37,179 nt of DNA, taken from positions 1 through 37,179 of the IMG/VR virus record IMGVR_UViG_3300037485_000392. The stretch is one strand, 5' to 3'. This document shows, piece after piece, positions 1 through 37,179 of the stretch. The stretch is from a virus. Below the pieces are notes generated by a model, which saw nothing but the letters and a program-made list of their open reading frames with translations, was not told the DNA's origin and did no database searches. The translations under genes were made by a program, and so were the position numbers. The first letter of the stretch is position 1. Each line of letters starts with the position of its first letter.

Positions 1-36
1 GTCTCCACCGATGGGAGCATTTAAAGTTGGTAACAT
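1..36 (-). CDS. Partial SSB-like gene, first 12 codons (duplicate of 36791-36826)
   Basis: The minus strand starts with ATG at position 36 and encodes MLPTLNAPIGGD before the window ends. This is the same as the start of the SSB-like gene at 36116-36826. It is the cut end of that gene produced by linearising a circular sequence, not a separate gene. Confidence 0.85.
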   Translation of the reverse strand, partial: MLPTLNAPIGGD

Positions 37-63
37 AACTGATTTGGATTTATTGATTAAAAA

Positions 64-357
64 TTAAAGTGATTTAAACATGATGGTAGCAGTCTCTTCT
101 AACTTAGCTAATGCCTTATCATAGGCTGCTACCCATTCATCAACTGAGATAGGCTGGTAATCTCTATACTCCATAGGTACGTTGTGATGCTCTTCTTTAA
201 AGTATTGTCTAACCATCATAGCGCAGTTAGAATCACACCTTGTAAAGATGCCTTTGTAACACCCATCATTCACGATGGTAATCATTGACCCATTGATATG
301 GTCGTAATGGAAATAGGTATTATTATCTTGAAGTTTGAATAATGTTGATGCTTTCAT
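64..357 (-). CDS. Unknown 97-residue phage protein (left copy)
   Basis: I do not recognise this 97-residue protein. It has no signal peptide or membrane segment. It contains a short Cys pair (CDSNC, about residues 41-45) and an aromatic N-terminal half. It lies third after promoter P1, behind the 72- and 65-residue genes, and directly before the SSB-like gene once the circle is closed. An early function is therefore likely but not shown. The copy at the right end differs by one residue (Ala77 here, Thr77 there). The eight other base changes are silent, so the protein appears to be under purifying selection. Confidence 0.75.
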   Translation of the reverse strand: MKASTLFKLQDNNTYFHYDHINGSMITIVNDGCYKGIFTRCDSNCAMMVRQYFKEEHHNVPMEYRDYQPISVDEWVAAYDKALAKLEETATIMFKSL

Positions 358-399
358 ATTACACGAATTTAAAATGATTGATTAGAAATGATTAGTTGA

Positions 400-597
400 T
401 TAAAAAAATGGAATGTATTGTACCATATAGTCACCTTCCCAAATTACGATGGATGGATTTTCTGACTCTATGTATCCTGACTTTTTGGTGGTAAGGTAAA
501 TGTCTACCCACATTTTGGCATCCTTTAAAAGTTGATGTGAAGAGATACCTTCAGATGTTGTGTTGGTCTCAATTGAAATTTGAAATTGCTTGTTCAT
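400..597 (-). CDS. Unknown 65-residue early protein
   Basis: This small soluble protein has no family that I recognise. A long middle stretch looks like mixed beta strands and a helix. The start codon at 597 follows an A/T-rich leader, as elsewhere in this genome. It sits between the 72-residue gene with its terminator and the 97-residue gene. It is therefore probably expressed at a lower level by read-through from P1. Support comes from gene-like spacing and strand consistency; the function is unknown. Confidence 0.65.
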   Translation of the reverse strand: MNKQFQISIETNTTSEGISSHQLLKDAKMWVDIYLTTKKSGYIESENPSIVIWEGDYMVQYIPFF

Positions 598-619
598 TGT
601 GATTAAATTTAGAGATTGA

Positions 620-653
620 TTAAAAGAAAATATAGGGAGGTCTGAGCCTCCCT
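620..653 (-). terminator. Rho-independent terminator after the first P1 gene
   Basis: The minus-strand RNA forms GGGAGG, a 6-nt loop (CUCAGA) and CCUCCC (stem 635-640 with 647-652, extended by an A-U pair). The T-rich run TATATTTTCTTTT follows. It lies just after the stop of the 72-residue gene, so it probably attenuates transcription into the 65- and 97-residue genes and the recombination genes. Confidence 0.8.
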
Positions 654-660
654 TAGTTGG

Positions 661-879
661 TTAGTTTGCTTTTACGATTGACCATGAATTTTCAACTATT
701 CTATGTTGTGGAAATTCATCTTTCTCAAATGTTTCAAGGTTTAATACTTCTGTATGAAGTCCAAATCTATCTTGATATTGTCTTAATACTACAAAGTTAG
801 TATTGTCTGCTGTTACTGAACGATAAAAATTAATAACCGTTCCTTGTGTTAATTGACCGAATGTTGTTTCTGTGTTCAT
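661..879 (-). CDS. Unknown 72-residue protein, first gene after promoter P1
   Basis: This 72-residue protein is first behind promoter P1 and is followed at once by a terminator. That layout suggests a short, abundant early transcript. The pattern of alternating hydrophobic residues suggests a small beta-barrel (SH3-like) fold, but I cannot assign a family. The ATG at 879 lies 36 nt from the -7 box of P1. The 64-residue gene behind P2 starts at exactly the same distance after a nearly identical leader, although the two proteins are not alike. It may be a host-takeover protein; that is inference. Confidence 0.75.
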   Translation of the reverse strand: MNTETTFGQLTQGTVINFYRSVTADNTNFVVLRQYQDRFGLHTEVLNLETFEKDEFPQHRIVENSWSIVKAN

Positions 880-908
880 AGCGTTTGATTAATTAATTAG
901 TGATTGAT

Positions 909-950
909 TGTTTGACAAATGTAAAACTATATTTTGAATCTGCAATACCT
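909..950 (-). promoter_or_regulatory. Promoter P1 (Bacteroidota type)
   Basis: On the minus strand a -33 TTG (943-945, within GGTATTGCAG) is followed by a 19-nt spacer and a -7 TACATTTG (923-916). This matches the TAnnTTTG consensus of the Bacteroidota primary sigma factor. The start site should fall near 909, leaving about 30 nt of leader before the ATG at 879. The block AGGTATTGCAG..TCAAAA and the leader recur at promoter P2. Confidence 0.8.
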
Positions 951-976
951 CTATCAAAATAAACATAATTATTTTT

Positions 977-993
977 AGTTACATTACGTAACT
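977..993. promoter_or_regulatory. Inverted repeat upstream of P1
   Basis: AGTTAC, a 5-nt loop and GTAACT form a 6-bp inverted repeat about 30 bp upstream of the -33 element of P1 and just after the last lysis gene. It lacks a T-run on the minus strand, so it is at best a weak terminator. It could equally be an operator for P1. Confidence 0.35.
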
Positions 994-1021
994 GATTGAT
1001 TTTGTGGTTTCCTAATTTCAA

Positions 1022-1705
1022 TTATTTTATTTGACTACTCAATCCAATACCTAATAACACCCCTACACCTACCTTGAATGCAGTAGATTGATACCACTTA
1101 GGTTCTTTCTTGACATAGATGTTTGATAGGTTGCTTATTGACATAGTAGGATTATCAATGTGCAATCTAACTACACTATCTGTTTTTCTCAGTAACCTAT
1201 TAAAAATACCATCTCTTAAAGTATCTCCTACCGAATAGGTCAAAGTGCCACTTGATACAATTGAATCAATTACAAGGCATCCTAATGTGTCAATCTTACC
1301 ATCAATAGAATACCACTCATTGTAATCTGAGAATTCAACTGGTAACTTAATGTAACTGGTTGAATCAAATATAATAGGTTCAGCAAGTTGTATCTTAGTT
1401 TCTACCTTAGTCTTATACTGAATCTTAACAATCTCTTTAGGATTGCGAATACCAAGTAGTTTAATTGCCATATCCCTTGAATCAATCTCACTTTGATAGT
1501 TTACCGCCTGACTGATTAACTTACTTGAATCTGCCATGTGTTGCACCTTATAATTTTGTACCTCTTCTTTCATCTTACGATAGTCAATAGTAAGTTGACC
1601 ATTAGTGCCACAAGTATGAATGAAGATTAGCAGCATAACAACACCACCAACTACCATCAATACCTTATCAAGTGAGTCAAATCTATCTTGTTGCATAACC
1701 TCCAA
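1022..1705 (-). CDS. DUF6549-like membrane-anchored coiled-coil protein of the lysis cassette
   Basis: This 227-residue protein has an N-terminal membrane segment (about residues 13-30) and then a polar helical region likely to form a coiled coil (about 40-90). A beta-rich middle follows, with a second hydrophobic stretch near the C-terminus (about 209-225). The layout and phrases such as YSIDGKI match, from memory, the DUF6549 family of Bacteroidota phages. It is the last gene of the lysis region. An envelope-spanning helper of lysis (spanin-like) is a reasonable guess, but no lipobox or proven spanin motif is visible. The start at 1705 overlaps the preceding 66-residue gene by 23 nt; Met4 (1696) is an alternative. 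Confidence 0.8.
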   Translation of the reverse strand: MEVMQQDRFDSLDKVLMVVGGVVMLLIFIHTCGTNGQLTIDYRKMKEEVQNYKVQHMADSSKLISQAVNYQSEIDSRDMAIKLLGIRNPKEIVKIQYKTKVETKIQLAEPIIFDSTSYIKLPVEFSDYNEWYSIDGKIDTLGCLVIDSIVSSGTLTYSVGDTLRDGIFNRLLRKTDSVVRLHIDNPTMSISNLSNIYVKKEPKWYQSTAFKVGVGVLLGIGLSSQIK

Positions 1706-1883
1706 TTAGTTTTATAAACTTTTCCCACTTTAATTCAAAGCATGACTTATCTCTTAGGTTACTTCTAAGTACATTTTTTGCCACGTAAATAGGCATTTCA
1801 CGTTCAGTCACATAGTGCTTAACCACTATCAAAAGTCTTTCGTCTGCTTCCTCTTCATCCATTGGTAGATTGCAATCTCTCAT
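1683..1883 (-). CDS. Unknown 66-residue protein
   Basis: This small soluble protein starts at 1883 in a 4-nt ATGA overlap with the stop of the PAS-HisKA gene, so translation is probably coupled. The N-terminal part is acidic (DEEEADE) and the rest is predicted helical. I do not recognise a family. Its close coupling to the upstream gene suggests a related role, possibly as a partner of the PAS-HisKA protein. That is only inference. Confidence 0.65.
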   Translation of the reverse strand: MRDCNLPMDEEEADERLLIVVKHYVTEREMPIYVAKNVLRSNLRDKSCFELKWEKFIKLIGGYATR

Positions 1884-2449
1884 AATTGCCTTGTTGCTTT
1901 CTTAACTAACAAATGTATTGATTCATCTAACCTTTTCATTGAATCGTCAACCATCTTAAGTAATTCAGTTTGTTCATCCTCACCTACATTATTACCCTTA
2001 TCAAGTAACAACTTAACCACACCAGCTACAGATGTCAAAGGTTGACGTAGTTCATGGCTTAACATAAACCTGAACTCTTCTAATAGTTGTTTCTGTTTCT
2101 CATGTTCGTGACTTGTGATACTGGTCACATCTGTTATTTGAAAACCAATAAAATGAAGAGACCCAAGTATAGCGTAGCAGTTCCACAAGTTCCACCTTAA
2201 CCCACTATTTTTTTGCTTTGTTCGTGCATAGATACGAACTGGGTTAGGACTTAACTCAATTGCTTTCTTAACTGATATAACATAATCGTCAAGTTCAGTA
2301 TCGTCTGAGATTATATCACTAACTTTTTTAGGTTTGATATGACTTGAATACTCTTTAAATAAATCATTTGACCTTACTATGTTACCTTCATAGTCAGCAA
2401 CTACATACAACAAGTCAATAGAATTAGCTAAGATGTATTGAGTAGACAT
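1880..2449 (-). CDS. PAS-HisKA protein: truncated histidine kinase without ATPase domain
   Basis: The 189 residues read as a PAS sensor domain (about 5-110, ending in the typical ITDVT) joined to a HisKA dimerisation domain (about 122-189). The H-box SHELRQPLTS contains His132, the expected phospho-acceptor. The gene stops just after the second HisKA helix. No HATPase (N, G1, F, G2 box) region exists here or in the next gene, so it cannot phosphorylate itself in the normal way. It could dimerise with a host kinase as a dominant negative, or act as a phosphate relay or sink. It lies between membrane genes downstream of holin and endolysin. Domain identification is strong; the role is unknown. 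Confidence 0.85.
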   Translation of the reverse strand: MSTQYILANSIDLLYVVADYEGNIVRSNDLFKEYSSHIKPKKVSDIISDDTELDDYVISVKKAIELSPNPVRIYARTKQKNSGLRWNLWNCYAILGSLHFIGFQITDVTSITSHEHEKQKQLLEEFRFMLSHELRQPLTSVAGVVKLLLDKGNNVGEDEQTELLKMVDDSMKRLDESIHLLVKKATRQL

Positions 2450-2451
2450 AT

Positions 2452-2961
2452 CTAACTCTTAACTATCTTGTTAATCTTACGAATCATATCTAACCAATAA
2501 AATGTAGACCGATATAACCAAATAGAAGTAGCTAACAACATCAACATCATTACAATTGAGTTACATAAATCACTATATAAGTAGTCTTGAACCATCTTAT
2601 TTTCACATTTTTGTATCGAATAAGGTTTCAAATCCAACTTTTCACCCTTAATTAACCACTTTGCATCACAAGGTTGTATGGTATCTGATGCTCTGAATGG
2701 TTGTATAGGTGTTAGTTCAACTTCTACCTTTTCATTTGGCTCAAATTTAGTCAATATTTCATCAACATATAGAGTCTCACCCCACTGATTTTTATAAATG
2801 AACATTGATGTATCACCCATGTAGTGATTTACAAACGTAAAAGGCTCAGGTGTAAGTACCACTTCTTTTAAAATGTGGTTATGAACCTTACAAGATGCAC
2901 CAATCACACAAACATTATCAAATGTGTGAGTATAAATAGTGTCTTTTACCATCTTATACAT
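2452..2961 (-). CDS. Tail-anchored membrane protein of the lysis cassette
   Basis: The protein has 169 residues. The first 130 or so are polar and beta-like, then a strong hydrophobic segment follows (about 135-158), then a short basic tail. It is therefore probably anchored at its C-terminus. There is no signal peptide. The ATG at 2961 overlaps the holin gene by 8 nt. Met4 at 2952 would start 1 nt after the holin stop and is equally likely. The position next to the holin candidate suggests control of holin or another envelope function, but I do not recognise the family. Confidence 0.7.
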   Translation of the reverse strand: MYKMVKDTIYTHTFDNVCVIGASCKVHNHILKEVVLTPEPFTFVNHYMGDTSMFIYKNQWGETLYVDEILTKFEPNEKVEVELTPIQPFRASDTIQPCDAKWLIKGEKLDLKPYSIQKCENKMVQDYLYSDLCNSIVMMLMLLATSIWLYRSTFYWLDMIRKINKIVKS

Positions 2962-3163
2962 TAGTACCCCCTTTCTCAGTAGGCTTCCACACCCACTTCA
3001 AGGTCACAACTGCACCAATAATATAAGCAAATGACTCCTTATCTATCTTCTTAGTGAAAAATAGCCAAAAGCCTAATACAGATATGAGTGAACCTATAGT
3101 CAAATGCCAGTACACCATAAGTAAGTCAGCTATTTGTTTGAATTTCTTAGGGTCGATAGCCAT
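2954..3163 (-). CDS. Putative holin, two membrane segments
   Basis: This 69-residue protein has two hydrophobic helices (about residues 12-35 and 45-58) separated by a short charged loop (KKIDKES) and a charged C-terminal tail. That is the usual build of a class II holin. It sits directly after the endolysin gene, with only 6 nt between them. In the family picture a holin makes the inner-membrane hole that lets endolysin reach peptidoglycan. The identification rests on size, topology and position, not on a specific sequence motif. Confidence 0.7.
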   Translation of the reverse strand: MAIDPKKFKQIADLLMVYWHLTIGSLISVLGFWLFFTKKIDKESFAYIIGAVVTLKWVWKPTEKGGTNV

Positions 3164-3169
3164 AGACTA

Positions 3170-3628
3170 CTATACGACCACCTTGAAATATAGTTCGGCT
3201 TCTTTTTGTCTTCTTTTTACCAAACCTTGCAGCACCTTACCACCACCTCTATTCCATTTAGCGAACTCTAAGGCAATATCTTTATCATTAGGGTTGCTAA
3301 GTACCTTTTTGAGTAGTGTAGACTTGGATAAATTACCTAATCCACAATTAAAGGCAAAGGATACCAATGCATCAAACTGGTATTGAGTCAAATTGACCGA
3401 CCTTGTGTACTTACTTACATAAATATCAAAGTCAACTAAGGTATTAATGAGTAATACCTCTGCTTCATCCTTATCACGTAGCACATCACCCATCTTAACA
3501 TTGGATTTGTCAGGATAGAACGTAGAACCATAACCAATTGTAGGCACACCAGCACTACACTTGTAGGCATTGAGTCTAAGACCTTCAAAGTCCTTGACTA
3601 ATTGAATACCAGTCTTACTTATATTCAT
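3170..3628 (-). CDS. Endolysin, GH24 (T4-type) lysozyme
   Basis: This 152-residue protein spans a complete GH24 muramidase domain and has no extra binding module. The catalytic triad is Glu15, Cys24 and Thr30 (EGLRLNAY..C.....T, then IGYGS). The spacing is the same as Glu11-Asp20-Thr26 in T4 lysozyme, with Cys in place of Asp, as in many phage members. The conserved region around VSFAFNCG and the C-terminal VKRR are also present. It cleaves the MurNAc-GlcNAc bonds of peptidoglycan. No signal peptide is seen, so it depends on a holin. The start overlaps the preceding stop by one base (TGATG). Confidence 0.93.
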   Translation of the reverse strand: MNISKTGIQLVKDFEGLRLNAYKCSAGVPTIGYGSTFYPDKSNVKMGDVLRDKDEAEVLLINTLVDFDIYVSKYTRSVNLTQYQFDALVSFAFNCGLGNLSKSTLLKKVLSNPNDKDIALEFAKWNRGGGKVLQGLVKRRQKEAELYFKVVV

Positions 3629-4134
3629 CAGAGCACTTCATATTGGAATTGCATATTTACGTATTGCATATTAGCAGCAGCATTAGCAGTAGTAATGTCT
3701 ACAAAACAAGTGTTGTTTGTTGTCTCTGCCCTAATATCTAAAGTAACAATCTCTGCTAATGTACCATTATTAGTAGACCATTGCATCAATCCAAATAAGT
3801 TTTTCTGAGTTGTAAAATCAGATGCCACTGGAAGCGACAATTCAAATGAGCCAGTTGTTTCTCCACTATCCATCGTAATCTCCAACTGAATCGAGCAAGT
3901 AACAATACTACCCACCTTTATAAATGTTGCTGAGTTAGGTGTCACAACAATGCCGTTCACCTCTCCGCTGATAGTAGGAGTATATGTTCCGCTTGAAAAC
4001 ATATTGCCCACCTCAATCTGTTTAGATGTACCTTGAGGGGATTGAGTTGTATCGTTTACATCTACAATGTATAGTAAGTCATCACTTGCTGCCGTACCAA
4101 GTGGTGTTAAGTCGGTAATTTTTATTCCAGCCAT
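3628..4134 (-). CDS. Putative tail appendage protein
   Basis: This 168-residue protein begins with MAGIKITDLTPL..AASDDLL and then DTTQSP.GTSKQI. I know this type of start from tail-fibre-associated proteins of Bacteroidota phages. The rest is rich in Ser, Thr and beta-strand patterns and looks like a jelly-roll domain. It lies two genes after the long tail fibre and directly before the endolysin, where host-contact proteins are common. A tail-tip or fibre accessory role is likely; the exact family is not certain. Confidence 0.65.
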   Translation of the reverse strand: MAGIKITDLTPLGTAASDDLLYIVDVNDTTQSPQGTSKQIEVGNMFSSGTYTPTISGEVNGIVVTPNSATFIKVGSIVTCSIQLEITMDSGETTGSFELSLPVASDFTTQKNLFGLMQWSTNNGTLAEIVTLDIRAETTNNTCFVDITTANAAANMQYVNMQFQYEVL

Positions 4135-4138
4135 TTGT

Positions 4139-4357
4139 TTAGTTGTTTAAGATATAATTTACTGCTTTTGTTGAGTCGGGGAATTTTATTGCATTGATTG
4201 TGAACTGCTCAATGTTGATAAGGAACACACCCACATTAGTACCTAAGTGCAAAGAGTTGTCATCAACCACTTCGCACGATTCCACATTGGATGCAACTGC
4301 TCCAAGTACCGATGAATAGAAGGTCACAAAGCCGCCTTCAAGAGTTATGTCTATCAT
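4139..4357 (-). CDS. Unknown 72-residue protein after the tail fibre
   Basis: This small beta-rich protein starts in a 4-nt ATGA overlap with the stop of the tail fibre gene, so it is probably translationally coupled to it. No motif is recognised. By position it could be a fibre chaperone or a small tip protein, but nothing in the sequence proves this. Confidence 0.65.
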   Translation of the reverse strand: MIDITLEGGFVTFYSSVLGAVASNVESCEVVDDNSLHLGTNVGVFLINIEQFTINAIKFPDSTKAVNYILNN

Positions 4358-6930
4358 AGTTTTTCAATTATAAAAGATGATGATACAAGAGTATCCGTAA
4401 GACTACCCCTTTGATTTGTAAATATTATATATTTATTTGTTGTCCAATCAATATTTGAAGATGTAACTGTATTAGATGCAATATCATCAGAAGATGCTAC
4501 TACAAGAACACCCAATGTCTCAGTATTAGTTGCTGATTTGATTACTAAATCACGTTTTATTTGTTGAAAAAGTACTGCTACGGTTGATACAAATGTTGCC
4601 AATAAAATTGGTGTGCCTGTCAAATCATTGGTTACGTTGACATATATCCGCTGAGTTTTAGTTCCAGTTGCTCCCGTTGCTCTCATTCGATTATATAGTC
4701 TTATAATATCCCCAACAGCAAATGTGCCTCCAGTAATTAATTGCGAATGACTTAATGTGATATTGTTTGTCGATGTTGCAATCCCATCAGTTGTTGACTT
4801 ATAGGATACACCCCCTCCACTATACTGAGGTATGTTCAATGTCGCACCGACTAATGTTGCTGCTCCACTTGACCCGCTTGTTGTTAGTGTGATTGCATCT
4901 TGCTTGGCGTTTATCTGCGTTTGAATCGCAGATGTTACCCCTTTGACATAGCTTAACTCAGTAAGACTTGGATAAGTAGCAACTGGTAATGATGCTATGA
5001 TTCTTGCAGCAGTAAAGTATGCAATCTCATTAGAAGTTCCACTTCCAGTTATTGCATCAACTGGTGTACCATCAAGATTTAAAACCCAAGATGTATAAGT
5101 TCCACTACCAGTATGATTCTTAATATCTACAACAAGCGCACCAGTAGCAGCATCATAACTTGTTACTTCTCCGTGCATATGATTTGCAGGATTAAACACA
5201 ACAAGTATTTCTTGCAATGGAATGTATGATAGATTTATATCTACTGCAAAACTCTTAGAGCCGTTGCTTACACTATTTGATGTAACAGATGAAGTTTTAT
5301 ACCTATCTGCTAATGAGTTAATAATTGGATTTGCTGCATCTGTATTATCTACATTTATATTAGTTCCAGAATTAACTGATGAAACAATTGTTGGTTTATT
5401 AAGTATTTCCTCTACACCACTTGTTGCATTCCAATCACTATTAACTTGTGCTGCTGGTATTGTTGGCTTGTTTAGTATCTCTTCTACACCAGTTGTAGCA
5501 TTCCAATCTGAATTGACTTGAGCATTAGGTATAGTTGGAAATGGTGTTGGAGAACCTAACCCATCAAGATAGTCAGTAACTAAACCAGTTGGTACATTAA
5601 ACTTACCATCAAATGTGTTCCAATCTGTTTGACTCAAATACCCATCTGTAGTACCATCTGCTTGAGTAATTGATATATCAGGGTTAGTACCACCACTTGA
5701 AGATAATGGTGCAGTAGCAGTAACATCTGCTACACCTCCAACTGATTGAAGATTCCAAACTGCTGCACCTATTGTATCATCTGAGCAAACATATAAATCA
5801 CCATTATCTAATGTCCAACGTGAACCAACTACAAAACCTTTAGTTGAGTCATCTGTTACCGCTGGTGTGATAGTAAAGTTATGGGTAACCTCACGAATAG
5901 TAAAGCCGTTTTGCTCCATGTAGTACAATCTACCAGCCTCCCACTTTAACTCATAGGCATTAGAGCAAATCATAGCTACACCCTTTGCACCACCTAACCC
6001 AGCATCTGTAGTACCTTCTTTTACCTTTGCACCATTATTAAATATAGCACCAACACCTGAACCAAATGATATGTCATTGGTAGTTGAATTACCTATATCA
6101 GTCACATCTTGTAATGATGGTGTAAGACCACCACCTGATGCATCAATAGTGACACCTCCTACACCATCGTCACTAATAGTAATGTTAGTACCTTCTTTTA
6201 GATTTAGGATTGATTGTGAGCCGTTATTTACACCATCTGTTTTAAGTAGTATTGAACCACCGCCACCAATTGCCACCAATGGGTCACCAATAGTACCATT
6301 ACCTATGATGGTCACACCATCAACTGCTACCTCAGTAAGGCAAGGTGTACATGGTTGAAAGTCAGGTAGTGGAATGTCACCAGTAGCGCACACATCATAA
6401 CACCCATCTTCAGATGAACTAACTACATTTACATCAACATCTACTGCAACACAAGCCCATTCATAGTTAGCAGTTAAAGACTTAATCTCATTGATATAAC
6501 CATTAGGTATTACCTCATATTGAATGACACCTATAGATACTTTAAAATCAGGGTCAGTACCACTTATTAATCTATAGATACGTGATGCTATCCAATCTTG
6601 ACTATCCTCACTATCACAAGGTAGATGTGACTTTCTAACAACTGCATAAGCAGTCAATGGAAAGGTAGTTAAGTATAATGTTTTACAACCACTTACCTTT
6701 AATGATTCAGTTTTAGTAACTGATACCTTACCACGTTTTGCCCAAAATAGAGTTCCTTGTTTAGCATCAAAGTTAGTTACTACTTCAGCCTGACCATTGC
6801 CTATATAATGCACCCATGCTTTATCATTGCCGTTTGCATTGAGTTCACATAGTGGGTAGATTTGGTCAAAGATATTAGCTACCTCAACCCTTTGATTAAG
6901 TCTCTCAATTATTGTCTTTAGTAGGTTCAT
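4354..6930 (-). CDS. Tail fibre / receptor-binding protein
   Basis: This 858-residue protein has a tail-associated N-terminal region (about 1-190) and then a long modular fibre part. That part includes a GTNITISDDGVGG-type beta segment and two tandem 24-residue repeats with the core AQVNSDWNA..GVEEILNK (about residues 465-512). It also has a fibre-typical SYVKGVTSAIQTQINAK segment and a C-terminal beta-rich domain that may bind the receptor. Such repeats are typical of trimeric phage fibres. It lies between a head-tail gene and the lysis cassette. The start overlaps the upstream stop by 4 nt. Confidence 0.85.
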   Translation of the reverse strand: MNLLKTIIERLNQRVEVANIFDQIYPLCELNANGNDKAWVHYIGNGQAEVVTNFDAKQGTLFWAKRGKVSVTKTESLKVSGCKTLYLTTFPLTAYAVVRKSHLPCDSEDSQDWIASRIYRLISGTDPDFKVSIGVIQYEVIPNGYINEIKSLTANYEWACVAVDVDVNVVSSSEDGCYDVCATGDIPLPDFQPCTPCLTEVAVDGVTIIGNGTIGDPLVAIGGGGSILLKTDGVNNGSQSILNLKEGTNITISDDGVGGVTIDASGGGLTPSLQDVTDIGNSTTNDISFGSGVGAIFNNGAKVKEGTTDAGLGGAKGVAMICSNAYELKWEAGRLYYMEQNGFTIREVTHNFTITPAVTDDSTKGFVVGSRWTLDNGDLYVCSDDTIGAAVWNLQSVGGVADVTATAPLSSSGGTNPDISITQADGTTDGYLSQTDWNTFDGKFNVPTGLVTDYLDGLGSPTPFPTIPNAQVNSDWNATTGVEEILNKPTIPAAQVNSDWNATSGVEEILNKPTIVSSVNSGTNINVDNTDAANPIINSLADRYKTSSVTSNSVSNGSKSFAVDINLSYIPLQEILVVFNPANHMHGEVTSYDAATGALVVDIKNHTGSGTYTSWVLNLDGTPVDAITGSGTSNEIAYFTAARIIASLPVATYPSLTELSYVKGVTSAIQTQINAKQDAITLTTSGSSGAATLVGATLNIPQYSGGGVSYKSTTDGIATSTNNITLSHSQLITGGTFAVGDIIRLYNRMRATGATGTKTQRIYVNVTNDLTGTPILLATFVSTVAVLFQQIKRDLVIKSATNTETLGVLVVASSDDIASNTVTSSNIDWTTNKYIIFTNQRGSLTDTLVSSSFIIEKL
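5395..5538 (-). repeat. Two tandem 72-bp repeats in the tail fibre gene
   Basis: Two imperfect 72-bp units (5395-5466 and 5467-5538) encode PTIP(N/A)AQVNSDWNA followed by (T/S)(T/S)GVEEILNK-type segments. A partial third PTI follows at 5386-5394. The protein is much better conserved than the DNA, so the repeats are old and under selection rather than a recent slip. Confidence 0.8.
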
Positions 6931-7508
6931 TTTAACATTTCATTTATTGCATCAACAACATATTGACCATGCAGTAATAAGAACTCTTCCTCTTCGATGT
7001 CAGTAGGTTGAAAGATAACACCATACTTTTTTTCAAGTCCTTTAGATTTACCTAATTCAGATTCAGGTAATGTTAACTCAACTGAAAGACCATCTTTGAT
7101 TACTTCAGATTGTAAAAAACCACCAGCTAACTTACCAGTTAATTGAAGTGGTAATGTAGCAGAAGTCTTAGTCTTTAGTTCAGCATAACCACCAGCAAAG
7201 TATAATGACTTAATTGGTTTGCCTTTCTTAGTCTTACCTTTAGAATCTGTAGAACCTTTACCAAACTTGAATGATGCTGGTGCATTCCTTAATGACTTAG
7301 GGTCAACATAGATAGGCTCAGTTGAATAATCTTTAGTTGGTAGTTCTTGCATTGCAGTATTATAACCACCACTATTACCCTTACCAAATATACGCTTAAA
7401 CATTACCCTCTTTAAATTCATACCAGCACGATAGAGTGGTTTAAAATTACTATTCCACTCTTTATTAAGAGCATCCAATCTAAGGTTCATTTCTTTTATA
7501 GTAGGCAT
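6927..7508 (-). CDS. Putative head-tail joining / tail completion protein (gp10-like)
   Basis: The reading frame is open from 7547, but the ATG at 7508 overlaps the previous stop by one base (TGATG) and gives 193 residues, so I prefer it. The protein begins MPTIKEMN and has a basic, Gly-rich middle. A pattern LPLQLTGKLAGGFL and a C-terminal helix (QYVVDAINEML) follow. This fits virion morphogenesis proteins of the HK97 gp10 kind, which act at the head-tail joint. Its place after the capsid and the 348-residue structural protein agrees. The assignment is tentative. Confidence 0.6.
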   Translation of the reverse strand: MPTIKEMNLRLDALNKEWNSNFKPLYRAGMNLKRVMFKRIFGKGNSGGYNTAMQELPTKDYSTEPIYVDPKSLRNAPASFKFGKGSTDSKGKTKKGKPIKSLYFAGGYAELKTKTSATLPLQLTGKLAGGFLQSEVIKDGLSVELTLPESELGKSKGLEKKYGVIFQPTDIEEEEFLLLHGQYVVDAINEMLK

Positions 7509-8554
7509 CAGGGTAGAGAAGTTACATACTTGTAATTCTTGTTGCAATCAAAGCAATGTCTATCATCAGGCAATCTCATGTTAGTAAGCATTGCACTTAA
7601 CTCTTCATTATATCTTGTTTGTGCAATATCTCGTGCTGCCACAATACCTTCAGTAGCATCACTTGTTGCAAAGACCTTATTACCCTTATTTACTGAGACC
7701 GCTGTATTTACTCTTTGATTTGGTGAGATAGTCAAGGCATAGTTAAATATTTCGATTGCCGTTGCATAAGCTAAAGGCATAGCCATCAATCCACCTATTG
7801 AACACAACCAACTTTCTCTATCACAATTGACATTATAAACAAAGGACATTCCTTGAGTATACTTCTTAGATAATGAAGATAACACATTGAAACCATCAGT
7901 AGTTAATTCGATTCCTATAGCATCTACGAATGGGCAAATGTGAGCCTCTTTTAAACGTCCACCACAATCAGTACACGCACCTTTTTTGGTAATCATTTTG
8001 GTAGTGTCATACAAAGACTCATAGACAAAAGCTAAATCTAACTTTCTACGTTTTGCCTTGAAGGTACGACCAATGAACTCTTCTACTGCTTCACTTTGAT
8101 AATCGAATGTATCAATTAACTTTAGTGTTGACATATCAAATACCAATATCTCTACTGGTACTGACATTGTATAAATGTCAATCTGTAATGTACTAAGGTA
8201 GAAGTTTAAGAATGATGTATTGTTAGGGTCAACTTTAACTCTAATACCAGCATAATTACCAGCACCTAATGCAAGGTCTATGTTAGATGCATTAGTTAAT
8301 ACTTGACCTATTCTTTTATTTTCAATGATGGTATCTGCTTTCATTGTAGCTTGAAGACGTGACAAAATATCACTACTTAACTTTCTCCAAGCAAAGGCTC
8401 TCTTACCTTCAAATAATTCTACACCAGTATTATACTGGTCGGTTATAAGTTGACCTAATAGAGTGGTGTTAATGCCTAAATCGTCTATGTATAAACCAGT
8501 AGATGGTTCAGAGATTTGGCAGCCTTTCAAACCTAATAGTTTTTCAAAGCACAT
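7508..8554 (-). CDS. Cys-rich virion structural protein between capsid and joining genes
   Basis: I do not recognise a named family in this 348-residue protein. It has likely metal-binding clusters: CTDCGG with a nearby H.C (about residues 195-210) and a C-terminal HCFDCNK. The centre contains a hydrophobic segment (GGLMAMPLAYATAIEIF). It is the first gene after the capsid terminator, so its level should be below that of the capsid. Given its neighbours it may be a neck or connector protein. A role in the virion is inferred from position only. Confidence 0.6.
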   Translation of the reverse strand: MCFEKLLGLKGCQISEPSTGLYIDDLGINTTLLGQLITDQYNTGVELFEGKRAFAWRKLSSDILSRLQATMKADTIIENKRIGQVLTNASNIDLALGAGNYAGIRVKVDPNNTSFLNFYLSTLQIDIYTMSVPVEILVFDMSTLKLIDTFDYQSEAVEEFIGRTFKAKRRKLDLAFVYESLYDTTKMITKKGACTDCGGRLKEAHICPFVDAIGIELTTDGFNVLSSLSKKYTQGMSFVYNVNCDRESWLCSIGGLMAMPLAYATAIEIFNYALTISPNQRVNTAVSVNKGNKVFATSDATEGIVAARDIAQTRYNEELSAMLTNMRLPDDRHCFDCNKNYKYVTSLP

Positions 8555-8575
8555 ATTTTAGTTTTTTCAAAGTTA

Positions 8576-8607
8576 TAAAAAAGGGTGGGCATTTAAACAC
8601 CCACCCC
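8576..8607 (-). terminator. Strong rho-independent terminator after the capsid gene
   Basis: On the minus strand GGGTGGG (8606-8600), a 10-nt loop and CCCACCC (8589-8583) form a perfect 7-bp GC-rich stem followed by TTTTTT (8582-8577). The stem starts only 6 nt after the stop of the -1 extended capsid frame (8613), not directly after the normal stop (8690). Confidence 0.9.
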
Positions 8608-8612
8608 TCAAT

Positions 8613-9733
8613 TTATTGTGATAGTAAATTGTCACCATCTTGACCCATCAATTCATCTAAGTTCTCACTCAGTAGAAATTGTGGGCTATCTATGGGTTTA
8701 CAATAGAAACACAATTCACATAGTTCACACCAGCAAATTTATCTCCAGCCTCATAGATGTCAGTAGGCAATGTAACAATTTTACCAGTAGCGGTTACGAT
8801 AACAGAAAGGTTACCGCAGTCATCCTTTAAAGTAAGGTCAACTGGTACACCAGCTGGAGTGAATGCAATTGTACGTGAGTAAGCCATACCTACTGATGGT
8901 GTGAAATTAGTATTCCACTCAGCAAGGTTATAAGATAACCATTGGATAGCACCAGCAGTAGTTACTAATGCAGATGTTTGGTCACCTTGTGCAGATGCTA
9001 CACGTGCATCATAAGCAAATCCAAAACCATTTTGTTGAGAGATAGCTAAGATATCAATACCACTTTGTGAGCAGCAACCAGCCTTAACTGCATTAGCGTA
9101 GCGTTGCATAGCTGCTCCACCGAATGCAATTGGTGCTGCTGGGTAGTTAGCCATTGTTGCTGCTTGTTGAATATCAGCTAAAGCAAATGGGTTAAGATTA
9201 CCACTTGAATCAATAGTAGCTATTTCAATGCAGTCACCATCCATTGTGTAGAAACCAGTTACATCAGTACCCCAAGTACCAATAGCAGCAACCGCTTGAG
9301 TAGCAGCAGCAGTAGCAACTTTTCTATCAATCACGTCCATAAGGCGCATAACTGATTCTAAGAAGTAAACGCTATTATCTTGACAATGACGTGCAATGTC
9401 TGCACCTGAGATTAACTGAGATGCTTGATAAGTATCTGTAGTCTCTAATGTATAGGTAGTTGTTGAGTCACCATAAACATTAGTAGCAGTACAATTCATA
9501 ATCTCTGCACCCTCTTCTACTTCAGTTTCAGGTAGACGTTGAATCCAACGTGCTTCAACCGTTCTTAATTTACCGCCACCAGTTGATACTTGTTGACGAA
9601 TTAGTTTTACGTTTTCAGGTGAGTTAAGATACTCAAGAAAAGGTAATGACTCACGTTGACCAACCTCAATGAAGAGTTGACCAAGTGGTGCTTGGATATT
9701 CGGGCATTCCGATAGTATACGAGAAATTGACAT
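8613..9733 (-). CDS. Candidate -1 frameshift form of the capsid protein (373 residues)
   Basis: If ribosomes slip back one base at A_AAC_CCA (8699-8693), the 347-residue capsid protein gains 26 residues, PIDSPQFLLSENLDELM then GQDGDNLLSQ counting from Pro347. The extended frame ends at TAA 8615-8613. The extension is acidic and plausible as protein, although a frame staying open for 26 codons is not rare by chance. The support comes from three things together: a canonical heptamer touching the stop, a stem-loop at the right distance, and a terminator placed just behind the -1 stop. Known phages make a minor longer capsid form this way (T7 gene 10). Protein data would be needed. Confidence 0.55.
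8644..8699 (-). promoter_or_regulatory. Candidate -1 frameshift signal at the end of the capsid gene
   Basis: The heptamer AAACCCA (8699-8693) is in the phase X_XXY_YYZ and is followed directly by the UAG stop. After 7 nt a stem starts: CCCACAATT (8685-8677) pairs with AATTG-A-TGGG (8653-8644), giving 9 bp with one bulged A. An inner CTGAG/CTTAG hairpin (8672-8668 with 8661-8657) closes the loop. The spacing is that of classical frameshift sites. Confidence 0.6.
8690..9733 (-). CDS. Major capsid protein
   Basis: This 347-residue protein has the size and layout of an HK97-type major capsid protein. It has a Glu-rich, Ala-rich core with VATAAATQAVAAIGTW and an FGGAAMQRYA-type helix. Its context fits: scaffold upstream, private promoter P3, long structured leader, and strong terminators on both sides, as for the most abundant protein of the virion. 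The ATG at 9733 follows an A-rich leader without a Shine-Dalgarno motif. Several Cys residues near the C-terminal third (CCSQS, DDCGN, NCV) are unusual and might support cross-links. The family call rests on layout and composition more than on a diagnostic motif. Confidence 0.8.
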   Translation of the reverse strand: MSISRILSECPNIQAPLGQLFIEVGQRESLPFLEYLNSPENVKLIRQQVSTGGGKLRTVEARWIQRLPETEVEEGAEIMNCTATNVYGDSTTTYTLETTDTYQASQLISGADIARHCQDNSVYFLESVMRLMDVIDRKVATAAATQAVAAIGTWGTDVTGFYTMDGDCIEIATIDSSGNLNPFALADIQQAATMANYPAAPIAFGGAAMQRYANAVKAGCCSQSGIDILAISQQNGFGFAYDARVASAQGDQTSALVTTAGAIQWLSYNLAEWNTNFTPSVGMAYSRTIAFTPAGVPVDLTLKDDCGNLSVIVTATGKIVTLPTDIYEAGDKFAGVNYVNCVSIVNP

Positions 9734-9841
9734 TTTAGTCGATTTAGAAAGTTAGATTTTGACTCATTAAAGGTTGAGTATTTTACCTACTTTTTGGCAT
9801 CGTGTTAGAGTCACGATTGACTACTTTGTCTTTTTGCGTGG

Positions 9842-9884
9842 TAAATTTACAAAAATATTTTAGATATTATTTGTTTTTATCAAA
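9842..9884 (-). promoter_or_regulatory. Promoter P3 for the capsid gene
   Basis: On the minus strand a TTTG (9884-9881) is followed after 23 nt by TATTTTTG (9857-9850), a perfect TAnnTTTG -7 box. The spacer is a few bases longer than at P1, P2 and P4, which makes the -33 element less certain. The expected start near 9843 gives a leader of about 110 nt with two hairpins, fitting a long-lived capsid mRNA. Confidence 0.65.
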
Positions 9885-9994
9885 TCGTTTTTAAAGCCTC
9901 ATATATTCGATTTAAGACACTCAAAGTGTTTTTGATACTGCAATACCTTTTTAAAAAGATAATACTTTCGATTGATTATCAATGAGTTATAAAC

Positions 9995-10026
9995 ACAAAA
10001 AAAGGGTAACATTTCTGCTACCCTTC
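9995..10026 (-). terminator. Rho-independent terminator after the scaffold gene
   Basis: AAGGGTA (10025-10019 on the minus strand as read), a 10-nt loop and TACCCTT (10008-10002) form a 7-bp stem. It runs straight into a run of T residues (plus-strand A 9997-10003). It separates the portal-scaffold transcript from the capsid promoter. Confidence 0.88.
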
Positions 10027-10086
10027 CCCCATTTACTTAATCTTCGCATAAAAAGTAAACCACTATGAACACTCAAAGATACTAAA

Positions 10087-10902
10087 TTACATACCTAAAA
10101 AACGTGGGTTAACACTTTTTGTTTTATTGTTTTGTGTAGTTTCAATAGCTGGGATGTATGCACCTCTTTGATTAATTGGTTTACCTTGATGTACATTTTT
10201 TTGGATAATACCAGCATCAGTTGCCTCCTTTAAAAGCACATCTGAGATACCTAAAAATGACCCAGCCTTAGCAGTTGACTTAAGACGTTCACCACTTTTC
10301 TTATCTTTTACAATTGCATTACCATCGTCTTCTAAGTCTATCACATACTTTTCTGCAATCACAGATTTGAAACCACGTAGTGTAATATCACTAACTGATG
10401 GGTCAATCTTAATAGCAGTAAGTTCTTTTTCAAAGATTGAATTGATAGAACTAATCTTAGTCTCTTCTTTTACCTTAGTCTTATAAGATTCAAACTGATT
10501 CATTACATCTTGACGTGCTGAATCCACATCATTATGTTTCTTTTCTAAAGACTTGTACTTAGATTCCCATTCCTTGATTAAGGTCTCTGAGCCATTACCT
10601 GATGCTCTTTTTTCCCATTCCTCACGTTGTGCCTCAAATGATTCTTTAGCTCTCTCAGATGCACTCCTAATAACCTCTTCTACTTTCTTATCCTTAAAGT
10701 CATCTTCAGTAAGTACAATACCAAATGGTTCAAATGCTTTACGTGCTACGTTGGTAATGCTACCAGTAACACGACCTATCTTGCTTGATAGTTCCTCACT
10801 TTTTATCCATTGTGCTGTAAATTTTTCCTTCGCTTCCTCTATAGATTCTGCGCTTTCGAGATTTAGGAACTTCACCAGTTCCAATGCTTCTGCTTCCTTC
10901 AT
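10087..10902 (-). CDS. Capsid scaffolding protein
   Basis: This 271-residue protein is very rich in Lys, Glu and Ser and has a long central coiled coil (about residues 75-160). No Cys or membrane segment is present. A more ordered C-terminal part ends in RFLGM. The protein lies directly upstream of the capsid gene and downstream of portal and MuF genes, where scaffolds normally sit. Scaffold proteins guide assembly of the procapsid and then leave. The start at 10902 lies inside the preceding 76-residue frame (107-nt overlap); the N-terminal EALELVKFLNLESAESIEEA looks genuine, so I keep it. Confidence 0.8.
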   Translation of the reverse strand: MKEAEALELVKFLNLESAESIEEAKEKFTAQWIKSEELSSKIGRVTGSITNVARKAFEPFGIVLTEDDFKDKKVEEVIRSASERAKESFEAQREEWEKRASGNGSETLIKEWESKYKSLEKKHNDVDSARQDVMNQFESYKTKVKEETKISSINSIFEKELTAIKIDPSVSDITLRGFKSVIAEKYVIDLEDDGNAIVKDKKSGERLKSTAKAGSFLGISDVLLKEATDAGIIQKNVHQGKPINQRGAYIPAIETTQNNKTKSVNPRFLGM

Positions 10903-11026
10903 TGTTATTTGTTTTTAGTTCAATTGGTTTAAGTTCTAATTTGCGACCACCATTCATTTTAAGTAGTTCACCAACCATATCTGATGCACGTTTAATAGTA
11001 CCATCAGCCATAATGTAGTATGTCAT
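10796..11026 (-). CDS. Small protein overlapping the scaffold gene
   Basis: This is a 76-residue frame. Its first 42 residues or so (MTYYIMADGTIKRASDMVG onwards) lie in otherwise free sequence and look like real protein. The last 35 or so share DNA with the scaffold start in another phase and are strongly basic. It could be a small structural protein with a dual-coded tail, or a remnant. No slippery site joining the two frames was found. I do not recognise the family. Confidence 0.5.
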   Translation of the reverse strand: MTYYIMADGTIKRASDMVGELLKMNGGRKLELKPIELKTNNNEGSRSIGTGEVPKSRKRRIYRGSEGKIYSTMDKK

Positions 11027-11055
11027 AGGTCAAAGATAATAATTTTTTGAATACG

Positions 11056-11970
11056 TTATATTGGTGTAAAACCTTCTGCTTTTGCCCTTGCTTTAATTGT
11101 AGGGTCTACTAAGTCAGATTCAATTGGTACAAGGTAATGCCTACAATTCCACCCACCAACAAATGTGAATATAGACTTAGCATCAGTACCATCAATGCGA
11201 CCAGCCCAAGTACCATCTTCAATGTCATCAATACCAGCAGAGTTAATACCTCTGCCCCATTGTTCAATCTCACCCTTATGGAATACCTCACCTTCACGAT
11301 GTTGGCAGAATGGTCTTGTAGTAGGTATCTCACCACCTAAGTATTCAAAGTATACCGCACCAATTGTTTCATTGACCGCTGCTGAATAAGACCTATCAGC
11401 AACCGCTTGAGCCGTTAATGCATTTGTCTTTATGTGTCTTAATAATAAACCTTCAGTAGCATCAGTACCAACTATCACACCTTGTAATGCATTGATAGTA
11501 TCTCTAAGTGGCGCACGTGCTGATATGTTAACTACCAATTGTTCTAAGAATGGTTGAGTAACATTGTTCTTTAAACCACTACCTATAAAGGTATCAATAG
11601 CATTGGTCTTAGATATCTGTAATAACTTTGTTTGAGCAGCCGTTGGTTCAAATGCTGGGTCAAACTTTTGAGCCACCTCATTAGATAATACTACACCTTC
11701 ATCAATAGAGTTAAGAAAGGTTTTGATTACTGATTGGTATTCCTTACCAGCTAATGCCTCATTTAACTTATCTGCAATGATTCCAATACGTGCTACGTTG
11801 TTATCACTTTGAATGATGTTACCAGTAGAATCTATTTCTAAATCATTGATAACTGGTAGCAGTTCCTTCCATATCTTTAACTGAACCTTTTCGGTAGCAG
11901 TACCCATCTTATCAGGTGTGCTATCAAAGAGTTTAATCTTTTCTTTTACGATGTCACTAAGAGATGCCAC
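11056..11970 (-). CDS. Head morphogenesis protein, MuF-like
   Basis: This 304-residue protein has a helical N-terminal part and a C-terminal MuF domain. The domain shows the expected pattern TTRPFCQHREGEVF, a Trp/Gly-rich middle and then GGWNCRHYLVPI. It lies directly downstream of the portal gene (14-nt overlap), the classical place for this family. MuF-type proteins are minor head components that associate with the portal and may be injected or help assembly. No extra toxin domain is fused at its C-terminus. Confidence in the family is high. Confidence 0.85.
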   Translation of the reverse strand: MASLSDIVKEKIKLFDSTPDKMGTATEKVQLKIWKELLPVINDLEIDSTGNIIQSDNNVARIGIIADKLNEALAGKEYQSVIKTFLNSIDEGVVLSNEVAQKFDPAFEPTAAQTKLLQISKTNAIDTFIGSGLKNNVTQPFLEQLVVNISARAPLRDTINALQGVIVGTDATEGLLLRHIKTNALTAQAVADRSYSAAVNETIGAVYFEYLGGEIPTTRPFCQHREGEVFHKGEIEQWGRGINSAGIDDIEDGTWAGRIDGTDAKSIFTFVGGWNCRHYLVPIESDLVDPTIKARAKAEGFTPI

Positions 11971-13870
11971 TCAAAAGATTTTGTTGTGCAAGTTGAATAG
12001 GGTCTAATACCTCACGTACTTTGCTTACCGCTGCTTCACGTAGTTGTACTATCTGTTCTTGCATTGGTTGCTCTAAGAAGTTTTGATATTCTGCATTAGG
12101 TATAAAATTACGTATTAACTCCATTACAAGTTGAGGTGCTGACTGATGCAAAACATCTTGCCATTTCTCAATAGTACCTAATCCTAACCTTGCTACAATG
12201 TCTGCTTGACCCATGAGTAGGAGTTCATCTGCTGACATAATCAATTCATAGACTGCAGCACTTTCATCATCAGTATAGTTGATTGCTTTGATGTAGTTGT
12301 AAACATTAGCATAGGTCACCGCTGGAGGTACACCAGCCTTAATACCTTCAGATATAACTGCGAGGTAATCACTTGGAGTAGAGATATCAAACGAAGTAGG
12401 ATATACCAAAGTAACACCCCCAAAGTATTCTCCATAACGCATTTGACCAATAGTGTTAAGCATGAATTCATACATTCCGAATAATTGGTCACTAATAGGT
12501 TTAACAAACGCATACAAGGCTCTCATTTTATTGAGTGAACCCGTAGCAGTTGATGCCTCACCAATAGTACCTGATGCATCACTTGAGGGTAAATGTAAAA
12601 CACTCCTTGACTTATCCATTTGAGTATTAATCTCATTTCTAAGAAAGGTCAAGGTGTCCATTGGTGGACTTACAAACTTCATGTAGTCACCACTTAATCC
12701 TGAGTCACCCTCACTCATTGATGTCTTAGGTTTAACTAACAACATACCAGTAGGTGAAAATCTACTCTTAACACCAGCACCACTACAACTACCACAAGTA
12801 CGATAGCCACCACCGATAGGGTCAAAGATTTGTCCATTGTCACATCTGTTACCCTCTCTATCTACAAACTCACATATTTCACCTAATGCAACCATAAAAG
12901 GGAATGCACTTGTAGCTTTAGACATCTGTAAATAAGATTCATCTAATACCACTTGGTCAAGTAATGGTACAGCCGTAATGAATGGAGATTGAAATACCAA
13001 TTCATTATTAACTAACAAAGGTGTACCCATTAACTTACGACATGGTACATAACCTAAGTCATGTTGAAAGTATACAACTGGTTCACCAAATGTTAAGTCA
13101 CTCTTTTTACCTACTTGCTCAATACGATAGATGTAAGTATCATCAAACAATTCAAGTATAATACCTGAGTCTTCAACCTTGCTACCTACCTTAACATAAC
13201 TATTATCTTCATCAATTACTAAGTACCACTTACCATATTCTTGACCTACAATACGTTTGCAATTATAGTACGATGGCATTGGTTTAATTAGGTTGTTACC
13301 AAGTAGCACCTCTTCACCATTGTCATTTTCATCTTCACTATGAAAGTCTTCAGGTTCAATGGCAATGATTCCGTTAGGGTCAACCAATTTAAGAGTAGGT
13401 AGCATTGACTTGACGAATGCCTCAACACTACCAAACTTTTCTATCTCTTCATTGATGAATCTGCTAAAGGTATCTTCACCAAATCTTTCATCTAACTCAG
13501 GTCTTACATTAATTGACCAATTTTGGTCTGCAAATGCACGTGAGATAGTAGCTTTAAAGTCCTCAAATACATTAAGAGTAGTAGCCTTATAGTTAGCCTT
13601 TATATACTCATATTGCGCCTCTGTTTGGTTTGGACTTCTAACAGAAAGTAAATGTTCGGGATATACATCAGCACGTGCATGAGGTAAGATTGAATCATAC
13701 ATCATTGCAGCAAAGTTGTAACCATCCCAGTATTCAGGATATTGGTACATTCCTACTCTTCGCTTAGATATAGGATTGGTCATAGACCTTGACTTATCAT
13801 TATCGAATGCCTTGTGTTTGTAGGCAAACTTATTGACTATCTTATTTACCTCTTCAATAGAGAGTGCCAT
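11957..13870 (-). CDS. Portal protein
   Basis: This 637-residue protein begins the head gene group and has the length and order expected of a siphovirus portal. It is followed by MuF, scaffold and capsid genes. The dodecameric portal forms the DNA entry gate and docks the terminase. An unusual Cys-rich segment lies at about residues 330-366: CEFVDREGNRC, then CGSCSGAG. The second part has the CxxCxGxG pattern of DnaJ zinc knuckles, so this portal may bind zinc. The ATG at 13870 overlaps the stop of a 26-codon frame by one base (TAATG). Confidence 0.85.
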   Translation of the reverse strand: MALSIEEVNKIVNKFAYKHKAFDNDKSRSMTNPISKRRVGMYQYPEYWDGYNFAAMMYDSILPHARADVYPEHLLSVRSPNQTEAQYEYIKANYKATTLNVFEDFKATISRAFADQNWSINVRPELDERFGEDTFSRFINEEIEKFGSVEAFVKSMLPTLKLVDPNGIIAIEPEDFHSEDENDNGEEVLLGNNLIKPMPSYYNCKRIVGQEYGKWYLVIDEDNSYVKVGSKVEDSGIILELFDDTYIYRIEQVGKKSDLTFGEPVVYFQHDLGYVPCRKLMGTPLLVNNELVFQSPFITAVPLLDQVVLDESYLQMSKATSAFPFMVALGEICEFVDREGNRCDNGQIFDPIGGGYRTCGSCSGAGVKSRFSPTGMLLVKPKTSMSEGDSGLSGDYMKFVSPPMDTLTFLRNEINTQMDKSRSVLHLPSSDASGTIGEASTATGSLNKMRALYAFVKPISDQLFGMYEFMLNTIGQMRYGEYFGGVTLVYPTSFDISTPSDYLAVISEGIKAGVPPAVTYANVYNYIKAINYTDDESAAVYELIMSADELLLMGQADIVARLGLGTIEKWQDVLHQSAPQLVMELIRNFIPNAEYQNFLEQPMQEQIVQLREAAVSKVREVLDPIQLAQQNLLSGIS

Positions 13871-13950
13871 TATGCTACGATTTTAGTAGATGTAGTTGAA
13901 TTGATAATGTGTGAGCCACAAGATTTAGAACGACAAAATAGAACTTTCAT
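13870..13950 (-). CDS. Possible 26-residue peptide upstream of portal
   Basis: ATG at 13950 opens a short frame, MKVLFCRSKSCGSHII and then a Ser/Thr-rich end, which stops at 13872-13870. Its TAA shares one base with the portal ATG (TAATG), and the frame fills the gap between the methyltransferase stop (13955) and the portal start. The peptide has two Cys residues. It may be a real small protein or a leader for coupled translation of portal. Confidence 0.4.
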   Translation of the reverse strand: MKVLFCRSKSCGSHIINSTTSTKIVA

Positions 13951-13954
13951 AGTT

Positions 13955-14542
13955 TTAGTATTTAGAGATTAATGAAATACCACGACCCTCAGGTGTATTC
14001 AATGTTGTTGTGTTGTAGTTGTAATTTGCTGCATACTCAACAAGTCTTTTAGGGTCTTCAAGGTGGATGGTATCGTGATATACAATTACACCACCACGAC
14101 TAACCAACTTTTCAACCAACTTGAACTCAGGTAGGATTGATGCCCATGAATGGTCACCATCCACAAATATTAAATCAAAGTGATTAGATGGTAGCTTACC
14201 TAATTCATTATGTGAGTTACCTAAGATAAAATCAATTGACTTACCACCCTCTGACATATACAACTTAGTAGCTGGTGTACGATAGTCGTTGATGTCAATG
14301 CCTACGTATTGACCGCCTTTAGGTAGTGACTTAATAAGGTGTTGTGTTGTTTCACCTTCAAAGACTCCTATCTCAAGAATGGTCTTATACTTTGACATCC
14401 TAACTAATGATGCTAAGAATTGACCAACTTCATCTTCAGAGTTCCAGTCATGACGTGCCACCTCGTTGAATGTCTCAGTTGTTACAATTTCTTTAACAAC
14501 CTTCTTATGTTTTACTGCTTTCTTGGTAGATGTGTCTTTCAT
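13955..14542 (-). CDS. SAM-dependent methyltransferase in the structural region
   Basis: This 195-residue protein has the class I methyltransferase fold: motif I LEIGVFEGETT (about 56-66), the acidic strand end YVGIDIND (79-86), then DLIFVDGDHSW (123-133) and GVIVYHDT (151-158). It looks like the Methyltransf_24 family, often O-methyltransferases acting on sugars or small molecules, rather than DNA methylases, because no (D/N/S)PP(Y/F) motif exists. The N-terminal 20 residues are basic. It overlaps the glycosyltransferase gene by 4 nt, so the two probably work together, perhaps modifying a glycan on virion proteins. Confidence 0.85.
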   Translation of the reverse strand: MKDTSTKKAVKHKKVVKEIVTTETFNEVARHDWNSEDEVGQFLASLVRMSKYKTILEIGVFEGETTQHLIKSLPKGGQYVGIDINDYRTPATKLYMSEGGKSIDFILGNSHNELGKLPSNHFDLIFVDGDHSWASILPEFKLVEKLVSRGGVIVYHDTIHLEDPKRLVEYAANYNYNTTTLNTPEGRGISLISKY

Positions 14543-15492
14543 TTGTTTACATATTTTTGACCTATGATTCTATCAATATGGAATTGATGTATTTTATTTT
14601 GAGTTCGCATCATTACCTTCATTAGCCTATCTAACCATTCAGTATAGAATCTTGAGGTAAAGTTACGACCACCATAGTAAGACTGAAAATAATAGTTTTC
14701 TGTTACTTCTTGGAATGACAAACCACGAACAGAGGCAAAGTGAATAAACCCAGTCTCAGATGTACCCTTACCTACTATACCATCATTCTTGTATGATGGG
14801 TCATAAGATGTCATAGCTAATGCAACATTCATATAAAGTTCATCAGGTTGACCATTACCCCACTTCATTCTAAGTCTATCAGTAGGTAACTGATTGGTGG
14901 TATAAAGGATTCTAAGCACTCCAAATAGATTCTTAGACTCATTGCATACCTTAATGAATTGAAGACTGGAATTGATAGCTGGTAGGATTGAATCACTTTC
15001 TAATTTGAAATGCTCCCAAATGTCATTAGCCCATGCCCATTGCATTGAGGGGATATCACGTCCTAAATCAATAGTATGATACCCCACACAATGACTGATG
15101 TAATGCCTCTTTGTACTTACTAAATCTTCAATGAGTGGCTGAATGTCTTTTAAACAAATAGCATCAACATCAAGATAAAGGTTATTCTTAAAAGGCAAAT
15201 ACTTATATAAAGACACCTTTAACATAGCTGGGTCAAATTTACCATCTACGTAAAGGTCGGAATGTTCGATTTGATTTAATGAATCAACATACTTAAATAT
15301 GTCACCAGTTGCATTTTCACACTTCTTAATATCGTCTACAAAGAGTGCAATCTTTACATTAGGTGAATGATATTTTATTGAATAGGCTAAGTTGTATGCT
15401 GCTTGATAGTAGCCTTGTTTGCCAAAAGCAAATAGTACCACACCTTCATTAGAAGATGTGGCAGTATCGTTAGTGTTTAACTCTTCAGTCAT
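14539..15492 (-). CDS. GT-A type glycosyltransferase (GT8-like)
   Basis: This 317-residue protein starts with a short polar tail and then a nucleotide-sugar binding fold (VVLFAFGKQGYYQAAYNLA). The strand NNLYLDVDAICLKDI has the metal-binding DxD motif at residues 108-110. The order fits GT-A enzymes of the GT8 type, which transfer a sugar from a nucleotide-sugar donor. It lies between the probable tail tube gene and a methyltransferase, inside the virion block. Modification of a tail or head protein is therefore more likely than DNA or host surface modification. The acceptor is unknown. The stop overlaps the next start by 4 nt. Confidence 0.8.
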   Translation of the reverse strand: MTEELNTNDTATSSNEGVVLFAFGKQGYYQAAYNLAYSIKYHSPNVKIALFVDDIKKCENATGDIFKYVDSLNQIEHSDLYVDGKFDPAMLKVSLYKYLPFKNNLYLDVDAICLKDIQPLIEDLVSTKRHYISHCVGYHTIDLGRDIPSMQWAWANDIWEHFKLESDSILPAINSSLQFIKVCNESKNLFGVLRILYTTNQLPTDRLRMKWGNGQPDELYMNVALAMTSYDPSYKNDGIVGKGTSETGFIHFASVRGLSFQEVTENYYFQSYYGGRNFTSRFYTEWLDRLMKVMMRTQNKIHQFHIDRIIGQKYVNK

Positions 15493-16031
15493 TATCCAAA
15501 AATACCAGCTGGTGCTGCAAATTGAGTTGGAATAGACTTTTGTCTCCAGCTAAATGTTACTTCATAACGCTGTAATTCATTATTCTGTTCAGGGATAATG
15601 AAGTTAGCAGATGTTGTAATACCTACTGGTGGGTCGATGTAGATAACCTTACCTGAGTCACATAAGTATGCCATAATCCAACCTACTTTTTGTTGGTTCA
15701 AAGCATTATAGAATGTGTTGTTTTGGTCTGTTACGTTTGCATCGTAAAGAGTAGCAGTTCGGTCTTCATTGATACGTATCTGAGTACCACAACCTACTGG
15801 TGAGTCAACCTGAATAGGTGAACCAGCGGGTAGAGCAAAACGAATATCTTCAACTAAGACTGCATCACCTGAACTAATAGCAGCAAGAATCTCTTCACCA
15901 CTTGTAGGGTCAGCTAATACAGATGCACAAGAACCAATTACTATAGCGGATACACCGCCTAATTTATAGTCTCCACAAACGACTAAGTCGTGTGCTTCGA
16001 GACCTGATTCGCAATATGAGGCACAGCCCAT
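15492..16031 (-). CDS. Probable major tail (tube) protein
   Basis: This 179-residue protein has Cys residues at its N-terminus (MGCASYCESG) and a beta-rich body ending in EVTFSWRQKSIPT. It has its own promoter P4 and a leader hairpin, like the capsid gene, which suggests an abundant structural protein. It lies between tail-tip genes and the head genes. A tail tube protein is the abundant component otherwise missing from this genome. The sequence itself shows no motif I can name, so the call rests on context. Confidence 0.55.
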   Translation of the reverse strand: MGCASYCESGLEAHDLVVCGDYKLGGVSAIVIGSCASVLADPTSGEEILAAISSGDAVLVEDIRFALPAGSPIQVDSPVGCGTQIRINEDRTATLYDANVTDQNNTFYNALNQQKVGWIMAYLCDSGKVIYIDPPVGITTSANFIIPEQNNELQRYEVTFSWRQKSIPTQFAAPAGIFG

Positions 16032-16054
16032 TTTATATAGATTTAAAGTTATTG

Positions 16055-16079
16055 ATGTTACTATTTAAGGTTGTAACAT
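16055..16079 (-). promoter_or_regulatory. Leader hairpin of the tail tube mRNA
   Basis: ATGTTAC (16079-16073 read on the minus strand), an 11-nt loop and GTAACAT (16061-16055) form a 7-bp stem. It lies in the short leader between promoter P4 and the ATG at 16031. It has no T-run, so it is not a terminator. It may protect the mRNA. Confidence 0.5.
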
Positions 16080-16100
16080 TTAAACCTACTGGGTGCAAAA

Positions 16101-16137
16101 AGATATACAAATCTACAAATTATTTTCGTAATACAAA
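16101..16137 (-). promoter_or_regulatory. Promoter P4 for the probable tail tube gene
   Basis: The minus strand shows TTTG (16137-16134), an 18-nt spacer and TAGATTTG (16115-16108), a perfect TAnnTTTG box. The box lies over the stop codon of the upstream 555-residue gene (16113-16115). The start site near 16101 leaves about 70 nt of leader. Confidence 0.75.
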
Positions 16138-17780
16138 TTAACTGAATCTTGTGTTGTGATTCTATTTAGGTCTTCAGTCAATAAGAAAGGTTCATCTGAG
16201 TTATCTAAGATAGATGGTAAGCAGTCAGCATCTGAGTCACCACATTGTACCTTAACAACCTTATTATCTTTCTCAACTAAGTCAATAGCAAATGAACCTA
16301 AGTAGGTATCAGCATCAGACCAGTCAATAGTAGGGAATGCATTATCTTGTGGGAACATCAATACACCATTGACATAGCAATTGTCATAGTAGAAGATGGT
16401 TGAAAGAAAGTCTAAAACATATTCAGGTAATCTTCCAAAATGATAAGTCCATTGTTTAAGTCTATTCACATAGTTAGCAGACCACTTACCTGATGCATAT
16501 CTAAAGGTGTTAGCATTGGTCACGTATTGAGCCTTAGACCTTCTACCTTCAAGTCTTATCATAGGCAAGAATGATGAACCACCAAAAGCTAAATTGAATT
16601 GGTCTTGAGCATTACAACCTTCAATCTTAAAATACTTACAAGAATCATTATAGTCACCTAAGTCAAAGATGTCAGAGTATTGAACGAATGTAGAAGATTG
16701 AGCAGTAAGACTAACAACACAACTATCAATGTACACAAATGCACCATCGTCCATTGCTTGACCTCTTATAGTTAGTTGTTCAGCAAATGCACCCGTAGTA
16801 ACTTGAAAGGTAAATGTACCAACACCACTAACATACGCTGGTGTAACAGAGCCACCTGATGGTGCTAATACAAATACCCTTGCATCTTGAATTGCAGTTA
16901 TCTTAATTGTAACATCATAGACTGAATCTTCAGCAGCACATAAGAAAGAATCACTTACCATTACTGCATTATCTCCAGTAATAACATCTGTAAAGATTGC
17001 TTGACCACCGCTTATCTCCCAAATACCATTAGTCAAATCCCACCCAAATCCACTACCACTTACTGCTACTGAACCATTAAAGTTAGGATTCTCAATACCA
17101 TAGGTAGAGCATCCATTCTCACAAGGGTCTGTTATAGCTAACCTATGACATCCAATACTTATTTCTTGGTCTACCATTGGAATAGCAGCAGTTACTTTGT
17201 TATCCTTAATTGTGGTAAGGTAGTTAGTAACTGGTGCAACATACTCGAATGTAGATGGGTCTACCCACCCTAACTGCATATCAGTACCAACACCAAATGC
17301 ACCTACACGTAAATTGAAACAACCTACAAAAGTAGTTGATGAAAAATTGACTTGAAGTGATAGGTCACCATTGATAGCTGCTTGAGTAGATAGGTAGATG
17401 TTATAAGTACCAGCCGTATAAAATGTGAATGATTCACCGTTTTGAATGGTAACCACTAAGTCACCCTCTGTAAGTTCAGTAACAAGTATTTCTAACCTAT
17501 AGACTTCATAAGGGTAAGGTGTGGTAAATATAACTGATGCACTACCATTAGATGCTGTAGTTGAACATACATTTGAACCTTCTAATGTCCATATTACATT
17601 TGACAAACTGCTAACTGGTAACTTACCAGTACAATCAGGTGCATCAACTTGAAAGAATAACTGGTCATTAAGGTCAACCAATTGTCTATAGCTACCATCT
17701 CCACATTCCTCACATGGTGTTAATAGTTCCTCTTCCGTATGAAAGATAATAGGTTGGTTTGGTATTGATGTATAACTCAT
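16113..17780 (-). CDS. Tail-tip / baseplate protein with beta-sandwich domains
   Basis: This 555-residue protein is rich in Cys, Ser, Thr and Gly. Its middle (about residues 225-360) reads as a jelly-roll of the carbohydrate-binding kind (GIENPNFNG, later YIDSCVVSL). The C-terminal part (GRRSKAQYVTNANTFRYASG onwards) is a separate conserved-looking domain. It lies downstream of the tape measure and the 670-residue tail protein with a 4-nt overlap, where distal tail proteins are expected. The Cys-rich N-terminus (CEECGDG) may bind metal. The exact function is unknown. Confidence 0.65.
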   Translation of the reverse strand: MSYTSIPNQPIIFHTEEELLTPCEECGDGSYRQLVDLNDQLFFQVDAPDCTGKLPVSSLSNVIWTLEGSNVCSTTASNGSASVIFTTPYPYEVYRLEILVTELTEGDLVVTIQNGESFTFYTAGTYNIYLSTQAAINGDLSLQVNFSSTTFVGCFNLRVGAFGVGTDMQLGWVDPSTFEYVAPVTNYLTTIKDNKVTAAIPMVDQEISIGCHRLAITDPCENGCSTYGIENPNFNGSVAVSGSGFGWDLTNGIWEISGGQAIFTDVITGDNAVMVSDSFLCAAEDSVYDVTIKITAIQDARVFVLAPSGGSVTPAYVSGVGTFTFQVTTGAFAEQLTIRGQAMDDGAFVYIDSCVVSLTAQSSTFVQYSDIFDLGDYNDSCKYFKIEGCNAQDQFNLAFGGSSFLPMIRLEGRRSKAQYVTNANTFRYASGKWSANYVNRLKQWTYHFGRLPEYVLDFLSTIFYYDNCYVNGVLMFPQDNAFPTIDWSDADTYLGSFAIDLVEKDNKVVKVQCGDSDADCLPSILDNSDEPFLLTEDLNRITTQDSVNLYYENNL

Positions 17781-19789
17781 CTTAGTATCTTATTAGACTT
17801 TAATTCAAATGATGCTTCTTGTTCTATTATACTTTTAACATCTACTTTCTTAATGTAACCCTCAATAGTTCTAAGTGGGTCATCCCATCTACCAAATGCT
17901 ATAGGTCGTGAGGTATTGTCAAGTATTGCCTCAATCTCAGTCATGGTCAATGGTCTATCAAATTTATATATTAACCTTCTAATCTCATTAGGGTCAACTG
18001 GTACAAGTTCACTTCTACCAAATGGTCTACCACTACCTTCAAAGAATGTTTTAAAACCTAATAAGTTTTCTTTTTGTACTTTACCATAGTAAACAATTGA
18101 TGAATCAACTGAAATACCACACCAATCTACTTTAATAATATCTCCAGCAACACAAACTATATTATTAAATCCTACACTTGTAACATTTGAACTATTGATA
18201 GTAGTTACATTTGCTAACCCAGCAATCTCCTGAATCAATGTAGTGTCATCACTTGCAAATCTTTGTAGTTTAGAATAAAAGGTAGCAAATGTATCAGGTG
18301 AATAGAATGCATAATCTTTTACTATTTGTGCATTGAATGTATAAATACCATCATAAGGTATGATGTATCTATCTACAATAAAATTATTACCATTATCAAT
18401 TACTTCTTGAGTAAAATTTAGATGGTTACCTATCATTGTAGAATAACATCTAATGCCGTCTACTGGATTACCTATTATAAATTGTTGAATAGGGTCATCA
18501 GTATCTTCAATTTCTGCTCTAAAAATTGTTAAGTTAGGGTCAAAGCCTTGCAAGTATTGATAGAGTGAATTAGGGTAACCACCTAACCAATTTTCAGCTA
18601 CTTGCTCATTGATATAGTCTGCATTGTAAACGTGACCACCTACTCCTAATGGGTCACCTTGAGCAGCAAAGATTGGATTAGCAAAGCCAAACCAATCACT
18701 ATCAATCAATACAACATCAGTATCATATTCCTCTGAATCAAATCTAAATATATTCTCAATTACATTAGTATCAAATATAATATCACTTGAACTAAGGTCT
18801 AACTTATTGGTCGTGTTACATTCACCCAGTACACCAAATGTTTCATCTCTAAAACCTCTAAATGTAGTTTGTGGAAATGAACAATACTGAGTATCGTCTC
18901 CACATTCAAAGTCATTTAAGAATGGGTCTGAGCCAAAATCAACTGATGCATAGAGTTGAGTGCTATCATAGTTAAATTTAATCTCAGGTTGATTGTATAA
19001 GTTGACTGATGGGTTTAGTTGTTGAAAGTATGCATAGTCTTCAATCCTTAGTAATGGTTTGCCGTTTGGTTGACGTTGGATAACCATTCCTAATCTTATT
19101 TTCTTATTGAGTGCATTGTATAGCTTTTCAAATACTAAGTTAGTATTGATTGATGAATCCGACCTTATAGCCTTACCATTTGATACCATCAATGTTTTAC
19201 CATAACCAAATGCATTTATTTGATTACCGAAGTAGTCAGATTCAAAGTCTACAAGGTTATCACTCATACACCCTACAAGATGTTTGAATGCATCATAGAT
19301 AGTTATAAAGCCAGTATTAGAACTTGTTTGATATACGTTGGTAGCTGGATTAAATAAGTTAACAAAGTATATCTCAGGAGGTACTATTGGTTGTAGATTC
19401 TTTGTGATGTTTGAATCACTAAAGAATGGTATTGACTTATTGTTATTTATCTTAGTTGAGAATGAGTCATCATATAGCTTAGTAGTAACACTACACCTAT
19501 CCAAATCAAATACACATTCACTTACTACTATGTAACCATTAGTCAATCGTTTCCATACAGCACCACATAGATACTGAACATCAACTCTAATAAGTGAACA
19601 CCCACCAGTATCAATTAAGTTATTGTAGATGTATTCAAATGAGCCACCCGTAAAATTAAGGTCGTTATTAAAGGATACTATACGTGCATTGATGGTTGAC
19701 TCTTCAGCAATAGTAAAACCAAAATCATTAGCGTTGGTAGGTTGACCATAGTCAGCACCATCAATTAAGAATCTTATATCTACTGCCAT
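17777..19789 (-). CDS. Tail protein, probable distal tail or baseplate hub component
   Basis: This 670-residue protein starts MAVDIRFLIDGADYGQP and has an N-terminal domain with a strand pattern like distal tail proteins (about 1-130). A long body and a C-terminal region ending in EASFELKSNKILR follow. It comes directly after the tape measure gene (10-nt overlap), the usual site of the distal tail or hub gene in siphoviruses. There is no sign of a peptidase or lysozyme domain. Assignment is by order, size and style. Confidence 0.65.
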   Translation of the reverse strand: MAVDIRFLIDGADYGQPTNANDFGFTIAEESTINARIVSFNNDLNFTGGSFEYIYNNLIDTGGCSLIRVDVQYLCGAVWKRLTNGYIVVSECVFDLDRCSVTTKLYDDSFSTKINNNKSIPFFSDSNITKNLQPIVPPEIYFVNLFNPATNVYQTSSNTGFITIYDAFKHLVGCMSDNLVDFESDYFGNQINAFGYGKTLMVSNGKAIRSDSSINTNLVFEKLYNALNKKIRLGMVIQRQPNGKPLLRIEDYAYFQQLNPSVNLYNQPEIKFNYDSTQLYASVDFGSDPFLNDFECGDDTQYCSFPQTTFRGFRDETFGVLGECNTTNKLDLSSSDIIFDTNVIENIFRFDSEEYDTDVVLIDSDWFGFANPIFAAQGDPLGVGGHVYNADYINEQVAENWLGGYPNSLYQYLQGFDPNLTIFRAEIEDTDDPIQQFIIGNPVDGIRCYSTMIGNHLNFTQEVIDNGNNFIVDRYIIPYDGIYTFNAQIVKDYAFYSPDTFATFYSKLQRFASDDTTLIQEIAGLANVTTINSSNVTSVGFNNIVCVAGDIIKVDWCGISVDSSIVYYGKVQKENLLGFKTFFEGSGRPFGRSELVPVDPNEIRRLIYKFDRPLTMTEIEAILDNTSRPIAFGRWDDPLRTIEGYIKKVDVKSIIEQEASFELKSNKILR

Positions 19790-22700
19790 GTGTACCTTGA
19801 ATCAATTGAGTTATTAAATTGCCTCTTATCGTTTCTCAAGTCTTTTCTTAATCCTTTCAATTCAGATTCCATAGTCTTTGAGTTTAATGTGGCATTGACA
19901 TTAACACCCATTTCCTTAGACTTTGACCCTAACATATAGTTCATCAATGCTGGTCTAACATACCTATCTTGAATTAGTTTCTTAAAGGCATCTGACGATT
20001 GATTTAATGCATTCAATTCTCTACGATGTGCTGACGTTTGCTTTCTGTTTACGATGTACTCACCTTGCTCTGCTTCTACCATCGTGCCACCTTCACTATG
20101 TCTCTTACCACCAATCTCACCACCCTTTTCAAACTTAGGTATAGGTTGACTTGCTATGGCTGCTATTTGTATTGCACCAGCAGCACCTACTAAGATTGAT
20201 AGTGGAATGTTTGGCAATGCCTCTGCTACTGCTTTTGCTGTAGATACAATAGCTTGGAATAGTGCTAATGCCTTATCTCTATTTGCTTGTTTAGTCTTTT
20301 CAGCAGATATCAATGCTTGAGTTCTTTTCTCTAATGCAGCACGTTGTTTAATCTTATCACGTTCTAATGCATCTGAACTATTGATAGCATTTAATTCAGC
20401 CTCACTTGATGCTGTAATGTCTGACACCCTTTGCTCAGTTGCTTGTTTAGATAAGTCATTGATGCCTGAAAATACATTGGTTACTGCATCAATATATTCA
20501 AATGCTTTAGCAATACGAGCATCTTGTTCAGCATTTAACTTAGCAGTAGTGTCTGCATTAATCTTAACCACCGCTGCATTAAACTCTTCCTCACCTAATA
20601 GTTTCTTATCAAGTGAGTTGATTTGCTTTTGACCTTCATCTTGAATCAATTTAATCCGCTGGTCGTATGTTGATGTACCTAATGTTAATGCTGCTTGTGC
20701 TTCAGTATTTTCAAGGTCGATACGTTTGTTGACCTCAACTACTTTAGCATCTGTTATCTGTTTGTCAGTCTTAGCTATAATACTTAATCTGTTAGCCTCT
20801 TTGACTGCAAGTGTAGCATTTGATTGTTCATTAGCACTTAGTTCTGCTTCAGCCCTTGCACGTATTAAACTAAGTTCATCTTCAAGGGTGGTAACACCTA
20901 ACATCTTTTGTAGTTCAAATGCCTGAACTCTTAAGTTAAGTTCTTCTTGTATCCCTTTGTTTTTAATATCTTGAATCTTTTTGACATTGTTAGCAGTCAA
21001 TAACTCAAGGTCTGCATTAGATGCTTTGTTAACATCTATGAGTGCTTGTAGTTTTGTTTTCTCAATCTCAAAGGTCTTATTAGCTATTGTTATTTCATCT
21101 TCAATGGTAGCAGTACCTAACACCCTCTTAGCCTCAAGTAACTTTACCTCTTCAGATATTGCTTTAGTAGTGGCATCTAAATTAATCTGTTCAACCTTTT
21201 CTGCTAACTGAGCATCAATGAGTAGTAATGTTGATGCTCTTAATTTCTTATTTGTGATTGATGCCTTAGCATTAGCAGTTTCTATTTCCGCTTCTTTCTT
21301 TGCTTGGTCAATCTTATTTTGAGTTGATTCACCATTAGCTAACTCAAGTACCTTTAATCCATTTAATTCAGCCTTAAGCCTATCTTCAATTAATTTGTTA
21401 TTAGCATCCCTTGCTTTGTTTGCATTATCAATTGCATCTTGTGCTGCTTGTTTATTAGCATCAACATCAATAATCGTTTTGCTTGTTGTTGCTGCTTGTG
21501 AATTAGCATCTTTAATTTTTTTAATATCAGCACTAATTTGAAATGTTAGTTTTTCAGTTGCATCTAATGTTGTTTTTAAAAAATTTAATCTATCTATAGA
21601 TGCTTTCTTTTCAGTATTACCTAATGCTTTAACAACACCTTCTTGTTCACCGATTTGCCTTCTTAAATTATATGCTATATCTAATTGCTTTTCTTTTTCT
21701 TTATATAGATTTTTAGTATCTGTTATATTTTTCTTACCAGCATCTCTATCTATTTTATTTTGGTCTGCTTGTGCTTGTGTTAATTTACCTTGTGATACTA
21801 ATAACTGCTCATTCAATGTTATCTGCTCATCAGCTAAATCTTTTATTTGCTGCTTACTATTTTTCAATTCATCATTAGCACTCTTTTGTGCATCTTCAAA
21901 TGCTTTAGTTGCTGCTGCATTTCTTTGATAGATTTGATACAATGCAGCTAAACCAATCACAAGTAAACCAATACCAGTACCAGCTATTGCAATCTTTAAT
22001 AAGTCAAGGCTTTTCTTAGTTGCTAAGGTTGCCACCGCTGCACCTTCTTCAGCCGTTGCTAAAGTTCCTACAGCACCAGCTGCAGCAGTAGTAGTAACTA
22101 TCTTTTCTTTCATGAAGATATTCTGAAAAGCTATCTTAGTAGCACCTTGACCTGTTACTAAGTTTGCTACTTCTTGCAGACCAGTTAGTAATGCTAATGC
22201 TCCCTGAGTTCTTGCAATGGTCTTATTGAGTTCCTCACTATCAGCACCAAATAAAGCAGCAGCACCTTGAGCAACGGCAAACCCAGCAGCTAAACCTTTG
22301 ACCGCACCCACCGCTGCATCGAACTTAAAAGTGTCGGATGAAAGTACCTTAACCCTTTCTTGTGTATCTCCTATTTGGTCTTGTAGCTTACCAGCCTCAA
22401 TTGATAACTTTTGGAATGCATCAGTACCATCTTGACCAGCCGTCTCTAATGCAGATAACTCTTCTTTTAATTCTCTTAGTCTACCCTTGAGTGATTGTGT
22501 TTTCTTTTCTGTAGTGTCAGTTCCTTTACCAGTATCTGCTAATGTTAATTGATACTTAGCTAATGCCTCCTTTGCTTGTAGGACTTGTGCTGCATTCTGT
22601 TTGACTTGACCACCTAATGTAATGGCAGCCTTACCAAACTTAATTGATTCACCAGTTAGCTTAGTTAGTGCATCACGATTCTTATTGATGTTAGCTATGT

Positions 22701-22926
22701 TACTATTAAGAGCCTTGCTAACTTCTTGTGAACTAAAGGCAGCACTCATTGACTTACCCATAGCCTTATATGCATCTGAGCCTTCCTTAGCTGCTAACTC
22801 AGCACTATCTCCTATCTGCTTGTTAGCATTGATAATAGTATCTGTTACTTGTTTGAGTGATGCTGCTTGAGCTTCGTATTCAATTATAACTTTAGCCACG
22901 TTGTTGAGTCTTAATGAACTGCTCAA
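19780..22926 (-). CDS. Tape measure protein
   Basis: At 1048 residues this is the longest gene. It is rich in Ala, Lys, Glu and Asn, and mostly helical with coiled coils. It has a strong hydrophobic segment at about 305-330 and another at about 905-925. Three imperfect repeats of about 73 residues are marked by LGTATIEDE (about 604), LGVTTLEDE (about 677) and LGTSTYDQR (about 749). The C-terminal FEKGGEIGGKRHSEGG is typical of tape measures. At about 0.15 nm per residue the tail would be about 155 nm. It follows the frameshifted chaperone gene, overlapping its -1 frame by 35 nt, which is the classical order. Confidence 0.93.
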   Translation of the reverse strand: MSSSLRLNNVAKVIIEYEAQAASLKQVTDTIINANKQIGDSAELAAKEGSDAYKAMGKSMSAAFSSQEVSKALNSNIANINKNRDALTKLTGESIKFGKAAITLGGQVKQNAAQVLQAKEALAKYQLTLADTGKGTDTTEKKTQSLKGRLRELKEELSALETAGQDGTDAFQKLSIEAGKLQDQIGDTQERVKVLSSDTFKFDAAVGAVKGLAAGFAVAQGAAALFGADSEELNKTIARTQGALALLTGLQEVANLVTGQGATKIAFQNIFMKEKIVTTTAAAGAVGTLATAEEGAAVATLATKKSLDLLKIAIAGTGIGLLVIGLAALYQIYQRNAAATKAFEDAQKSANDELKNSKQQIKDLADEQITLNEQLLVSQGKLTQAQADQNKIDRDAGKKNITDTKNLYKEKEKQLDIAYNLRRQIGEQEGVVKALGNTEKKASIDRLNFLKTTLDATEKLTFQISADIKKIKDANSQAATTSKTIIDVDANKQAAQDAIDNANKARDANNKLIEDRLKAELNGLKVLELANGESTQNKIDQAKKEAEIETANAKASITNKKLRASTLLLIDAQLAEKVEQINLDATTKAISEEVKLLEAKRVLGTATIEDEITIANKTFEIEKTKLQALIDVNKASNADLELLTANNVKKIQDIKNKGIQEELNLRVQAFELQKMLGVTTLEDELSLIRARAEAELSANEQSNATLAVKEANRLSIIAKTDKQITDAKVVEVNKRIDLENTEAQAALTLGTSTYDQRIKLIQDEGQKQINSLDKKLLGEEEFNAAVVKINADTTAKLNAEQDARIAKAFEYIDAVTNVFSGINDLSKQATEQRVSDITASSEAELNAINSSDALERDKIKQRAALEKRTQALISAEKTKQANRDKALALFQAIVSTAKAVAEALPNIPLSILVGAAGAIQIAAIASQPIPKFEKGGEIGGKRHSEGGTMVEAEQGEYIVNRKQTSAHRRELNALNQSSDAFKKLIQDRYVRPALMNYMLGSKSKEMGVNVNATLNSKTMESELKGLRKDLRNDKRQFNNSIDSRYTWQ

Positions 22927-23652
22927 ATTTAGTTAAAAATAAGTCAACATCATTACTCATGAGTTGATTATATGCAACCACGTCACCCTCAACTATTGTC
23001 ATTACTTGAGTTTTAATTCTCTTGGACGCTTCACTCGCTCTGTGTCGTGGTGAGAATCTAAGTGGGTCAATGCTTTGATTAGGTTGCGTTGTTGCTCCAC
23101 GTTGTATAGCCATAATTTCTGCATATCTTCGGCTGACATAGACATTAAGGGTATTAGCGGCTCTATACCCAAACGTGTAAAAAAATCATGAACACCTCCA
23201 TTGCACATCTTTTCAAACACTTCTAACTTTTCTTTGTGTATATCATTGTTTATTATGGTAGGGTCTTCATCGTCTCTTATTATCCAAGTGGCTGCAATGT
23301 TAAGCAGTAGGTCACGATGTATGATAGTATCTTGACGTTCACGTATGATATGAATGTATGTAGCAACTAATGCAGCATTCTTAGGATTGGATAGACCAGC
23401 ACTCAATGCTTTCTCCATACCTTCAAGTATCAATTCCATTTCAGCACCACTTATACCTGAACTCAATCGTTCAAGTAATGCCATTGACATACTGAATCGT
23501 TCAAGTGGCATATTAGTCTCTTTTGGAAATTTAAGGTAGTTGTACCCATCTTGAGTGAAAACCTTGACTAAGTTGTAACTGGTCTGCTTCTTATTCCACC
23601 TATTGAATTGATGCCATAACTTGTGAGGCATTAATTTTCTGAATAACTTCAT
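22892..23652 (-). CDS. Tail assembly chaperone, -1 frameshift fusion (GT-like, 253 residues)
   Basis: A -1 slip at T_TTT_TTT (23185-23179) joins residues 1-158 of the 216-residue protein to a second frame. The new part begins YTFGYRAANTLNVYVSRRYA and runs on to the stop at 22892. The -1 frame is open all the way from the slip site through a later in-frame ATG (23113), which explains an otherwise odd 112-nt overlap. A hairpin lies 8 nt after the heptamer. In lambda-like siphoviruses the gpG and gpGT chaperones are made this way just upstream of the tape measure, as here. The fusion would recruit tape measure and tube during tail assembly. Confidence 0.8.
23002..23652 (-). CDS. Tail assembly chaperone, unshifted form (G-like, 216 residues)
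   Basis: This is a helical protein with a basic N-terminus (MKLFRKLMPHKLWHQFN). It ends, after the frameshift site at Phe157-Phe158, with 58 residues in the zero frame. It is placed directly upstream of the tape measure. The start at 23652 lies 53 nt inside the 86-residue gene; Met8 at 23631 is an alternative. By analogy this is the abundant G-type chaperone, with the fusion a minor product. Sequence similarity to lambda gpG is not evident, so the call rests on position and the frameshift. Confidence 0.75.
   Translation of the reverse strand: MKLFRKLMPHKLWHQFNRWNKKQTSYNLVKVFTQDGYNYLKFPKETNMPLERFSMSMALLERLSSGISGAEMELILEGMEKALSAGLSNPKNAALVATYIHIIRERQDTIIHRDLLLNIAATWIIRDDEDPTIINNDIHKEKLEVFEKMCNGGVHDFFTRLGIEPLIPLMSMSAEDMQKLWLYNVEQQRNLIKALTHLDSHHDTERVKRPRELKLK
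23149..23185 (-). promoter_or_regulatory. Programmed -1 frameshift site of the chaperone gene
   Basis: The heptamer TTTTTTT (23185-23179) sits in phase as GA[T TTT TTT] (Asp156, Phe157, Phe158). After an 8-nt spacer (ACACGTTT), GGGTAT (23170-23165) and ATACCC (23154-23149) form a perfect 6-bp stem with a 10-nt loop. Both parts match the classical bacterial -1 frameshift design. Confidence 0.8.
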
Positions 23653-23860
23653 TTATTGTGTTGTTGCTAACCAGCCTATCTAAGTTGGTTAAGGTTAAAA
23701 TTGTAGTACCTTGATTCTCTACTACCATCATAATAGCATTGACATTGACTAATACCTTGCAGTCTCCTAAGTCAATTGCAGATAGTTCTTGTAACTCTTC
23801 ATCTTCAATGTTCTTGTTGTATTCGATTAACGTAGATTGTAAGATAATAAAGTTAGCCAT
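23600..23860 (-). CDS. Small FlbD/LytTR-like protein
   Basis: The protein has 86 residues. The core VNVNAIMMVVENQGTTIL followed by LTNLDRLVSNNTINEVIQKI resembles the short beta-strand pattern of FlbD-like and LytTR-like proteins seen in phages of Bacteroidota. Its place between the zinc protein and the tail chaperones suggests a tail or head completion role rather than regulation, but this is unclear. The C-terminus overlaps the chaperone start by 53 nt in another phase. Confidence 0.6.
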   Translation of the reverse strand: MANFIILQSTLIEYNKNIEDEELQELSAIDLGDCKVLVNVNAIMMVVENQGTTILTLTNLDRLVSNNTINEVIQKINASQVMASIQ

Positions 23861-23863
23861 AGG

Positions 23864-24070
23864 TCACCAGTATTGATGTGGGCATTGTGCATCTTCAACA
23901 CGTGTCTTTGCTGGTAGGAAGCATCCACAAGCATTACATAGATTTAATCTCTTATACCTATGTTGGCAGTTGTTACATATTGCAGTTCGTTCACTACTCA
24001 ACTTCTTATTCTTAGAACTTGCAGTCAGGTAGTAGTACCACCCTTTGATTATAGCGTATAGTTTGCTCAT
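23864..24070 (-). CDS. Zinc-ribbon protein
   Basis: This 68-residue protein has a basic N-terminal helix followed by ICNNCQHRYKRLNLCNACGC and a final Cys-Pro-His (QCPHQYW). The CxxC...CxxC layout is a zinc ribbon. Similar small proteins near the terminase genes of Bacteroidota phages come to mind, but the function is not known to me. It overlaps the next gene upstream by 4 nt. Confidence 0.7.
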   Translation of the reverse strand: MSKLYAIIKGWYYYLTASSKNKKLSSERTAICNNCQHRYKRLNLCNACGCFLPAKTRVEDAQCPHQYW

Positions 24071-24411
24071 AGTGTTAGATTAACTATTGATGGTTCAGTA
24101 TCACTTACCGCAATACTAAAGTCAATGCAAGTATAGGTATCAACACCTATAGTTATATCTTGACGAACTCCATTAGGTGTATCGGTTGTTATCCATAACG
24201 TGTAACCTTGTAGTGGGTCAATCAACACACCTTCAATGGTAATGTTACCAAATTCATCACTAACTGCTACAAAGGTTTGAATGCGACCAGTAGCCTTGTA
24301 TTGAATGCAAACAAGGTAAGATGTGTCAGGTTCAGCAACCCCGAATGTAAGACCAGTAGCACATACATCTACATAACTACCCGAATCGTAACAAGGTGAA
24401 CAAATGCTCAT
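24067..24411 (-). CDS. Unknown 114-residue protein after the terminase
   Basis: The frame is open from 24453, but the ATG at 24411 (Met15) overlaps the terminase stop by 4 nt (ATGA) and gives a Cys-rich start, MSICSPCYDSGSYVDVC. I prefer this start. The rest is beta-rich and resembles an immunoglobulin-like or small structural domain. The Cys-rich head is like that of the 555-residue tail protein (CEECGDG). It may be a virion protein; no family is recognised. Confidence 0.65.
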   Translation of the reverse strand: MSICSPCYDSGSYVDVCATGLTFGVAEPDTSYLVCIQYKATGRIQTFVAVSDEFGNITIEGVLIDPLQGYTLWITTDTPNGVRQDITIGVDTYTCIDFSIAVSDTEPSIVNLTL

Positions 24412-25688
24412 AGGTATCTTTTTAAAATAGCGTTTACAAAATAACGAAAACAATCTAAGAAATCAGCACGTTCAGATAAATTCTTTCTGTTTGATTTTAT
24501 TATACCACCATCAGCATTACATTGTACTTGTTTAGCATCATAGACTAACCCTTTACACTTTACTGAATTAACCTTTATCTCAAGTCGTGTTAATGCATTG
24601 TTGCAGTCTATTCGACTATTGTAGTGGGTAGGGTTAGCTGGTATGATTATCTGTGAGTCTGCAAGGTGTAACCTTCTTTTGATTTGGGTGTAGGCTGATG
24701 AGTTATCACGTTGTTGGATGCTTCTACCACTACCCATTGCATCTCCAGTTATTCTAAGTAAACCACGTGGTACATTTAACCCCTCAACATAATCACAGAA
24801 TGCATCAATGCTACCCTTATCTATATTTATCTCACCAATGACTGAACATCCTTTAGTGGTGTGTTGCTGAATGATTAATGCAGACAATGGGTTAATATTG
24901 AAATCGACTGAGATGAATACTGGTAGGTTAGGATTCAATGTTAGTGAATCGTCTATGTGTCTATCATCATCCCAAGCATAAAGGAATGGGTTAGATACAT
25001 CGTCCATTACATCCCAGTCACCTTCTACAAATCGTGCATATTGAATTGGTGGTAACTCTTTAAGTGACTCTAAGTATTCTTGACTGATATAAGGGTTATC
25101 TGTGATGCGTGAGTTGATGTAAGACCACTTATCAGGTAATGTATTACTTCGCCACCTTTCATAGATAACTGACTTGACCCAGTTATTAGCTGGGTTGCAA
25201 GTAGCAAGTAGTACAATGGGTGGTTGACCATTTGCCTTATTCCAACTACCTATCCTTTCTTGTACCTTGTAGAATGTAGCTTCTTGTAGTTCGTTTACTT
25301 CATCTAACCCAGCACCATTGATTTCTAAACCTCTGAACCTATTAAGGTCTTTGTCATCGTCAAATGATTCAGCCATAAAGATTAGTACACTACGATTGGT
25401 GAACGTAACTACATTGGTCTCACGATTCCATGAACTAATATATTCACTTAACCCATCATTGATAATTGAACTAAATGAAGGAAATGTAGTACGTTTTAAG
25501 TCGGGTAGTGTCTTACGAATGATTACCCACCTTGACTTAGGATAGAGTAAACAAAGTGATGAAAGTGTTAATAGCAACCAGTATGTCTTACCACCTCTAA
25601 TTGCGCCACCAAATACTATTACTTTCTTGACTCCATTAACTGCTAAGTCGTATGCAGTTGTTTGACGTTTGGTTAACTTGAAACTCAT
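24408..25688 (-). CDS. terL: Terminase large subunit
   Basis: This 426-residue protein has an N-terminal ATPase domain with Walker A FGGAIRGGKT (26-35), Walker B GAGLDE with Asp129-Glu130, and a coupling segment LLATCNP (160-166). The C-terminal RNase H-like nuclease has acidic residues in ISVDFN (Asp262), ITGDAMG (Asp316) and ADFLDCF (Asp409, Asp412). It pumps DNA into the procapsid through the portal and cuts the concatemer. The length is normal and all motifs are intact. It overlaps terS by 4 nt. It lies far from the portal gene (about 10.5 kb away), with tail genes in between. Confidence 0.95.
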   Translation of the reverse strand: MSFKLTKRQTTAYDLAVNGVKKVIVFGGAIRGGKTYWLLLTLSSLCLLYPKSRWVIIRKTLPDLKRTTFPSFSSIINDGLSEYISSWNRETNVVTFTNRSVLIFMAESFDDDKDLNRFRGLEINGAGLDEVNELQEATFYKVQERIGSWNKANGQPPIVLLATCNPANNWVKSVIYERWRSNTLPDKWSYINSRITDNPYISQEYLESLKELPPIQYARFVEGDWDVMDDVSNPFLYAWDDDRHIDDSLTLNPNLPVFISVDFNINPLSALIIQQHTTKGCSVIGEINIDKGSIDAFCDYVEGLNVPRGLLRITGDAMGSGRSIQQRDNSSAYTQIKRRLHLADSQIIIPANPTHYNSRIDCNNALTRLEIKVNSVKCKGLVYDAKQVQCNADGGIIKSNRKNLSERADFLDCFRYFVNAILKRYL

Positions 25689-26131
25689 TCATCTTTGTCT
25701 CCCTCAGTCCTTATGATAATCAATGGCTCTGTAGTGTACATTGTACTTTCTCCATTGTTTGCCCATAGCTTACGCTGTCTATTAGCTAACCAATGTTTAG
25801 CCGCTGGTGTATCAGGTGGTAACTCTTTTTTCAATTGTACTATCTGACCATCTTTAGTCAATGCCTCTTCAATGATGGTTAGACCCAATGCTCTCTTATA
25901 CATTGCCTTTGCCACCTTACCATCTGCATTCTCTTTCCCTTGCGTTAACGACTCAAAAAACATTGGGTGTTCGGTTTTCCAATTGTTTAATGTTTGTTCA
26001 GTTATTCCTATGATGTTTGCCATTTGGCTATCGGATAAACCAAGAAGAGCCATTTCAAATACTTGGTCATTGAATGCCTCCTTATACTTAGTTGGTCTAC
26101 CACCTTTGTTAACTTCTTCTTGTGATTCCAT
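25685..26131 (-). CDS. terS: Terminase small subunit
   Basis: This 148-residue protein has an N-terminal GGRPTKY segment and a helix-turn-helix (LSDSQMANIIGITEQTLNNW, about residues 32-51). A helical oligomerisation region and then a conserved-looking HWLANRQRKLW segment follow. It directly precedes terL with a 4-nt overlap. Terminase small subunits recognise the phage DNA at the packaging site and start packaging. The acidic C-terminus (TEGDKDE) may contact the large subunit. The call is well supported by the HTH and the gene order. Confidence 0.9.
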   Translation of the reverse strand: MESQEEVNKGGRPTKYKEAFNDQVFEMALLGLSDSQMANIIGITEQTLNNWKTEHPMFFESLTQGKENADGKVAKAMYKRALGLTIIEEALTKDGQIVQLKKELPPDTPAAKHWLANRQRKLWANNGESTMYTTEPLIIIRTEGDKDE

Positions 26132-26133
26132 AA

Positions 26134-26520
26134 TTACAAAGTTACATAACTATTTAATTTATCAAGTGATATGAATTTTTGTAGTTCAAACCCTTGAGCC
26201 TTGAAGTTCATTGTCGTGCAATGTTCTATGAGATAGTCCTTAGTCACTAACCAGCTATTCTGTTCGTCAACTATCTGAACTTTGTCAAATGCCTTACCAT
26301 TTTCTATCAGGTAGTAGTTGATGCCATAAGAGTTATTGACTCTCATTAGATGCTTAGACCTTGACCTGATTAGTCTTAATGTCCTTGTAGCTTTATCTAT
26401 TTGACCTATGGCTCTCTTCTTACCATCTGTGAGTAATAGTGATAGGTTAATGATTGCATCGTTATGTGTGGCAATTAATCTATTACCACTACCATCTTCT
26501 ATTGTGTGAGTCTTATTCAT
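26134..26520 (-). CDS. Unknown 128-residue protein upstream of terminase
   Basis: This soluble protein of mixed helix and strand is rich in Arg/Lys in its middle (RTLRLIRSRSKHLMR), which could contact nucleic acid. It lies 2 nt upstream of terS. I recognise no family. Confidence 0.7.
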   Translation of the reverse strand: MNKTHTIEDGSGNRLIATHNDAIINLSLLLTDGKKRAIGQIDKATRTLRLIRSRSKHLMRVNNSYGINYYLIENGKAFDKVQIVDEQNSWLVTKDYLIEHCTTMNFKAQGFELQKFISLDKLNSYVTL

Positions 26521-26525
26521 AGGTA

Positions 26526-26909
26526 TTAAAGTTGGTAGGTATCAATTCGTTTCTTAACCATATCAATAAACTTATCCATCATAGCTGCATAGTAACTATT
26601 AAAGTCTTGGTATCCTTCGGGGTTGCGTTCAAACAAAACATAAAGGCACGACCTTAATCGTTGACTGGGAGTCTTTGAACCCATCTCTTCTGCATCTATC
26701 TTGATTGACTTTAGTAACTCTTCATCATTGTAGTTGAATGCTTCACCTTTGAATGCCATTACACCTACACCTGATGTCCATTGGTTGAATAACTCAGCAG
26801 CCTTTGATGGAGATAGTTCTTGAGTACCTATCACTACCTTAAGTGTCTTATCTCTTCTTGTAGCTACAGATTCAATTGCACAAGGTATAAGTAGTAGGTT
26901 ATTTTCCAT
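26526..26909 (-). CDS. Unknown 127-residue protein of Bacteroidota phage type
   Basis: The protein has the pattern LLIPCAIESVATRRDKTLKV, then IGTQELSPSKAAELF, and a C-terminal SQRLRSCLYVLFERNPEG. I associate this with a hypothetical protein often seen near replication or terminase genes in phages of this phylum; its function is unknown to me. There is no membrane segment. It overlaps the 64-residue gene by 11 nt. Early or packaging-related expression from P2 is likely. Confidence 0.75.
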   Translation of the reverse strand: MENNLLLIPCAIESVATRRDKTLKVVIGTQELSPSKAAELFNQWTSGVGVMAFKGEAFNYNDEELLKSIKIDAEEMGSKTPSQRLRSCLYVLFERNPEGYQDFNSYYAAMMDKFIDMVKKRIDTYQL

Positions 26910-27093
26910 AGGTTGCTAAGTAATATAGTTCTGCGCTTCTATCTTCACCATTCTCATAAGCATCCATTATCTGCTCTTTCTCCATTGCTTTTGCTTGATT
27001 AATAATATCATTTAAAGCATGTAGTTGATAATTCATACCTAAGTCTTTTAAATAATCAACTAACCACTCAACTGCTGTTTGCTTTTTATCCAT
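26899..27093 (-). CDS. Small helical protein, paralogue A
   Basis: This 64-residue protein is almost fully helical. It starts DKKQTAVEWLVDYLKDL and has KEQIMDAYENG followed by an aromatic end, YYLATYGK. The next gene upstream (27086-27304) has the same layout, W near the start of a helix and then EIMGAYEVG and YKEFYG, so the two look like tandem paralogues. A third candidate is at 34040-34279. This type is common in phages of Bacteroidota; its function is unknown. Confidence 0.75.
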   Translation of the reverse strand: MDKKQTAVEWLVDYLKDLGMNYQLHALNDIINQAKAMEKEQIMDAYENGEDRSAELYYLATYGK

Positions 27094-27304
27094 AAAATTC
27101 TTTATAAAATGCTAATGCACCAGCTTCTGAGAATCCACTATCATAGGCATCTGCTTGACCAACTTCATATGCACCCATTATCTCAACCTTATGTTGTGCT
27201 TTTAACTCTTCATAGTTGGTATTTAACCATTGGATAAAGTCATCAATGGTAAGTTCATTTTGTCTTTCGAAGATTAATTCAATTGATGTTTGTTCAGCAG
27301 CCAT
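27086..27304 (-). CDS. Small helical protein, paralogue B
   Basis: The frame is open from 27343, but the ATG at 27304 (Met14, MAAEQTSIELIF) reduces the overlap with the upstream gene from 50 to 11 nt and gives 72 residues. I prefer it. The protein shares the IM.AYE.G motif and C-terminal aromatic-Gly ending with its downstream neighbour. Duplication followed by divergence is likely. No function can be named. Confidence 0.7.
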   Translation of the reverse strand: MAAEQTSIELIFERQNELTIDDFIQWLNTNYEELKAQHKVEIMGAYEVGQADAYDSGFSEAGALAFYKEFYG

Positions 27305-27515
27305 AATGTTCAGATTTAGTTGGTTTACTTGTTTTGTATTCATTACTTACCTTATCAAGATATTGCTTGACCATTACCTTGATTAGTTCCTTATGCGAAG
27401 TTGGTATTCTAAATGTGATATTTATTGTACGTTCACCATATTTGAATGGGTGACCAGCACCTACCCTCTTACCACCTCTGTTATCTTTCTTTGTTATTTC
27501 TTTCATAGTCAACAA
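27294..27515 (-). CDS. Small basic protein, possible ribbon-helix-helix DNA binder
   Basis: This 73-residue protein has a basic Gly-rich head RGGKRVGAGHPFKYGE, then a strand-like NITFRIP and a helix pair (HKELIKVMVKQYLDKV). That order is like small DNA-binding proteins with a GGKR.GAG.P leader found in many phages. A local regulator is possible. The end of the gene overlaps the next gene in another phase. Confidence 0.65.
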   Translation of the reverse strand: MLTMKEITKKDNRGGKRVGAGHPFKYGERTINITFRIPTSHKELIKVMVKQYLDKVSNEYKTSKPTKSEHYGC

Positions 27516-27532
27516 ATATAGTGATTATATGA

Positions 27533-27790
27533 TTATGTTTTACATTTACTGCAATGTATCTTACCATGATACACCTTTGCATACTCACACCTACCACCTC
27601 TTATCTCATAGTAATTAAAATTACATTCGTCTATTTTCCACATCTCACGAAATGGATAAGAGCTATTAAATAGTTTTTCAAACTCTTCATATGATAAATT
27701 CATTTCATCAAGCATAACAAACGGCTCAGTAAGGTGCTTATTGAGGTAATTGGTATACTCAGAATGGAGTATCAAAGTCTGTGTCTGCAT
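27533..27790 (-). CDS. Unknown 85-residue protein with C-terminal Cys pair
   Basis: This small protein starts inside the last 32 nt of dnaB and ends with KIHCSKCKT, a CxxC pair, with two further Cys upstream (ECNFNYYEIRGGRCEY). Four Cys residues could hold one zinc ion. Translation is probably coupled to dnaB. No family is recognised. A DNA-related role next to the helicase is possible. Confidence 0.65.
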   Translation of the reverse strand: MQTQTLILHSEYTNYLNKHLTEPFVMLDEMNLSYEEFEKLFNSSYPFREMWKIDECNFNYYEIRGGRCEYAKVYHGKIHCSKCKT

Positions 27791-29132
27791 AATGTCTTAG
27801 GTCTTTAGGTTGAGGTAGGTAACTGCTACCAATCTCGTGAGTGGTAACATCTGTAAAGTTGGTCATATTAGGTGAATGCCTAAACTCAACCACACCAGTA
27901 GCACCTTGACGATGTTTTTCAAATAGATAGAAGATGTGATTGGTGTATGGTGTATCATTTTCATCATTCAATCCATAGTATGATGGTCTCCATACGAAAG
28001 CTACACTATCTGCATCTTGCTCTAATGAACCTGATTCTCTTAGGTCAGATAAGATAGGTTTCTTATCAGGTCGTTTTTCCACCTCACGACTAAGTTGAGC
28101 AAGTGCTATAATTGGTATCCCTAACTCTTTCTGTGCTGCTTTTAGTGTTCGACTAATCTCAGCAACCTCTGCCTCTCTATTGCCACCTTTAAAGCCTTCT
28201 ATTGTCATTAGTTGTAAGTAGTCAATGATTGCCCACTTGCACCTACCTTTTCGATGCTCTCTCTTCATTACCCTTATTGCCTCGTGAACTCCACATCTTG
28301 CCTTATCATAGATTAGAAATGGTGCTTTCTCAATGTTACCTATTATCTTTTCAAATGAATGTAACTCAGATTGACTTAGGTTACCATCACGTAACCTTGA
28401 AGAGTGGATTGATTCACCAGCATCTTGAAGTATTAACCTTTGACATAGTTGACTCTTATTCATCTCAAGGTTAAAGTAAATACCAGCCTCACCACTTTTC
28501 ATACCATGAAATAATGCTAATGCAGTTTTACCCATTGATGGTCTACCAGCAATGATAATGAACTCAGGATGAAAACCACCCGTAAACTTATTTAGTGATT
28601 TAAGACCAGTCTCAAGACCAGTAGTCTTACCTGATAGTGTCAAGGCTGCTCTACGATAATATGCCTCACGTTCATCATTGGTTAATTCAGAAAGGTCAAT
28701 GATGTTATCTGAGTTAGTACCAGTATCAAGTAAGTTAGTTAATGATTTGATTATTGATGTGGCAGTTGTATAACCATCGTTATTAAGAAGTCCTAATGAC
28801 TGCTCAGTAACGATTGATGCTATTGACCGCTTGATGTGATTGTCTTTAAGTATAGCAATGTATTCGTTAACTGGCTCATTGTAGGTCAAGTTGTTTGACC
28901 ACATAACAATCTCAGATGTTTCTTTAGGTGTGAACTTATCATGTTCATTGGCAGTCATAAAAAAGTTGACTAAGTTAGGTGTAAGACCTTTGTCAATTGC
29001 CTTCTTGATTACTGCATAACATCTATTGGTAAGCACCTCATTGAAGAGATGCTCACCAAGTTGAGGCATTAGTTCCTGATGAGTCTCACCAGTCATCAGA
29101 ATACCTATGAGTGCTTGTTGTGGGTTAGTCAT
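27759..29132 (-). CDS. dnaB: Replicative DNA helicase, DnaB type
   Basis: This 457-residue protein has the DnaB N-terminal helical domain (1-130) and a linker, then a RecA-like motor. The motor has Walker A GRPSMGKT (196-203), Walker B WAIIDYLQLM, and the conserved LAQLSREVEKRP followed by LRESGSLEQDADSV. It unwinds DNA 5' to 3' at the fork as a hexamer. No phage primase or polymerase gene is visible, so host enzymes must complete the replisome. The 249-residue DUF6291-like protein upstream may load it. The length is normal and no intein is present. Confidence 0.95.
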   Translation of the reverse strand: MTNPQQALIGILMTGETHQELMPQLGEHLFNEVLTNRCYAVIKKAIDKGLTPNLVNFFMTANEHDKFTPKETSEIVMWSNNLTYNEPVNEYIAILKDNHIKRSIASIVTEQSLGLLNNDGYTTATSIIKSLTNLLDTGTNSDNIIDLSELTNDEREAYYRRAALTLSGKTTGLETGLKSLNKFTGGFHPEFIIIAGRPSMGKTALALFHGMKSGEAGIYFNLEMNKSQLCQRLILQDAGESIHSSRLRDGNLSQSELHSFEKIIGNIEKAPFLIYDKARCGVHEAIRVMKREHRKGRCKWAIIDYLQLMTIEGFKGGNREAEVAEISRTLKAAQKELGIPIIALAQLSREVEKRPDKKPILSDLRESGSLEQDADSVAFVWRPSYYGLNDENDTPYTNHIFYLFEKHRQGATGVVEFRHSPNMTNFTDVTTHEIGSSYLPQPKDLRHYADTDFDTPF

Positions 29133-29310
29133 TATACTCGAACTCTTTTATTTTATTTGGCATCTTATCAACTAATGTGATGTTGAATTTACGTGCATAG
29201 TTTTTAGCTTTTCTTAAGGTATCAAATCCTTTAATTGAATATACCTCAGATGAATTAAAAAAGTCTAAGTATATCATGTTTCCGAATATTCTAATAGTTG
29301 CTTGTGTCAT
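29125..29310 (-). CDS. Unknown 61-residue protein before dnaB
   Basis: This small basic protein has a strand-rich first half (TIRIFGNMIYLDF) and a helix (LRKAKNYARKF). It overlaps the start of dnaB by 8 nt. It lies after a hairpin that separates it from the first P2 gene. No family is recognised. Confidence 0.65.
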   Translation of the reverse strand: MTQATIRIFGNMIYLDFFNSSEVYSIKGFDTLRKAKNYARKFNITLVDKMPNKIKEFEYND

Positions 29311-29337
29311 GGTGTTTGATTTAGTGAGTTAGTAAAT

Positions 29338-29356
29338 GGGTGGTTGTTAGCCACCC
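29338..29356 (-). terminator. Hairpin between first P2 gene and dnaB operon (attenuator)
   Basis: GGGTGG, a 7-nt loop and CCACCC form a perfect 6-bp stem (29338-29343 with 29351-29356). On the minus strand it is followed by ATTTACTAA, a poor U-tract, so it is at best a partial terminator. On the plus strand TTTATTTATT follows. Position after the first gene of a promoter resembles the arrangement behind P1. Confidence 0.55.
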
Positions 29357-29364
29357 TTTATTTA

Positions 29365-29559
29365 TTAAAGTGATTTTGAGTATTCAATAAAATCTGATTC
29401 AGGCATTCTTTCAAAAAGAATATCTGTTATAACTTCTAATACTAAATCAGAAGCATCTGAAATATCAAACATAAGTTTTTTAGATTCAGCAATTAAATCA
29501 TTAGTAGAGATAGTGTTGAATTTTTCTGTTGCGATTGCTTTAAATTCTTGAGATGTCAT
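29365..29559 (-). CDS. Unknown 64-residue protein, first gene after promoter P2
   Basis: The frame is open to 29598, but that codon would lie on the -7 box of P2. The ATG at 29559 (MTSQEFKAIATEKF) lies exactly 36 nt from the -7 box, the same as at P1, so it is chosen. The product is a small, acidic, helical protein without a known family. It is not similar to the 72-residue protein behind P1 despite their near-identical leaders. Strong early expression and a host-takeover role are plausible but not shown. Confidence 0.75.
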   Translation of the reverse strand: MTSQEFKAIATEKFNTISTNDLIAESKKLMFDISDASDLVLEVITDILFERMPESDFIEYSKSL

Positions 29560-29588
29560 AGCGTTTGAGTAATTGATTAGTGAATTAT

Positions 29589-29630
29589 TGATAGGCAAAT
29601 ATACACAATATTTTGATTGTGCAATACATT
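29589..29630 (-). promoter_or_regulatory. Promoter P2 (Bacteroidota type, copy of P1)
   Basis: The minus strand has TTG (29624-29622, in GTATTGCA), an 18-nt spacer and TATATTTG (29603-29596). From start codon to -7 box, 39 of 47 bases are identical to P1, including the CGCTATG start context. The upstream block GTATTGCA..TCAAAATAT is also shared. Confidence 0.8.
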
Positions 29631-29654
29631 TATAAATTATTTTTATTTATTTTT

Positions 29655-30404
29655 TTAAATCACATCATCACCTACATATTTTTGACCTTGTGAACTACGA
29701 TTGAATACCGCTGGTACTTGTTTAATAAAGTTGGTAGTGTTATTAGTCTTGAGTTCATAAATTGTAGACCAGTTATTTTCTATTGAGTTTTCAAGAATCT
29801 TAATAGCAACATCTTTATTAGCCTTTGATAGGTCTCTAAGTTTCTTAGTCAATAACTCAACTGCATTCTTAGTAGGTATCTTTTTGATATTGATTCTCAT
29901 TTGAATAAAGTTGATAAAGGTCTTATTAAGATTTTCATCAGTTCCTAAATATTTCTCTGACTCTATCAACTTGACAAAATCACTTATAGATTTTGGCTCT
30001 TTGTTATTCTTTACTTTAACTATTTCTCTTTCTTTATCACTTACACTTACATTATCATTTACATTATCATTATCAGTTGATTCTGTTGAACACACCTCAA
30101 CACTTTCAACACGTGTTGATTTTGTTGAACTCTGTTGTAGTTGTTTTAATGCTTTGATTTCTGCTGACTTCTTACCAGCTTTACTCTTTGCTTCTATTGA
30201 TTCTAAGTAACTTTCATTGTCTCTATCTAATTGTAGTTTGATAGGATTAAAGACAAAGAATAGCATATTTGATGGGTCAGGGAATGTACCATACAACTTA
30301 TACTCAAAGATTAATCTTGTTAGTTTACCTAACTGCTCATCGTCCAAAAATCTTATTGTCTCATAAGAATCGTGGTATAATAGGAATGCCTTTTTACGTT
30401 TCAT
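29655..30404 (-). CDS. Replication initiation protein, DUF6291-like
   Basis: The N-terminal part of this 249-residue protein (AFLLYHDSYETIRFLDDEQL, about residues 6-25) reads like the DUF6291 family of phage replication proteins. A Ser/Thr/Asn-rich linker (about 90-130) follows, then a helical C-terminal domain (about 140-235) like those of helicase loaders or origin-binding proteins. It is placed between the early region and dnaB, as expected for a lambda O or DnaD-like function. The ATG at 30404 follows a terminator-like T-run by only 6 nt, so its translation or transcription is probably controlled by the structured RNA upstream. Family call is from memory. Confidence 0.7.
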   Translation of the reverse strand: MKRKKAFLLYHDSYETIRFLDDEQLGKLTRLIFEYKLYGTFPDPSNMLFFVFNPIKLQLDRDNESYLESIEAKSKAGKKSAEIKALKQLQQSSTKSTRVESVEVCSTESTDNDNVNDNVSVSDKEREIVKVKNNKEPKSISDFVKLIESEKYLGTDENLNKTFINFIQMRINIKKIPTKNAVELLTKKLRDLSKANKDVAIKILENSIENNWSTIYELKTNNTTNFIKQVPAVFNRSSQGQKYVGDDVI

Positions 30405-30410
30405 AACAAT

Positions 30411-30531
30411 AAAAAAAGCCGTACGAGGACTGCGGTAGAATCGACTTTGATTTTACTCTTAGTCTCGCAGTCACCATACGGCAACAAAGTTTTACAATAC
30501 ACCCAAGATTCTACCTTTGGGTGATGCTAAG
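30411..30531 (-). ncRNA. Structured RNA with two hairpins, loop-loop complement and terminator
   Basis: The minus-strand RNA starts after the methyltransferase stop. Hairpin 1 is CACCCAA (30523-30517), a 10-nt loop and TTGGGTG (30506-30500). Hairpin 2 pairs 30482-30466 with 30434-30418 over 17 positions with one mismatch and two G-U pairs. Those two pairs would be mismatches on the other strand. Seven T residues follow (30417-30411). The hairpin 1 loop GGTAGAATC (30515-30507) is perfectly complementary to GATTCTACC (30442-30434) in the apical part of hairpin 2. This fits a kissing or pseudoknot RNA that controls read-through into the replication gene, or a free small RNA. It is not a tRNA. 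Confidence 0.7.
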
Positions 30532-31539
30532 TTAGTCAAATAATGTGATACTATTAGACTCTTTTTTAAATCTATTATTAGCTTCTAATAAGTTCAATTT
30601 AGCTTGTTTGAAGTATGAATCTTTCAACTCTATACCAATAGCCTTACGACCCATTGAAACGGGACTGAACACCTCACTACCTACACCCATAAAAGGAGTT
30701 AGTACGACTTCATTAGGATTTGAGTATAATTCAACTATCCTATCAATAATATCTAATTGAAGTGGGTGTACGTGCTTTTCATCATCATCCTCCCTTGAGT
30801 CTTTAAATGGTAGTACATTATCATTTCTAATGTCATCCCATACACTTGATGCGTAACGCTGCCATATTATCTGACTTAGTTTATTTGTCAAATGGTTTTG
30901 ACCATCGTTATTTGAATTTTTATATTTTTCTAATATATGCTCCCACTTACCATATTTTTTTTCCATAGCTGGTAACAATGGTGTTTCTCCATGATAAATT
31001 TTAAATCCATTAGGATTAGTTACTTTGACTTTATTTTCTCCAATTTTTTTAAATACTAATAAGTAATCAGGAATGGCAGTAAAACACATGGTAGAATCTT
31101 CTGCAATATTTTTATGCATTAAACTCCTAACCATAGTTCTCATTCTAACTTCTAATGGCTCTTTCCAAATAGTAATCCTATTATGTAAATTGAAACCATA
31201 TTTTTTATGAAGTTTAATAATTTCATGAGGGAAGTCATAAAGAATATGAGCAGTTGTATCTGTTAAAATATCTTGACAATGAACCACATTTATTCTACCT
31301 GACTTTGTTACACGTGCCATTTCTTTAATAAGAAATTCATACTGATTCATAAACTCTTCTTTTGAATTGCAGTTACTAAAGTCTTTCTCAGAACTTGAGT
31401 AGTTATATAATCCTGCAAATGGTGGACTATATACACTTAAATCAATTGATTCATCTTCTAATGTTGTTATTACGTCCATGCAGTCTCCATTATAGATTGC
31501 GTATTTGTCAGTAATAATTTGGTCTTTTACTTTGTTCAT
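30532..31539 (-). CDS. DNA methyltransferase, beta class (N4-cytosine or N6-adenine)
   Basis: This 335-residue protein has catalytic motif IV SPPF at residues 38-41 and the SAM-binding motif I TPFMGVGSE at 281-289, the permuted beta order. SPPF is more usual in N4-cytosine enzymes, but adenine cannot be excluded. The conserved segment KHVHPLQLDIIDRIVELYSN precedes motif I. No restriction enzyme partner is evident. It lies 5 nt after the SNF2-type helicase. Protection of phage DNA from host restriction, or part of a combined helicase-methylase system, is likely. All key motifs are intact. Confidence 0.92.
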   Translation of the reverse strand: MNKVKDQIITDKYAIYNGDCMDVITTLEDESIDLSVYSPPFAGLYNYSSSEKDFSNCNSKEEFMNQYEFLIKEMARVTKSGRINVVHCQDILTDTTAHILYDFPHEIIKLHKKYGFNLHNRITIWKEPLEVRMRTMVRSLMHKNIAEDSTMCFTAIPDYLLVFKKIGENKVKVTNPNGFKIYHGETPLLPAMEKKYGKWEHILEKYKNSNNDGQNHLTNKLSQIIWQRYASSVWDDIRNDNVLPFKDSREDDDEKHVHPLQLDIIDRIVELYSNPNEVVLTPFMGVGSEVFSPVSMGRKAIGIELKDSYFKQAKLNLLEANNRFKKESNSITLFD

Positions 31540-31544
31540 AGTTA

Positions 31545-32906
31545 TTAAAATTTAGGTTTGATTATTTCTTTTGTAAATTCTCTTTTTGATAAATCAACCA
31601 CACCATTAATATTAGTTTGGATTAATTTATTAAATTCAATTGCTTTATTTGTTTTATAAAGTAATGTGTCAATTACTCTTTTTTGACCATCAGATAATAC
31701 TAAGTCAACCGTAACATCATTCTTTTGACCAAATCTCCAAAACCTTCTTATTGATTGATAATACTGCTCATAAGACCATGTAGGAAAATATATTGTATGG
31801 TTACAATGCTGCCAGTTAAGACCAAATGAAGTTATCTTAGGTTTGGTTATAATCCTTTTAATATTACCATTTGCAAAGTTCATTAAAATATCTTCTTTTT
31901 TTTCTATTGTCATACCTCCTTTTAATTGAACTGCATCTTTATCTAATTCATCTAATAAATCACCTTCATCATTAAAATTACACCAATATACTGAGGTCTT
32001 ATCTTTAGTTAATTCTACAGCCTTTTCACACCTTTCTTTAAATGTATTTTTTTGCTCTTCCCTAACTTCACTCATTGTTTTTGCTATTCCATTAAATAAC
32101 ATTATCTGACCATTTATAACCCAGTTTTGTTCATTTTTTACATAAACCTTATTTTCAATTAAGTTAGGTAATTTATATTTTTCATCTGAGAATCCTAAGT
32201 CAGATGGTTGTTTAATAGATATTGACCATTGATTAACCCAGCTAAAAAACTCATTCTTAGCATGAGGCTTTAAATACCACTTAGTACCAATATCTTGAGG
32301 TCTTACATTGTTTTCATTATTTGCAAAGAACTTAGTTAGCATATCCATATAAGGGAAATATCCTAATGCTTCGCTACTTGTACCAAATTCAATATAATCA
32401 TTAGGTGCTGGTGTTGCAGTAGATAAAAATCTATAAGGAATCTTTTTTACAAATGATGTTATTTGCCATTTAATTTTACCATCAAAGTTCTTTAAGATTG
32501 AACTTTCATCTAAGATAACACCAACAAAATCATTAGAATCAAAGTAATGTAATCTCTCATAATTGCAGATTACTATTTTCTTAGTATGCTTACCATCTTT
32601 TGAATACTCAATGTCATCAATACCTAACTTTTCTGCTTCTAAAATAAATTGAAAAGCAACTGCTAATGGTGTTAAGATTAATACTTTCTTATTTGTTTCT
32701 CTTATAATATTATTTGCAATTGATAATTGAATTAATGTCTTACCTAACCCAGTATCAGCAAATATTGCTATACGTCCTTTTTTAATTGCTTTCTCAATTA
32801 TATACTTTTGAAAGTCAAATGCTATATCAGGAATGTAATTAGCATCAAATCCAAAATTACCAATTGAATGTTTCTTTTGTTCTAAAAATCTTTCGTACTC
32901 GTTCAT
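31545..32906 (-). CDS. SNF2-like superfamily 2 helicase
   Basis: This 453-residue protein has Walker A ADTGLGKT (50-57), motif II DESS (133-136), motif III STATPAPND (162-170) and motif VI SIRRFWRFGQKND (about 385-397). This is the typical order of phage SNF2-family ATPases. These enzymes move along double-stranded DNA. Together with the next gene (methyltransferase) and the VRR-NUC nuclease upstream it forms a group common in phages. The role may be recombination, replication restart or anti-restriction. There is no fused nuclease or methylase domain. Confidence 0.92.
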   Translation of the reverse strand: MNEYERFLEQKKHSIGNFGFDANYIPDIAFDFQKYIIEKAIKKGRIAIFADTGLGKTLIQLSIANNIIRETNKKVLILTPLAVAFQFILEAEKLGIDDIEYSKDGKHTKKIVICNYERLHYFDSNDFVGVILDESSILKNFDGKIKWQITSFVKKIPYRFLSTATPAPNDYIEFGTSSEALGYFPYMDMLTKFFANNENNVRPQDIGTKWYLKPHAKNEFFSWVNQWSISIKQPSDLGFSDEKYKLPNLIENKVYVKNEQNWVINGQIMLFNGIAKTMSEVREEQKNTFKERCEKAVELTKDKTSVYWCNFNDEGDLLDELDKDAVQLKGGMTIEKKEDILMNFANGNIKRIITKPKITSFGLNWQHCNHTIYFPTWSYEQYYQSIRRFWRFGQKNDVTVDLVLSDGQKRVIDTLLYKTNKAIEFNKLIQTNINGVVDLSKREFTKEIIKPKF

Positions 32907-32927
32907 AGTAGTTATTTTTATTGTGAG

Positions 32928-32990
32928 TTAAAAAAAGTGGGCAGTTCAATTACTCCCTTAAATTATTTTGTATTTGTAACAACCGCCCAC
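32928..32990 (-). terminator. Terminator with large loop before the helicase gene
   Basis: GTGGGCGGTT (32990-32981) and AACTGCCCAC (32946-32937) form a 10-bp stem with one G-U pair as minus-strand RNA, a 34-nt loop and then TTTTTTT (32936-32930). It lies between the zinc protein and the SNF2 helicase. The unusual loop length leaves room for a binding site or alternative fold. Confidence 0.75.
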
Positions 32991-32993
32991 CCC

Positions 32994-33016
32994 ATTGACA
33001 TCGTGTCAATTTTTTT
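32994..33016 (+). terminator. Small hairpin with T-run on the plus strand
   Basis: ATTGACA, TCG and TGTCAAT form a 7-bp stem with a 3-nt loop, followed on the plus strand by TTTTTTT (33010-33016). No plus-strand gene is known here, so it may stop antisense transcription or be a 15-bp palindromic protein site. It stands back to back with the minus-strand terminator at 32928-32990. Confidence 0.5.
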
Positions 33017-33021
33017 ATTAA

Positions 33022-33285
33022 TTATTCAATATCTAAATCTTCATCTTCTAAAGTAAACCAATCAATTACACTACCACTACAATCAGGTGCATAAGGACAA
33101 ACAATGTATTCTTCTTTTTTCTTAGTCATATAATTATACTCAAGTTGTACTTTATAATCTCCAACTAAAAAGTTTTGACCACAATGAATACAATGCTTTA
33201 TCTCAGTTAGTTTTGGTAAAAAACCAAATGGATAGTTCTTCTTTAAGTATTTTGCTTTGTCTTCAATTTGTTTAAATTCCATCAT
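33022..33285 (-). CDS. Zinc-binding protein next to the VRR-NUC nuclease
   Basis: The 87-residue protein contains HCIHCGQNFLVGDYK and later VCPYAPDCSGS, giving four Cys for one zinc ion in a zinc-ribbon arrangement with a long insert. The C-terminus is acidic (EDEDLDIE). It overlaps the VRR-NUC gene by 4 nt. It may act with the nuclease or the helicase, as a structure-specific DNA binder, but no specific family is recognised. Confidence 0.75.
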   Translation of the reverse strand: MMEFKQIEDKAKYLKKNYPFGFLPKLTEIKHCIHCGQNFLVGDYKVQLEYNYMTKKKEEYIVCPYAPDCSGSVIDWFTLEDEDLDIE

Positions 33286-33665
33286 TCTTGATTTATGTAT
33301 GATTCAATTACTTTAATAGTTTCATCTACACCAGTAGAAAACAATGCAGCATAACCTACCTCATTCAATGCTTTCAATACTTCTGCTTGACGTTCAGTAT
33401 GCTCATTAGCTTTTAATGTACCATCCTTTTTAAATGGGTTAGCTTTCTCAGTCTTAATCTCAATAAATAGACCAGCAAAGTTACCACGTGGTAAGGCAAT
33501 GAATAAGTCAGGATAACCTTTGATTGGATTCTGTGACCTATGCTTAGTAGCCATATATGGACTCAAGTACATTCCAGCGGCAAAGTCAAATCTGAATATT
33601 ACCTTTGGGTGCTTTGTTGTTAGATACTTTGCTATGACTTTGTAAATCTCTACTTCGTGACTCAT
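33282..33665 (-). CDS. VRR-NUC nuclease
   Basis: This 127-residue protein has the PD-(D/E)XK core of VRR-NUC enzymes: Glu4 in the first helix, GYPDLFI with Asp53, then LFIEIKTE with Glu69 and Lys71. A helix with Gln93 (ERQAEVLKAL) follows. These nucleases cut structured DNA such as Holliday junctions and flaps, and they are often found next to SNF2 helicases in phages, as here. The first 80 nt overlap the upstream gene in another phase. The N-terminal helix is part of the family fold, so this long overlap is real dual coding. Confidence 0.88.
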   Translation of the reverse strand: MSHEVEIYKVIAKYLTTKHPKVIFRFDFAAGMYLSPYMATKHRSQNPIKGYPDLFIALPRGNFAGLFIEIKTEKANPFKKDGTLKANEHTERQAEVLKALNEVGYAALFSTGVDETIKVIESYINQE

Positions 33666-34050
33666 TTAAGAATAGTTTATAGTTGTGTATTAGTTGACTT
33701 CTTGAATTGTTTGCAAGGTAAAGATAGTAGTTGAGTTCATATACTGGTAACCACTCATAACGATATGACTTAGGATAGAGCCTTTCTAATGAAGATGGTG
33801 TATACATTACCTCAACTACTGGTGCTTCATCTTTAAGTTTAACACCAGTTATCTTAGACATCTGTTTTTGAATTAGTAGAGTTAACTTATTGTGGTTGAT
33901 GTCAAGGTACTTTGCTATTTCATTTGAACGCAATTCACCACCACATAAAAACCATCTACTAACTCCAATTGAATACCTATCTTCAATCTCTTTAAATTTG
34001 ATTGAGTTACCAGTTAAGTATTCAATGTGTTCAATTAGTTCAGTCTTCAT
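33586..34050 (-). CDS. Putative HTH protein overlapping the nuclease gene
   Basis: This 154-residue protein has a likely helix-turn-helix in LRSNEIAKYLDINHNKL (about residues 40-56), then a mixed region and a polar, basic C-terminus. The last 26 codons or so share DNA with the VRR-NUC start. It may be an early regulator or a replication protein. No family is recognised. Confidence 0.6.
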   Translation of the reverse strand: MKTELIEHIEYLTGNSIKFKEIEDRYSIGVSRWFLCGGELRSNEIAKYLDINHNKLTLLIQKQMSKITGVKLKDEAPVVEVMYTPSSLERLYPKSYRYEWLPVYELNYYLYLANNSRSQLIHNYKLFLNESRSRDLQSHSKVSNNKAPKGNIQI

Positions 34051-34279
34051 TGGTCACCTTGTATAGTTGTTGGTAATACCCTTTACCAGTGCTATAATTC
34101 TCAAGTATAAAGCCATTTACACCTAACAAATAACCATCATTCCAAGCAGATGTAATTTGAATTTGTTCAATAGTTAAATAGCTTTCAATGACTTCAAGAA
34201 CTTCAGGACATTCTTTATTTAACTTATCATGTGAACTAAGTAATCTTAGTATGATTTGAATTGCAGTTTCGTTTTTCAT
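34040..34279 (-). CDS. Small helical protein, possible third paralogue
   Basis: This 79-residue protein has a helix with IEQIQITSAWNDG followed by an aromatic end (GKGYYQQLY). The order of motifs is like the two small paralogues at 26899-27093 and 27086-27304 (E..QI..A...G, then an aromatic tail). The similarity is weak, so the relation is only a suggestion. It overlaps the downstream gene by 11 nt. Confidence 0.65.
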   Translation of the reverse strand: MKNETAIQIILRLLSSHDKLNKECPEVLEVIESYLTIEQIQITSAWNDGYLLGVNGFILENYSTGKGYYQQLYKVTNED

Positions 34280-34281
34280 TG

Positions 34282-34899
34282 TTATGATTTATAAGATGAA
34301 TTAAAATTTGATTTGAGTTCATTAATGTTGATGTCAAGATACCCAGTAATTAACTTGTAGGCATCTGCTATCTCATTATCACTATGTCTATATACTAAGA
34401 TGCTATCCGATGTGCTATTAGTCTTTTTACTTCTTGCAGTCACTCCAATGTAAAAGAAGTTCTTAGGGTCAATACCAGCAATAAGACTATACCATACCGC
34501 CTGAATATGATTGTAGTGCTTAACCATGTCGGATGCAAATACATCTAAAGTCTTTGCTGATGTGGTTTTGATGTCTGCTATCACATTAAGTTTCTCATTG
34601 TAGATGTCAAACATACCTTTAGCTTCTATAGTATGTCTACCTATGTTCACCTCTTTGATTAGTGGGTATTCATTTATTGCACCTTCCATTATTCTTTTAG
34701 CTACTGGGTGGTTAGATATTGCCTTGTGTACGTTAAATGCTTCAAGGTTCATATCTTCAGGTTTCAAATCAAGTAACTGATGGTGTAGGCTAACACCTAA
34801 CTCTAATGCTACCTTTGCATATGATATATCACCAGTATAGTGTTTCTTGATTCTTGAACAAGACAAGGCTGGATAGTAAACAAATTGGTCACGTGTCAT
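34282..34899 (-). CDS. Exonuclease, RecE/YqaJ-like PD-(D/E)XK family
   Basis: The 205 residues show the pattern of phage RecE-like exonucleases (DUF3799/YqaJ type). ALELGVSLHHQLLD contains His39-His40, IEAKGMFDIY contains Asp98, IADIKTT contains Asp109 and Lys111, and the HYNHIQAVWYSLIAG helix has Gln133. It would digest one strand of double-stranded DNA for recombination or concatemer formation. It is shorter than E. coli RecE but normal for the phage domain alone. An annealing protein (RecT, Erf) would be expected nearby; none was recognised, though the DUF1351-like and SSB-like genes are upstream. Confidence 0.85.
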   Translation of the reverse strand: MTRDQFVYYPALSCSRIKKHYTGDISYAKVALELGVSLHHQLLDLKPEDMNLEAFNVHKAISNHPVAKRIMEGAINEYPLIKEVNIGRHTIEAKGMFDIYNEKLNVIADIKTTSAKTLDVFASDMVKHYNHIQAVWYSLIAGIDPKNFFYIGVTARSKKTNSTSDSILVYRHSDNEIADAYKLITGYLDININELKSNFNSSYKS

Positions 34900-35414
34900 A
34901 GTTCAATCCAATTAGTAGTAATTTCACGTTTGCATATCTTATATTCACCAGTAGCCTTTAGAAAGTTAATACAACTATCTACACTAAATTCTACCATTTT
35001 ATCATGCAGTTCTTTAGATGGTATATTCCATGTATCATTTTCACCCTTTTCTAATTTATCACAAACATTATAGAATCTATGAAATGATGTTTTACTAAAC
35101 CTATGTTGACCTTTTACTTTTTGCATATAGCAACTTCTTGAATAGTCAGCAAGTTTTGCAAATTGCTTTTCATTTAAGTTGTATTTAATTCTATACTTTT
35201 CAAACATATCTATAATCTCAAAATGATTTGATTTAGTGAAATAATAGTTTGGTGAATGTCCATTTGACATTACTCTATCTTCAATGCTTAATTGTGTGTC
35301 CATATTTGATTTGTAATTTCTTGATTTAGTTAATCGTTTTATTATGTCAGGTCTTGTATCAACATCTGTATTATCATATAATGTTGCTGTTCTTATTCCA
35401 AAAGGTGCTTCCAT
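34896..35414 (-). CDS. HTH-containing protein of the recombination region
   Basis: This 172-residue protein has a Cro/C1-like helix-turn-helix candidate at about 80-112 (NLNEKQFAKLADYSRSCYMQ) followed by FSKTSFHRF. The C-terminal part (FLKATGEYKICKREI) looks like a separate small domain. It starts 3 nt after the DUF1351-like gene and overlaps the exonuclease by 4 nt. A regulator of the early genes or a DNA-binding partner of the exonuclease is possible. No family is certain. Confidence 0.65.
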   Translation of the reverse strand: MEAPFGIRTATLYDNTDVDTRPDIIKRLTKSRNYKSNMDTQLSIEDRVMSNGHSPNYYFTKSNHFEIIDMFEKYRIKYNLNEKQFAKLADYSRSCYMQKVKGQHRFSKTSFHRFYNVCDKLEKGENDTWNIPSKELHDKMVEFSVDSCINFLKATGEYKICKREITTNWIEL

Positions 35415-35417
35415 AAC

Positions 35418-36068
35418 TTATCGTATTACTTGTGTCTTATGGTCGTAAATTTCAATACCATCAATCTTAACTACTCCGCATTTCTCCATTGCCTTTGCAA
35501 GTGGTGTGAGTAGTTCTTGATAATCTAATACCTCTGCTGCAAATAACACATTAAGTACCATTGACCAATTCACCTCACCATTGATACGTGCTTTCTTGGT
35601 AACCCTTATGTTCTTAGGTTGCTCAGTATTGATTGATACTGATTGGTCAACAAAGTAACCAGCAAGTGTATTGAATACATCAAATGGTGCATCTTCTAAT
35701 GCTTTCTCAGATTCAATCCTTAGTTTCTCATTTGCCTCACGTTGTACCCTTTCTAACTCTTCATTGTAGGCTAACATCATAATCTTAGCAGATTCAATGT
35801 AATTCTTGAGTGATTCAGTTGCTTCTTTCTCCACATCCATTATCTGCTTTTTGTATGCATCAATAGGAGTAGTTACGTATTTACGCATTGATTCAATTGA
35901 TTTAACGACCTCATTTGCTAATTTGATAGTATGCTCAGTAATGTCATAAGATAGTTTATCTTCTACCTTAGATGGTGCATCTTTGATTAGTTGTTGAGTC
36001 TTTAATGTATTTGAATGGTTGATGACTTCATAGAGTGAATCAACCTTGAGTAATATTTCTGCTTTCAT
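35418..36068 (-). CDS. DUF1351-like coiled-coil protein of the recombination region
   Basis: The first 130 residues or so of this 216-residue protein are a charged coiled coil (SIESMRKYVTTPIDAYKKQI and onwards), followed by a smaller ordered domain. This layout and position next to an exonuclease are like the DUF1351 proteins of phage recombination cassettes; I judge this from style and context. It might serve as a partner of, or replace, the missing annealase. A hairpin lies 18 nt upstream of its ATG. Confidence 0.65.
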   Translation of the reverse strand: MKAEILLKVDSLYEVINHSNTLKTQQLIKDAPSKVEDKLSYDITEHTIKLANEVVKSIESMRKYVTTPIDAYKKQIMDVEKEATESLKNYIESAKIMMLAYNEELERVQREANEKLRIESEKALEDAPFDVFNTLAGYFVDQSVSINTEQPKNIRVTKKARINGEVNWSMVLNVLFAAEVLDYQELLTPLAKAMEKCGVVKIDGIEIYDHKTQVIR

Positions 36069-36076
36069 AGTAAGGG

Positions 36077-36104
36077 GTTTTGAAAGGGGGTAGTATTTAC
36101 CCCC
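36077..36104 (-). terminator. Hairpin after the SSB-like gene (weak terminator)
   Basis: GGGGGTA (36104-36098 as read on the minus strand), a 5-nt loop and TACCCCC (36092-36086) form a perfect 7-bp GC-rich stem followed only by TTTCAAAA. Partial termination or mRNA end protection is likely. The next ATG (36068) is 18 nt away. Confidence 0.65.
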
Positions 36105-36115
36105 TTATTAATTAA

Positions 36116-36826
36116 TTAGAATGGTAATTTAGTAGGGTCTTCTTGTTCACCTTGCATCCAATCGAAATCACTTGGATTAACACCTTTCTCAATAGTGAAT
36201 GTAGGTAGTGGTGTTGGTGCTGGTTTATTAGCTGGGTAGTTAGCTGACATTTCAGCATTCATGTATGCTATAAATTCATCACTCAATTTAATCTTATCTT
36301 GTACGAACTCAGGTAGTGTCCTGAACACAACCATATCAGGTTGTTGAGTTGAGAATATAAGTGGTGGGTTCACAGCTGGTGGGCATACCATTCCTTTAGG
36401 TAGTGGTGTGATTGTTTGAATGTTTGCAAAGGTCTTTTCACCGCTTTGTTTGTGGATTATGTTTACCATGCATTCACGACCAATTAAACTAAATACATTG
36501 TACTTCTTAGCCTCATCTTCAGTCAATGTCTTACCCTCAATAGAGTGAACATCTTTTCTTAGAGTGCTTTTCTCATGCATTGAAAGCGTGTACATATTAC
36601 GAGCGTAAAATGGTTGCTCACCTTTCTCAGGGTCAAAGACCGCAGTCTCTAATGGTAGTTCAAAAAGGATTTGAACCTTTCTTTTTTTACCACCAAATTG
36701 ACCAGTTTGCTCTGTAGTTCCTAAGTCAATGATTTGATAGATACGTGCAAGGTGCATACCTACTGGTGCAATCTTGTTGCTGTAGTTTGAGTCTCCACCG
36801 ATGGGAGCATTTAAAGTTGGTAACAT
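36116..36826 (-). CDS. SSB-like single-stranded DNA binding protein
   Basis: The N-terminal 165 residues or so of this 236-residue protein look like an OB-fold (GMHLARIYQIIDLGTTEQTG, KVQILFELP, later ECMVNIIHKQSGEKTFANIQ). A Pro-rich linker follows, and the end is acidic, with ASP-type residues and LPF as the last three (DWMQGEQEDPTKLPF). That tail is like the C-terminal tip of bacterial SSB (DDDIPF), which docks partner proteins. It is the first larger gene of the early region and is followed by a hairpin, then the recombination genes. The fold call is by pattern only. Confidence 0.7.
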   Translation of the reverse strand: MLPTLNAPIGGDSNYSNKIAPVGMHLARIYQIIDLGTTEQTGQFGGKKRKVQILFELPLETAVFDPEKGEQPFYARNMYTLSMHEKSTLRKDVHSIEGKTLTEDEAKKYNVFSLIGRECMVNIIHKQSGEKTFANIQTITPLPKGMVCPPAVNPPLIFSTQQPDMVVFRTLPEFVQDKIKLSDEFIAYMNAEMSANYPANKPAPTPLPTFTIEKGVNPSDFDWMQGEQEDPTKLPF

Positions 36827-37179
36827 AACTGATTTGGATTTATTGATTAAAAATTAAAGTGATTTAAACATTATGGTAGCAGTCTCTTCTAACTTAGCTA
36901 ATGCCTTATCATAGGCTGTTACCCATTCATCAACTGAGATAGGTTGATAATCTCTATACTCCATTGGTACATTATGATGCTCTTCTTTGAAGTATTGTCT
37001 AACCATCATAGCGCAGTTAGAATCACACCTTGTAAAGATGCCTTTGTAACAACCATCATTCACGATGGTAATCATTGACCCATTGATATGGTCGTAATGG
37101 AAATAGGTATTATTATCTTGAAGTTTGAATAATGTTGATGCTTTCATATTACACGAATTTAAAATGATTGATTAGAAAT
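36791..37179. repeat. Right copy of the terminal overlap
   Basis: This is the same sequence as 1-389, with nine single-base differences. It carries the first 12 codons of the SSB-like gene and the complete 97-residue gene. The unit length of the circle is therefore about 36,790 bp. Confidence 0.9.
36854..37147 (-). CDS. Unknown 97-residue phage protein (right copy)
   Basis: This is the second copy of the gene at 64-357 in the overlap of a circular assembly. It is identical except for Thr77 instead of Ala77. In a circular genome the two are one gene seen twice in two strain variants. See the left copy for the protein description. Confidence 0.75.
   Translation of the reverse strand: MKASTLFKLQDNNTYFHYDHINGSMITIVNDGCYKGIFTRCDSNCAMMVRQYFKEEHHNVPMEYRDYQPISVDEWVTAYDKALAKLEETATIMFKSL

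Follow-up and report, generated by a model that had tools for sequence, protein, structure and literature searches.

A gene of an uncultured phage group, here called g3, encodes a 189-residue protein in which a predicted PAS fold leads into a HisKA/DHp helical hairpin and the chain then ends, with no ATPase domain. It is a core gene of its phage group and lies within the lysis cassette. One reading, which we favour tentatively, is that g3 is a phage-domesticated histidine-kinase stub that acts by DHp engagement of a host PAS histidine kinase.

The window, by which we mean the whole stretch of DNA analysed, is a single virus record, 37,179 bp long. A repeat of 389 bp, with 9 mismatches (97.7%) between its copies, occupies both ends (1-389 and 36791-37179); the genome is therefore probably complete and either circular or terminally redundant; the mismatches probably reflect assembly with strain variation. 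Owing to this repeat, a 97-aa ORF is present twice, in copies that differ by one amino acid. The minus strand carries nearly all genes. Distant relatives of the terminase and the portal protein belong to phages of Flavobacterium, Bacteroides and Parabacteroides, the GC content is 35%, and a Shine-Dalgarno motif is missing in 27 of 29 genes; these features suggest that the host of the phage group is probably a member of the Bacteroidota. The portal gene of the structural module has two neighbours of note (13955-15492): a gene resembling O-methyltransferases (PF01596, 1.2e-17) and a gene for 317 aa with no Pfam match.

The g3 frame runs from an ATG start on the minus strand (1880-2449), and its length, its H-box SHELRQPL and the phospho-acceptor candidate His132 (codon at 2054-2056) are as a first-pass annotation had given them. 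That annotation also called a HisKA domain from the letters alone, and profile searches bear this out: Pfam HisKA (PF00512) matches residues 129-178 with 39.8 bits (E=4.7e-10; curated cut-off 26.9), and a second profile search gives 41.2 bits. The copy in the distant relative L161 scores 21.3 bits, under the cut-off. The "clear PAS domain" of the same annotation holds at the level of fold and not at that of sequence. The Pfam PAS families give no match to g3 at E<=1, whereas an AlphaFold2 model (pLDDT ~80-88), Foldseek and a profile-profile match place a PAS fold at residues 13-105 (2135-2413, minus strand). This is closed by a DIT-type motif, DVT, at residues 107-109 (2123-2131, minus strand), invariant in the aligned copies and followed by a signalling helix. 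The HisKA/DHp hairpin, defined by the Pfam match and the model helices, occupies residues 113-187 (1889-2113, minus strand).

The AlphaFold2 model is a single chain built from a 17-sequence alignment (pTM 0.54). Structure prediction had been proposed as a check on the HisKA assignment, and the model contains the expected hairpin as two long helices, 113-154 and 157-187, at moderate confidence (pLDDT ~55-78 by block); a four-helix bundle would form by dimerisation. In Foldseek searches of the PDB, LOV-histidine-kinase chimeras lead (8a52, E 5.3e-7; 4gcz) and many PAS domains follow, with a TM-score, normalised by target, of up to 0.79 for the PAS part alone. Because the rmsd of the full chain against kinases is large (~29 A), presumably reflecting a different PAS-to-helix angle, only the domain-level matches are meaningful. 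A LOV-type light sensor was considered, since LOV kinases head the fold matches, and rejected: the LOV cysteine motif, GxNCRFLQ, is not seen in the g3 sequence. A sequence search of the PDB with g3 gave no match.

Profile-profile comparison aligns residues 20-184 with Bacteroidota PAS-HisKA kinases (97.1% probability, E 6e-11) across their last PAS-like stretch, DIT motif and HisKA, and places the DVT of g3 on their "QTDIT". These kinases share with g3 the PAS, the DIT motif, the signalling helix and the HisKA/DHp with its H-box, in the same order and spacing. They differ in that they have their own ATPase after HisKA, whereas g3 has none, either in the protein or in the phage genomes, and has one PAS only and no membrane segment. 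On this comparison, g3 appears to derive from a Bacteroidota-type kinase by truncation at the start of the ATPase linker, which would leave the PAS-HisKA core. Intermediate forms between a host kinase and g3 were not found.

The end of the frame is precise. As the first-pass annotation had observed, it comes right after HisKA: the stop falls exactly where the second DHp helix finishes, and the frame shares 4 nt with the following gene, g2, which leaves no ATPase remnant downstream. The earlier statement that nothing for ATP binding is present also extends beyond the protein. HATPase_c is absent from g3, the window genome and 24 relatives, and the receiver domain PF00072 is likewise absent from these 25 phage genomes (33.7-38.4 kb). 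In control genomes, the same search recovered HATPase in 14/14 and receivers in 12/14. At no other site of these 25 near-complete phage genomes was an ATPase or a receiver found, and a two-component partner of g3 must therefore be host-derived. Within the order to which the L161-bearing MAG belongs, the cellular proteins nearest to g3 are ordinary HisKA-HATPase kinases whose sensor parts are of the PAS or heme-NO-associated type, and a search for a particular host kinase partner turned up generic PAS-HisKA kinases alone.

Relatives of g3 are widespread among uncultured phages. Three scans of IMG/VR returned 292, 392 and 394 contigs, the best 80 of which were examined in each case; that ~390 contigs encode relatives excludes a chance origin of g3. 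Identity to the window protein ranges from ~55 to 98% among the matches listed. In the first two scans, all complete copies examined terminate 57-58 residues past the histidine, and the H-box reads HELRQPL in 157/159 copies, HELRHPL in one and HELLSPL in the distant L161. Among 126 distinct coding sequences, a set that leaves out 37 further copies with FRFT instead of FRFM before the H-box, His132 is present in 126/126 (codons CAC in 81, CAT in 45), as is E133 at H+1. P137 and the DVTSI stretch (residues 107-111) are also constant despite codon variation, and the whole first DHp helix around the H-box is unusually invariant. Position H+4 is Q in 122 of these 126 sequences, and S or H in the others.

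Independently of g3, 20 related genomes were recruited by terminase, and 18 of them carry the gene. The other two records measure 29.3 and 28.2 kb, against the usual 34-38 kb in this group, and are therefore probably incomplete. In ten pairs where it could be computed, omega for g3 is 0.03-0.11. This purifying selection, together with the presence in 18/20 terminase-recruited genomes, indicates that g3 is functional. Among 50,697 deposited phage records, no match was found at E<=1e-3; at relaxed E, the matches are weak, short and mostly confined to the HisKA region. GTDB species genomes yield a sole match, a phage contig of 3.7 kb that had been binned with a Bacteroidota MAG. A recent capture from cells was rejected on this ground, and because 296 Bacteroidota genomes hold no close homolog.

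The conserved residues of the H-box bear on what g3 might do. Of the two activities of HisKA proteins, only that of a kinase requires the acidic residue adjoining the histidine, and only that of a phosphatase requires a Thr or Asn at H+4 (PMC3510030). With E invariant at H+1 and Q mostly at H+4, g3 appears to keep the residue for phosphorylation and not the canonical residue for phosphatase activity. These residues fit phosphorylation by, or docking of, the ATPase of another kinase, and would speak against a phosphatase. This last point is a soft one, because Bacteroidota kinases seen here likewise have no Thr or Asn at H+4 (SHDLRSPL, SHDLKGPL).

In the host-kinase reading that we favour, g3 would be a soluble, probably dimeric PAS-DHp protein that has lost its own ATPase domain and could act as a two-component part only through the ATPase of another protein. 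It would be made with the lysis proteins, late in infection. The DHp hairpin would pair with, or dock onto, a host Bacteroidota PAS histidine kinase, and the host ATPase domain would either phosphorylate His132 in trans or be occupied by g3. The phosphate of the host pathway could then be drained or redirected, with the PAS input in control. The dimerisation, the host partner, the phosphorylation, the direction of the effect and the link to lysis timing are all elements that we infer. Engagement of a host kinase is favoured by the invariance of the His-Glu pair, the kinase-like spacing, the lack of a phage ATPase or receiver, the purifying selection, and the precedents of RetS and ChpT. Counting against it are the weakness of the matches to cellular kinases, described below, and the moderate confidence of the modelled DHp.

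RetS is a cellular kinase much larger than g3. It blocks the autophosphorylation of GacS by forming a DHp-DHp heterodimer, and the working mode proposed for g3, DHp pairing with another kinase, would be alike (PMC12148439). ChpT passes phosphate through its DHp and can neither use ATP nor autophosphorylate; the phosphotransfer that ChpT and Spo0B carry out on a dimeric helical hairpin without ATP is the chemistry that may apply to g3 (PMC3433190). ChpT retains a degenerate ATPase-like domain and lacks a PAS, whereas g3 has a PAS and nothing past the DHp.

The surroundings of g3 are those of a lysis cassette, as the first-pass annotation had proposed. All genes of the cassette lie on the minus strand. 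The endolysin, g6 (3170-3628), is a phage lysozyme (Phage_lysozyme PF00959, E=5.5e-40; PHROG 7 endolysin, E=1.1e-51), and the holin-like and spanin-like neighbours are assigned by sequence features. The 69-aa small membrane protein g5 (2954-3163; homologs 67-93 aa) is holin-like in size, hydrophobic segments and position, and has no convincing family match in Pfam or PHROGs. Hydropathy and alignments describe g4 (2452-2961) as a fast-evolving protein of 169 aa (omega 0.12-0.52) with a single C-terminal hydrophobic segment, and hence as tail-anchored. Past g3 lies its conserved partner gene g2 (1683-1883), which encodes a 66-aa helical protein modelled by AlphaFold2 as three helices. It has a conserved core, DERLxKV...MP, and no known relatives; it always follows g3 directly where the contig reaches, and a fold search against the PDB gave nothing meaningful. 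We regard g2 as a candidate binding partner of g3. The last gene, g1 (1022-1705), is spanin-like: its alignment contains an N-terminal hydrophobic segment, an invariant Cys, a periplasmic-type middle and a C-terminal Gly-rich hydrophobic segment.

The assignment of g1 draws support from the L161-L163 clade. There, g1 was not found, and a protein with a lipobox (LSSC/LASC) and a C-terminal TM segment stands between g4 and g3 (u-spanin-type lipoprotein, L163:5417-5932), a place that is empty in the window lineage. Unimolecular spanins have this layout, a lipoprotein whose C-terminus holds a membrane segment (PMC6139136). This would be an apparent spanin replacement within an otherwise conserved cassette, and it supports reading g1 as a spanin, though its lipobox is atypical. 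In two members of the clade, an extra gene of ~254-266 aa is found between the lysozyme and the holin-like gene (L162:3989-4753, L163:3986-4750), where it begins with a signal-peptide-like sequence; the extra gene is also found in L040 and L041.

A role wholly within lysis would suit the fixed place among lysis genes just as well. Here, the PAS would sense a late cue (redox, energy state or membrane stress), and the helical bundle would signal to the holin-like, tail-anchored or small helical proteins without any phosphate. The gene order agrees with this. The co-directional order g6-g5-g4-g3-g2-g1 is fixed in 187/209 loci, not all of which are independent, as some records were fetched twice; the remaining loci lack at least one outer gene, and most of them lie at contig ends or belong to the L161 clade. 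The g5-g4-g3-g2 core is kept in all loci with sufficient flank, g2 adjoins g3 in 205 loci, and the 4-nt overlap recurs in 181 of these. There is no separate promoter space for g3, and 197/209 copies have no predicted membrane segment. Finally, g3 is the best conserved protein of its cassette: against more distant genomes, its identity is 55-68%, compared with 50-57% for the lysozyme, 33-44% for g1 and 21-28% for g4. The same comparison also cuts the other way, since g4 and g5 mostly diverge to 21-32% while g3 holds 55-63%, which argues against tight co-evolution with its proposed targets. An invariant His-Glu pair and H-box would, moreover, be superfluous for a phosphate-free bundle. We consider a lysis-internal regulator the main rival, possible but less likely than engagement of a host kinase.

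A further proposal is that the lysis operon holds a sensor dedicated to environmental input, which would make use of the ATPase of host kinases; through its PAS and a DHp phosphorylated in trans, lysis timing would be coupled to host physiology. This we rate as unlikely.

A third possibility, akin to the mixed dimers raised in the first-pass annotation, is that g3 is purely a dominant-negative decoy, silencing host kinases, for example those of an envelope-stress or defence response, by forming inactive mixed dimers; His132 would then be retained solely because the docking face for the ATPase is retained. The DHp-only architecture and the RetS-GacS precedent (PMC12148439) are consistent with this, as is the invariance of the first helix around the H-box. 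Close similarity to one host kinase would, however, be expected of a decoy. Even the nearest cellular kinases match g3 weakly (best E 5e-11 per genome) and give no sign that it mimics any one of them, and the 296 Bacteroidota genomes contain no kinase that matches at E below 1e-12. Conservation of the PAS would also be unnecessary. A pure decoy seems rather improbable. That g3 is what decay has left of a captured host kinase, or a passenger piece of one, as its homology to host PAS kinases and its missing C-terminal half might suggest, is rejected as highly improbable by the uniform end point, omega, synteny and near-universal presence in the group, with ~390 contigs, and by the lack of HATPase in the 25 genomes, which disposes of the relatives with a full ATPase domain that the first-pass annotation had named as a sign of decay.

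Virus-encoded histidine kinases and PAS proteins are already known. Two phage families, PHROG 10912 and PHROG 857, match g3, and a fold search of viral proteins (BFVD) returns several phage "histidine kinase" and "PAS domain" proteins, some of them short. These families, together with BFVD A0A6J5L941, A0A6J5KZZ3 and A0A8D9CBR8, resemble g3 in being virus-encoded sensor-kinase parts. By fold alignment, the named viral kinase and PAS proteins share 12-19% identity with g3, are not recognisably of the same family and are mostly longer; among those compared here, none was found as a core lysis-cassette gene. Three entries from other uncultured phages (A0A6J5KZZ3, A0A6J5RGP7 and A0A8D9CBR8), annotated as PAS or "histidine kinase", have 165-169 aa and a fold like the g3 model. 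Solo sensor stubs may be more widespread among phages. Small proteins encoded for lysis control offer another comparison, as the T4 antiholins or lysis-timing proteins RI and RIII share with g3 this role, which for g3 is putative. T4 RIII is described as cytoplasmic (PMC8385771). No relation in sequence or fold between these proteins and g3 was seen. In open-licence papers, an ATPase-less PAS-HisKA protein was not found described as a fixed gene of a lysis cassette.

The usual explanation of when a phage lyses its host invokes nothing but the accumulation of holin. To our knowledge, few control inputs to lysis timing are known. If the sensor reading is true, a conserved sensor in the lysis cassette would provide a testable route from host state to the lysis decision; alternatively, g3 would be a means by which the phage silences the signalling of its host at a late stage of infection. 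As a naturally split kinase whose ATPase the host supplies, it would also be useful for two-component engineering. In either case, an uncultured and widespread phage group has a sensor stub as a fixed part of its lysis gene set.
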